Of a stretch of DNA of 34,353 bases, positions 1 to 34,353 are shown in pieces. Under the pieces are notes generated by a model that was not told the DNA's origin, ran no database searches, and worked only from the letters and a program-made list of their open reading frames with translations. Source of the stretch: an uncultured Bacteroidota bacterium (GTDB lineage Bacteria > Bacteroidota > Bacteroidia > Chitinophagales > Chitinophagaceae); assembly GCA_903874055.1 (NCBI GenBank), contig CAIQQR010000099.1:1-34353 (forward strand), written 5' to 3'. The first letter of the stretch is position 1. Every line of letters starts with the position of its first letter. Both the position numbers and the translations under genes were made by a program.

Positions 1-1
1 G

Positions 2-1060
2 GAGAAATTAATTCAAGAAAAAATAAAATTATTTGAGACTGATAATAAAATTGATTGGGCTACAGGTGAATTAATGGCTTATGCATCTTTATTAGCAGAA
101 GGTAAGACGGTAAGAATGAGTGGGCAGGATGTAAAGCGTGGCACTTTTAGTCATAGACATGCAGTTTTGTTTGATGAAAATACAAACGAGCAATATTGTA
201 GACTAGATCAAATTTCGCAAAGTCAACAGCCATTTAGAATTTATAATTCTTTATTAAGTGAATATGGTGTTTTAGGTTTTGAATATGGTTATGCATTAGC
301 CAATGCGCAAGCGCTGGTTATTTGGGAAGCACAGTTTGGTGACTTCTCCAATGGAGCACAAACTATTATAGATCAGTTTATTGCTGCAGGCGAACAAAAG
401 TGGCAAAGACAAAATGGCGTGGTAATGTTATTGCCGCATGGTTATGAAGGTCAGGGGCCTGAACATAGTAGCGCGCGTTTAGAAAGGTATTTGCAATTAT
501 GTGCGGAGCAAAATATGATTGTTACTAATATCACCACAGCAGCCAACTTATTCCATGCTTTACGTCGTCAATTAACATGGAACTTCCGAAAACCAATGAT
601 TAATTTTTCGCCTAAAGCCAATTTAAGAAGTCCTTGGACATTTAGTGATATCTCTAATTTAACTGAAGGTGGATTTAAAGAAGTGATTGATGATAGTTAT
701 GTAACAGATCCATCACAGATTAAAAAAGTTTTATTCTGCTCTGGTAAAATATCTTACGAATTAGCGGAGAAGCAAAAAGCAGAAAGCAGAAATGATATTG
801 CGATTGTAAGATTAGAACAATTGTATCCTTTACCTGTGAATCAAATAAAAGCGTTGCAGCAAAAATATGATAAGGCAGTTTGGTTCTGGGTACAAGAAGA
901 ACCACAAAACATGGGTGCAGCAAGTTTCTTACAAATGAATTTAAAAGCGATTAAGTTTGGTGTGATTAGTAGACAATCAAGTGCTTCCACTGCAACTGGT
1001 TATATGAAAGTACATACCAAAGAACAAGCAGACATTTTAACAACCGCGTTTTCTATATAA
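2..1060 (+). CDS. sucA: 2-oxoglutarate dehydrogenase E1 component, 3' part
   Basis: Thiamine-diphosphate E1 subunit that decarboxylates 2-oxoglutarate in the TCA cycle and passes the succinyl group to the lipoyl arm of SucB. The frame is open to the window edge (from base 2, beginning EKLIQEK), so the 5' part lies outside; the ATG at 74 is internal. The visible 352 residues include the family block IDWATGELMAYASLLAEG, then SGQDVKRGTFSHRHAVL, and further on the HGYEGQGPEHSSARLERYLQ segment typical of the E1 C-terminal half. It lies 19 bp upstream of sucB on the same strand, the usual sucAB order. Confident by family signature. Confidence 0.95.
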   Translation, partial: EKLIQEKIKLFETDNKIDWATGELMAYASLLAEGKTVRMSGQDVKRGTFSHRHAVLFDENTNEQYCRLDQISQSQQPFRIYNSLLSEYGVLGFEYGYALANAQALVIWEAQFGDFSNGAQTIIDQFIAAGEQKWQRQNGVVMLLPHGYEGQGPEHSSARLERYLQLCAEQNMIVTNITTAANLFHALRRQLTWNFRKPMINFSPKANLRSPWTFSDISNLTEGGFKEVIDDSYVTDPSQIKKVLFCSGKISYELAEKQKAESRNDIAIVRLEQLYPLPVNQIKALQQKYDKAVWFWVQEEPQNMGAASFLQMNLKAIKFGVISRQSSASTATGYMKVHTKEQADILTTAFSI

Positions 1061-1079
1061 TAAATAATTAGTTTCAATT

Positions 1080-2306
1080 ATGATATCTATAAAAGTACCA
1101 ACAGTAGGAGAGTCAATCACAGAAGTGACTTTATTAAAATGGACAAAAGCAGAGGGCGCTTGGGTGGAGCGTGATGAAGTGATTGCAGAATTAGAAAGTG
1201 AAAAAGCAACTTTTGAAGTAAATGCAGAACAAGCAGGTATCTTGTTTCATAAAGCCACTGAAGGAGATAGTATAATGATTGGTGACGTGTTGGCTGATAT
1301 CGACGAAACAGCTCCTAAGCCAGCTCAGGCTGAAGCTGCCGTGGCAGCTCCTGCAAGTGCACCTGCTACAACGGCCGCACCAACAAGTCAAGCGCCGGTT
1401 ACATCGGTTCCAAATAATGTAAAAGCAACGCCAGTAGCTGCTGCAATTATTGCAGATAAAAAAGTAGACACCGCACAAATTAAAGCAAGTGGTTACGCTG
1501 GCAAGATTACTAAAATTGATGTATTGGATGCTTTAAATAATCCTGGTAAAATTCAATTTGCAGGACAGGAATTATTTTCTCGCATTGTACGCCCTGAGAA
1601 AATGAGTAACCTAAGAAAAACAATTAGTCGTCGTTTAGTAGAGGCAAAAAATACAACGGCCATGTTGACCACATTTAACGAAGTAGACATGACGGCCATT
1701 ATGCAAATCAGAAAACAGTTTAAAGATAAGTTTAAGGAAGCACATGGTGTGAATTTAGGTTTTATGAGCTTCTTTGCAAAAGCATGTGCTATTGCTTTAA
1801 CCGAGTGGCCAACTGTAAATGCATTTATTGATGGTGACCAGTTATTGTACCATGACTATGCCGATATTAGTATTGCGGTGAGCACACCAAGAGGATTAAC
1901 AGTACCGGTAATAAGAAATGTAGAAAGCTTAAGCATGGCCGAAATTGAAAAGAGTGTGGTTGTATTAGCAGGTAAAGCAAGAGATTCAAAATTAACAGCC
2001 GAAGATTTAACTGGAGGAACATTTACTATCACTAATGGTGGTGTATTTGGTAGCTTAATGAGCACACCTATTATTAATATTCCTCAGTCAGCAATATTAG
2101 GTATGCATAAAATTCAAGATCGTCCAATGGCTGTAAATGGGGAAGTGAAAATTTTGCCAATGATGTATTTAGCATTGAGCTACGATCATAGAATAATAGA
2201 TGGTAGAGAGAGTGTTGGATTCTTAGTGCGCGTAAAAGAATTATTAGAAAATCCTTCCTTATTGTTAATTGGAAAAGATCCAGTAGCAAGTTTATTAGAA
2301 TTGTAA
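1080..2306 (+). CDS. sucB: Dihydrolipoyl succinyltransferase, E2 of 2-oxoglutarate dehydrogenase
   Basis: E2 core of the 2-oxoglutarate dehydrogenase complex, transferring succinyl from lipoamide to CoA. The 408 residues show an N-terminal lipoyl domain (about 1-78) with the lipoylated lysine in [11 protein letters not shown] (Lys42), an Ala/Pro/Thr-rich flexible linker (about 82-112), a peripheral-subunit-binding domain (about 113-152) and the catalytic domain to the end. The active-site motif [11 protein letters not shown] is present, with His370 and Asp374. Length is normal for SucB. It follows sucA by 19 bp, and its TAA overlaps the ATG of the next gene (TAATG), so the three genes are likely cotranscribed. 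Confidence 0.96.
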
Positions 2307-3307
2307 TGCATTACGCAATACATGAGGATATCGCCAATAAATTAATCGCAGCTTACCATGGGGAAGAGCCGCTTGCTAATTATTTGAAAAAGTATTTTGC
2401 AGCTAATAAAAAACATGGAAGCAAGGATCGTAAAAATATAAGTGCACTATGTTATACGCATTTTAGAAATGCTGCAAACAATTTTCCGCTTTCAGATCGA
2501 ATTACAGATGCTATAGATAAAAATATTTTTATCAATTCACATCAAATACAACCCTTGTTGTTTATTCGTATTCGACCATGGCAAAAGGAAAAAGTGATTC
2601 AAAAATTGCAAGCTGCTAGTATTGAATTTACAGAGGTTGGAGAAAATGCATTTGCTTTTGCTAACACCACTTCGCTTCAAAATATATTGGAATTAAATAA
2701 AGAGGCTGTAATTCAAGATTTTAATTCTCAAGCCATTGCCGAACTATTACAATTGGTACCAACAAGTTTGGAGCACCCCATTCAAGTTTGGGATGCCTGT
2801 GCAGCAAGTGGCGGTAAAACTATTTTAATGTTTGACACCATGTCCAATATTAGAATGCATTTATCAGACCTGCGAGAAAGTATTTTATTTAATGCTGATA
2901 AACGATTGCAAGATGCAGGAATAAGACCTGCCAGTGTTCAAGAAATTGATTTAACCCAAGCATTTGAAATAAAAAAACCTTTTGATTTTGTTTTTGCAGA
3001 TGTGCCTTGTTCGGGCAGTGGCACCTGGGGCAGAACACCAGAGCAGTTGGCTTATTTTACGGAGGCGCAATTAAATAAGTACACCAAATTGCAAGCACAA
3101 ATTTTACAAAATATTATTCCTACTGTTAAATTAAATGGACATTTATTATTGGCTACTTGTTCGGTATACAAAGATGAGAACGAAAAAAATGTGGAAGCAT
3201 TATTGGCTACCGGTAAATTTAAAGTAGTGAAACAACAATACTATACTGGCTACACCAAACAAGCAGATACATTATTTGCCGCCTTACTTGAAAAAATTGC
3301 CAACTAG
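2306..3307 (+). CDS. RsmB/NOP-family rRNA (cytosine-C5) methyltransferase
   Basis: SAM-dependent RNA m5C methyltransferase of the RsmB/NOP2/Sun family; the usual substrate is 16S rRNA. At 333 residues it is shorter than E. coli RsmB (about 430). The N-terminal 60 residues look like a reduced NusB-like region. The catalytic half shows the SAM-binding motif WDACAASGGKT (162-172), the DVPCSGSG motif with Cys235 and the TCSVY motif with Cys285, the two-cysteine pair expected of the family. The start codon overlaps the sucB stop, suggesting translational coupling. The family is clear; the exact rRNA target position is not determined by the sequence, so no gene symbol is given. Confidence 0.9.
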   Translation: MHYAIHEDIANKLIAAYHGEEPLANYLKKYFAANKKHGSKDRKNISALCYTHFRNAANNFPLSDRITDAIDKNIFINSHQIQPLLFIRIRPWQKEKVIQKLQAASIEFTEVGENAFAFANTTSLQNILELNKEAVIQDFNSQAIAELLQLVPTSLEHPIQVWDACAASGGKTILMFDTMSNIRMHLSDLRESILFNADKRLQDAGIRPASVQEIDLTQAFEIKKPFDFVFADVPCSGSGTWGRTPEQLAYFTEAQLNKYTKLQAQILQNIIPTVKLNGHLLLATCSVYKDENEKNVEALLATGKFKVVKQQYYTGYTKQADTLFAALLEKIAN

Positions 3308-3334
3308 ATCGCAGAAAAAATCGAAGACTAAATT

Positions 3335-4450
3335 TTACGAAAATTTTGGAAGCAAGCTGCCACTTTGAATAATACCTCCAGCAACCACATCATCTCCTTC
3401 ATAAAATACCGCACTTTGGCCAGGCGCAATACTTTTTACGTTTTCATAAAATCTTGCTTGCACGCCGTTATCGATATGAGATAGCGTACATAATGCACCA
3501 CTATCATGGTATCTGATCTTTGCCATTAAATCGGTTGCGCCTTCTAAATGATCGTACTTGATCCAATTTATTTTAGACACCAACATATCATTTGAATCTA
3601 AATCTTTCTCTTCCCCAATAACTACTATATTTTTTACGGGATCAATCGCAGTTACATAAGCAGGTTTGCCTAATGCAATTTCTAATCCTTTTCGTTGTCC
3701 AATAGTATAAAAAGGATAGCCCTTGTGTTTGCCTAATCTTTTTCCATGGGTATCTACAAACCAACCTCCATTTACTTTTTCTTCTAATCCTTCAACACGT
3801 CTTTTTAAAAATCCACGATAATCATTATCAGGAACAAAACATATTTCGTAGCTCTCGCTTTTTTTAGCTAATTCAGGATATCCTAAATCAATCGCCATTT
3901 GACGAATATCCGTTTTATGCATCCCCCCTAAAGGTAAAATGGTGCGACTTAATAAATCTTGATCAACACCCCATAATACATAACTCTGATCCTTAGTTTC
4001 ATCTAATCCTTTTGAAATCACATATCGTCCATTGGTATGTTGACGCACTTTTGCATAGTGGCCGGTTGCTATAAAATCACAACCCAATGCATCTGCTCTT
4101 TTTAATAAAGCCCTCCATTTAATATGTGTATTGCACATCACACATGGGTTAGGGGTGCGGCCTGCTAAATATTCTTCAACAAAATTTTCAATTACAAAAT
4201 CGCCAAACTCATCTCTAATATCTAAAATATAATGAGGGAAGCCATTGTTAACAGCTGCTAAACGTGCATCGTTAAAGGAGTCAATATTACAACATCCTGT
4301 CTCTTTCCCATTGGTATTGCTGGTGGAGTAATCCCAGGTTTTCATGGTGATTCCCACCACTTCGTAACCTTCATTATGCAGCATAAGTGCTGCGACTGTA
4401 CTGTCAATTCCGCCGCTCATAGCGACTAAAACCTTGCCTTTTTTACTCAT
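3335..4450 (-). CDS. mnmA: tRNA 2-thiouridine(34) synthase MnmA
   Basis: Adenylates and thiolates U34 of tRNAs for Glu, Gln and Lys. The open frame runs up to 4516, but the conserved start is MSKKGKVLVAMSGG, giving 371 residues and an ATG at 4450. That start lies 31 nt downstream of a TACTTTTG promoter box. Visible features are the PP-loop SGGIDST (12-18), NPCVMCNTHIKW with the catalytic Cys106, and YEICFVPDND with the second catalytic Cys204. It is convergent with the RsmB-like gene and divergent from ssb. Length is normal for MnmA. Confidence 0.96.
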   Translation of the reverse strand: MSKKGKVLVAMSGGIDSTVAALMLHNEGYEVVGITMKTWDYSTSNTNGKETGCCNIDSFNDARLAAVNNGFPHYILDIRDEFGDFVIENFVEEYLAGRTPNPCVMCNTHIKWRALLKRADALGCDFIATGHYAKVRQHTNGRYVISKGLDETKDQSYVLWGVDQDLLSRTILPLGGMHKTDIRQMAIDLGYPELAKKSESYEICFVPDNDYRGFLKRRVEGLEEKVNGGWFVDTHGKRLGKHKGYPFYTIGQRKGLEIALGKPAYVTAIDPVKNIVVIGEEKDLDSNDMLVSKINWIKYDHLEGATDLMAKIRYHDSGALCTLSHIDNGVQARFYENVKSIAPGQSAVFYEGDDVVAGGIIQSGSLLPKFS

Positions 4451-4481
4451 AATCTTTGGCCAGTTAAAAGTTGGCTTGGCA

Positions 4482-4489
4482 CAAAAGTA
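4482..4489 (-). promoter_or_regulatory. Promoter -7 box of mnmA
   Basis: On the minus strand this reads TACTTTTG, an exact match to the Bacteroidota -7 element TAnnTTTG. It lies 31 nt before the mnmA ATG at 4450 and supports that start over the upstream one at 4516, which would precede the promoter. No good -33 TTTG was found at the usual spacing. Confidence 0.6.
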
Positions 4490-4537
4490 AACGAAATATC
4501 CTATCTTCACTGCCATATAACGACAAAATTTAAGAAA

Positions 4538-4954
4538 ATGATCAAGTTACAAGTAATCGGAAATTTGGGCAAGGACGCTCAAGTAAACAACGTGAATGGC
4601 AAGTCTGTAATCAACTTTAATGTTGCACATACAGAAAGATTTAAGGATGCGCAAGGCAATCAAAAAGACAGAACTACCTGGGTAGATTGTTCTTATTGGA
4701 CTGATCGTACAGCAGTAGCTCCTTATTTAAAGAAAGGAACACAAGTGTATGTAGAAGGTACGCCTGATGTAAGAACGTATACAACTGCAGATGGTCGTAA
4801 TGGTGCATCATTAACCTTAAGAATTGCATCTGTACAATTATTAGGAAGTAAATCAGGAGGAGATAGCCCAGCACCAGATCAAAGTGCAGGAGCAACATAT
4901 ACTCCTAATGCGGCAAGTAGTGATGACGGAACTGCGGATGATTTACCATTCTAG
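4538..4954 (+). CDS. ssb: Single-stranded DNA-binding protein
   Basis: Binds single-stranded DNA in replication, repair and recombination. The 138 residues comprise an OB-fold (about 1-105, starting MIKLQVIGNLGKDAQV and including the TERFKDAQGNQKDRTTWVDC stretch) and a short Gly/Ala/Ser-rich disordered tail. The tail ends in the acidic tip DDLPF, which docks partner proteins. There is no Shine-Dalgarno before the ATG, only the A-rich leader normal for this phylum. It is divergent from mnmA and followed 20 bp later by a strong terminator, so it is probably a single-gene transcript. Confidence 0.96.
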   Translation: MIKLQVIGNLGKDAQVNNVNGKSVINFNVAHTERFKDAQGNQKDRTTWVDCSYWTDRTAVAPYLKKGTQVYVEGTPDVRTYTTADGRNGASLTLRIASVQLLGSKSGGDSPAPDQSAGATYTPNAASSDDGTADDLPF

Positions 4955-4974
4955 TTTTTAACAACTAATTTTAT

Positions 4975-5002
4975 AAAGGTGTGCTTCGGTACACCTTTTT
5001 TT
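4975..5002 (+). terminator. Rho-independent terminator of ssb
   Basis: AAAGGTGTGC and GTACACCTTT pair over 10 bp (one G-T) around the very stable loop C(TTCG)G, and the stem runs into a T-tract ending at 5002. It directly precedes the promoter box of the next gene. Confidence 0.92.
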
Positions 5003-5007
5003 ATGCG

Positions 5008-5015
5008 TAAATTTG
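5008..5015 (+). promoter_or_regulatory. Promoter -7 box, possibly giving a leaderless mRNA
   Basis: TAAATTTG is an exact TAnnTTTG match lying between the ssb terminator and the ATG at 5020. Only 4 nt separate the box from the start codon, so transcription would begin at or within a few bases of the ATG. Confidence 0.6.
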
Positions 5016-5019
5016 TAAG

Positions 5020-6111
5020 ATGAAATCAAGCATTTTTTCCTATCAACAATTATATTCATTCGCATTGAATGTATTTTTAAAAATGGGTTGTAGTAATGAA
5101 GATGCAAGTTTGGCAACCAGTGTTTTATTATCCGCCGATTTAAGAGGAATAGATAGTCATGGTATTGCACGTTTAGTTGGATATGTGCGCTTATGGGAGG
5201 TTGGCAGAATTAATACAACACCCAATATTAAAATTATACATGAAACGCCTTCCACTGCTGTTGTGGATGGAGATAAAGGATTAGGATTAGTGGTTGCTCC
5301 CAAGGCAATGCAAATTGCAATTGATAAAGCAAAGCAAGTAGGTACTGGATGGGTGAGTGTAAAAAATAGTAATCATTTTGGTATTGCAGGATATCATGCA
5401 ATGATGTCTTTGTCGCAGGATATGATTGGAATGGCGATGACCAATGCTAGTGCATTAGTAGCGCCCACATATGCTGCTGAAAAAATGTTAGGAACCAATC
5501 CTATTGCAGTAGCAGTTCCTGCAGGAAATGAAGCCCCTTTTGTTGCCGATTTTGCAACCACCACTGCAGCTAATGGAAAACTAGAAATTGCCCAAAGAAA
5601 AAATGAAACCATACCAACTGGTTGGGCACAGGATGCCGAAGGCAAACCTAGTATCGACGCACATATTTTAAAAAAAGGGGGTGCATTATTACCGTTAGGT
5701 TCTGAAAAAGAATTGGGGAGTCATAAGGGGTATGCATTAGGAAGTATTGTTGATATATTCAGTGCGGTTTTAAGTGGTGCAAGTTTTGGTCCTTGGGCGC
5801 CTCCTTTTCCTGCTTATGTTCCAATGCCTGAAAATATGCCTGGTGAAGGACTTGGTCATTTTTTAGGTGCCATGCGTATTGATGCTTTCAGGCCAGCTTC
5901 AGATTTTAAATCTAATATGGATATATGGTTAAACAGATTTAGAAATGCTAAGCCCGCACAAGGGCATGAAAAAGTATATGTTGCAGGTGATATAGAAAGA
6001 ACTATGGAAGGAGAGCGTATGAAAACAGGGATACCCCTGGTAGCCGATGTAGTAAATGATTTGACAGTATTAGGTAATAAATTTGGCCTTATAATAGAGG
6101 CTCATAAGTAG
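5020..6111 (+). CDS. Ldh-family (malate/L-lactate/ureidoglycolate type) NAD(P)-dependent oxidoreductase
   Basis: Member of the type-2 malate/L-lactate dehydrogenase family (YlbC/AllD/ComC-like), which oxidises 2-hydroxy acids with NAD(P) using a fold unrelated to classical LDH. The 363 residues show the family block ADLRGIDSHGIARLVGYVR near residues 40-60, the GDKGLGLVVAPKAM segment, and KNSNHFGIAGYHAM with a conserved His. NPIAVAVPAG and the HKGYALG stretch are also present. The substrate cannot be decided from sequence. It lies between ssb and the aspartate kinase gene on the same strand but with its own promoter box. The family is sure; the physiological role is open. Confidence 0.88.
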   Translation: MKSSIFSYQQLYSFALNVFLKMGCSNEDASLATSVLLSADLRGIDSHGIARLVGYVRLWEVGRINTTPNIKIIHETPSTAVVDGDKGLGLVVAPKAMQIAIDKAKQVGTGWVSVKNSNHFGIAGYHAMMSLSQDMIGMAMTNASALVAPTYAAEKMLGTNPIAVAVPAGNEAPFVADFATTTAANGKLEIAQRKNETIPTGWAQDAEGKPSIDAHILKKGGALLPLGSEKELGSHKGYALGSIVDIFSAVLSGASFGPWAPPFPAYVPMPENMPGEGLGHFLGAMRIDAFRPASDFKSNMDIWLNRFRNAKPAQGHEKVYVAGDIERTMEGERMKTGIPLVADVVNDLTVLGNKFGLIIEAHK

Positions 6112-6156
6112 TGCGTATTTTAAAAAAGACTAACGCCTGTTTTCCGATTTACTTTT

Positions 6157-6164
6157 TACCTTTG
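6157..6164 (+). promoter_or_regulatory. Promoter -7 box of the aspartate kinase gene
   Basis: TACCTTTG is an exact TAnnTTTG match 33 nt upstream of the ATG at 6198, within the 86-bp gap after the Ldh-family gene. No clear -33 TTTG is visible. Confidence 0.55.
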
Positions 6165-6197
6165 AGGCTCTTATTTAAAGACCAATAATTATCGATT

Positions 6198-7517
6198 ATG
6201 AAGATTATGAAATTTGGTGGCACCAGTGTTGGAAAGCCAGAGCGTATGCACCAGGTATCTCAATTAATAACTAAAGATGCAGCATCTACCATTGTAGTAT
6301 TAAGTGCTTTAAGTGGAACAACCAATGCATTGGTTGGAATAAGTGATTTTTTAGCAAAGTCTGATAAAGTAGGTGCAACTAATCAAATTGAAACTTTAGA
6401 AAAACACTATCGTGCTTTTATTTTAGAATTATTAAAGTCAGAGGAGTTAAGAGCGAAAGCAAATTCAATTATTGATGAGCATTTTGAATTTTTAAAAATC
6501 ACCCAACGCATTTCATTAAGTGATGCATTGAATAGAGATATTTTGGCACAAGGAGAATTAATGAGTACAAAATTGTTCTCATTATACTTAGAACAAGAAA
6601 ATATTGATCATGCTTTAATTCCTGCATTGGAATTTATGAGTTTAGATTTAAATGATGAGCCAGATTTATCAGTAATTAGAGAAAAATTAGGAACTGTATT
6701 AGCTGCGCATCCAACTAAGAAATTATTTATTACCCAAGGATATATTTGTCGTAATGCAAAAGGAGAAGTGGATAATTTAAAAAGAGGAGGTAGTGATTAC
6801 ACTGCATCATTAATTGCCGCAGCTGTGAAAGCATCTGTTTGTGAAATTTGGACAGACATTGATGGCATGCACAATAATGATCCAAGAGTTGTTGACAAGA
6901 CAGTCGCCATTGAGCAATTAAGTTTTGATGAAGCTGCAGAGTTGGCTTATTTTGGTGCAAAGATTTTACATCCAACATGTATTTGGCCAGCACAACAAGA
7001 AAATGTCCCGGTTAAATTATTAAATACCATGGAGCCTTCTGCTGCTGGTACAGTAATTAAAAAAGAGGCCGGTACTGTTGGAGTTAAAGCCGTCGCTGCA
7101 AAGGATGGTATTATTGCAGTAAAAATCAAGAGTAGTAGAATGTTATTGGCTTATGGATTTTTAAGAAAAATATTTGAAGTATTTGAAAAATACAAGACAC
7201 CAATTGATATGATCACTACTTCAGAAGTAGCCGTTTCGGTAACTATTGATAGTGATGCACATTTAGCAGAAATCATTGAAGAGCTTAGTAATTTTGCATC
7301 AATTGATGTAGAGAAAGAGCAAACTATTGTTTCCATTGTTGGGAATGAGATTGCAAAGACAGATTCAATTTTAAAGAAATTATTTGAGGCTATCAATGAT
7401 ATACCAGTTACCATGGTAAGTTATGGCGGAAGTCCACATAATATTTCCTTGTTATTGCCAAGTACTTACAAGACAAAAACTTTGCAACTCGTTAACAAAG
7501 GGTTGTTTAATTTATAG
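6198..7517 (+). CDS. lysC: Aspartate kinase
   Basis: Phosphorylates L-aspartate, the first step towards Lys, Thr, Met and diaminopimelate. The 439-residue protein is monofunctional, with no homoserine dehydrogenase domain. The N-terminal kinase motif is KFGGTSVG (about residues 4-11). The central block is KRGGSDYTASLIAAAV followed by EIWTDIDGMHNNDPR (about 195-235). Tandem ACT regulatory domains fill about 300-439, as expected for feedback-controlled enzymes. The stop codon at 7515-7517 directly abuts the 177-bp palindromic element. Which end product inhibits it cannot be told from sequence. The symbol follows the lysC-type monofunctional length. Confidence 0.93.
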   Translation: MKIMKFGGTSVGKPERMHQVSQLITKDAASTIVVLSALSGTTNALVGISDFLAKSDKVGATNQIETLEKHYRAFILELLKSEELRAKANSIIDEHFEFLKITQRISLSDALNRDILAQGELMSTKLFSLYLEQENIDHALIPALEFMSLDLNDEPDLSVIREKLGTVLAAHPTKKLFITQGYICRNAKGEVDNLKRGGSDYTASLIAAAVKASVCEIWTDIDGMHNNDPRVVDKTVAIEQLSFDEAAELAYFGAKILHPTCIWPAQQENVPVKLLNTMEPSAAGTVIKKEAGTVGVKAVAAKDGIIAVKIKSSRMLLAYGFLRKIFEVFEKYKTPIDMITTSEVAVSVTIDSDAHLAEIIEELSNFASIDVEKEQTIVSIVGNEIAKTDSILKKLFEAINDIPVTMVSYGGSPHNISLLLPSTYKTKTLQLVNKGLFNL

Positions 7518-7694
7518 TTATTTTTTAAATTTCTTTCCATCGCTCTCAGCAGTGAATGACGCTAAAAATGACTCCGTTCATCTAAAATTTTGAACTCGCT
7601 TCGCTCAGACATGCAAAATTTTTGACGATGAACTTAAGACATTTTCTTAACGCTATTCACAAATGTTCGCGATTAGAAAGTATTTAAAAAATAA
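7518..7694. repeat. 177-bp near-palindromic element (long imperfect hairpin)
   Basis: The two halves are inverted copies along their whole length. The ends are a perfect 13-bp inverted repeat, TTATTTTTTAAAT at 7518-7530 and its complement at 7682-7694. Further matched blocks include ATCGC/GCGAT, GTGAAT (7552-7557) with ATTCAC (7655-7660), AAATG with CATTTT, GTTCATC (7576-7582) with GATGAAC (7627-7633), and AAATTTTG (7585-7592) with CAAAATTT (7614-7621). The apex (7593-7613) contains CTCGCTTCGCTC. No coding frame is supported. It starts at the base after the lysC stop. It could be a MITE-like or REP-like element or a structured 3' UTR; copy number elsewhere is unknown. Confidence 0.85.
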
Positions 7695-7722
7695 GTGATT
7701 AACATTTTCATTTTAGACAATA

Positions 7723-7755
7723 AAAAAGAGCCAAATATTGCATTTGGCTCTTTTT
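7723..7755. terminator. Bidirectional terminator between lysC and queA
   Basis: A perfect 14-bp stem, AAAAAGAGCCAAAT paired with ATTTGGCTCTTTTT, closes on the loop ATTGC. An A-run on one side and a T-run on the other let it serve both convergent genes. The stretch 7695-7722 between it and the long hairpin shows nothing else. Confidence 0.93.
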
Positions 7756-7773
7756 AGTAGGACAGTAGTAAAA

Positions 7774-8823
7774 TTAGATAAACAATAACGCATCTCCATA
7801 ACTGAAGAAACGGTATTTATCTTTAATTGCTTTCTTATATGCTTCCATTGCTAATTCATAACCAGCAAAAGCGCAAGTCATAATTAATAAGCTTGTTTTT
7901 GGTAAGTGAAAATTAGTAACTAAGCTATCTGCAATATTAAAGTTGTAAGGAGGGTGAATAAAATGATTTGTCCAACCTTCTGCAGGCTTTAATAATCTTT
8001 GTGCTGTTACACTACTTTCCATGGCACGCATACCTGTTGTGCCTATTGAACAAACGCGACGTCCATTTTCTTTAGCTGTATTGATAATGCGACAAGCTTC
8101 ATCATCAATTTTAAAATATTCAGCATCCATTTTATGCTTGCTTAAATCTTCCACTTCAATTGGGCGGAAAGTACTTAATCCAGTATGTAAGGTTACTTCT
8201 GCAAAACGAATACCAATAATTTCAGCACGCTTAATTAATTCCTTACTAAAGTGTAAACCTGCAGTAGGAGCTGCAACTGCACCTTCGTGCTTTGCATATA
8301 CTGTTTGGTATCTTTCTTTATCTTCTTCATCAGGCTTACGCTTAATGTATTTAGGTAATGGAGTTTCACCTAAAAATTCTAACATTTTCTTAAAGCCTTC
8401 GTCATCACCTTCCCATAAAAAACGAATAGTACGGCCACGGCTTGTAGTGTTATCAATAACCTCAGCTACTAATTCTTCGTTTTCACCGAAATATAATTTG
8501 TTACCTACACGAATTTTTCTTGCGGGATCAACAATCACATCCCATAAACGGTTGGGTTTGTTTAATTCTCTCAACAAGAAAACTTCAATTTTTGCGCCCG
8601 TTTTTTCTTTTCGGCCATACATTCTTGCTGGAAATACTTTTGTATTATTTACTACAAATACATCCTTATCGTCATAATACTCTAATAAGTCAGAGAAATT
8701 ACGGTTTTCCATGTGACCATTTTGACGGTTCACCACCATCAATCTACTGTCTTCTCTACGTTTTGTTGGATACTGTGCGATCAGGTTTAAAGGAAGATCG
8801 TACCTAAATTGGGAAAGTTTCAT
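7774..8823 (-). CDS. queA: S-adenosylmethionine:tRNA ribosyltransferase-isomerase
   Basis: Moves and isomerises the ribosyl group of SAM onto 7-aminomethyl-7-deazaguanine in tRNA to make epoxyqueuosine, a late step of queuosine synthesis. The 349 residues start with the family signature [19 protein letters not shown]. They contain [21 protein letters not shown] (about 170-190) and the [11 protein letters not shown] and [20 protein letters not shown] blocks that mark QueA. Length is typical. It is convergent with lysC through a shared terminator and divergent from ccsA. No other queuosine gene is in the window. Confidence 0.96.
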
Positions 8824-8916
8824 TTGTGTCTATGATTTTAAGATGATAGCCACATTAAGTTTACTACAGCCTTACGGGGCAGTTCGCTTCATGTTACGGC
8901 ATGAAAATTATGGAGG

Positions 8917-8924
8917 CAAATGTA
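8917..8924 (-). promoter_or_regulatory. Candidate -7 box for queA
   Basis: Reads TACATTTG on the minus strand, followed by CCTCC, about 93 nt before the queA ATG. It is an exact TAnnTTTG match in the divergent queA/ccsA spacer. The long leader it implies makes it less certain than the others. Confidence 0.4.
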
Positions 8925-8991
8925 CAACTTTAGCAGTAATTTTGCGTTACAAGTATTTATCCTAAAAGTGCTGTTTTTTCGCAAAAACAAG

Positions 8992-8999
8992 TAAGTTTG
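8992..8999 (+). promoter_or_regulatory. Promoter -7 box of ccsA
   Basis: TAAGTTTG is an exact TAnnTTTG match 46 nt upstream of the ATG at 9046, on the ccsA side of the divergent spacer. Confidence 0.55.
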
Positions 9000-9045
9000 C
9001 AAACAATTGTTAGTTTCAGAACTACTTGGTTTAAAACAATTAATT

Positions 9046-9726
9046 ATGCTAAGAGCAAAATGGTGGAAGGTATTGTCATTTGTGTTGTTATTATACACAT
9101 GTACATATGGATTTTTAGTAAAAGTGCCCAAGTTAGATGATCGTATGAAAGAGTCTATCCGCAACTTCTTCTTCCATGTACCAATGTGGTTTGGTATGAT
9201 GATTTTATTATTTGTATCCTTAGTGTATGCAGTTAAATATTTAAGATCAGGAAATATTGTACACGATGTTTACTCCTTTGCTTATGCATCCATGGGTTTG
9301 GTTTTTGGAACCCTTGGAATTATCACTGGCGCATTTTGGGCAAACTATCAATGGGGTAGTCCATGGGTAGGTGATCCAAAACAAAATGGGGCTGCCATTG
9401 CGCTTCTTATATACTTTGCCTATTTTGTTTTAAGAGGTAGTCTGTTAGATACCGAAAAACGCGCGCGTCTTTCTGCAGTTTACAATATTTTTTCATTCTT
9501 TATGTTATTCCCAACACTTTGGATTTTGCCAAGACTAACAGAGTCATTGCATCCTGGAGGACAGGGTAGTGAAGGGAACCCTGGAGTAAACGGAAAAGAT
9601 ATGACTGCAAGTATGCGCACAGTGTTTTATCCAGCTGTAATTGGATGGACTTTATTAGGCGTTTGGATTAGTACCATTCGAATTCGAATTCAAATTTTAC
9701 AATTAAAGAAAGAGGGCCTTTTATAA
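9046..9726 (+). CDS. ccsA: Cytochrome c biogenesis protein CcsA/CcmC family
   Basis: Polytopic membrane protein that handles haem for cytochrome c maturation. The frame is open from a TTG at 9007, but the ATG at 9046 (MLRAKWWKVLSFV) is the better start, giving 226 residues. About six hydrophobic segments are visible. The haem-binding tryptophan-rich type motif appears as WGSPWVGDPKQNG, with conserved His in FFFHVPMWFGMM and in the late SLHPGG region. It is followed 30 bp later by a ccmD-like gene. ccmB lies about 3 kb away on the other strand. Family assignment is strong; whether it works as CcmC (with CcmAB) or as a CcsA-type synthase partner is inferred from ccmB and ccmD being nearby. Confidence 0.9.
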   Translation: MLRAKWWKVLSFVLLLYTCTYGFLVKVPKLDDRMKESIRNFFFHVPMWFGMMILLFVSLVYAVKYLRSGNIVHDVYSFAYASMGLVFGTLGIITGAFWANYQWGSPWVGDPKQNGAAIALLIYFAYFVLRGSLLDTEKRARLSAVYNIFSFFMLFPTLWILPRLTESLHPGGQGSEGNPGVNGKDMTASMRTVFYPAVIGWTLLGVWISTIRIRIQILQLKKEGLL

Positions 9727-9756
9727 ATTTTAATTAACACCAACAAAATATTTTAT

Positions 9757-9918
9757 ATGTTTAATTTTTTAGAAACACAAGTAATCAATAACGAAAGCAT
9801 CATGGTGCAAAATGGTAAAATCTATTTAGTGATGACAATCGTTTCAATTATTTTAATTGGGTTATTTATTTATGTAGCAAGCATTGACAAAAAAGTTTCT
9901 CAATTAGAGAAAAAATAA
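9757..9918 (+). CDS. CcmD-like small membrane protein
   Basis: A 53-residue frame starting [20 protein letters not shown]. It has one strongly hydrophobic segment (about residues 22-41, [17 protein letters not shown]) followed by a charged tail ([12 protein letters not shown]). CcmD proteins are small single-span proteins that sit beside CcmC and help release haem-loaded CcmE. Position 30 bp after ccsA, size and topology all fit, and an EKK-type coiled tail is usual in the family. Sequence conservation in CcmD is low, so the call rests mainly on context. It ends 25 bp before the glutamate dehydrogenase gene. Confidence 0.75.
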
Positions 9919-9943
9919 TTTATTAATTTCAAAATTTGTTGTT

Positions 9944-11365
9944 ATGTCAGAGAAAATGGAATACAGTTTTTTTCAGAGTGTAGAAAGAAGTTTTGATAAA
10001 GCATCAAAATATACAAAATGGGAAACAGGAATTCTAGAACAAATAAAAGCCTGTAATAGTATTTACAGTATGAAGTTCCCAGTTAAAATGGATGATGGAC
10101 GTATTGAAGTAATTGAAGCATATCGTGTGCAACATTCACAACACAAGTCACCATGTAAAGGAGGTATTCGTTTTAGTATGGCAGTGAATCAAGATGAGGT
10201 AATGGCATTGGCTGCGTTAATGACCTATAAATGTGCGATTGTGAATGTGCCATTTGGGGGTGCAAAGGGGGGTATTAAAATTAGCCCTAGATCATTAAGT
10301 CCTTATGAGCTAGAAAAAATAACAAGAAGATATACTTCTGAACTAGTAAAGAAAAATTTTATTGGTCCTGGTATTGATGTACCTGCTCCTGATTACGGAA
10401 CAGGTGAAAGAGAGATGGCTTGGATTGTGGATACCTATCAATCTTTAAAACCAGGCGAAATTGACGCAGCTGGTTGTGTAACAGGAAAGCCTATTTCTTT
10501 AGGCGGTGTTAGAGGAAGAAAAGAAGCAACAGGATTAGGTGTTTTTTATGGTGTAAGAGAGGTTTGTTTAATGCCGGATGTAATGGCAAAAGCAGGCTTA
10601 GCAGTTGGCATTGAAAATAAAAATGTTATTGTACAAGGCTTAGGTAATGTGGGATACTTTACTGCAAAATTCTTTAGAGAGCATGGAGCAAAAGTAATTG
10701 CTATCGCAGAATATGAAGGTGCTATTTATTGTAAAGAGGGATTAAATGAGGAAGATGTATTTCAACATCGTAAAGCAACAGGAAGCATCTTGAATTTCCC
10801 AGGTGCCACTAACATTGAAAAAAGTGCAGATGCTTTAGAAATGGAATGTGATATTTTAATCCCTGCTGCATTAGAGAATGTAATTGATGCAAATAATGCA
10901 CCTCGTATTAAAGCAAAAATAATTGGAGAAGCAGCAAATGGACCTTTGACTCCCGAAGCCGATGATATCTTTGCTCAAAGAGGAATCTTAGTAATTCCAG
11001 ATATGTACTTAAACGCAGGAGGAGTAACGGTTTCGTACTTTGAGTGGTTAAAGAATTTAAGCCACGTGCGTTATGGTAGATTAGAGAAAAGATTTACAGA
11101 AAATGCCAATTTACATATCGTAAAACAAATTGAAGACCTTACTGGAAAAAAGGTAACTCAATCTGAAAAAGAAATTATCGCACATGGTCCAGATGAAATT
11201 GATTTAGTTCATAGTGGATTAGAAGAAACCATGATTACTGCAACAAGAGAAATTATGGAAATTTGGAATGCAAATCCTTCCATACCTGACATGCGCACAG
11301 CTGCTTATGTTTGTGCTATTAATAAGGTAGGAACTTCTTATGCTGAATTAGGAATCTTCCCTTAA
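9944..11365 (+). CDS. Glu/Leu/Phe/Val family dehydrogenase, probably glutamate dehydrogenase
   Basis: Oxidatively deaminates an amino acid, most likely glutamate, to its keto acid with NAD(P). The 473 residues show the dimerisation/substrate domain with KGGIRF (72-77) and the catalytic lysine in GGAKGG (Lys108). [12 protein letters not shown] carries the conserved Asp150, and the Rossmann domain has VQGLGNVG (230-237). It is slightly longer than the roughly 420-residue classical GDHs, with extra sequence at the C-terminus. Close spacing to ccmD suggests cotranscription, although AAAATTTG at 9931-9938 resembles a promoter box just before the ATG. Specificity for Glu over Leu/Phe/Val is inferred. 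Confidence 0.9.
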
Positions 11366-11385
11366 CAGATAAGATTCAAAAATTT

Positions 11386-11808
11386 TTATACATACTCGGG
11401 GAAATTTTGCAGCGCATGCAGTTTCCCCGATTGTATTTCTGCCCCAATGGTTTCGTGTCCATTGCTTGCAAATAAATATTCGGCTTCTAATACTTGTTGG
11501 TACTGATACAATTGTGCAATGGTTTTATCGGTAATAGCAATATTTGCCTCTTTACACTCAATTATAATCCAAGGTTTTTCATTTTTATAAACTACAATAT
11601 CAAAGCGTTTATTAAGTTCACCCAACTGGATTTGTTTCTCCACAGCAATAAGTGCAGCAGGGTAATTGCAAGCCTGCACTAAATATTGTAGCATGTTTTG
11701 TCTAACCCATTCCTCCGGAGTAAGTGAAACCCAACGTTTTCTAAATGGGTCAAATATTTCCTTTTCCTTTATTTTAAACGGGTAGGATGGGTAATTTAGG
11801 GATATCAT
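11386..11808 (-). CDS. Stand-alone HsdR N-terminal-like PD-(D/E)XK protein
   Basis: A 140-residue protein matching the type I restriction enzyme R-subunit N-terminal family (HSDR_N_2 type). The PD-(D/E)XK nuclease core is visible: Glu57 in IAVEKQIQL, Asp70 in KRFDIVVY, and Glu84/Lys86 in IIIECKEAN, with a following TIAQLYQYQQVLEAEYLFASNG segment typical of the fold. No helicase domain, HsdM or HsdS is nearby, so this is not a restriction system. Similar solitary proteins are common in Bacteroidota and their function is not established. It is convergent with the dehydrogenase gene (20-bp gap) and divergent from the AMP nucleosidase. Confidence 0.82.
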   Translation of the reverse strand: MISLNYPSYPFKIKEKEIFDPFRKRWVSLTPEEWVRQNMLQYLVQACNYPAALIAVEKQIQLGELNKRFDIVVYKNEKPWIIIECKEANIAITDKTIAQLYQYQQVLEAEYLFASNGHETIGAEIQSGKLHALQNFPEYV

Positions 11809-11874
11809 GCTTTGTCCAATAAAATTTGTATTTTTATATATTAACTCTATTGAGATTTAATCAAAGATACGCTT

Positions 11875-12645
11875 ATGAAAACGAAAGAAGAAATTGTAAA
11901 CAATTGGCTGCCTAGGTATACTGGCGCCAGCTTAGATCAATTTGGGAAGTATATCTTATTGACCAATTTTAGCAACTATGTAAATATGTTTGCAGAGTGG
12001 AATGGTGTTGAAGTAATTGGAAAAGATAGGCCCATGCAGTGTGCTACAGCCGACGGTATTACCATTATAAATTTTGGAATGGGAAGTCCTGGTGCAGCAA
12101 CTATTATGGATTTATTATCGGCTATTCAACCCGAAGCAGTTTTATTTTTAGGGAAATGCGGCGGCTTAAAAAAACGAAACTCAATAGGTGATTTAATTTT
12201 ACCTATAGCAGCCATTAGGGGGGAAGGAACTTCCAATGACTATTTCCCAGCCGAAGTGCCAGCACTACCAGCATTCGCATTACAAAAAGCAATTTCAACC
12301 ACCATTAGAGATAGTCAAGTAGACTATTGGACAGGTACTGTATATACCACCAACCGCCGCGTTTGGGAACATGATGAGGCGTTTAAGGATTACCTAACTA
12401 AGCTCCGCGCCTATGCCATTGATATGGAAACTGCTACCATTTTTACGGTAGGTTTTTACAACAAAATTCCTACAGGTGCTTTATTATTAGTGAGTGATTC
12501 ACCAATGATTCCCGAAGGTGTGAAGACGGAAGCAAGTGATATTAAAGTGACTGCCGAGTTTGTAGAAAGACATTTAAAAATTGGTATCGCTTCCCTAAAG
12601 CAATTAATTAATAACGGTCAAACAGTTCGCCATTTGAAGTTTTAA
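11875..12645 (+). CDS. amn: AMP nucleosidase, short form
   Basis: Hydrolyses AMP to adenine and ribose 5-phosphate; a nucleoside-phosphorylase-fold enzyme. The 256 residues include the phosphorylase-type GMGSPGAATIMDLL, FLGKCGGLKKRNSIGDLILP, and the late IDMETATIFTVG block with the conserved Met-Glu that contacts ribose, followed by LLVSDSP. It corresponds to the catalytic half of the E. coli enzyme (about 480 residues) and lacks the N-terminal regulatory domain, which is normal for Bacteroidota homologues. A purine nucleoside phosphorylase role cannot be fully excluded. Transcription ends at the hairpin beginning 5 bp after the stop. Confidence 0.88.
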   Translation: MKTKEEIVNNWLPRYTGASLDQFGKYILLTNFSNYVNMFAEWNGVEVIGKDRPMQCATADGITIINFGMGSPGAATIMDLLSAIQPEAVLFLGKCGGLKKRNSIGDLILPIAAIRGEGTSNDYFPAEVPALPAFALQKAISTTIRDSQVDYWTGTVYTTNRRVWEHDEAFKDYLTKLRAYAIDMETATIFTVGFYNKIPTGALLLVSDSPMIPEGVKTEASDIKVTAEFVERHLKIGIASLKQLINNGQTVRHLKF

Positions 12646-12649
12646 TCGC

Positions 12650-12685
12650 AACAAAATAAAATAATGAAATTTATTTTATTTTGTT
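12650..12685 (+). terminator. Hairpin after amn, likely terminator
   Basis: A perfect 15-bp AT-rich inverted repeat, AACAAAATAAAATAA with TTATTTTATTTTGTT, around the loop TGAAAT, extended by GC outside through a bulge. It is followed by T-rich sequence up to 12709. It starts 5 bp after the amn stop. Confidence 0.75.
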
Positions 12686-12720
12686 TGCTTCTCTTTTTGA
12701 TTTTTTTTAGTGGGACTTGT

Positions 12721-12753
12721 AAAAAGGAAAAAATGCTATATTTTTTCCTTTTT
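12721..12753. terminator. Second hairpin in the amn/ccmB spacer
   Basis: AAAAAGGAAAAAAT and ATTTTTTCCTTTTT form a perfect 14-bp stem around GCTAT, followed by more T residues. A-run and T-run flanks allow bidirectional termination. It forms the upstream part of the first of two related units in this spacer. Confidence 0.75.
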
Positions 12754-12855
12754 TTTGTCTCGAAGCATCACAAGTAAAATAAATCATGTCTTTGAAACGA
12801 AGACCAAAAAAACATACCTGTTTTTTTGTCTCGAAGCAGCGCTAGTAAAATATAT
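12750..12855. repeat. Pair of 35-bp direct repeats, 71 bp apart
   Basis: Copy 1 (12750-12784) and copy 2 (12821-12855) share TTTTTTTGTCTCGAAGCA exactly, then differ over 5 bases, then share AGTAAAATA with one further difference. Each copy follows a hairpin whose right arm supplies the T-run. The second hairpin is CAAAAAAACA/TGTTTTTTTG (12805-12828) with loop TACC. The arrangement looks like a duplicated hairpin-plus-tail unit in a noncoding convergent spacer. Confidence 0.7.
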
Positions 12856-12862
12856 TAGAGGA

Positions 12863-12905
12863 TAGATTTTCTTAAGATTATTTTTTTTTATTTAAAGAAA
12901 ATCTA
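12863..12905 (-). terminator. Hairpin overlapping the ccmB stop
   Basis: TAGATTTTCTT (12863-12873) and AAGAAAATCTA (12895-12905) are a perfect 11-bp inverted repeat around a 21-nt T-rich loop. The right arm contains the ccmB stop codon. It lacks a clean U-tract on the minus strand, so it may be an RNA-end stabilising hairpin rather than a terminator. Confidence 0.45.
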
Positions 12906-13565
12906 GTCCTTCCAAAGAAAAGGAAATAGGATATAGGCAAGTGCTACAATCATAATATCAAATCCTACTAGTAATCCTACAAGATTAAGCAAGCCATTTT
13001 GTACAATATCTGCGAATGCAATATTTGCAATTCGAATTAATAATAGTATCTGTGGTATAATTAATGGGAATCCAAGTATCGCCATGATGGCAGAAGGCTG
13101 CTGTGCTTTTGCTGCAATGGCAGCAAGAAAACTAAATACAAGACTAAGGCTAATTCCTCCTAAACAACTAATGCCAAAAAACAATAAGCTATGTTGTAAA
13201 GGATTGCCAAGTAACAAAGTAAATAACAACAAACTTAATCCACTCATTAGTACCATTAAGATACTATTGTAGATAAGCTTTGACAAAATAAAGTGAATAG
13301 GGCTTGAAATGGTATAAAAATAGAGCATGCGACCACGACCTTCCTGTAAAAAACTTCTTGCTACCGCGTTAATACAAATAAATAAAAGTATTACCCAAAA
13401 CAAACCATTCCATACCTTATCATCAGGTTGACCCATTGTTAAATAAATAACAAAAGTGGTAGAAGCAATGTATAATAGAATACCAAAAAAAGTATACTGT
13501 TGGCGAAACTCCAACAATAGGTCCTTCTTGAGCAATGTTAATATTGAATTTACTTGCTTGCGCAT
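12903..13565 (-). CDS. ccmB: Haem exporter membrane subunit CcmB
   Basis: Membrane subunit of the CcmAB ABC transporter used in system I cytochrome c maturation. The 220 residues open with [28 protein letters not shown], the characteristic CcmB N-terminus (lysine-acidic stretch before the first span). About six hydrophobic segments are visible and length is typical. Its ATG overlaps the last 16 bp of tdk (ATGCGCAAGCAAGTAA), so the two are translationally coupled. No ccmA, ccmE or ccmF is in the window, and ccsA/ccmD lie about 3 kb upstream on the opposite strand. Confidence 0.9.
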
Positions 13566-14113
13566 ATTCTACATCTAGGTTCGTAATTATTTTTTTCACC
13601 TAATACAACTGTGCCATCTTCTTCGCTAGTTCGGTAGGAGATATTTGCTAAGTGGCCACACTGAACACATATTGCATGAAGCTTAGTAATAAAATCACCA
13701 ATAGCAAGTAACTGTGGCATAGGACCAAAGGGTTTACCTAAATAATCCATGTCCAATCCAGCTACAATAACTCTTTTACCTTGCATGGCTAATTGCTCCA
13801 CCACTCTAGTAACATCTTCGTCAAAAAATTGAGCTTCATCAATGCCCACAACCTCCGCATTTTCAGCCAGTAATAAAATTTTACTTGAATGATCAACTGG
13901 AATAGATTGAATTGAATTTGCATCATGACTCACTACTTTATTTTGATCGTATCGAGTATCCATTGCTGGTTTGTAAATTTCTACTTTAAGATTAGCAATT
14001 TTAGCGCGTTTTAATCTTCTGATTAATTCTTCGGTTTTTCCGCTAAACATGCTTCCGCAAATCACTTCGATGAATCCTCTTTTCTCTCCTCTAATATTCT
14101 GTTCTATAAACAT
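13550..14113 (-). CDS. tdk: Thymidine kinase
   Basis: Salvage enzyme that phosphorylates thymidine with ATP. The 187 residues show a P-loop, GSMFSGKT (20-27), the DEAQFF Walker-B-like motif, and a C-terminal structural zinc site made by CVQC (Cys149, Cys152) and CRIC (Cys181, Cys184). This is the type II (bacterial/human TK1-like) enzyme. Its 3' end overlaps ccmB by 16 bp. A TACTTTTG box lies 50 nt upstream. Length is typical. Confidence 0.96.
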
Positions 14114-14162
14114 CTTTAATCATTATTTTTTTAAATTTCAATTCTCCCTTTTCTGGCTGCCT

Positions 14163-14170
14163 CAAAAGTA
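14163..14170 (-). promoter_or_regulatory. Promoter -7 box of tdk-ccmB
   Basis: TACTTTTG on the minus strand, an exact TAnnTTTG match, 49 nt before the tdk ATG at 14113 in the short gap after waaA. Confidence 0.55.
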
Positions 14171-14182
14171 AACAATCCTTAA

Positions 14183-15433
14183 CTAAGACTTGTCTAATTG
14201 AATCATAATTTCTTTCATTGTTTTTTGTGTAGCTCCAGCATTTTTATTGATATAATCAATTGCGTTTTTGGATATTTGATCGTAATAACTTGTAGTTTGA
14301 TTTAGTTCATTTACATGCATTACAAATTCGGCTTCGTTCTTGATACTAAAGCCACCTTTATTATTTCTTAAACCAATCGCTTCCTTGTATTTTGAATCAT
14401 TGCTTCCCCAAATTACGGGTTTGCCAAATGCAGCAGGTTCTAGAACGTTATGAACACCATCTTTCCCAAATCCACCACCTACATAACTGATGTATGCATA
14501 TTGGTATAAATTTCTCAACAATCCAATACAATCAATAATTAATACAATGGGTCTGGTTTGCTTTTGGTTGCTCGATAATAATTGCGTTAAGGTGATAGCA
14601 GCAGGATACATTCTTTTACATCCTTCAATACTTTTATCATCTACATGGTGTGGCACAATGATCCAATTAAATTGATTAAAGTGGGCTGTAGTTTTAAAAA
14701 GGATCGCATCATCTTCCTTCCAAGTACTTCCAGCAATTATATTTTTATGACTACTTAATAAATGCATCCACTCAATAGGCATACTTTTAGTAGCAGTTTG
14801 TAAAACTCTGTCAAAACGTGTATCACCACTTGTAAACAAACGCGTCCTATTTAACACAGGCGCAATTAAATCATAAATTTCATGGTCCTGTACCAATATG
14901 CTTGAGAATAGAGATAACATGTTTTTATAAAATCCTCCATACCATTTAAAAAATACTTGGTCAGGTCTAAACATAGCTGATGCTAAAATGCTTGGAATTT
15001 TTCTTGTCTTTGCTTCATTTAAATAATAAAACCAAAACTCATATTTGATAAATAGAATTAGTTTAGGGTTTACTTTATCTAAAAAATCAATTGCGTTTTG
15101 GGCACTATCAAATGGAAGGTATGTTACTGCATCCACATTGGGATCATTCTTGCGATGCAAGTATCCAGAAGGGGAAAAAAAAGTCACCCAAATTTTATAC
15201 TGAGGGTATTGATTTTTAATGGCTTCAATAATAGGTAGCCCTTGTTCAAATTCTCCGTATGAAGCTGCGTGCATCCAAATAATAGGATGGCCTTGTAATT
15301 TATGTTGATTCGCATTCACCTCATTCCATACATTGGCTTGTCCAATGGTCCATTGTTTTGCCTTAGGGTTGAAAAAACCTATCAATTTGGCAATTTTAGG
15401 ATAGCAGAATAGGAATAGTTTATACAATAACAT
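14183..15433 (-). CDS. waaA: 3-deoxy-D-manno-octulosonic acid (Kdo) transferase
   Basis: Glycosyltransferase (GT30) that adds Kdo from CMP-Kdo to lipid A precursor at the inner membrane. The frame is open from a TTG at 15454, but the ATG at 15433 (MLLYKLFLFCYPKIA) is preferred, giving 416 residues with an N-terminal hydrophobic anchor. Family motifs are IWMHAASYGEFEQGLPII with the catalytic-type Glu, VTFFSPSGY, ILIKYEFWFYYL, ASAMFRPDQVFFKWYG, and the late YVGGGFGKDGVHNVLEPAAFGKPVIWG. The number of Kdo residues added cannot be told from sequence. It is divergent from the sugar-nucleotide operon, with which it shares an envelope theme. Confidence 0.95.
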   Translation of the reverse strand: MLLYKLFLFCYPKIAKLIGFFNPKAKQWTIGQANVWNEVNANQHKLQGHPIIWMHAASYGEFEQGLPIIEAIKNQYPQYKIWVTFFSPSGYLHRKNDPNVDAVTYLPFDSAQNAIDFLDKVNPKLILFIKYEFWFYYLNEAKTRKIPSILASAMFRPDQVFFKWYGGFYKNMLSLFSSILVQDHEIYDLIAPVLNRTRLFTSGDTRFDRVLQTATKSMPIEWMHLLSSHKNIIAGSTWKEDDAILFKTTAHFNQFNWIIVPHHVDDKSIEGCKRMYPAAITLTQLLSSNQKQTRPIVLIIDCIGLLRNLYQYAYISYVGGGFGKDGVHNVLEPAAFGKPVIWGSNDSKYKEAIGLRNNKGGFSIKNEAEFVMHVNELNQTTSYYDQISKNAIDYINKNAGATQKTMKEIMIQLDKS

Positions 15434-15472
15434 GGAAACGGGTTCTTGAGGCAAAAATCAGTCTTTTTATTG

Positions 15473-15480
15473 TAATTTTG
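15473..15480 (+). promoter_or_regulatory. Promoter -7 box of the nucleotide-sugar operon
   Basis: TAATTTTG is an exact TAnnTTTG match 14 nt before the ATG at 15495. On the other strand the spacer holds GATTTTTG (15452-15459), one base off the consensus and plausible for waaA. Confidence 0.6.
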
Positions 15481-15494
15481 CTAAAATTTATAGG

Positions 15495-16622
15495 ATGCGA
15501 AAAATTCAGATGGTAGACACCAAAACGCAGTATTTGGCTATAAAGGATCAAGTGGACGCGGCGATTCATGAAGTTTTGGATTCAGCTGCCTATATTAATG
15601 GTAAAGCGGTTAAGGATTTCACTCAAAATTTAGCTTCCTATTTGGGTGCTGAACATGTGATTCCTTGTGCCAATGGAACGGATGCTTTACAAATTGCCAT
15701 GATGGCTTTGGACCTGCAACCTGGTGATGAAGTAATCACTCCCTCATTTACGTATATCGCAACTACTGAGGTAGTTGCATTGTTGAAATTAACGCCTGTT
15801 TTTGTGGATGTGGATCCTGTAACATATTGCATGGATATTGAAAGTTTGAAAAAAGCGATTACGCCAAAAACAAAAGCAATAGTACCTGTACATTTATATG
15901 GTCAAGCTGCACCTATGGAAGAAATAATGTCTATTGCAAAGGAGCATAATATTTATGTGATTGAAGATAATGCACAAGCAATTGGTTGTGATTATACTTT
16001 TTCGGACGGAACAAAAAAGAAAACAGGTACTATTGGACATATTGGAGCAACCTCATTTTATCCTAGCAAAAATCTAGGTGCATTTGGTGATGGTGGTGCA
16101 TTGTTTACAAATGATAAAGCACTTGCAGCCAAGATGGCAATGATTGCCAATCATGGTCAATCAGAAAGATATTATCATGATGTGGTTGGGTGTAACTCAA
16201 GATTGGATTCCATTCAAGCAGCAATTTTAAATATTAAATTGGCGCATTTGGATGAATATAGTAAAGCAAGGCAAACAGTAGCTCAATATTATACCAATGC
16301 ATTTTCTAACAATACCCAAATCGTAACTCCTGCTATTGGAAAGTATACTACACATGTGTTTCATCAATATACCATGCAATTGAAAGGAGTAGATAGAGAT
16401 GCATTTATTGCACATTTAGCTGCCAAGGAAATTCCATGTATGATTTATTATCCAGTACCTGGGCATTTACAAAAGATGTTTAATGGTCAAAATAACAATC
16501 ACTTGGATTTGCCAGTAACCAATGCTTTAACACCTTGTGTTTGTTCATTGCCCATTCATACCGAGATGGATGTGGAGCAATTGTCTTATATTACTGAAGG
16601 GGTCAACTCTTTTTTTAAATAA
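15495..16622 (+). CDS. DegT/DnrJ/EryC1/StrS-family PLP aminotransferase
   Basis: Sugar aminotransferase that aminates a nucleotide-linked keto-sugar, typically for O-antigen, capsule or glycan synthesis. The 375 residues include the substrate/PLP segments ANGTDALQIAMMAL (59-72) and PSFTYIATTEVV (83-94), IEDNAQAIGC with the PLP-ring Asp158, and the Schiff-base lysine in SFYPSKNLGAFGDGG (Lys192). FHQYTMQLKG and IPCMIYYPVPGHLQ near the C-terminus are also typical. It is the first gene of a tightly packed operon (15 bp to ugd). The product sugar (for example a 3- or 4-amino sugar) cannot be assigned. Confidence 0.9.
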   Translation: MRKIQMVDTKTQYLAIKDQVDAAIHEVLDSAAYINGKAVKDFTQNLASYLGAEHVIPCANGTDALQIAMMALDLQPGDEVITPSFTYIATTEVVALLKLTPVFVDVDPVTYCMDIESLKKAITPKTKAIVPVHLYGQAAPMEEIMSIAKEHNIYVIEDNAQAIGCDYTFSDGTKKKTGTIGHIGATSFYPSKNLGAFGDGGALFTNDKALAAKMAMIANHGQSERYYHDVVGCNSRLDSIQAAILNIKLAHLDEYSKARQTVAQYYTNAFSNNTQIVTPAIGKYTTHVFHQYTMQLKGVDRDAFIAHLAAKEIPCMIYYPVPGHLQKMFNGQNNNHLDLPVTNALTPCVCSLPIHTEMDVEQLSYITEGVNSFFK

Positions 16623-16637
16623 ATAATTTATAATAGA

Positions 16638-17954
16638 ATGAAAATAGCAGTAGTAGGCACGGGCTATGTTGGATTAGTAACAGGAACTTGTTTTGCAGAA
16701 ACAGGTAACAAGGTTACCTGCGTGGATATTGATAAAGCGAAGGTGGACAAATTAGCCAGCGGACAAATTACTATATACGAACCTGGCTTAGAGAAAATAT
16801 TTTTAAGGAATATTAAAGAGAGTCGTTTAAAGTTTACGACTCAATTAGAAGAAGCCATTGAGGACGCAGAGATTATATTTTTAGCGTTGCCCACACCGCC
16901 GGGAGCAGATGGTAGTGCGGATTTAAAATATGTGTTGGGTGTGGCGGATCATTTAGGAAAAATTTTAAAAGCGTATAAAGTAATTGTCAATAAGAGCACG
17001 GTGCCAGTGGGTACTGCGGATAAAGTGAGTGCTGCGATTGGTTCAAATTATAAAGGAGAATATGATGTGGTGAGCAACCCTGAGTTTTTAAGAGAGGGTG
17101 TTGCGGTGGATGATTTTATGAAGCCAGACAGAGTTGTGGTGGGCACAAGATCAGACAGAGCAAAAAAGTTGATGAGTGATTTATACGCACCCTTTGTTAG
17201 ACAAGGGAATCCGGTGATATTTATGGATGAGCGTAGTTCGGAGTTAACAAAGTATGCTGCTAATAGTTTTCTTGCTACAAAAATTTCATTTATGAATGAG
17301 ATCGCGCAATTGTGTGAGCGCATGGGAGCGGATGTGGATATGGTGCGTAGAGGAATAGGATCGGATGACAGAATCGGTAAACGTTTTTTATTCCCAGGGA
17401 TAGGATATGGAGGAAGTTGTTTTCCTAAAGATGTGCAAGCATTAATCATGTCATCGGATGAAGTGAACTATGATTTTGAGATTTTAAAAGCAGTGGAAAA
17501 AGTAAATTCACTTCAAAAATTACACTTGGTTCAAAAGATAAAGGCATACTATGAAAATAATTTACAAGGCAAACATTTTGCTTTATGGGGACTAGCCTTT
17601 AAACCTAATACCGATGATATTAGAGAAGCGCCAGCATTGAGTATCATTGATGCCTTAACAGCAGCAGGGGCAACCGTTACAGCGTATGACCCTGAGGCAA
17701 TGCCAAATGTAAAAAATCAGATAAAAGATAAAATAAAGTTTGCTGAAAATCAATACCAAGCATTGGAAGGAGCTGCGGCATTAATTATTGCTACAGAGTG
17801 GAGTGAGTTTAGAACACCCGATTTTGAGCAAATGGATCAGCAGTTAAAGAACAATAAAATTATCTTTGACGGAAGAAATTTATTTGATGTAGCAAAGATG
17901 AAGGAGTTGGGCTATTACTATGAAAGTATTGGTAGAGCAGGATCAGATAGATAA
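16638..17954 (+). CDS. ugd: UDP-glucose 6-dehydrogenase
   Basis: Oxidises UDP-glucose twice to UDP-glucuronate with NAD. The 438 residues start with the Rossmann motif VVGTGYVG (5-12) and carry STVPVGT (120-126) and NPEFLREGVAVDDF (147-160). The catalytic cysteine is in GYGGSCFPKDV (Cys261), and the C-terminal domain has LWGLAFKPNTDDIREAPAL. It lies 15 bp after the aminotransferase gene and 18 bp before the UDP-glucuronate decarboxylase gene, which uses its product. Confidence 0.96.
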   Translation: MKIAVVGTGYVGLVTGTCFAETGNKVTCVDIDKAKVDKLASGQITIYEPGLEKIFLRNIKESRLKFTTQLEEAIEDAEIIFLALPTPPGADGSADLKYVLGVADHLGKILKAYKVIVNKSTVPVGTADKVSAAIGSNYKGEYDVVSNPEFLREGVAVDDFMKPDRVVVGTRSDRAKKLMSDLYAPFVRQGNPVIFMDERSSELTKYAANSFLATKISFMNEIAQLCERMGADVDMVRRGIGSDDRIGKRFLFPGIGYGGSCFPKDVQALIMSSDEVNYDFEILKAVEKVNSLQKLHLVQKIKAYYENNLQGKHFALWGLAFKPNTDDIREAPALSIIDALTAAGATVTAYDPEAMPNVKNQIKDKIKFAENQYQALEGAAALIIATEWSEFRTPDFEQMDQQLKNNKIIFDGRNLFDVAKMKELGYYYESIGRAGSDR

Positions 17955-17972
17955 TCTTCCTAAAAAAAGAAC

Positions 17973-18953
17973 ATGAGTCAAAAAAGAATATTAATTACAG
18001 GAGCTGCCGGATTTTTAGGATCGCATTTAAGTGATCGCTTTATCAATGAAGGGTACTATGTAATTGCGATGGATAATTTAATTACAGGGGACTTGCAAAA
18101 CATTGCACATTTAAGGAGTAATCCTAGTTTTGAGTTTATTCATCATGATGTGACCAAGTATATTGAGATAGAAGGAAGCCTGGATTATATTTTACATTTT
18201 GCATCGCCAGCAAGCCCTATTGATTATTTAAAAATACCCATTCAAACTTTGAAGGTAGGTGCCATGGGTACGCATAATTTATTGGGTCTAGCAAAAGCGA
18301 AGGGTGCAAGAATACTCGTTGCAAGTACCAGTGAAGTTTATGGCGATCCATTAGTACATCCACAAACGGAGGAGTACTGGGGCAATGTAAATCCGGTGGG
18401 TCCAAGAGGAGTTTATGACGAAGCAAAACGTTATATGGAATCTATTACGATGGCTTACCATACATTCCATCAAGTTGAAACCAGAATTATCCGCATTTTC
18501 AATACCTATGGTCCAAGAATGCGACTGAATGACGGAAGAGCATTACCTGCATTTATTGGCCAAGCATTAAGAGGGGAGGACATGACAGTGTTTGGTGATG
18601 GTTCTCAAACAAGAAGCTTTTGTTATGTAGATGATTTAGTAGAAGGGATTTATAGATTATTATTAAGTGACTACTCTAGTCCTGTAAATATTGGCAACCC
18701 GAATGAGATTAGCTTAAAGGATTTTGCAGAGGAAGTATTGAAGCTAACAGGTTCTACGGTGAAAATTGTGTACAAGGAATTACCAGTGGACGATCCAAAG
18801 CAAAGACAACCTGATATTACCAAAGCAAGAACGATTTTAGGTTGGGAACCAAAAGTGGATCGTGCCAAAGGATTAAAGAAAACATACGATTACTTTAAAG
18901 CATTGCCACCAAGCGAGTGGACTAAGCTTCCTAAAGAATTTACAAGTAAATAA
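17973..18953 (+). CDS. uxs: UDP-glucuronate decarboxylase (UDP-xylose synthase)
   Basis: Extended SDR enzyme that converts UDP-glucuronate to UDP-xylose. The 326 residues show the NAD motif [10 protein letters not shown] (9-18), [11 protein letters not shown] (75-85) and STSEVYGDP (118-126). The catalytic Tyr-x3-Lys is Tyr148/Lys152 in GVYDEAKRY, and [16 protein letters not shown] is the hallmark of the UXS family. Immediate adjacency to ugd fits consecutive steps. Length is typical of soluble bacterial UXS; there is no membrane anchor. Confidence 0.94.
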
Positions 18954-18955
18954 TT

Positions 18956-19831
18956 ATGGCAATTCATAAAGTTTTAGTTACTGGTGCAAATGGACAATTA
19001 GGCTGGGAGTTGGCACAAGCATCAAAATTATTCCCTCAATTTGAGTTTGTATTTGTTGACAGAAATGCAATGGATTTATCAAATCCAACTGAATTAGAAG
19101 GGATTGTTACTTTATTTGCTCCAGATGCAATCATTAACACTGCAGCCTATACAGCTGTTGATAAAGCAGAAACAGAAACATTATTAGCACATACTATAAA
19201 TGCAGATGCAGTATTAACATTAGCACAAATTGCAAAACAAAAAAATATTACTTTCATTACTTATTCTACCGATTATGTTTTTAATGGTAATGCAACAAGT
19301 CCGTATTTAACTGACACTGCATTAGAACCCGTAAATTTTTATGGTAAAACAAAAGCAGATGGTGAATTGTTAGCAGCTAAAGCTAATCCTAATACTATTA
19401 TCATTAGAACTTCATGGGTGTTTAGTAGTCATGGAAATAATTTTGTAAAAACCATGATGCGTTTAATGAAAGAGCGGGATGCATTAAATATAGTTGGAGA
19501 TCAAAAAGGTCGACCTACTTTTGCAAAAGATTTAGCATTGGCAACTATCAAAATTTTAGAAAAAATCAACACTGGCAAAACCATAAAAGGGATCTACCAT
19601 TATGCAAATTCAGGAGAGACCACCTGGTTTGGATTTGCAGAAAAAATAAAAACTTTAGCCAATTTAGAATGTGATTTAACAGCTATCACATCAGATAAAT
19701 TTCCAACACCCGCAAAACGTCCAGCTTATTCAGTTTTAGACACACAAAAAATTGAAAAAGATTTAGAAATTGAAATACCAAGTTGGGAGTCAGCATTAAA
19801 GCAGTGCATTTATCAATTGAATAACGCTTAA
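18956..19831 (+). CDS. rfbD: dTDP-4-dehydrorhamnose reductase
   Basis: Last step of dTDP-L-rhamnose synthesis, reducing dTDP-4-dehydrorhamnose with NAD(P)H. The 291 residues have VTGANGQLGWEL (8-19), NTAAYTAVDKAE (61-72), TYSTDYVFNG and the catalytic pair Tyr129/Lys133 in FYGKTKADGE. RTSWVFSSHGNNFVKTM and GIYHYANSGETTW are also typical. It starts 2 bp after the uxs stop. The rfbA, rfbB and rfbC genes for the earlier steps are not in the window, so they must lie elsewhere or the pathway is shared. Confidence 0.93.
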   Translation: MAIHKVLVTGANGQLGWELAQASKLFPQFEFVFVDRNAMDLSNPTELEGIVTLFAPDAIINTAAYTAVDKAETETLLAHTINADAVLTLAQIAKQKNITFITYSTDYVFNGNATSPYLTDTALEPVNFYGKTKADGELLAAKANPNTIIIRTSWVFSSHGNNFVKTMMRLMKERDALNIVGDQKGRPTFAKDLALATIKILEKINTGKTIKGIYHYANSGETTWFGFAEKIKTLANLECDLTAITSDKFPTPAKRPAYSVLDTQKIEKDLEIEIPSWESALKQCIYQLNNA

Positions 19832-20241
19832 TGAAAAAAGAAGCCCTTTTAAAAGATCTACACAATGATACTTATGTGATGATTAAACCATCGCCCTTGC
19901 ATGGTATTGGCGTATTTGCCATCAGAGATATTCCAAAAGGAACCAGGGATATATTTTCACAAGGTGTTGGTGAGTGGATTAAATTAACAATTGCCGAAGT
20001 GGAAGCATTGCCTAAGCATTCAAAAGATTTAGTTGAAAATCATTGTTTGTTTGATGAGGACTTTTATTATGTACCTGACTATGGATTTAAGCTAGTGGAT
20101 CTTGTTATATATTTAAATCATTCCGAAACACCCAATGTGGTATCTATCAATGATGGGGAATATTTTGAAGCTATTGTAGATATTAAAGCTGGAGAGGAAT
20201 TGCTTGTTGATTACGGAACGATCGTTGATAGTAAAGCGTAG
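19831..20241 (+). CDS. Small SET-domain protein
   Basis: A 136-residue protein that is essentially one SET domain. PSPLHGIGVFAIRDIPKGT (about 21-39) matches the N-SET segment, YLNHSETPNV (about 90-99) the NHS/N-x-x-P SAM-pocket motif, and DIKAGEELLVDYGT (about 119-132) the GEEL-x-x-DYG motif. SET proteins are lysine methyltransferases. Bacterial stand-alone versions are known but most have no defined substrate. Its ATG overlaps the rfbD stop (TAATG), placing it at the end of the nucleotide-sugar operon. Domain assignment is firm; role in the operon is unknown. Confidence 0.88.
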   Translation: MKKEALLKDLHNDTYVMIKPSPLHGIGVFAIRDIPKGTRDIFSQGVGEWIKLTIAEVEALPKHSKDLVENHCLFDEDFYYVPDYGFKLVDLVIYLNHSETPNVVSINDGEYFEAIVDIKAGEELLVDYGTIVDSKA

Positions 20242-20339
20242 TTATAAAAACTGATTTGCCTCATTTTTTCTAGGCATCTTGCTAATTTCAATCATTGTTG
20301 TTGCATTTGATTCATACGAACTTTATGAAAAGTTTAGTT

Positions 20340-20789
20340 ATGAAAAACAAAATAGTTATTGCAGTAGATTTAAGTGAACAATCTGCTCCCATCATTCATA
20401 AAGGAATTGAGTTTGCAAAAAAGATGGATAGTTCAGTTATTATTTGCACTATTATTCCCATTTACATTGATTATTTACAATCTGAAATGGCACTTATTCC
20501 TACTCAGTGGGATGAAATATACAATACACAAAAAACACATGCCTTAAATGAGTTAAAAAAGATTCAAGTAAAACATCCAGACCTGCAAATAGATTTGATG
20601 GTTGAAGTAGGAAATCCAAAATTTGATGTTATCGAATATGCTCATCATGCAAAAGCAACTTATATTGTAGTGGGTACACATGGTCGTACAGGACTTTCAC
20701 ATACTGTCCTAGGGAGTACTGCGGAATATATTATCCGACATGCTACTGTGCCAGTTTTGGTAATACCCATGGATAGGAGCGAGCATTAA
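20340..20789 (+). CDS. Universal stress protein, UspA family
   Basis: Single Usp domain, about 149 residues from the ATG at 20340 (MKNKIVIAVDLSEQS); an in-frame ATG at 20325 is an alternative. The ATP-binding G-rich motif of the family is GTHGRTGLSHTVLGSTAEYIIRHATVPVLVIP near the C-terminus (shown by the pattern G-x2-G-x9-G-[ST]). The motif suggests an ATP-binding type rather than the UspA type proper. It ends by overlapping the convergent acyltransferase gene by 4 bp, and no terminator is visible there. TGCATTTG about 25 nt upstream may be a weak -7 box. Confidence 0.9.
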   Translation: MKNKIVIAVDLSEQSAPIIHKGIEFAKKMDSSVIICTIIPIYIDYLQSEMALIPTQWDEIYNTQKTHALNELKKIQVKHPDLQIDLMVEVGNPKFDVIEYAHHAKATYIVVGTHGRTGLSHTVLGSTAEYIIRHATVPVLVIPMDRSEH

Positions 20790-21826
20790 TTTTTAATCAA
20801 TACATTGAGCTTTTTACCCATCTTTGACTCGATTACATATTGAGTGCCCCAGGAATAAATTATAAGTATAAACATAAGTAACACAACGCAGGTGCTTTGT
20901 AGTAAAATTTTATTTTCAAAATGAATCCATTTATACAATTTTGGAATGCCAAATCCAATGATAAAGGCTTGGTTCAAATATAAGGAGTAAGATATTTTAC
21001 CTAAAAATTGCAGGGGGCTCATTGACAATAGTTTGCTAATAGTTCCATTTGTTTTTGTTAATATAAAAATAGCAATAGCAAAAATAATAGGTACAAGAAA
21101 TTGAATCAACAATACAGTAGTGATTGTTTTTGAATTGATATGATATTGCAAATACATAATGGCTATTACTATTAGGCTAATAAACCATTCATAATAGTTT
21201 GGAAGTTTTATATTTTTTTTAGCTAGTATAAAAATTAGATAGCCCAAATTAAAACAAGCAAGCCCTCGTATAAATCCAAAGGAGCCGGTTACAAAATAGT
21301 TTTGTTGATAAGCTAAAAATGCAAAACAACTCAAGGTAATAATTGCAATTAACTGCGGTTTATTTTTTCTAAATGCTATTACTGAGCAAATCCCAAATAC
21401 GAAATAAGATATCATTTCACTTGAGATGGACCAGGACGGATAATTCATTCCAATATCTGTTCCTAAAATAGGAGTGGAATTGGTAAGTAATAAAGTGTCA
21501 AGTGCTAGGTTTATATTTTGTTTATCTAAAAATGGGTGTACAAAATACCAGTATATAAAAGTGGAAAAAAACAGCATGGGGTATAAACGGAGAAAACGTT
21601 TTTTCAGGAATTGTATTAAGTTAGTTCCTGAATTTATTTTTTCATTGTAGGTTAAAGTGATTACATATCCACTTAGTATAAAAAAGAAGTCTACAAAAAT
21701 GTAGGATTCGCGAACAAAGAAATTATTAACCAATGCGGCCGGAGCGTTATTGATATTAAAGTGAAATAGTACTACAAATAGGGCAAAGAGTCCTCGGAGA
21801 CCGTCTAATTTATGGATGCGGGGCAT
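20786..21826 (-). CDS. Acyltransferase family 3 (OafA/YrhL-like) membrane protein
   Basis: Integral membrane O-acyltransferase that modifies extracytoplasmic glycans such as O-antigen or exopolysaccharide. The 346 residues begin with IHKLDGLRGLFALFVVLFHF, the family motif with the catalytic-type His in the first span. VDFFFILSGYVITLTY, the R-x10-R-type loop KKRFLRLYPMLFFS, and about ten hydrophobic segments follow. There is no C-terminal SGNH domain. It lies near the sugar-nucleotide operon, so modification of the same polysaccharide is plausible but unproven. Confidence 0.9.
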   Translation of the reverse strand: MPRIHKLDGLRGLFALFVVLFHFNINNAPAALVNNFFVRESYIFVDFFFILSGYVITLTYNEKINSGTNLIQFLKKRFLRLYPMLFFSTFIYWYFVHPFLDKQNINLALDTLLLTNSTPILGTDIGMNYPSWSISSEMISYFVFGICSVIAFRKNKPQLIAIITLSCFAFLAYQQNYFVTGSFGFIRGLACFNLGYLIFILAKKNIKLPNYYEWFISLIVIAIMYLQYHINSKTITTVLLIQFLVPIIFAIAIFILTKTNGTISKLLSMSPLQFLGKISYSLYLNQAFIIGFGIPKLYKWIHFENKILLQSTCVVLLMFILIIYSWGTQYVIESKMGKKLNVLIKN

Positions 21827-21907
21827 GGATGCTAAATTGTAGAATAAAAGCGTAAAAATACTTATATAACTACTTGATTAATAGGTAATTTTAAAAATAT
21901 TTATTAT

Positions 21908-21940
21908 GTACGTATAATTAATTTAATTTTGTACGTATAA
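21908..21940. promoter_or_regulatory. Twin operator of the toxin-antitoxin operon
   Basis: GTACGTATAA occurs twice, at 21908-21917 and 21931-21940, with identical orientation and 23-bp spacing (about two helical turns). Each has the palindromic core TACGTA. The first copy lies in the promoter spacer and the second covers the expected transcription start, so a bound antitoxin would block RNA polymerase. Confidence 0.65.
21924..21931 (+). promoter_or_regulatory. Promoter -7 box of the toxin-antitoxin operon
   Basis: TAATTTTG is an exact TAnnTTTG match between the two operator repeats, 17 nt before the antitoxin ATG at 21949. Its last base is the first base of operator copy 2. Confidence 0.6.
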
Positions 21941-21948
21941 AGCATCCT

Positions 21949-22194
21949 ATGGATACCAAACTTACCATAAAATTAGATGAACAAATTATTGAGAAAGCTA
22001 AACTATATGCAAAACAAAGAGGCACTAGTTTGTCCAAACTGGTAGAGCATTATTTTGATGCTATAGCGACTGAGTCGATGGTAGAGGAGGAAATTACACC
22101 CTTGGTAAAAAGTTTAACTGGAGTTATTCCGCACATTAGTGAAAAAGATGAAAAAGAGGCATATACAGAATATTTAATTAAAAAGTATAAATAA
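21949..22194 (+). CDS. DUF6364-type ribbon-helix-helix antitoxin
   Basis: An 81-residue protein opening with KLTIKLDEQIIEKAKLYAKQRGTSLSKLVEHYFD. This is a beta strand followed by two helices, the ribbon-helix-helix DNA-binding pattern (about 3-40). The C-terminal half (IPHISEKDEKEAYTEYLIKKYK) is charged and would wrap the toxin. It overlaps the downstream PIN gene by 1 bp. As in other antitoxins, autoregulation is expected, and the twin TACGTA operator upstream fits this. Confidence 0.85.
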   Translation: MDTKLTIKLDEQIIEKAKLYAKQRGTSLSKLVEHYFDAIATESMVEEEITPLVKSLTGVIPHISEKDEKEAYTEYLIKKYK

Positions 22195-22607
22195 TGAGTA
22201 TGCTTTTCTTAGATACCAATATTGTACTTGATCTTGTTTCTCCTAGGCATCCATTTACTGGATTTGCTCAAAAAATATTTTCAAGAAGTCAGCGGTTGAA
22301 AATTGAATTATTTGTTTCCGCTTTAACGATTCCTAATATTAATTATTTACTGACTAAGTTTTCTGATAAGGAACAAGCAAAGCAAATCTTACTAAAGATC
22401 AAACCGTTAATTCATATATTACCTCTTAATGATAAAATTATACAATTAGCATTAGCGTCAGATTTTAGTGATTTTGAAGATGCAATACAATATTACACAG
22501 CGTTAGAACATAATATAACAACCTTAATCACTCGAGATTTAAAAGATTTTAAGAAAGCAAGTATCAAAGTAATGACCGCAGAGCAGTATTTGGGAATGGG
22601 GATGTAA
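22194..22607 (+). CDS. PIN-domain toxin (VapC-like ribonuclease)
   Basis: A 137-residue PIN domain, the Mg-dependent RNase fold of VapC toxins. The first acidic residue is in MLFLDTNIVLDL (Asp7), the later ones in DFSDFEDAIQYYTA and LITRDLKDF. In the stretch FVSALTIPNINYLL, where many VapC toxins have a conserved Glu, there is Asn, a pattern seen in the subgroup paired with DUF6364. The gene starts at the antitoxin stop. RNA target is unknown; activity is likely but not proven by sequence. Confidence 0.85.
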   Translation: MSMLFLDTNIVLDLVSPRHPFTGFAQKIFSRSQRLKIELFVSALTIPNINYLLTKFSDKEQAKQILLKIKPLIHILPLNDKIIQLALASDFSDFEDAIQYYTALEHNITTLITRDLKDFKKASIKVMTAEQYLGMGM

Positions 22608-22856
22608 AGGATTGGCCTCGCTGCGCTCGTCCATCTTTTTTTTGGAAAATCCCAGCATAAAAAGCCTTTAACGAAAATGGGGTGGTTGTTTTTACTTTTT
22701 GTGAAGTTCAAACTGAAATGTATCCTCAGTCGCAAATTGTTTCACAATTTCCACAATACTCAGTCAATCCAAATTACGAGCAAGCTCGCATTTGTCTTTC
22801 CTTCGTATTGTGCTCGCTTCGCTCGGCTCCTTCGTCTTGGATCATTTTATCCCATT
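22608..22856. other. Hairpin-rich noncoding spacer
   Basis: No convincing gene. It holds several small hairpins: ACTGA/TCAGT (22712-22730), AAATTGT/ACAATTT with loop TTC (22734-22750), and CACAATAC (22752-22759) paired with GTATTGTG (22805-22812). Inside the last lies CGAGC/GCTCG (22777-22788) flanked by AAAT/ATTT. CGCTGCGCTCG and CTCGCTTCGCTCG strings occur at both ends, resembling the apex of the 7518-7694 element. It may be a decayed repeat or a structured RNA. Confidence 0.5.
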
Positions 22857-22886
22857 AAAAAAGCCCCAACTTTCGTTGAGGCTTTT
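22857..22886 (-). terminator. Terminator of tRNA-Gln
   Basis: On the minus strand AAAAGCCTCAAC pairs with GTTGGGGCTTTT (one G-T) around the loop GAAA and runs into a T-tract. It begins 4 bases after the encoded CCA of the tRNA. Confidence 0.9.
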
Positions 22887-22889
22887 CTT

Positions 22890-22963
22890 TGGTTGCCTGA
22901 CCTGGATTCGAACCAAGACAAACTGCACCAAAAACAGTTGTGCTACCGTTACACCATCAGGCA
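22890..22963 (-). tRNA. tRNA-Gln (anticodon TTG)
   Basis: Reads on the minus strand from 22963 with acceptor TGCCTGA/TCAGGCA and D-arm GTG/CAC. The anticodon stem is ACTGT/GCAGT, the loop TTTTGGT (anticodon TTG), and the T-arm CTTGG/CCAGG around TTCGAAT. The discriminator is A, followed by CCA at 22890-22892, apparently encoded, whereas the other tRNAs in this window lack it. It has a promoter upstream and its own terminator, so it is a single-gene unit. Confidence 0.93.
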
Positions 22964-22991
22964 ATCCCTATGCCATTCTTTGAATGGAGTG

Positions 22992-23023
22992 CAAAAATAG
23001 GGGTCAGCACAAAATTTTCCAAA
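22992..23023 (-). promoter_or_regulatory. Promoter of tRNA-Gln
   Basis: On the minus strand TTTG (23020-23023) and TATTTTTG (22992-22999) are 20 nt apart, a full match to the Bacteroidota TTTG-N19/20-TAnnTTTG pattern. The tRNA 5' end is 28 nt further. Confidence 0.7.
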
Positions 23024-23107
23024 TTTTTATCGTTTTTTAGTCCATTATTATCATTTTGTGCTAACTTATCATGCGATTTATATTTTAAAACTTAAACGTT
23101 GCCTATT

Positions 23108-23779
23108 ATGAATAGTAAATTAATGCTTTTAACCGCTTTCTTTGGTTGTTTATTCTTGCTTTCTTTCACAGGAGATAAAAAGAAAAAAGTTGTGTTTTTT
23201 GGCGACTCGATTACTCAAATGGGTGTAGACAAAGGCGGTTATATTGATTTAATTAAGCAGGATATTGTTGCTAAAGGATTAACTGATAAGTATGAGATTG
23301 TTGGAGCAGGAATTGGTGGTAATAAAATTTATGATTTGTATTTACGTATGGAAAAAGATGTCTTGGATCAACATCCGGATGTGGTAGTGATTTGGGTAGG
23401 GGTGAATGACGTTTGGCATAAAGCAGATTATGGTACTGGAACAGATTTTGACAAGTTTGGTAAGTTTTATGACGCAGTAGTTAAAAAAATACAAGCTACA
23501 GGAGCTAAAGTAATCGTTGTAACACCAGCTGCAATAGGGGAAAGGAATGATTATTCAAATACACAGGATGGTGATTTGAATATGTATAGCAACTGGATAA
23601 GAAAGTTTTCTGCTGAAAATAAATTAGGCTTAGTTGATTTAAGAAAAACTTTCCACGATTACAGTGTTGCCAATAATCCAACTAATGAAGAAAGAGGAAT
23701 TTTAACTTCGGACAGAGTTCATTTAAATGCAAAAGGAAATGCATTTGTGGCAGAACAAATGTGGGAAGCAATCAAATAA
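23108..23779 (+). CDS. Secreted SGNH/GDSL hydrolase
   Basis: Esterase or lipase of the SGNH superfamily, 223 residues from the ATG at 23108 (an upstream TTG at 23099 is less likely). A signal peptide is visible (MNSKLMLLTAFFGCLFLLSFTG), so the enzyme is exported; the Cys14 inside it does not make a good lipobox. The catalytic blocks are FFGDSITQMG (Ser34), GAGIGGNKIYDL (oxyanion Gly), VGVNDVW (Asn) and SDRVHLNAKG (Asp and His). The substrate may be an acetylated glycan or lipid; it is not decidable. The stop touches the tyrS stop with no gap. Confidence 0.9.
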   Translation: MNSKLMLLTAFFGCLFLLSFTGDKKKKVVFFGDSITQMGVDKGGYIDLIKQDIVAKGLTDKYEIVGAGIGGNKIYDLYLRMEKDVLDQHPDVVVIWVGVNDVWHKADYGTGTDFDKFGKFYDAVVKKIQATGAKVIVVTPAAIGERNDYSNTQDGDLNMYSNWIRKFSAENKLGLVDLRKTFHDYSVANNPTNEERGILTSDRVHLNAKGNAFVAEQMWEAIK

Positions 23780-25063
23780 TTAACTAGCGACTACTAAATA
23801 ATAATTCTTTTTCCCTTTTTGAATCAACATGTATTTTCCTTGCAATAACTGGGCAGTTGTTGCAGTGGTAAATTCTGTATTGATTTTTTCTTTGTTGATA
23901 CTTAAGCCACCAGCCTGCCACATTTTACGTGCTTCGCCTTTGCTTGGGAAAATTTGAGTATCCGCTAATAAACTTACTAGGTCATATCCTTCTTCCAATT
24001 GAGCTAGTGTTACGTTTACGGTAGGCACGCCCTCCATAACTTGTAATAATTGCGCTTCATTTAAAGATTGTAATACTTCGGTAGTTGCGTTGCCAAACAA
24101 TATTTCAGTGGCACGAATGGCGAAATTCAAATCTTCCTCACTATGTACAAATTTGGTTAACTCAGCAGCCAATGCTTTTTGTAATATTCTTAATTGTGGA
24201 GCAGTTGCATGTTCTGCAATTAATGCATCAATTTCGCTAGGGGCTAATAATGTAAATATTTTAATCCACTTAGTAGCATCTTCATCACTTGCGTTTAACC
24301 AGAACTGATAAAATTGATAAGGAGATGTTTTCTTAGCATCTAACCATACATTTCCTTTTTCCGTCTTACCAAATTTTCCTCCGTCTGCTTTTGTAATTAA
24401 AGGACAAGTAAAAGCAAATGCCTCACCACCTGTCTTGCGACGAATTAATTCAGTACCTGTTGTAATATTTCCCCATTGGTCGCTACCGCCCATTTGTAGT
24501 TTACAATTTTTATTTTGGTATAACCAGTAAAAATCATAACCCTGAACCAATTGATATGTGAATTCAGTAAAGCTCATTCCAGTGTCACCCTCGATTCTTT
24601 TTTTCACACTATCCTTGGCCATCATGTAGTTTACTGTTATATGTTTACCTACATCTCTAATAAAATGTAAGAAACTAAAATCTTTAAACCAATCGTAATT
24701 ATTGACTAACTCCGCAGCATTTTTTGCGCCACTATTAAAATCTAAAAAATGAGATAATTGTTTTTTTACGCCAGCAATATTATGCGCTAATGTTTCTTCG
24801 CTTAATAAATTTCTTTCTTCACTCTTTCCGCTAGGATCGCCTACCATACCAGTTGCACCACCAACTAAAGCAAAAGGTTTATGTCCTGCTTTTTGTAAAT
24901 GCACTAAAAGTAAAATAGGAACCAAGCTTCCAATATGCAAACTATCCGAAGTAGGGTCAAAGCCAATATATCCAGATACCATCTCTTTTTCAAATAGTTC
25001 CTCAGTGCCTGGCATAATATCTTGAATCATACCTCTCCAGCGTAGTTCTTGTACTAATGTCAT
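23780..25063 (-). CDS. tyrS: Tyrosyl-tRNA synthetase
   Basis: Class I aminoacyl-tRNA synthetase that charges tRNA-Tyr. The 427 residues contain the HIGH-type motif in SLHIGSL (43-46), the tyrosine pocket [13 protein letters not shown] with [10 protein letters not shown], and the KMSKS-type loop [10 protein letters not shown]-terminal S4-like RNA-binding domain ([19 protein letters not shown]) follows. The start [14 protein letters not shown] is well conserved. It is convergent with the SGNH gene with zero spacer, and no separate terminator is visible. Confidence 0.96.
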
Positions 25064-25102
25064 ATTGTAGTGATTTCGGCAAATTTAACTACTAAAAAGC
25101 AA

Positions 25103-25110
25103 TATTTTTG
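25103..25110 (+). promoter_or_regulatory. Promoter -7 box of the RDD gene, possibly leaderless
   Basis: TATTTTTG is an exact TAnnTTTG match with just 4 nt before the ATG at 25115, the same geometry as at 5008. It lies between the divergent tyrS start and this gene, and argues against the upstream start at 25070. Confidence 0.6.
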
Positions 25111-25114
25111 CATC

Positions 25115-25510
25115 ATGAACCCTACAACTCCAACAATTGGCGAAGGAACTAGAATAATGCACTTTTTTCTAGACACTATTTTCATCTTTATATTTAGCTA
25201 TATCATCTATGAGTGGTATAATTTTTATGTAATGTTTTGGCATTTTAAGCCCTTTAGGTTTGGCTATTTCTTTTTTGCAATTACCTGGGTGTATACTTTT
25301 TTATTTGAGTTATTATTTTGTCAAACCATTGCCAAAATGCTTACTAAAACCAAGGTAATTTCTACAAATGGCAAGCGACCTAATATCGTACAGTTTTTTA
25401 TCAGAGCAACGCTACGAACTGCATTGGTAACCATGTTTGGTATGGCTTGGAACGATCAGCCTTTGCATGATACTTTTTCTAAAACTATTTTAGTTTCAAC
25501 GCGTAAATAA
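25115..25510 (+). CDS. RDD-family small membrane protein
   Basis: About 131 residues from the ATG at 25115 (MNPTTPTIGEGTRIMHFFLD). The RDD pattern is present in reduced form: R-x-x-x-FFLD in the first segment, a second hydrophobic span (FGYFFFAITWVYTFLFELLF), the TIAKMLTKTKVIS linker, IVQFFIRATLRT, and the ending HDTFSKTILV. RDD proteins are small polytopic proteins of mostly unknown function, some linked to Na+/H+ exchange. It lies 62 bp before hscA, which has its own promoter box. Confidence 0.75.
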   Translation: MNPTTPTIGEGTRIMHFFLDTIFIFIFSYIIYEWYNFYVMFWHFKPFRFGYFFFAITWVYTFLFELLFCQTIAKMLTKTKVISTNGKRPNIVQFFIRATLRTALVTMFGMAWNDQPLHDTFSKTILVSTRK

Positions 25511-25551
25511 ATCATTCCTTAATTCGCAACCTCTAATGAATGGGGTGCATG

Positions 25552-25559
25552 TACATTTG
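25552..25559 (+). promoter_or_regulatory. Promoter -7 box of hscA
   Basis: TACATTTG is an exact TAnnTTTG match 13 nt before the ATG at 25573, giving a very short leader. Confidence 0.55.
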
Positions 25560-25572
25560 TAAAATTTTTTGA

Positions 25573-27435
25573 ATGGCTAAGATTGGTATTAATATTGCAA
25601 CGGGAAGTTTACAACAGGCTGAAATGATTGTTGGAATTGATTTAGGAACTACTAATAGTTTAGTGGCCATCATTCATCCTGATACAAAGCAACCCACAGC
25701 ATTAAGAGAGTTTGATGGCAGTAGTATTGTTCCAAGTGTAGTGCATTTTGATGCGTACGGAAATGCAGAAGTGGGAGAGCGCGCTAAACCTTTTTTAGAA
25801 TCTGACCCTGCAAATACCATTTTTAGTGCTAAGCGTTTAATGGGTAAAAGCTATAAAGATATTCAAACACATCAGGACTTTTTCGCCTATAAAGTAATTG
25901 ACGATAATACAGATAGTTTAGTGAAAGTGCAGGTGGGAAATAAGTTTTATTCCCCCATTGAATTAAGCTCTTTTATTTTGGAAGAATTAAAGAAACGCGC
26001 CGAACATATTTTAAAAACACCGGTTACAAAAGCGGTCATTACAGTGCCAGCTTATTTTAATGATGCACAAAGACAAGCTACACGGGATGCTGGTAAATTA
26101 GCAGGTTTAGATGTTTTAAGAATTATCAACGAGCCAACAGCAGCAAGCCTTGCATACGGATTGGGTTTAAATCCTACGGATGAAAAAACAATTGCAGTGT
26201 ATGATTTAGGGGGTGGTACTTTTGATATTTCTATTTTAAGAATTGCCAACGGAATATTTGAAGTATTAAGTACCAATGGTGATACTTATTTAGGAGGAGA
26301 TGATTTGGATAGAGCTATAATTGAATATTGGATGAAGCAGTGGTCTATAGATAATTTAGATCAACACAAAGCATTAAAACAACAGCTAAGATTGGCAGCT
26401 GAAAAAGCGAAAATTCATTTGTCAAATAATGACATTTTTGAAACAGAATTTGGAGGAGAAAAAATTTCCATCACAAAACATGTGTTTGAAGATTTAGTAC
26501 AACCCATTGTAAATAGAACAATGGATTGTTGCATGAACGCTATGAAGGACGCAGGTTTGCAAGTATCTGATATCAATACAGTGTTGATGGTGGGGGGAAG
26601 TACTCGAGTACCATTGGTTAAGAAAACAGTGGGGGCCTTCTTTAATCAAGAAGTAAATGATTCAGTAAATCCAGATGAAGTAGTTGCATTAGGTGCCGCA
26701 GTCCAAGCAGATATTTTAGCTGGTAATAATCAGTCCATGTTGCTATTAGATATTACACCTTTGAGTTTAGGTATCGAGACGATGGGTGGATTGATGGATG
26801 TTTTATTACCAAGAAATTCAAAAATTCCAACCAAAGCGGGTAGACAATATACAACACAAAAAGATGGTCAATCTGGTATTCAAATTGCCGTATACCAAGG
26901 GGAGCGTGATTTAGTCAAAGACAATCGTAAACTAGGTGAATTTACATTAACTGGTATTCCTGCGATGCCAGCAGGCCTGCCTAAAGTAGATGTTAGCTTC
27001 TTAATTAATGCAGATGGAATTTTACAGGTTAGTGCAAAGGAATTAAGAAGCGGAGTTTCTCAAAGCATTGATATCAAACCACAATATGGTTTAACGGATG
27101 AGGAGGTAGAGCAAAGATTAATGGATAGCATCACACATGCCAAGGAAGATATTGCTACAAGAGCTTTGGTAGAAGCTAGCACTGAAGCAGAGCAGATGTT
27201 GTCTGTTACTGAAAAGTTTCTTACAAAGAACGCATCCATCTTAACCAAGGAAGAACTGACTGCCTCTGCTAATGCTATGCAAGCGCTTCAATTAGCCATT
27301 ACGATGGAGGATAAGAATTTGATTCAAGCCAAAACAGAGGAATTAAACGATGTAACTAGACCATTTGCGGAGCGTGCCATGGATCAAGCGATCTCTGGAG
27401 CCTTGAAAGGGAAGGACATTCAAACTGGGCTGTAA
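25573..27435 (+). CDS. hscA: Hsp70-family chaperone, HscA type
   Basis: ATP-dependent Hsp70 chaperone; the HscA subgroup releases Fe-S clusters from the scaffold IscU. The 620 residues show the nucleotide-binding motifs [13 protein letters not shown] (about 20-32), [25 protein letters not shown] and [13 protein letters not shown] substrate-binding domain and lid end in [19 protein letters not shown], close to the HscA C-terminal signature. The N-terminal extension of about 17 residues before the first motif is also HscA-like, and the acidic DnaK tail is missing. hscB, iscU and iscS are not nearby, so the assignment over DnaK rests on sequence alone. Confidence 0.87.
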
Positions 27436-27463
27436 ATAAGGTTCCTAAAAAAAAGGACAGAAA

Positions 27464-27494
27464 TTTGGTAAAATAAAACAATTACCTATCTTTG
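27464..27494 (+). promoter_or_regulatory. Promoter of rpsU
   Basis: TTTG (27464-27467) and TATCTTTG (27487-27494) are exactly 19 nt apart. The box is followed by CCTTCCAATTT, nearly the same as after the rplK and tRNA-tuf promoters. It gives a leader of about 90 nt. Confidence 0.85.
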
Positions 27495-27512
27495 CCTTCC
27501 AATTTTTACTTC

Positions 27513-27534
27513 GCCTTTTATAAAATATAAAGGC
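27513..27534 (+). promoter_or_regulatory. Hairpin in the rpsU leader
   Basis: GCCTTTTATA pairs with TATAAAGGC (nine pairs, one bulged T) around AAA. A second weaker hairpin, GAAAAATT with AATTTTTTC, follows around 27537-27563. They sit between the promoter and the Shine-Dalgarno. Confidence 0.55.
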
Positions 27535-27577
27535 TTGAAAAATTGATTGTTGAAATTTTTTCTAAAAAAAACGCCTG

Positions 27578-27584
27578 AGGAGGT
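27578..27584 (+). promoter_or_regulatory. Strong Shine-Dalgarno sequence of rpsU
   Basis: AGGAGGT lies 7-8 nt before the ATG at 27592 and is fully complementary to the 16S anti-SD. Other starts checked here (ssb, tuf, rplK, rplA, rplJ, hscA, lysC) have only A-rich leaders. It fixes the start at 27592 rather than the open frame's 27547. Confidence 0.9.
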
Positions 27585-27591
27585 ATATATT

Positions 27592-27789
27592 ATGTTAATT
27601 ATAGATTCAAAAGACTGCGAAAACATCGACAAAGCGCTTAAAAAGTACAAGAAGAAATTCGAAAAAAGTAAGACTTTAGTGAACTTACGTGCTCGTCAAG
27701 CATTTGTTAAGCCATCTGTAAAACGTCGTTTCCAAGTATTGAAAGCGATTTACAAGCAACAAATTTTCAGCGGTAAAATTGAGGGATAA
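27592..27789 (+). CDS. rpsU: 30S ribosomal protein bS21
   Basis: Small basic 30S protein at the mRNA exit platform, 65 residues (MLIIDSKDCENIDKALKKYKK). In Bacteroidota, ribosome structures have shown bS21, with bS18 and bS6, sequestering the anti-SD, which explains why SD sequences are not used. As I recall, bS21 Tyr54 is one of the contact residues, and residue 54 here is Tyr. The gene has its own promoter, a structured leader and an unusual full SD, and is followed by tandem terminators. This suggests autoregulation: less bS21 frees the anti-SD and raises rpsU translation. Confidence 0.96.
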   Translation: MLIIDSKDCENIDKALKKYKKKFEKSKTLVNLRARQAFVKPSVKRRFQVLKAIYKQQIFSGKIEG

Positions 27790-27849
27790 TTTTTTCAGCG
27801 TCTTATATTTAAACATAAAGACTCGAAAAAAACCTCTTATAAACTTTTT

Positions 27850-27876
27850 AAAGCCCCTTAGTTGGGGCTTTTTACT
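27850..27876 (+). terminator. First terminator after rpsU
   Basis: AAAGCCCC and GGGGCTTT form a perfect 8-bp stem around TTAGTT, followed by T-rich sequence. It lies 60 bp after the rpsU stop. Confidence 0.9.
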
Positions 27877-27901
27877 TTTTAGTCCCTACCAATCTTATCG
27901 T

Positions 27902-27930
27902 AAGACTCAACCTTGGTTGGGTCTTTTTTT
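27902..27930 (+). terminator. Second terminator, before xerC/D
   Basis: AAGACTCAAC and GTTGGGTCTT form a 10-bp stem (one T-G) around CTTG, followed by seven more T residues. It abuts the TATCTTTA box at 27933-27940 (one base off TAnnTTTG) that probably drives the recombinase gene. Confidence 0.9.
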
Positions 27931-27948
27931 ATTATCTTTAAGCTAGCA

Positions 27949-28848
27949 ATGATTTCACAAACAAGATATACGCCGCTCAATGCATTTTTAGCCTATCTCC
28001 AATTTGAGAAGCGGTATTCTTTGCATACCATTACTGCCTATTCCAACGATTTAATTCAGTTTTTTGATTTTATAGAAACACAATACGAAGGCATTCCCTT
28101 TACACATATAACAGGCACCATGGTTAGATCCTGGCTAGCTGGAATGAAGGAAGAAGAGATGACGGGCAAAACACTCAATCGAAAAATCTCTTCCTTAAAA
28201 TCTTTTTTTAAATATCAAATCCAACAAGGGCAATTAACTAAGAGCCCAATGGAAACTGTGATGAGTCCTAAAATAAGTAAGCGATTACCTGCTTTTGTTG
28301 CCGAAAATGATATGGAGCAATTGTTTACCAATTTAGCATTTGCAGAAGGGTGGAAGGGGTTTACCGAAAAAATGGTGATTCAACTTTTTTATGCAACAGG
28401 AATGCGTTTAAGTGAATTAATTAATTGCAAGGAAAATCAACTGGATACTTCCAAAAGAATTATAAAAGTGTTGGGCAAGGGAAATAAAGAAAGAATGATT
28501 CCAATTAGTCCTGCACTTTCAACGGAGTTGATAAAATATATTCAACAAAAGCCAGCCGATGCTGTGGGCAATCCACACTTGTTTGTTACAGAAAAAGGGA
28601 AAGCATTACAGCCAAGGGCTGTGTATAGTTTTGTGAAATTTTACCTTTCACAGGTTACCACTTTACAAAAGAAAAGCCCCCACATTTTAAGGCATAGTTT
28701 TGCTACCCATTTAATGAATAATGGAGCAGACTTAAATGCAGTAAAAGAGCTATTAGGTCACGCAAGCCTTGCTGCTACTCAGGTATATACACACAACACT
28801 ATAGAGAAATTAAAAGAAGTGTTTGCTAAAGCTCACCCCAAAGCCTGA
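27949..28848 (+). CDS. Tyrosine recombinase XerC/XerD
   Basis: Site-specific recombinase that resolves chromosome dimers at dif. The start at 27949 (MISQTRYTPLNAFLAYLQFEK) is preferred to the open frame at 27913, which would begin inside the upstream terminator. The 299 residues have an N-terminal SAM-like core-binding domain (about 9-95) and a catalytic domain. The full set of active residues is present: Arg153 (GMRLSEL), Lys177, His245 and Arg248 (HILRHSFATHL), His271 (LGHASL) and nucleophile Tyr280. Length and core context argue for a housekeeping Xer protein rather than a phage or transposon integrase. XerC and XerD cannot be separated here. Confidence 0.92.
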   Translation: MISQTRYTPLNAFLAYLQFEKRYSLHTITAYSNDLIQFFDFIETQYEGIPFTHITGTMVRSWLAGMKEEEMTGKTLNRKISSLKSFFKYQIQQGQLTKSPMETVMSPKISKRLPAFVAENDMEQLFTNLAFAEGWKGFTEKMVIQLFYATGMRLSELINCKENQLDTSKRIIKVLGKGNKERMIPISPALSTELIKYIQQKPADAVGNPHLFVTEKGKALQPRAVYSFVKFYLSQVTTLQKKSPHILRHSFATHLMNNGADLNAVKELLGHASLAATQVYTHNTIEKLKEVFAKAHPKA

Positions 28849-28993
28849 TTTATATCAGTGTAACTCATAAAGTTTTCTTAAAAGAAAATTATTGTTTTTG
28901 TTTTCTAATGAATGTCGTAACTTAATAGGGCAGGAGTTGAGGAATAGCCCCTGATCAGTTCTTTCATTAGTTTATTATTTAAAAAAATTAATT
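28849..28993 (+). promoter_or_regulatory. Leader region of hpf with a long-range hairpin
   Basis: TGTTTTTG at 28893-28900 is one base off the -7 consensus. Immediately downstream CTAATGAA (28905-28912) is perfectly complementary to TTCATTAG (28963-28970), enclosing about 50 nt with GGGC/GCCC and CAGG/CCTG as alternative inner pairs. The placement at the expected 5' end of the mRNA suggests a structured leader. No known riboswitch class was recognised. Confidence 0.4.
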
Positions 28994-29293
28994 ATGAACA
29001 TTAACATTCAAACAGTGCACTTTGATGCGGACGAGAAACTTTTAGAAATGGTTGGAAAAAAAGTTCAAAAGTTGGAAACATTCCATGATCGAATTACCAA
29101 GGTAGAAGTGTTTTTGAAATTAGATAACCTGGTACATGCGATAAAAGATAAAGTAGTTGAAATTAACGTGCATATTCCTAAGCAAGATTGTTTTGTGAAA
29201 GTAACCACAAAGTCATTTGAAGAATCTTTAGAAAAAGCAATCGATGCTATCACCAACCAATTAAAGAGAAAAAAAGAAAAATTAGCGGCATAA
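28994..29293 (+). CDS. hpf: Ribosome hibernation promoting factor, HPF/RaiA family
   Basis: Short HPF/YfiA-type protein (99 residues) that binds the 30S decoding region and silences ribosomes under starvation. It opens MNINIQTVHFDADEKLLEMVGKKVQKLETF and contains KVEVFLKLDN, the EINVHIPKQDCFVKVTTKSFEESLEKAIDAITNQLKRKKEK stretch and the C-terminal basic helix typical of the family. The long C-terminal dimerisation domain is absent, so it is the short type. It may have a structured leader and is followed by a strong terminator. Confidence 0.92.
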   Translation: MNINIQTVHFDADEKLLEMVGKKVQKLETFHDRITKVEVFLKLDNLVHAIKDKVVEINVHIPKQDCFVKVTTKSFEESLEKAIDAITNQLKRKKEKLAA

Positions 29294-29319
29294 TTTTCAA
29301 ATACCTGAAACAATTATAT

Positions 29320-29349
29320 AAAAAAGGTCCTCCATTGGGACCTTTTTTC
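29320..29349 (+). terminator. Terminator of hpf
   Basis: AAAAAAGGTCC and GGACCTTTTTT form a perfect 11-bp stem around a 7-nt loop, with the right arm itself serving as the T-tract. Confidence 0.93.
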
Positions 29350-29475
29350 ATTTTAAAATCAGTTTGAATACCCATATTTAGCTATCATTTTATTGCATAA
29401 TTTCCCATAAACAGGGCGTTTGAAGAAAATTTTCCCAGTTTCTACAAAAAATAGGATAAAAAAATCGCCTAAAAT

Positions 29476-29505
29476 TTTGATAAATAAAGAATTCCATTAC
29501 CTTTG
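29476..29505 (+). promoter_or_regulatory. Promoter of the tRNA-tuf operon
   Basis: TTTG (29476-29479) and TACCTTTG (29498-29505) are 18 nt apart. The box continues as CCATCCCAAAATTG, matching the extended motif at rpsU and rplK. The first tRNA begins 43 nt further. The stretch 29350-29475 before it shows no gene. Confidence 0.8.
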
Positions 29506-29548
29506 CCATCCCAAAATTGGGGAGTGTTCTTTTGTGGATGTAAGATAA

Positions 29549-29621
29549 GCCGGAATAGCTCAGTTGGTAGAGCAGCTGATTTGTAATCAGCAGGTCGCGG
29601 GTTCGAGTCCCATTTCCGGCT
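29549..29621 (+). tRNA. tRNA-Thr (anticodon TGT)
   Basis: 73-nt cloverleaf: acceptor GCCGGAA/TTCCGGC, D-arm GCTC/GAGC, anticodon arm GCTGA-TTTGTAA-TCAGC (anticodon TGT), T-loop TTCGAGT, discriminator T, no encoded CCA. The T-stem GCGGG/CCCAT has one C-A mismatch. It is the first of four tRNAs upstream of tuf. Confidence 0.95.
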
Positions 29622-29627
29622 CATTTT

Positions 29628-29710
<83 letters not shown>

Positions 29711-29796
29711 CAAATTTTGTGTTATATTTGTACTTCATAGGATAGTGCGAATGGAATGGGGGACATAAAGTTGAGTTCTTTTGAGATTGAAAAAAT

Positions 29797-29869
29797 GCGG
29801 GAGTAGCTCATTTGGTAGAGCGATAGCCTTCCAAGCTATAGGTGGCGAGTTCGAGCCTCGTCTCCCGCT
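29797..29869 (+). tRNA. tRNA-Gly (anticodon TCC)
   Basis: 73-nt cloverleaf: acceptor GCGGGAG/CTCCCGC, anticodon arm ATAGC-CTTCCAA-GCTAT (anticodon TCC), T-arm GCGAG/CTCGT around TTCGAGC, discriminator T. It is third in the tRNA group. Confidence 0.95.
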
Positions 29870-29923
29870 CCAGTAATGTTGATGAGTAGGATTTGAAAGA
29901 GGAGGAAGCCGGTGTAGATAATT

Positions 29924-29995
<72 letters not shown>

Positions 29996-30081
29996 CAATG
30001 GGTTGACAAAAATTAAAGCTATGGTCGATGGACTCGGTGGTCTATTGACGGCGATTATAAAAAAAACAAAAATTAATAAAG

Positions 30082-31269
30082 ATGTCTAAAGAGACCTTTA
30101 AGAGGGAGAAACCTCACGTAAACGTTGGTACCATTGGCCACGTTGACCATGGTAAAACAACATTGACAGCTGCCATCACAGACGTATTGTCTAAAAGAGG
30201 TTTAGCTGCTAAGAAAAACTACGATGAAATTGATGGTGCACCTGAAGAAAAAGAGCGTGGTATCACTATCAATACTGCACACGTAGAATACCAAACTGAT
30301 ACTCGTCACTATGCGCACGTTGACTGTCCAGGTCACGCCGACTATGTGAAAAACATGATTACAGGTGCTGCTCAAATGGACGGTGCTATCTTGGTAGTTG
30401 CTGCTACAGATGGTCCTATGCCACAAACAAAAGAGCACATCTTGTTAGCACGTCAGGTAGGTGTACCTCAGATCGTTGTATTCATGAACAAAGTAGACTT
30501 AGTTGACGATGCTGAATTGTTAGACTTAGTTGAAATGGAAATCCGTGATTTATTATCATCTTACGGTTTTGATGGTGACAACACTCCAATTATCCGTGGT
30601 TCTGCAACTGGCGCTTTAGCTGGTGAGCAACAATGGGTAGATAAAGTGACTGAGTTAATGGATGCTGTAGATAGCTACATTCCATTGCCTCCACGTCCTA
30701 TCGATCAACCATTCTTGATGTCTGTAGAGGACGTATTCTCGATCACTGGTCGTGGTACAGTTGCTACAGGTCGTATCGAAAGAGGTATCATCAAAGTGGG
30801 TGAAGCTTGTGAAATCGTAGGTTTGATGGATGCTCCAATGAGCTCAACTGTAACAGGTGTTGAGATGTTCAAAAAATTATTGGATCAAGGTCAAGCAGGT
30901 GATAACGCAGGTTTATTATTACGTGGTATCGAGAAAAAAGATATCCGTCGTGGTATGGTAATCTGTGCTCCTAAAACGATCACTCCACATACTGACTTCA
31001 AAGCTGAAGTTTACGTATTATCAAAAGAAGAAGGTGGACGTCATACTCCATTCTTTAATAAATACCGTCCTCAATTCTACTTCCGTACTACGGATGTAAC
31101 TGGAGAGTGTACTTTACCAGAAGGAACTGAGATGGTAATGCCAGGCGATAATGTTAGCATCACTGTAAAGTTGATTCAACCAATCGCGATGGAAAAGGGT
31201 CTTAAGTTTGCGATCCGTGAGGGTGGTAGAACTGTAGGCGCTGGTCAAGTTACTGAAATCGTTAAGTAA
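30082..31269 (+). CDS. tuf: Elongation factor Tu
   Basis: GTPase that delivers aminoacyl-tRNA to the ribosome. The 395 residues show GHVDHGKT (19-26), the switch [22 protein letters not shown], and the domain 2 and 3 blocks up to the [13 protein letters not shown] ending. Compared with neighbouring metabolic genes, Arg is more often encoded by CGT, as expected for very high expression. There is no SD in the A-rich leader. Four tRNA genes precede it and tRNA-Trp follows, so it is part of a tRNA-tuf transcript. Confidence 0.98.
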
Positions 31270-31289
31270 TTTAACTAAACATATAACTG

Positions 31290-31329
31290 AAAGTCTTTGG
31301 TATAAGCGTAAGCTTTGACCAGAGACTTT
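31290..31329 (+). other. Hairpin between tuf and tRNA-Trp
   Basis: AAAGTCTTTGGT (31290-31301) pairs with ACCAGAGACTTT (31318-31329) over 12 bp with one wobble, around a 16-nt loop. Only a short run of T follows, so it is either a leaky attenuator or a processing site separating tuf from the tRNA-Trp-secE part. Confidence 0.65.
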
Positions 31330-31337
31330 TGGTTCAT

Positions 31338-31408
31338 ACGGGCATGGTGCAACGGTAGCATACGGGTCTCCAAAACCTTTGATCTGGGTTCGAATCCTAG
31401 TGCCCGTG
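31338..31408 (+). tRNA. tRNA-Trp (anticodon CCA)
   Basis: 71-nt cloverleaf: acceptor ACGGGCA/TGCCCGT, D-loop with AACGGTA, anticodon loop CTCCAAA (anticodon CCA), T-loop TTCGAAT, discriminator G. It sits between tuf and secE, a common bacterial arrangement. Confidence 0.94.
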
Positions 31409-31473
31409 CAAAGAAATTTTACTATATTTAGCAAAATTTTTGACGGAGAATAAGAAGAATAAACAGCATTATT

Positions 31474-31668
31474 ATGAACAAAATAGGCAACTACTTTAAA
31501 GAAAGTTACTTAGAGTTACAAGAAAAAGTAACATGGCCTACATGGGCTAATTTACAGCAAAGTACTGTGATAGTGTTGGTAGCAACAGTTATCATTACTG
31601 CCATGGTTTGGATCATGGATTTCTCTAGTAACCAATTTGTAAAGTTGATCTACTCATTATTTAAGTAA
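31474..31668 (+). CDS. secE: Preprotein translocase subunit SecE
   Basis: Small essential subunit of the SecYEG channel, 64 residues. An N-terminal amphipathic helix (YFKESYLELQEKVTWPTWANL) carries the conserved K-V-x-W-P-x motif and is followed by one transmembrane segment (about 28-49, TVIVLVATVIITAMVWIMD). This is the single-span form. It is 3 bp upstream of nusG and downstream of tRNA-Trp. Confidence 0.95.
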   Translation: MNKIGNYFKESYLELQEKVTWPTWANLQQSTVIVLVATVIITAMVWIMDFSSNQFVKLIYSLFK

Positions 31669-31671
31669 ACC

Positions 31672-32286
31672 ATGGAAACAGAAGTACAATCAATAGATAC
31701 AAATGCGACTGCGCCTGCTGCTCCAGATACAAAATGGTATGTATTGCGTGTTGTGAGTGGAAAAGAAAAAAAGATTAAAGAGTATCTTGATAAAGATATC
31801 GTAAGAAACGGCTGGTCAAATATTGTAAAGCAAGTTTTCTTACCTATGGAAAAAGTGTACAAAGTGCAAAACGGTAAAAAAGTAATGCGCGAGAAAAACT
31901 ATTTCCCAGGATATGTAATGATGGAAGTGATTGATAACAAGGCTCCCATTGCGGATGATATTGTTATGCACATCAGCAACATTACAAATGTGATGCACTT
32001 TTTGACCGATGGCAAAGGTTCAAAAGGAAATATTATTTCTTTAAGAAAATCGGAAGTAAATAAAATGTTGGGTAAGGTGGATGAGATGAACGACATGGGC
32101 GGATCTATCAGCGAACCATTCATTTTAGGCGAGACTATAAAAATAATTGAGGGACCTTTCAATGACTTCAATGGTGTCATCGAAGAGGTGAACGAAGAAA
32201 AGAAGAAATTGAAAGTGACCGTTAAGATCTTCGGTCGATCTACCCCAGTGGAATTAAATTACATGCAGGTAGAGAAACTGAGTTAG
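31672..32286 (+). CDS. nusG: Transcription termination/antitermination protein NusG
   Basis: Binds RNA polymerase and links it to Rho or the ribosome. The 204 residues have a short acidic/Ala-rich extension (1-20), the NGN domain starting WYVLRVVSGKEKKIKEYL, with the conserved FPGYVMMEV block, and the C-terminal KOW domain (GETIKIIEGPFNDFNGVIEEV). It is immediately after secE and ends 20 bp before a strong terminator, so secE-nusG is one unit and rplK starts from its own promoter. Confidence 0.97.
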   Translation: METEVQSIDTNATAPAAPDTKWYVLRVVSGKEKKIKEYLDKDIVRNGWSNIVKQVFLPMEKVYKVQNGKKVMREKNYFPGYVMMEVIDNKAPIADDIVMHISNITNVMHFLTDGKGSKGNIISLRKSEVNKMLGKVDEMNDMGGSISEPFILGETIKIIEGPFNDFNGVIEEVNEEKKKLKVTVKIFGRSTPVELNYMQVEKLS

Positions 32287-32305
32287 AAGGAAAAAGGTAA
32301 AAGGG

Positions 32306-32338
32306 TCCCCTCAAAGTAATTTGAGGGGATTTTTTTTT
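32306..32338 (+). terminator. Terminator of secE-nusG
   Basis: TCCCCTCAAA and TTTGAGGGGA form a perfect 10-bp stem around GTAA, followed by nine T residues. It separates nusG from the ribosomal protein operon. Confidence 0.95.
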
Positions 32339-32378
32339 GCCCCAAGCCCTTATTTTATTGAAAAAACACACCTTTTAT

Positions 32379-32409
32379 TTTGTTAGAAAAGGGATTAATC
32401 ATACCTTTG
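32379..32409 (+). promoter_or_regulatory. Promoter of the rplKAJ operon
   Basis: TTTG (32379-32382) and TACCTTTG (32402-32409) are exactly 19 nt apart, followed by CCGTCCAATTT. It is the best match to the consensus in the window and lies 65 bp after the nusG terminator. Confidence 0.88.
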
Positions 32410-32420
32410 CCGTCCAATTT

Positions 32421-32470
32421 ACACTTTTCGAAGTGTGGGTATTTGGGAGTCGAGACCCTATTGGTCCGAC
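32421..32470 (+). promoter_or_regulatory. Two hairpins in the rplK leader, candidate L1 site
   Basis: ACACTT-TTCG-AAGTGT (32421-32436) is a perfect tetraloop hairpin. GTCG-A-GACC with GGTC-CGAC (32449-32470) is an 8-bp stem with a single bulged A and the loop CTATT. Ribosomal protein L1 is known to repress the L11-L1 operon by binding its leader in other bacteria. That these hairpins are the site is inference. Confidence 0.5.
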
Positions 32471-32494
32471 GCTTAACCAAAAAAAAATAACAAA

Positions 32495-32938
32495 ATGGCT
32501 AAAGAAATCTCTGGCTACGTTAAGTTGCAAGTGAAAGGTGGCGCTGCCAATCCTGCACCGCCAGTAGGTCCAGCATTAGGATCTAAGGGTGTTAACATTA
32601 TGGAGTTCTGTAAGCAATTCAATGCTAGAACTCAAGACAAACAAGGAAAAGTTGTTCCTGTTTTAATTACAGTTTACACAGACAAGTCTTTTGACTTCGT
32701 TATCAAAACTGCACCAGCTCCAGTTCAATTAATGGAAGCTGCAAAAATCCAAAAAGGTTCTAAAGAAAGTAACCGTGACAAAGTAGGTAAAGTAACATGG
32801 GCACAAGTGGAAGCTATCGCAAAAGATAAGATGGAAGACTTGAATGCATTTACTTTAAACAGCGCTATGAACATGGTTGCTGGAACTGCACGTTCAATGG
32901 GTATTACTGTAGATGGTAAAGCTCCTTGGGAAAATTAA
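32495..32938 (+). CDS. rplK: 50S ribosomal protein uL11
   Basis: L11 of the GTPase-associated centre, 147 residues starting [29 protein letters not shown]. The N-terminal proline-rich domain has the [22 protein letters not shown] signature, and the rRNA-binding C-terminal domain follows. The ATG at 32495 is the family start; the overlapping frame from 32337 is noncoding. It is the first gene of the rplK-rplA-rplJ operon, 26 bp before rplA. Confidence 0.97.
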
Positions 32939-32964
32939 TTTATTCACCTTAAAAAATAATCAAC

Positions 32965-33657
32965 ATGTCATTGACTAAAAAAAGAAAAGCGGTGGTTGCA
33001 AAGGTGGATAAGAATAAATTTTATTCCCTTAAAGATGCATCTGCATTAGTAAAAGAAATTAACTGTACAAAGTTTGATAGCTCTGTAGATTTACATATTC
33101 GTTTAGGAGTAGATCCTAAAAAAGCAGACCAACAAGTTCGTGGTACTGTTTCTTTACCTCACGGTACTGGTCGTACAAAAAAAGTATTAGTACTTTGTAC
33201 TCCAGATAAAGAAGCAGCAGCAAGAGAAGCAGGTGCTGACTATGTAGGTTTAGATGAGTTCGTAGCTAAAATTGAAGGTGGTTGGGTAGATATGGATGTT
33301 ATCATCGCTACTCCAGCTGTAATGCCTAAAATTGGTAAATTAGGTAAAGTATTAGGACCACGTAACTTAATGCCAAACCCTAAAACTGGTACTGTAACAA
33401 ATGATGTTGCAGCTGCAGTAAACGAAGTAAAAGGGGGTAAGATTGCATTTAAAGTTGACAAAGCTGGTATCGTTCACGCATCAATTGGTCGTGTATCTTT
33501 CTCTGCAGAAAAAATTGCAGAAAACAGTGCTGAATTAATTAATGCGATCATTAAATTGAAACCTTCTGCATCTAAAGGAACTTATTTGAAAGGTGCAAGC
33601 ATGGCTTCTACAATGAGTGCAGGTATTGCATTAGAAACTAAATCATTAATCAACTAG
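32965..33657 (+). CDS. rplA: 50S ribosomal protein uL1
   Basis: L1 stalk protein that assists release of deacylated tRNA, 230 residues. Domain I carries [21 protein letters not shown] and the central domain has [20 protein letters not shown]. The conserved block around [25 protein letters not shown] is present (residues about 115-138). In other bacteria L1 also represses its own operon. It is followed by a 49-bp gap containing a likely kink-turn. Confidence 0.97.
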
Positions 33658-33658
33658 T

Positions 33659-33687
33659 CCTGGTGATCCGAAAGGAAATGACCCAGG
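33659..33687 (+). promoter_or_regulatory. Kink-turn in the rplJ leader, candidate L10 autoregulatory site
   Basis: The sequence fits a kink-turn base by base. The outer stem is CCTGG (33659-33663)/CCAGG (33683-33687), followed by a C-U opposition (T33664, C33682). Tandem sheared pairs A33681-G33665 and G33680-A33666 come next, with the 3-nt bulge AAT (33677-33679). The inner stem is TCC/GGA (33667-33669, 33674-33676), closed by the GAAA loop (33670-33673). The L10-L12 complex is known to bind a kink-turn in the rplJ leader and in 23S helix 42. The motif ends 19 nt before the rplJ ATG. Confidence 0.72.
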
Positions 33688-33706
33688 TAATTAAATAAAA
33701 TTAGTT

Positions 33707-34315
33707 ATGACCAAAGATCAAAAAAACGAAGTGATTGAAATCCTTAAAGGAAAATTCAGTCAATATAATAACTTCTATATCACAGACACAGAATCTTTGA
33801 GCGTAGAACAAATCTCTAATTTACGTCGTTCTTGTTTTAACAAGGAAGTAGAAATGAAAGTGGCAAAAAACACTTTAATTCGTAAAGCATTAGAAGGTTT
33901 AGATAGCGAAAAGTATTCAGGTTTGTTCGATTCATTGAACAATGTAACTGCATTGATGTTCTCTGAAAATCCTAAAGATCCAGCAGTGATTCTTAGTGCG
34001 TTCAGAAAAGCAAATGCAGGCGATAGACCAACATTGAAAGCAGCTTTCATTAATGGCGATATTTTTGTAGGGGATGCATCATTAGTAGCATTAACAAATA
34101 TCAAAACTAAAAACGAGCTTATCGGTGAAGTTCTTGGATTGTTACAATCTCCAGCTAAGCGCGTAATTGCAGCTTTATTAAACCACGCCGAAAACGGTTC
34201 TTCTGCAACTGAGACAGAAGTAGTAGCAGCAGCGGTTGAAGTAGCAGTAGCGGAAACTCCAGCAGAAGCTCCAGCAGTTGAAGCAGCGGCTCCGGAAGCA
34301 GCTCCTGAAGCATAG
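33707..34315 (+). CDS. rplJ: 50S ribosomal protein uL10
   Basis: Base of the L12 stalk, 202 residues. The N-terminal rRNA-binding domain (MTKDQKNEVIEILKGKFSQYNNFYITDTESLSVEQISNLRR) and a helical C-terminal segment that docks L12 dimers (ELIGEVLGLLQSPAKRVIAALLNHA) are typical. A Glu/Ala/Pro-rich tail (about 165-202) extends beyond the usual length of roughly 165-175, a feature I have seen described for this phylum but cannot date here. rplL is expected after it; the 38 bases left in the window hold no start for it. Confidence 0.95.
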   Translation: MTKDQKNEVIEILKGKFSQYNNFYITDTESLSVEQISNLRRSCFNKEVEMKVAKNTLIRKALEGLDSEKYSGLFDSLNNVTALMFSENPKDPAVILSAFRKANAGDRPTLKAAFINGDIFVGDASLVALTNIKTKNELIGEVLGLLQSPAKRVIAALLNHAENGSSATETEVVAAAVEVAVAETPAEAPAVEAAAPEAAPEA

Positions 34316-34353
34316 TTGTAAACCTTGTGATGAGAGAGGAAATTTTCATCAAA

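Follow-up and report, generated by a model that had tools for sequence, protein, structure and literature searches.

Does the short hairpin lying between rplA and rplJ in this Chitinophagaceae genome control the synthesis of ribosomal protein L10, and if so through which ligand and by which mechanism? Control of the stalk genes by the L10(L12)4 complex is textbook knowledge, and the window (the whole stretch of DNA analysed here, 34,353 nt) carries in its 49-nt rplA–rplJ gap a kink-turn whose coordinates, lengths and 19-nt spacing, as given in an earlier sequence-only reading, are exact on re-reading the sequence.

Parts and position of the hairpin

The 29-nt element (plus strand) reads CCUGG-U-GA-UCC-GAAA-GGA-AAU-GA-C-CCAGG, starting 1 nt past the rplA stop codon (33655–33657) and ending 19 nt ahead of the rplJ ATG (33707). 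The features of the locus, all on the plus strand, are:

32965–33657, plus strand: rplA (L1), gene name from the sequence-only reading and protein inspection
33659–33687, plus strand: whole kink-turn hairpin, from sequence; match to its own covariance model at 43.2 bits, E 2.6e-8, the window being among the model's 37 training rows
33659–33663, plus strand: 5' strand of the NC (outer) helix, CCUGG, the non-bulged strand; covarying pairs
33664, plus strand: position 3n (U), facing 3b (C); from sequence
33665–33666, plus strand: G2n and A1n of the tandem sheared pairs; from sequence
33667–33676, plus strand: C (inner) helix UCC/GGA with GAAA tetraloop; from sequence, and covariation in longer relatives
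33677–33679, plus strand: three-nucleotide bulge L1–L3 (AAU) on the 3' strand; L3 = U in 60/60 leaders
33680–33681, plus strand: G1b and A2b of the tandem sheared pairs; from sequence
33682, plus strand: position 3b (C); from sequence
33683–33687, plus strand: 3' strand of the NC (outer) helix, CCAGG; covarying pairs
33688–33706, plus strand: presumed initiation region, 19 nt, A/U-rich, from the kink-turn to the rplJ ATG
33707–34315, plus strand: rplJ (L10), the presumed regulated gene; PF00466, E 3.9e-24
34316–34353, plus strand: first 38 nt of the rplJ–rplL gap, then the contig end

By the definition of a standard kink-turn in the available part of PMC5061560 the element belongs to this class, with a 3-nt bulge followed by G•A and A•G pairs between the C and NC helices. 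All parts named by the sequence-only reading are present; what it missed is the unpaired U•C step (3n•3b) beside the G•A pairs.

The case for a kink-turn rests on comparative evidence, thermodynamics by itself being weak: minimum-energy z-scores are −1.75 for the 29-nt element and −0.50 for its 91-nt context. A loose descriptor finds 14 sites on both strands of the 34-kb window (eight plus, six minus) and is thus unspecific on its own, and under a strict one (G+C-rich, five or more outer pairs, no more than one G-U) this is the sole plus-strand site and a single minus-strand site remains, the latter with a long apical part. When the 49-nt gap is shuffled 20,000 times with its dinucleotides preserved, 20 of the shuffles give any such kink-turn (outer helix at least 4 bp, inner at least 3 bp) and three give one with at least five outer pairs and no G-U.

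Covariation, spacing and distribution of the rplJ element

A scan of genome contigs for the L10 protein, of which the best 80 loci were kept (mostly Chitinophagaceae), gives 45 rplJ leaders that match a descriptor demanding an outer helix of at least 4 bp, G•A pairs, a 3-nt bulge and an inner helix of at least 3 bp; in a further leader (L059) the kink-turn has one inner-helix mismatch and is recognized by eye and by model match. A draw of 147 genomes from the family, 138 of them with an L10 match, was reduced to one region per genus (80 genera), and the descriptor is matched in 16 of these, or in 14 after L209 and L213, which have neither sequence nor place in common with the others, are dropped as chance. 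By the same descriptor the element appears in 0 of the 80 genomes, including 0/6 of the same family, that were taken one per genus from a phylum draw (148 genomes, 146 with L10). The total set comprises 60 leaders including the window, with 46 distinct cores; since the descriptor requires G•A pairs, these are bound to be invariant among the leaders chosen, and the selection biases the first pairs toward pairing without fixing their letters.

For an alignment of 25 hand-chosen leaders with flanks (24 of the 60 plus L059; alignment A1), RNAalifold returns exactly the two helices, separated by 3 unpaired nucleotides on the 5' side and 6 on the 3' side, which are the lengths that a kink-turn needs. 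Both helices strongly covary in an alignment of 37 of the 46 distinct cores (A2), as the sequence-only reading had proposed to check: 97.4% of cells are paired, two-sided changes occur in 8 of the 11 pairs, double-change cells number 75 against 20.4 in shuffles, and the covariation score is 0.499 as opposed to at most 0.195 when slid. The two outermost C-G pairs are invariant, the innermost outer pair is swapped from G-C to U-A in 7/37, and the inner helix covaries in those relatives where it is longer.

Several traits outside the pairing are equally regular. The U at L3 was not among the descriptor's demands; the distance from the kink-turn to the rplJ ATG is 16–21 nt throughout the 60 leaders (19 nt in 32), and the letters of an rplA stop codon, taken without regard to frame, end 0–2 nt before the NC helix in 60/60. 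At 3n•3b the leaders have U•C (48), G•A (8), C•C (3) or U•U (1). A 3b•3n position that is not Watson-Crick and has 3b=C or 3n=G favours ion-induced folding of kink-turns, as stated in the accessible portions of PMC8191799 and PMC4382518; 3b=C or 3n=G holds in 59/60 leaders (the exception being the U•U of L032) and a Watson-Crick 3b•3n in none, and the rplJ-leader kink-turn is accordingly predicted, by the rule of PMC8191799, to belong to those kink-turns that metal ions can fold.

A covariance model (R1) built from 37 distinct leaders and searched in the 147 family genomes matches 23 of them at E≤2.4e-4, and all 23 matches end 14–19 nt (model flanks included) upstream of the L10 match of the same genome; eight of the 23 genomes had no part in building the model, and the next match (E 0.006) lies on a contig other than that of rplJ. 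In 395 genomes of the class, a large search of the kind in which stricter filters lose weak matches, four matches reach E 0.05, and only those of the window's genome and of one further genome of its genus lie at rplJ. The two in other families (L262 and L263; E 0.01 and 0.036) sit in 3-kb loci that lack an L10 gene. The suggested covariance-model search thus bears out specificity for rplJ within the family (23/23), but in the wider class its matches at rplJ are only those of the window's genus.

These data support a genuine kink-turn that is kept by covariation and specific to rplJ leaders. A chance or neutral hairpin, for which the modest single-sequence z-scores and the many loose-descriptor sites in the window could be invoked, is hardly credible and, at the level of sequence comparison, already refuted by the covariation of distinct cores, the fixed spacing and the specificity of the model.

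Within the genomes sampled, the rplJ element is confined to some of the Chitinophagaceae. A quick tree built from rplK-rplA-rplJ (81 rows) accounts for its presence with 5 changes, where shuffled labels need 26, and the element occurs in 40 of the 43 rows of a Sediminibacterium-type clade as well as in seven deeper rows. Loss of the motif in relatives, named beforehand as evidence that would speak against it, is rare, the rplJ leaders without motif in or beside the clade being those of L040, L052, L058 and L080. The suggested role of the element as a phylum-wide minimal form does not hold up, given 0/80 phylum-draw genomes and, at rplJ, only the window's genus among the 395 class genomes; compactness is likewise no phylum trait. 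A 3-bp inner helix with a GNRA loop is seen in the window and its 19 nearest loci (20/20; GAAA 8, GCAA 9, GUAA 3), and the inner helix spans 3–11 counted base pairs across the family, so that the compact form belongs to that one subclade.

A pair of loci in this group differs sharply at rplJ. L058 and L050 are identical at 542 of 545 compared positions of L11-L1-L10, and both have the kink-turn before rplL described below, but rplJ is preceded in L050 by a long-stem kink-turn and in L058 by a plain hairpin, a contrast that, judging from these sequences, is a very recent loss (or gain) of the rplJ kink-turn.

A second kink-turn before rplL

A kink-turn of the same build, first seen in a control descriptor scan, lies in the rplJ–rplL gap of many loci. 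This gap is readable in 78 of the best 80 loci, and 70 of the 78 match a descriptor with an inner helix of at least 2 bp; the element stands 14–16 nt before rplL in 69 of these 70, with G•A at 3n•3b in 70/70 and U at L3 in 68/70. A second covariance model (R2), built on 51 of the 55 distinct rplL-element cores, matches seven of the remaining eight loci (L059 weakly, E 0.014), giving 77/78 in total; in L070 the element was found neither by the descriptor nor by R2. Its paired strands occur as CCGCC/GGCGG, CCGUC/GACGG, CCGUU/AACGG and CCGCU/AGCGG, and its covariation is strong, with 119 double-change cells against 46.6 in shuffles and 84.9% of cells paired, although neither the number of two-sided pairs nor the number of pair types exceeds that of shuffles.

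Among 39 further genomes the rplL element is present in 3/5 of the same family and 0/34 others; a descriptor match before rplL in L310 was discarded as chance, having different letters, a position 2 nt before the ATG and no model match. Because the contig ends 38 nt after rplJ, the rplL gap cannot be read in the window, but its closest relatives (e.g., L001 and L002) carry the rplL kink-turn, and in near relatives both genes of the L10(L12)4 complex therefore carry one kink-turn each, as in Sediminibacterium magnilacihabitans (L076). Outside the family, where neither kink-turn was found in the sampled genomes, L10 must be controlled otherwise.

The rplJ–rplL gap shows two further patterns. Upstream of the rplL kink-turn (e.g., in L022, L036 and L045) lies CCCAGGCCUGAGGG..AAAGGC, a possible H-type pseudoknot (CCC/GGG with GCC/GGC) whose strict pattern is present in 22/77 loci, and a run of at least six T occurs within the last 90 nt of the gap in 70/77 loci.

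Likeness to 23S helix 42 and predicted role in L10 control

For comparison with the ribosome, helix 42 (H42) was read in seven 23S genes of relatives, the source assembly having yielded no 23S gene. Six of them have GAUUUC or GACUUC followed by UAUAACAGCCAGG, with CACUGGUCGAGAG as the opposite strand, and the seventh (L082) has UAUGACAGCUAGG and CACUAGUCGAGUG; the corresponding leader strands are AAUGAC-CCAGG and CCUGGU-GAUCC. Common to both are the NC strands CUGG(U)..GA and AU.AC..CCAGG, L3 = U and 3b = C. The connectivity, in contrast, is swapped: read as a kink-turn, H42 has its bulge (UAU) on the 5' strand, its C helix outside and its NC helix inside toward H43/H44, whereas the leader carries its bulge on the 3' strand and has the NC helix as the outer one, i.e., the strands are joined at the other end. 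Position 1b also differs, being A instead of G in 6/7 H42 sequences. By inspection, letter kinship to H42 appears clear for the U•C form of the rplJ element and weak for its G•A form and for the rplL form; since the NC sequences of the latter two are unlike H42, in which 1b is mostly A, it would be the fold and not the letters that is consistently imitated. The genomes of L062 and L065, two of the six, have the same H42 and no rplJ element.

Kink-turns in rplJL leaders of Geobacillus stearothermophilus and B. subtilis and in 23S rRNA are bound by L10(L12)4, and L10 kink-turn leaders are widespread (Fusobacteria, Actinobacteria, Cyanobacteria, Chloroflexi), according to the available text of PMC4538822 and PMC10931766; an L10 leader is also named in Fusobacterium (PMC7160235) and a candidate leader before L10 in Cardiobacterium (PMC8040213). 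The Rfam family L10_leader (RF00557) likewise lies upstream of rplJ with L10(L12)4 as presumed ligand, and its consensus UACC-GAA-GA-C-A ... C-GA-GGUA can be read as a kink-turn, but it spans 138 positions as opposed to 29 nt here and has the bulge on the 5' strand and the C helix outside, as read from the letters of a helix left unpaired in the Rfam structure line shown. RF00557 has no match in the rplA–rplJ gap even at E≤10, and it exceeds its cut-off in 0/247 Bacteroidota genomes (117 with matches at E≤1), a threshold to be read knowing that the known E. coli leader itself scores only 13.7 bits. The pairs shown for the best match (L089) form a terminator-like hairpin, and the remaining matches were taken as noise.

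In E. coli, the rplA–rplJ gap contains, read by eye, a kink-turn-like CCGUC-GAA-GAC-CGCAGG ... CCUGCG-UA-GACGG with the bulge on the strand opposite to that here, and the gap is 412 nt long, placing the site far from the start codon (19 nt here). Translational control by uL10 through this kink-turn leader is described in the accessible part of PMC10931766, where direct competition is held to be unlikely given that distance. Both the RF00557 consensus and the E. coli leader appear to have 23S connectivity; a strict search (at least four plus at least four pairs) for such a kink-turn with a 5'-strand bulge found none in 241 rplJ leaders.

Ribosomal leaders of the same logic have been published for Bacteroidetes (L13, S4 and S15, in the portion of PMC7247131 available), among 20 new ribosomal leaders in whose main text the terms L10, rplJ and kink are absent. 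The literature covered, which includes few subscription journals, gave no Bacteroidota L10/L12 leader and no permuted L10 kink-turn. In Rfam 15, the rplJ-leader element has no match, nothing but tRNAs exceeds the thresholds in six loci that carry the rplL element, and nothing relevant lies near one rplL element.

The rplJ kink-turn is most sensibly regarded as a candidate target of L10(L12)4. It lies in an rplJ/rplJL leader and, in relatives, also precedes rplL, and by inspection it is an H42-like kink-turn, albeit of permuted connectivity. The sequence-only reading had proposed this ligand; covariation and rplJ specificity lend weight to the proposal, and the swapped connectivity and the rplL kink-turn, which lies outside the window, had escaped it. 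As the hairpin resembles the ribosome's docking site for L10, the cell probably uses it to stop L10 production when sufficient. The 29-nt hairpin is predicted, with good but not full confidence, to be an autorepression site at which L10(L12)4 blocks rplJ initiation directly, an H42 mimic with a sister before rplL in near relatives that would act likewise; the ligand, repression as the outcome and the direct block are all three what we infer.

In this mechanism, the mRNA kink-turn would imitate in cis the kink-turn of 23S helix 42; L10(L12)4 in excess over free 23S rRNA would bind the hairpin, and the bound complex would bar 30S subunits from the A/U-rich initiation region and thereby lower rplJ translation. 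In nearly all near relatives the rplL kink-turn would let this complex control L12 separately. Bacteroidota ribosomes sequester the anti-Shine-Dalgarno, according to a reference title cited in PMC10931766. Direct blocking is the simplest mechanism because no terminator-like site is seen in 33500–33900 and the kink-turn, 19 nt from the ATG, is within 30S-footprint reach of a bound complex; since it begins 1 nt past the rplA stop codon, ribosomes ending rplA should open the hairpin. Known leaders also require a UAA element near the kink-turn for L10(L12)4 (available part of PMC4538822). None is evident in the window: the place that in most relatives holds UAA reads UAG here, and because that UAA is their rplA stop codon, its conservation is uninformative. 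Counting against an L10(L12)4 site are the connectivity reversed relative to H42, the absence of the element from most of the family (present in 14/80 genera) and from the four loci in or beside the clade.

The same ligand might act differently, by breaking translational coupling from rplA to rplJ: bound L10(L12)4 would lock an outer AACUAG/UUAGUU pairing that ribosomes ending rplA normally open, passing on to rplJ. This is unlikely, though it has points in its favour, namely that the minimum-energy fold of 33630–33720 pairs AACUAG (33652–33657) with UUAGUU (33701–33706) just before the ATG, that this pairing can form in 94.7% of A1 cells, and that the rplA stop letters keep within 2 nt of the NC helix. 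That fold is, however, unfaithful, as it partly pairs the kink-turn core as U-A and A-U; compensatory change is found in 0/6 pairs, eight cells are unpaired, the 5' strand is fixed anyway as the Asn-stop codons of rplA, and two pairs are lost in those leaders that have GAUCAGAU ahead of the ATG. Being nearly always possible yet without compensatory change, the pairing is kept only as a rival.

Another ligand is improbable: kink-turns do bind L7Ae-family proteins (PMC5061560, in the part available), and the hairpin could be a site for such a protein (L7Ae/YbxF-type) or a mere mRNA stability element, but all 23 strong matches precede rplJ and the sister element precedes rplL, which points to the stalk complex itself. 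Very improbable, too, is a part in a transcription attenuator like that of B. subtilis rplJL, where L10(L12)4 acts by attenuation (PMC4538822, available text). In several relatives the hairpin is followed by a short U-run (GGGUUUUU), but the window has UAAUUAAAUAAAA instead of a U-run there and 0 terminator-like sites in 33500–33900, and its 49-nt gap leaves little room for rival antiterminator folds.

Direct repression by L10(L12)4 can be extended to a circuit evolved in Chitinophagaceae, in which two small strand-swapped H42 mimics, 16–21 nt before rplJ and 14–16 nt before rplL, each directly repress their own gene; this fuller version has about an even chance of being right. If true, it would be a third stalk-operon mechanism, next to attenuation in Bacillus and the distant leader site of E. 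coli, and an rRNA mimic that keeps the fold and reverses the backbone connectivity (circular permutation). At 29 nt, and 19 nt from the start codon, the site is small enough for base-by-base dissection, and it would reveal the least RNA with which L10 can make do. The swapped connectivity probes whether the kink is all that L10 recognizes or whether RNA past the NC helix counts as well, and a site before rplL would offer a means of adjusting L10 and L12 to their 1:4 ratio.

Other leaders and RNAs were seen in the course of the comparison. The rplA–rplJ gap of other Bacteroidota classes contains a conserved UUACGCACU..GCUUC element (e.g., in L129, L135, L145, L156, L164, L171 and L178), without Rfam match in 10 loci. 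The string TTACGCACT occurs in the last 130 nt of the rplJ leader in 22/53 genomes of other classes as opposed to 0/107 of the window's class, and before rplL in 6/19 and 1/15, respectively, with reversed control words near background. Both parts in order are found in 23/53 rplJ leaders (last 150 nt) and in five rplL leaders (L292–L296), L300 and L277 having the first part only. Each of the two parts is perfectly complementary, and their order is right for pairing, to the 23S GTPase centre (GAAGC..AGUGCGUAA), where L10 and L11 bind; among the matches listed in a whole-genome pattern search are the antisense strand of 23S, the leaders described here and various scattered sites; the element is possibly an rRNA-sensing leader that would act by base pairing. 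In Chitinophagaceae without the kink-turn (e.g., L182, L211, L241 and L254), AACGC follows soon after the rplA stop and GCGUU abuts the rplJ ATG, and their pairing across the gap may perhaps form another start-codon switch. Elsewhere in the window, a queA RNA (RF03093) lies at 8846–8905 on the minus strand, its 70 bits being over the Rfam threshold.
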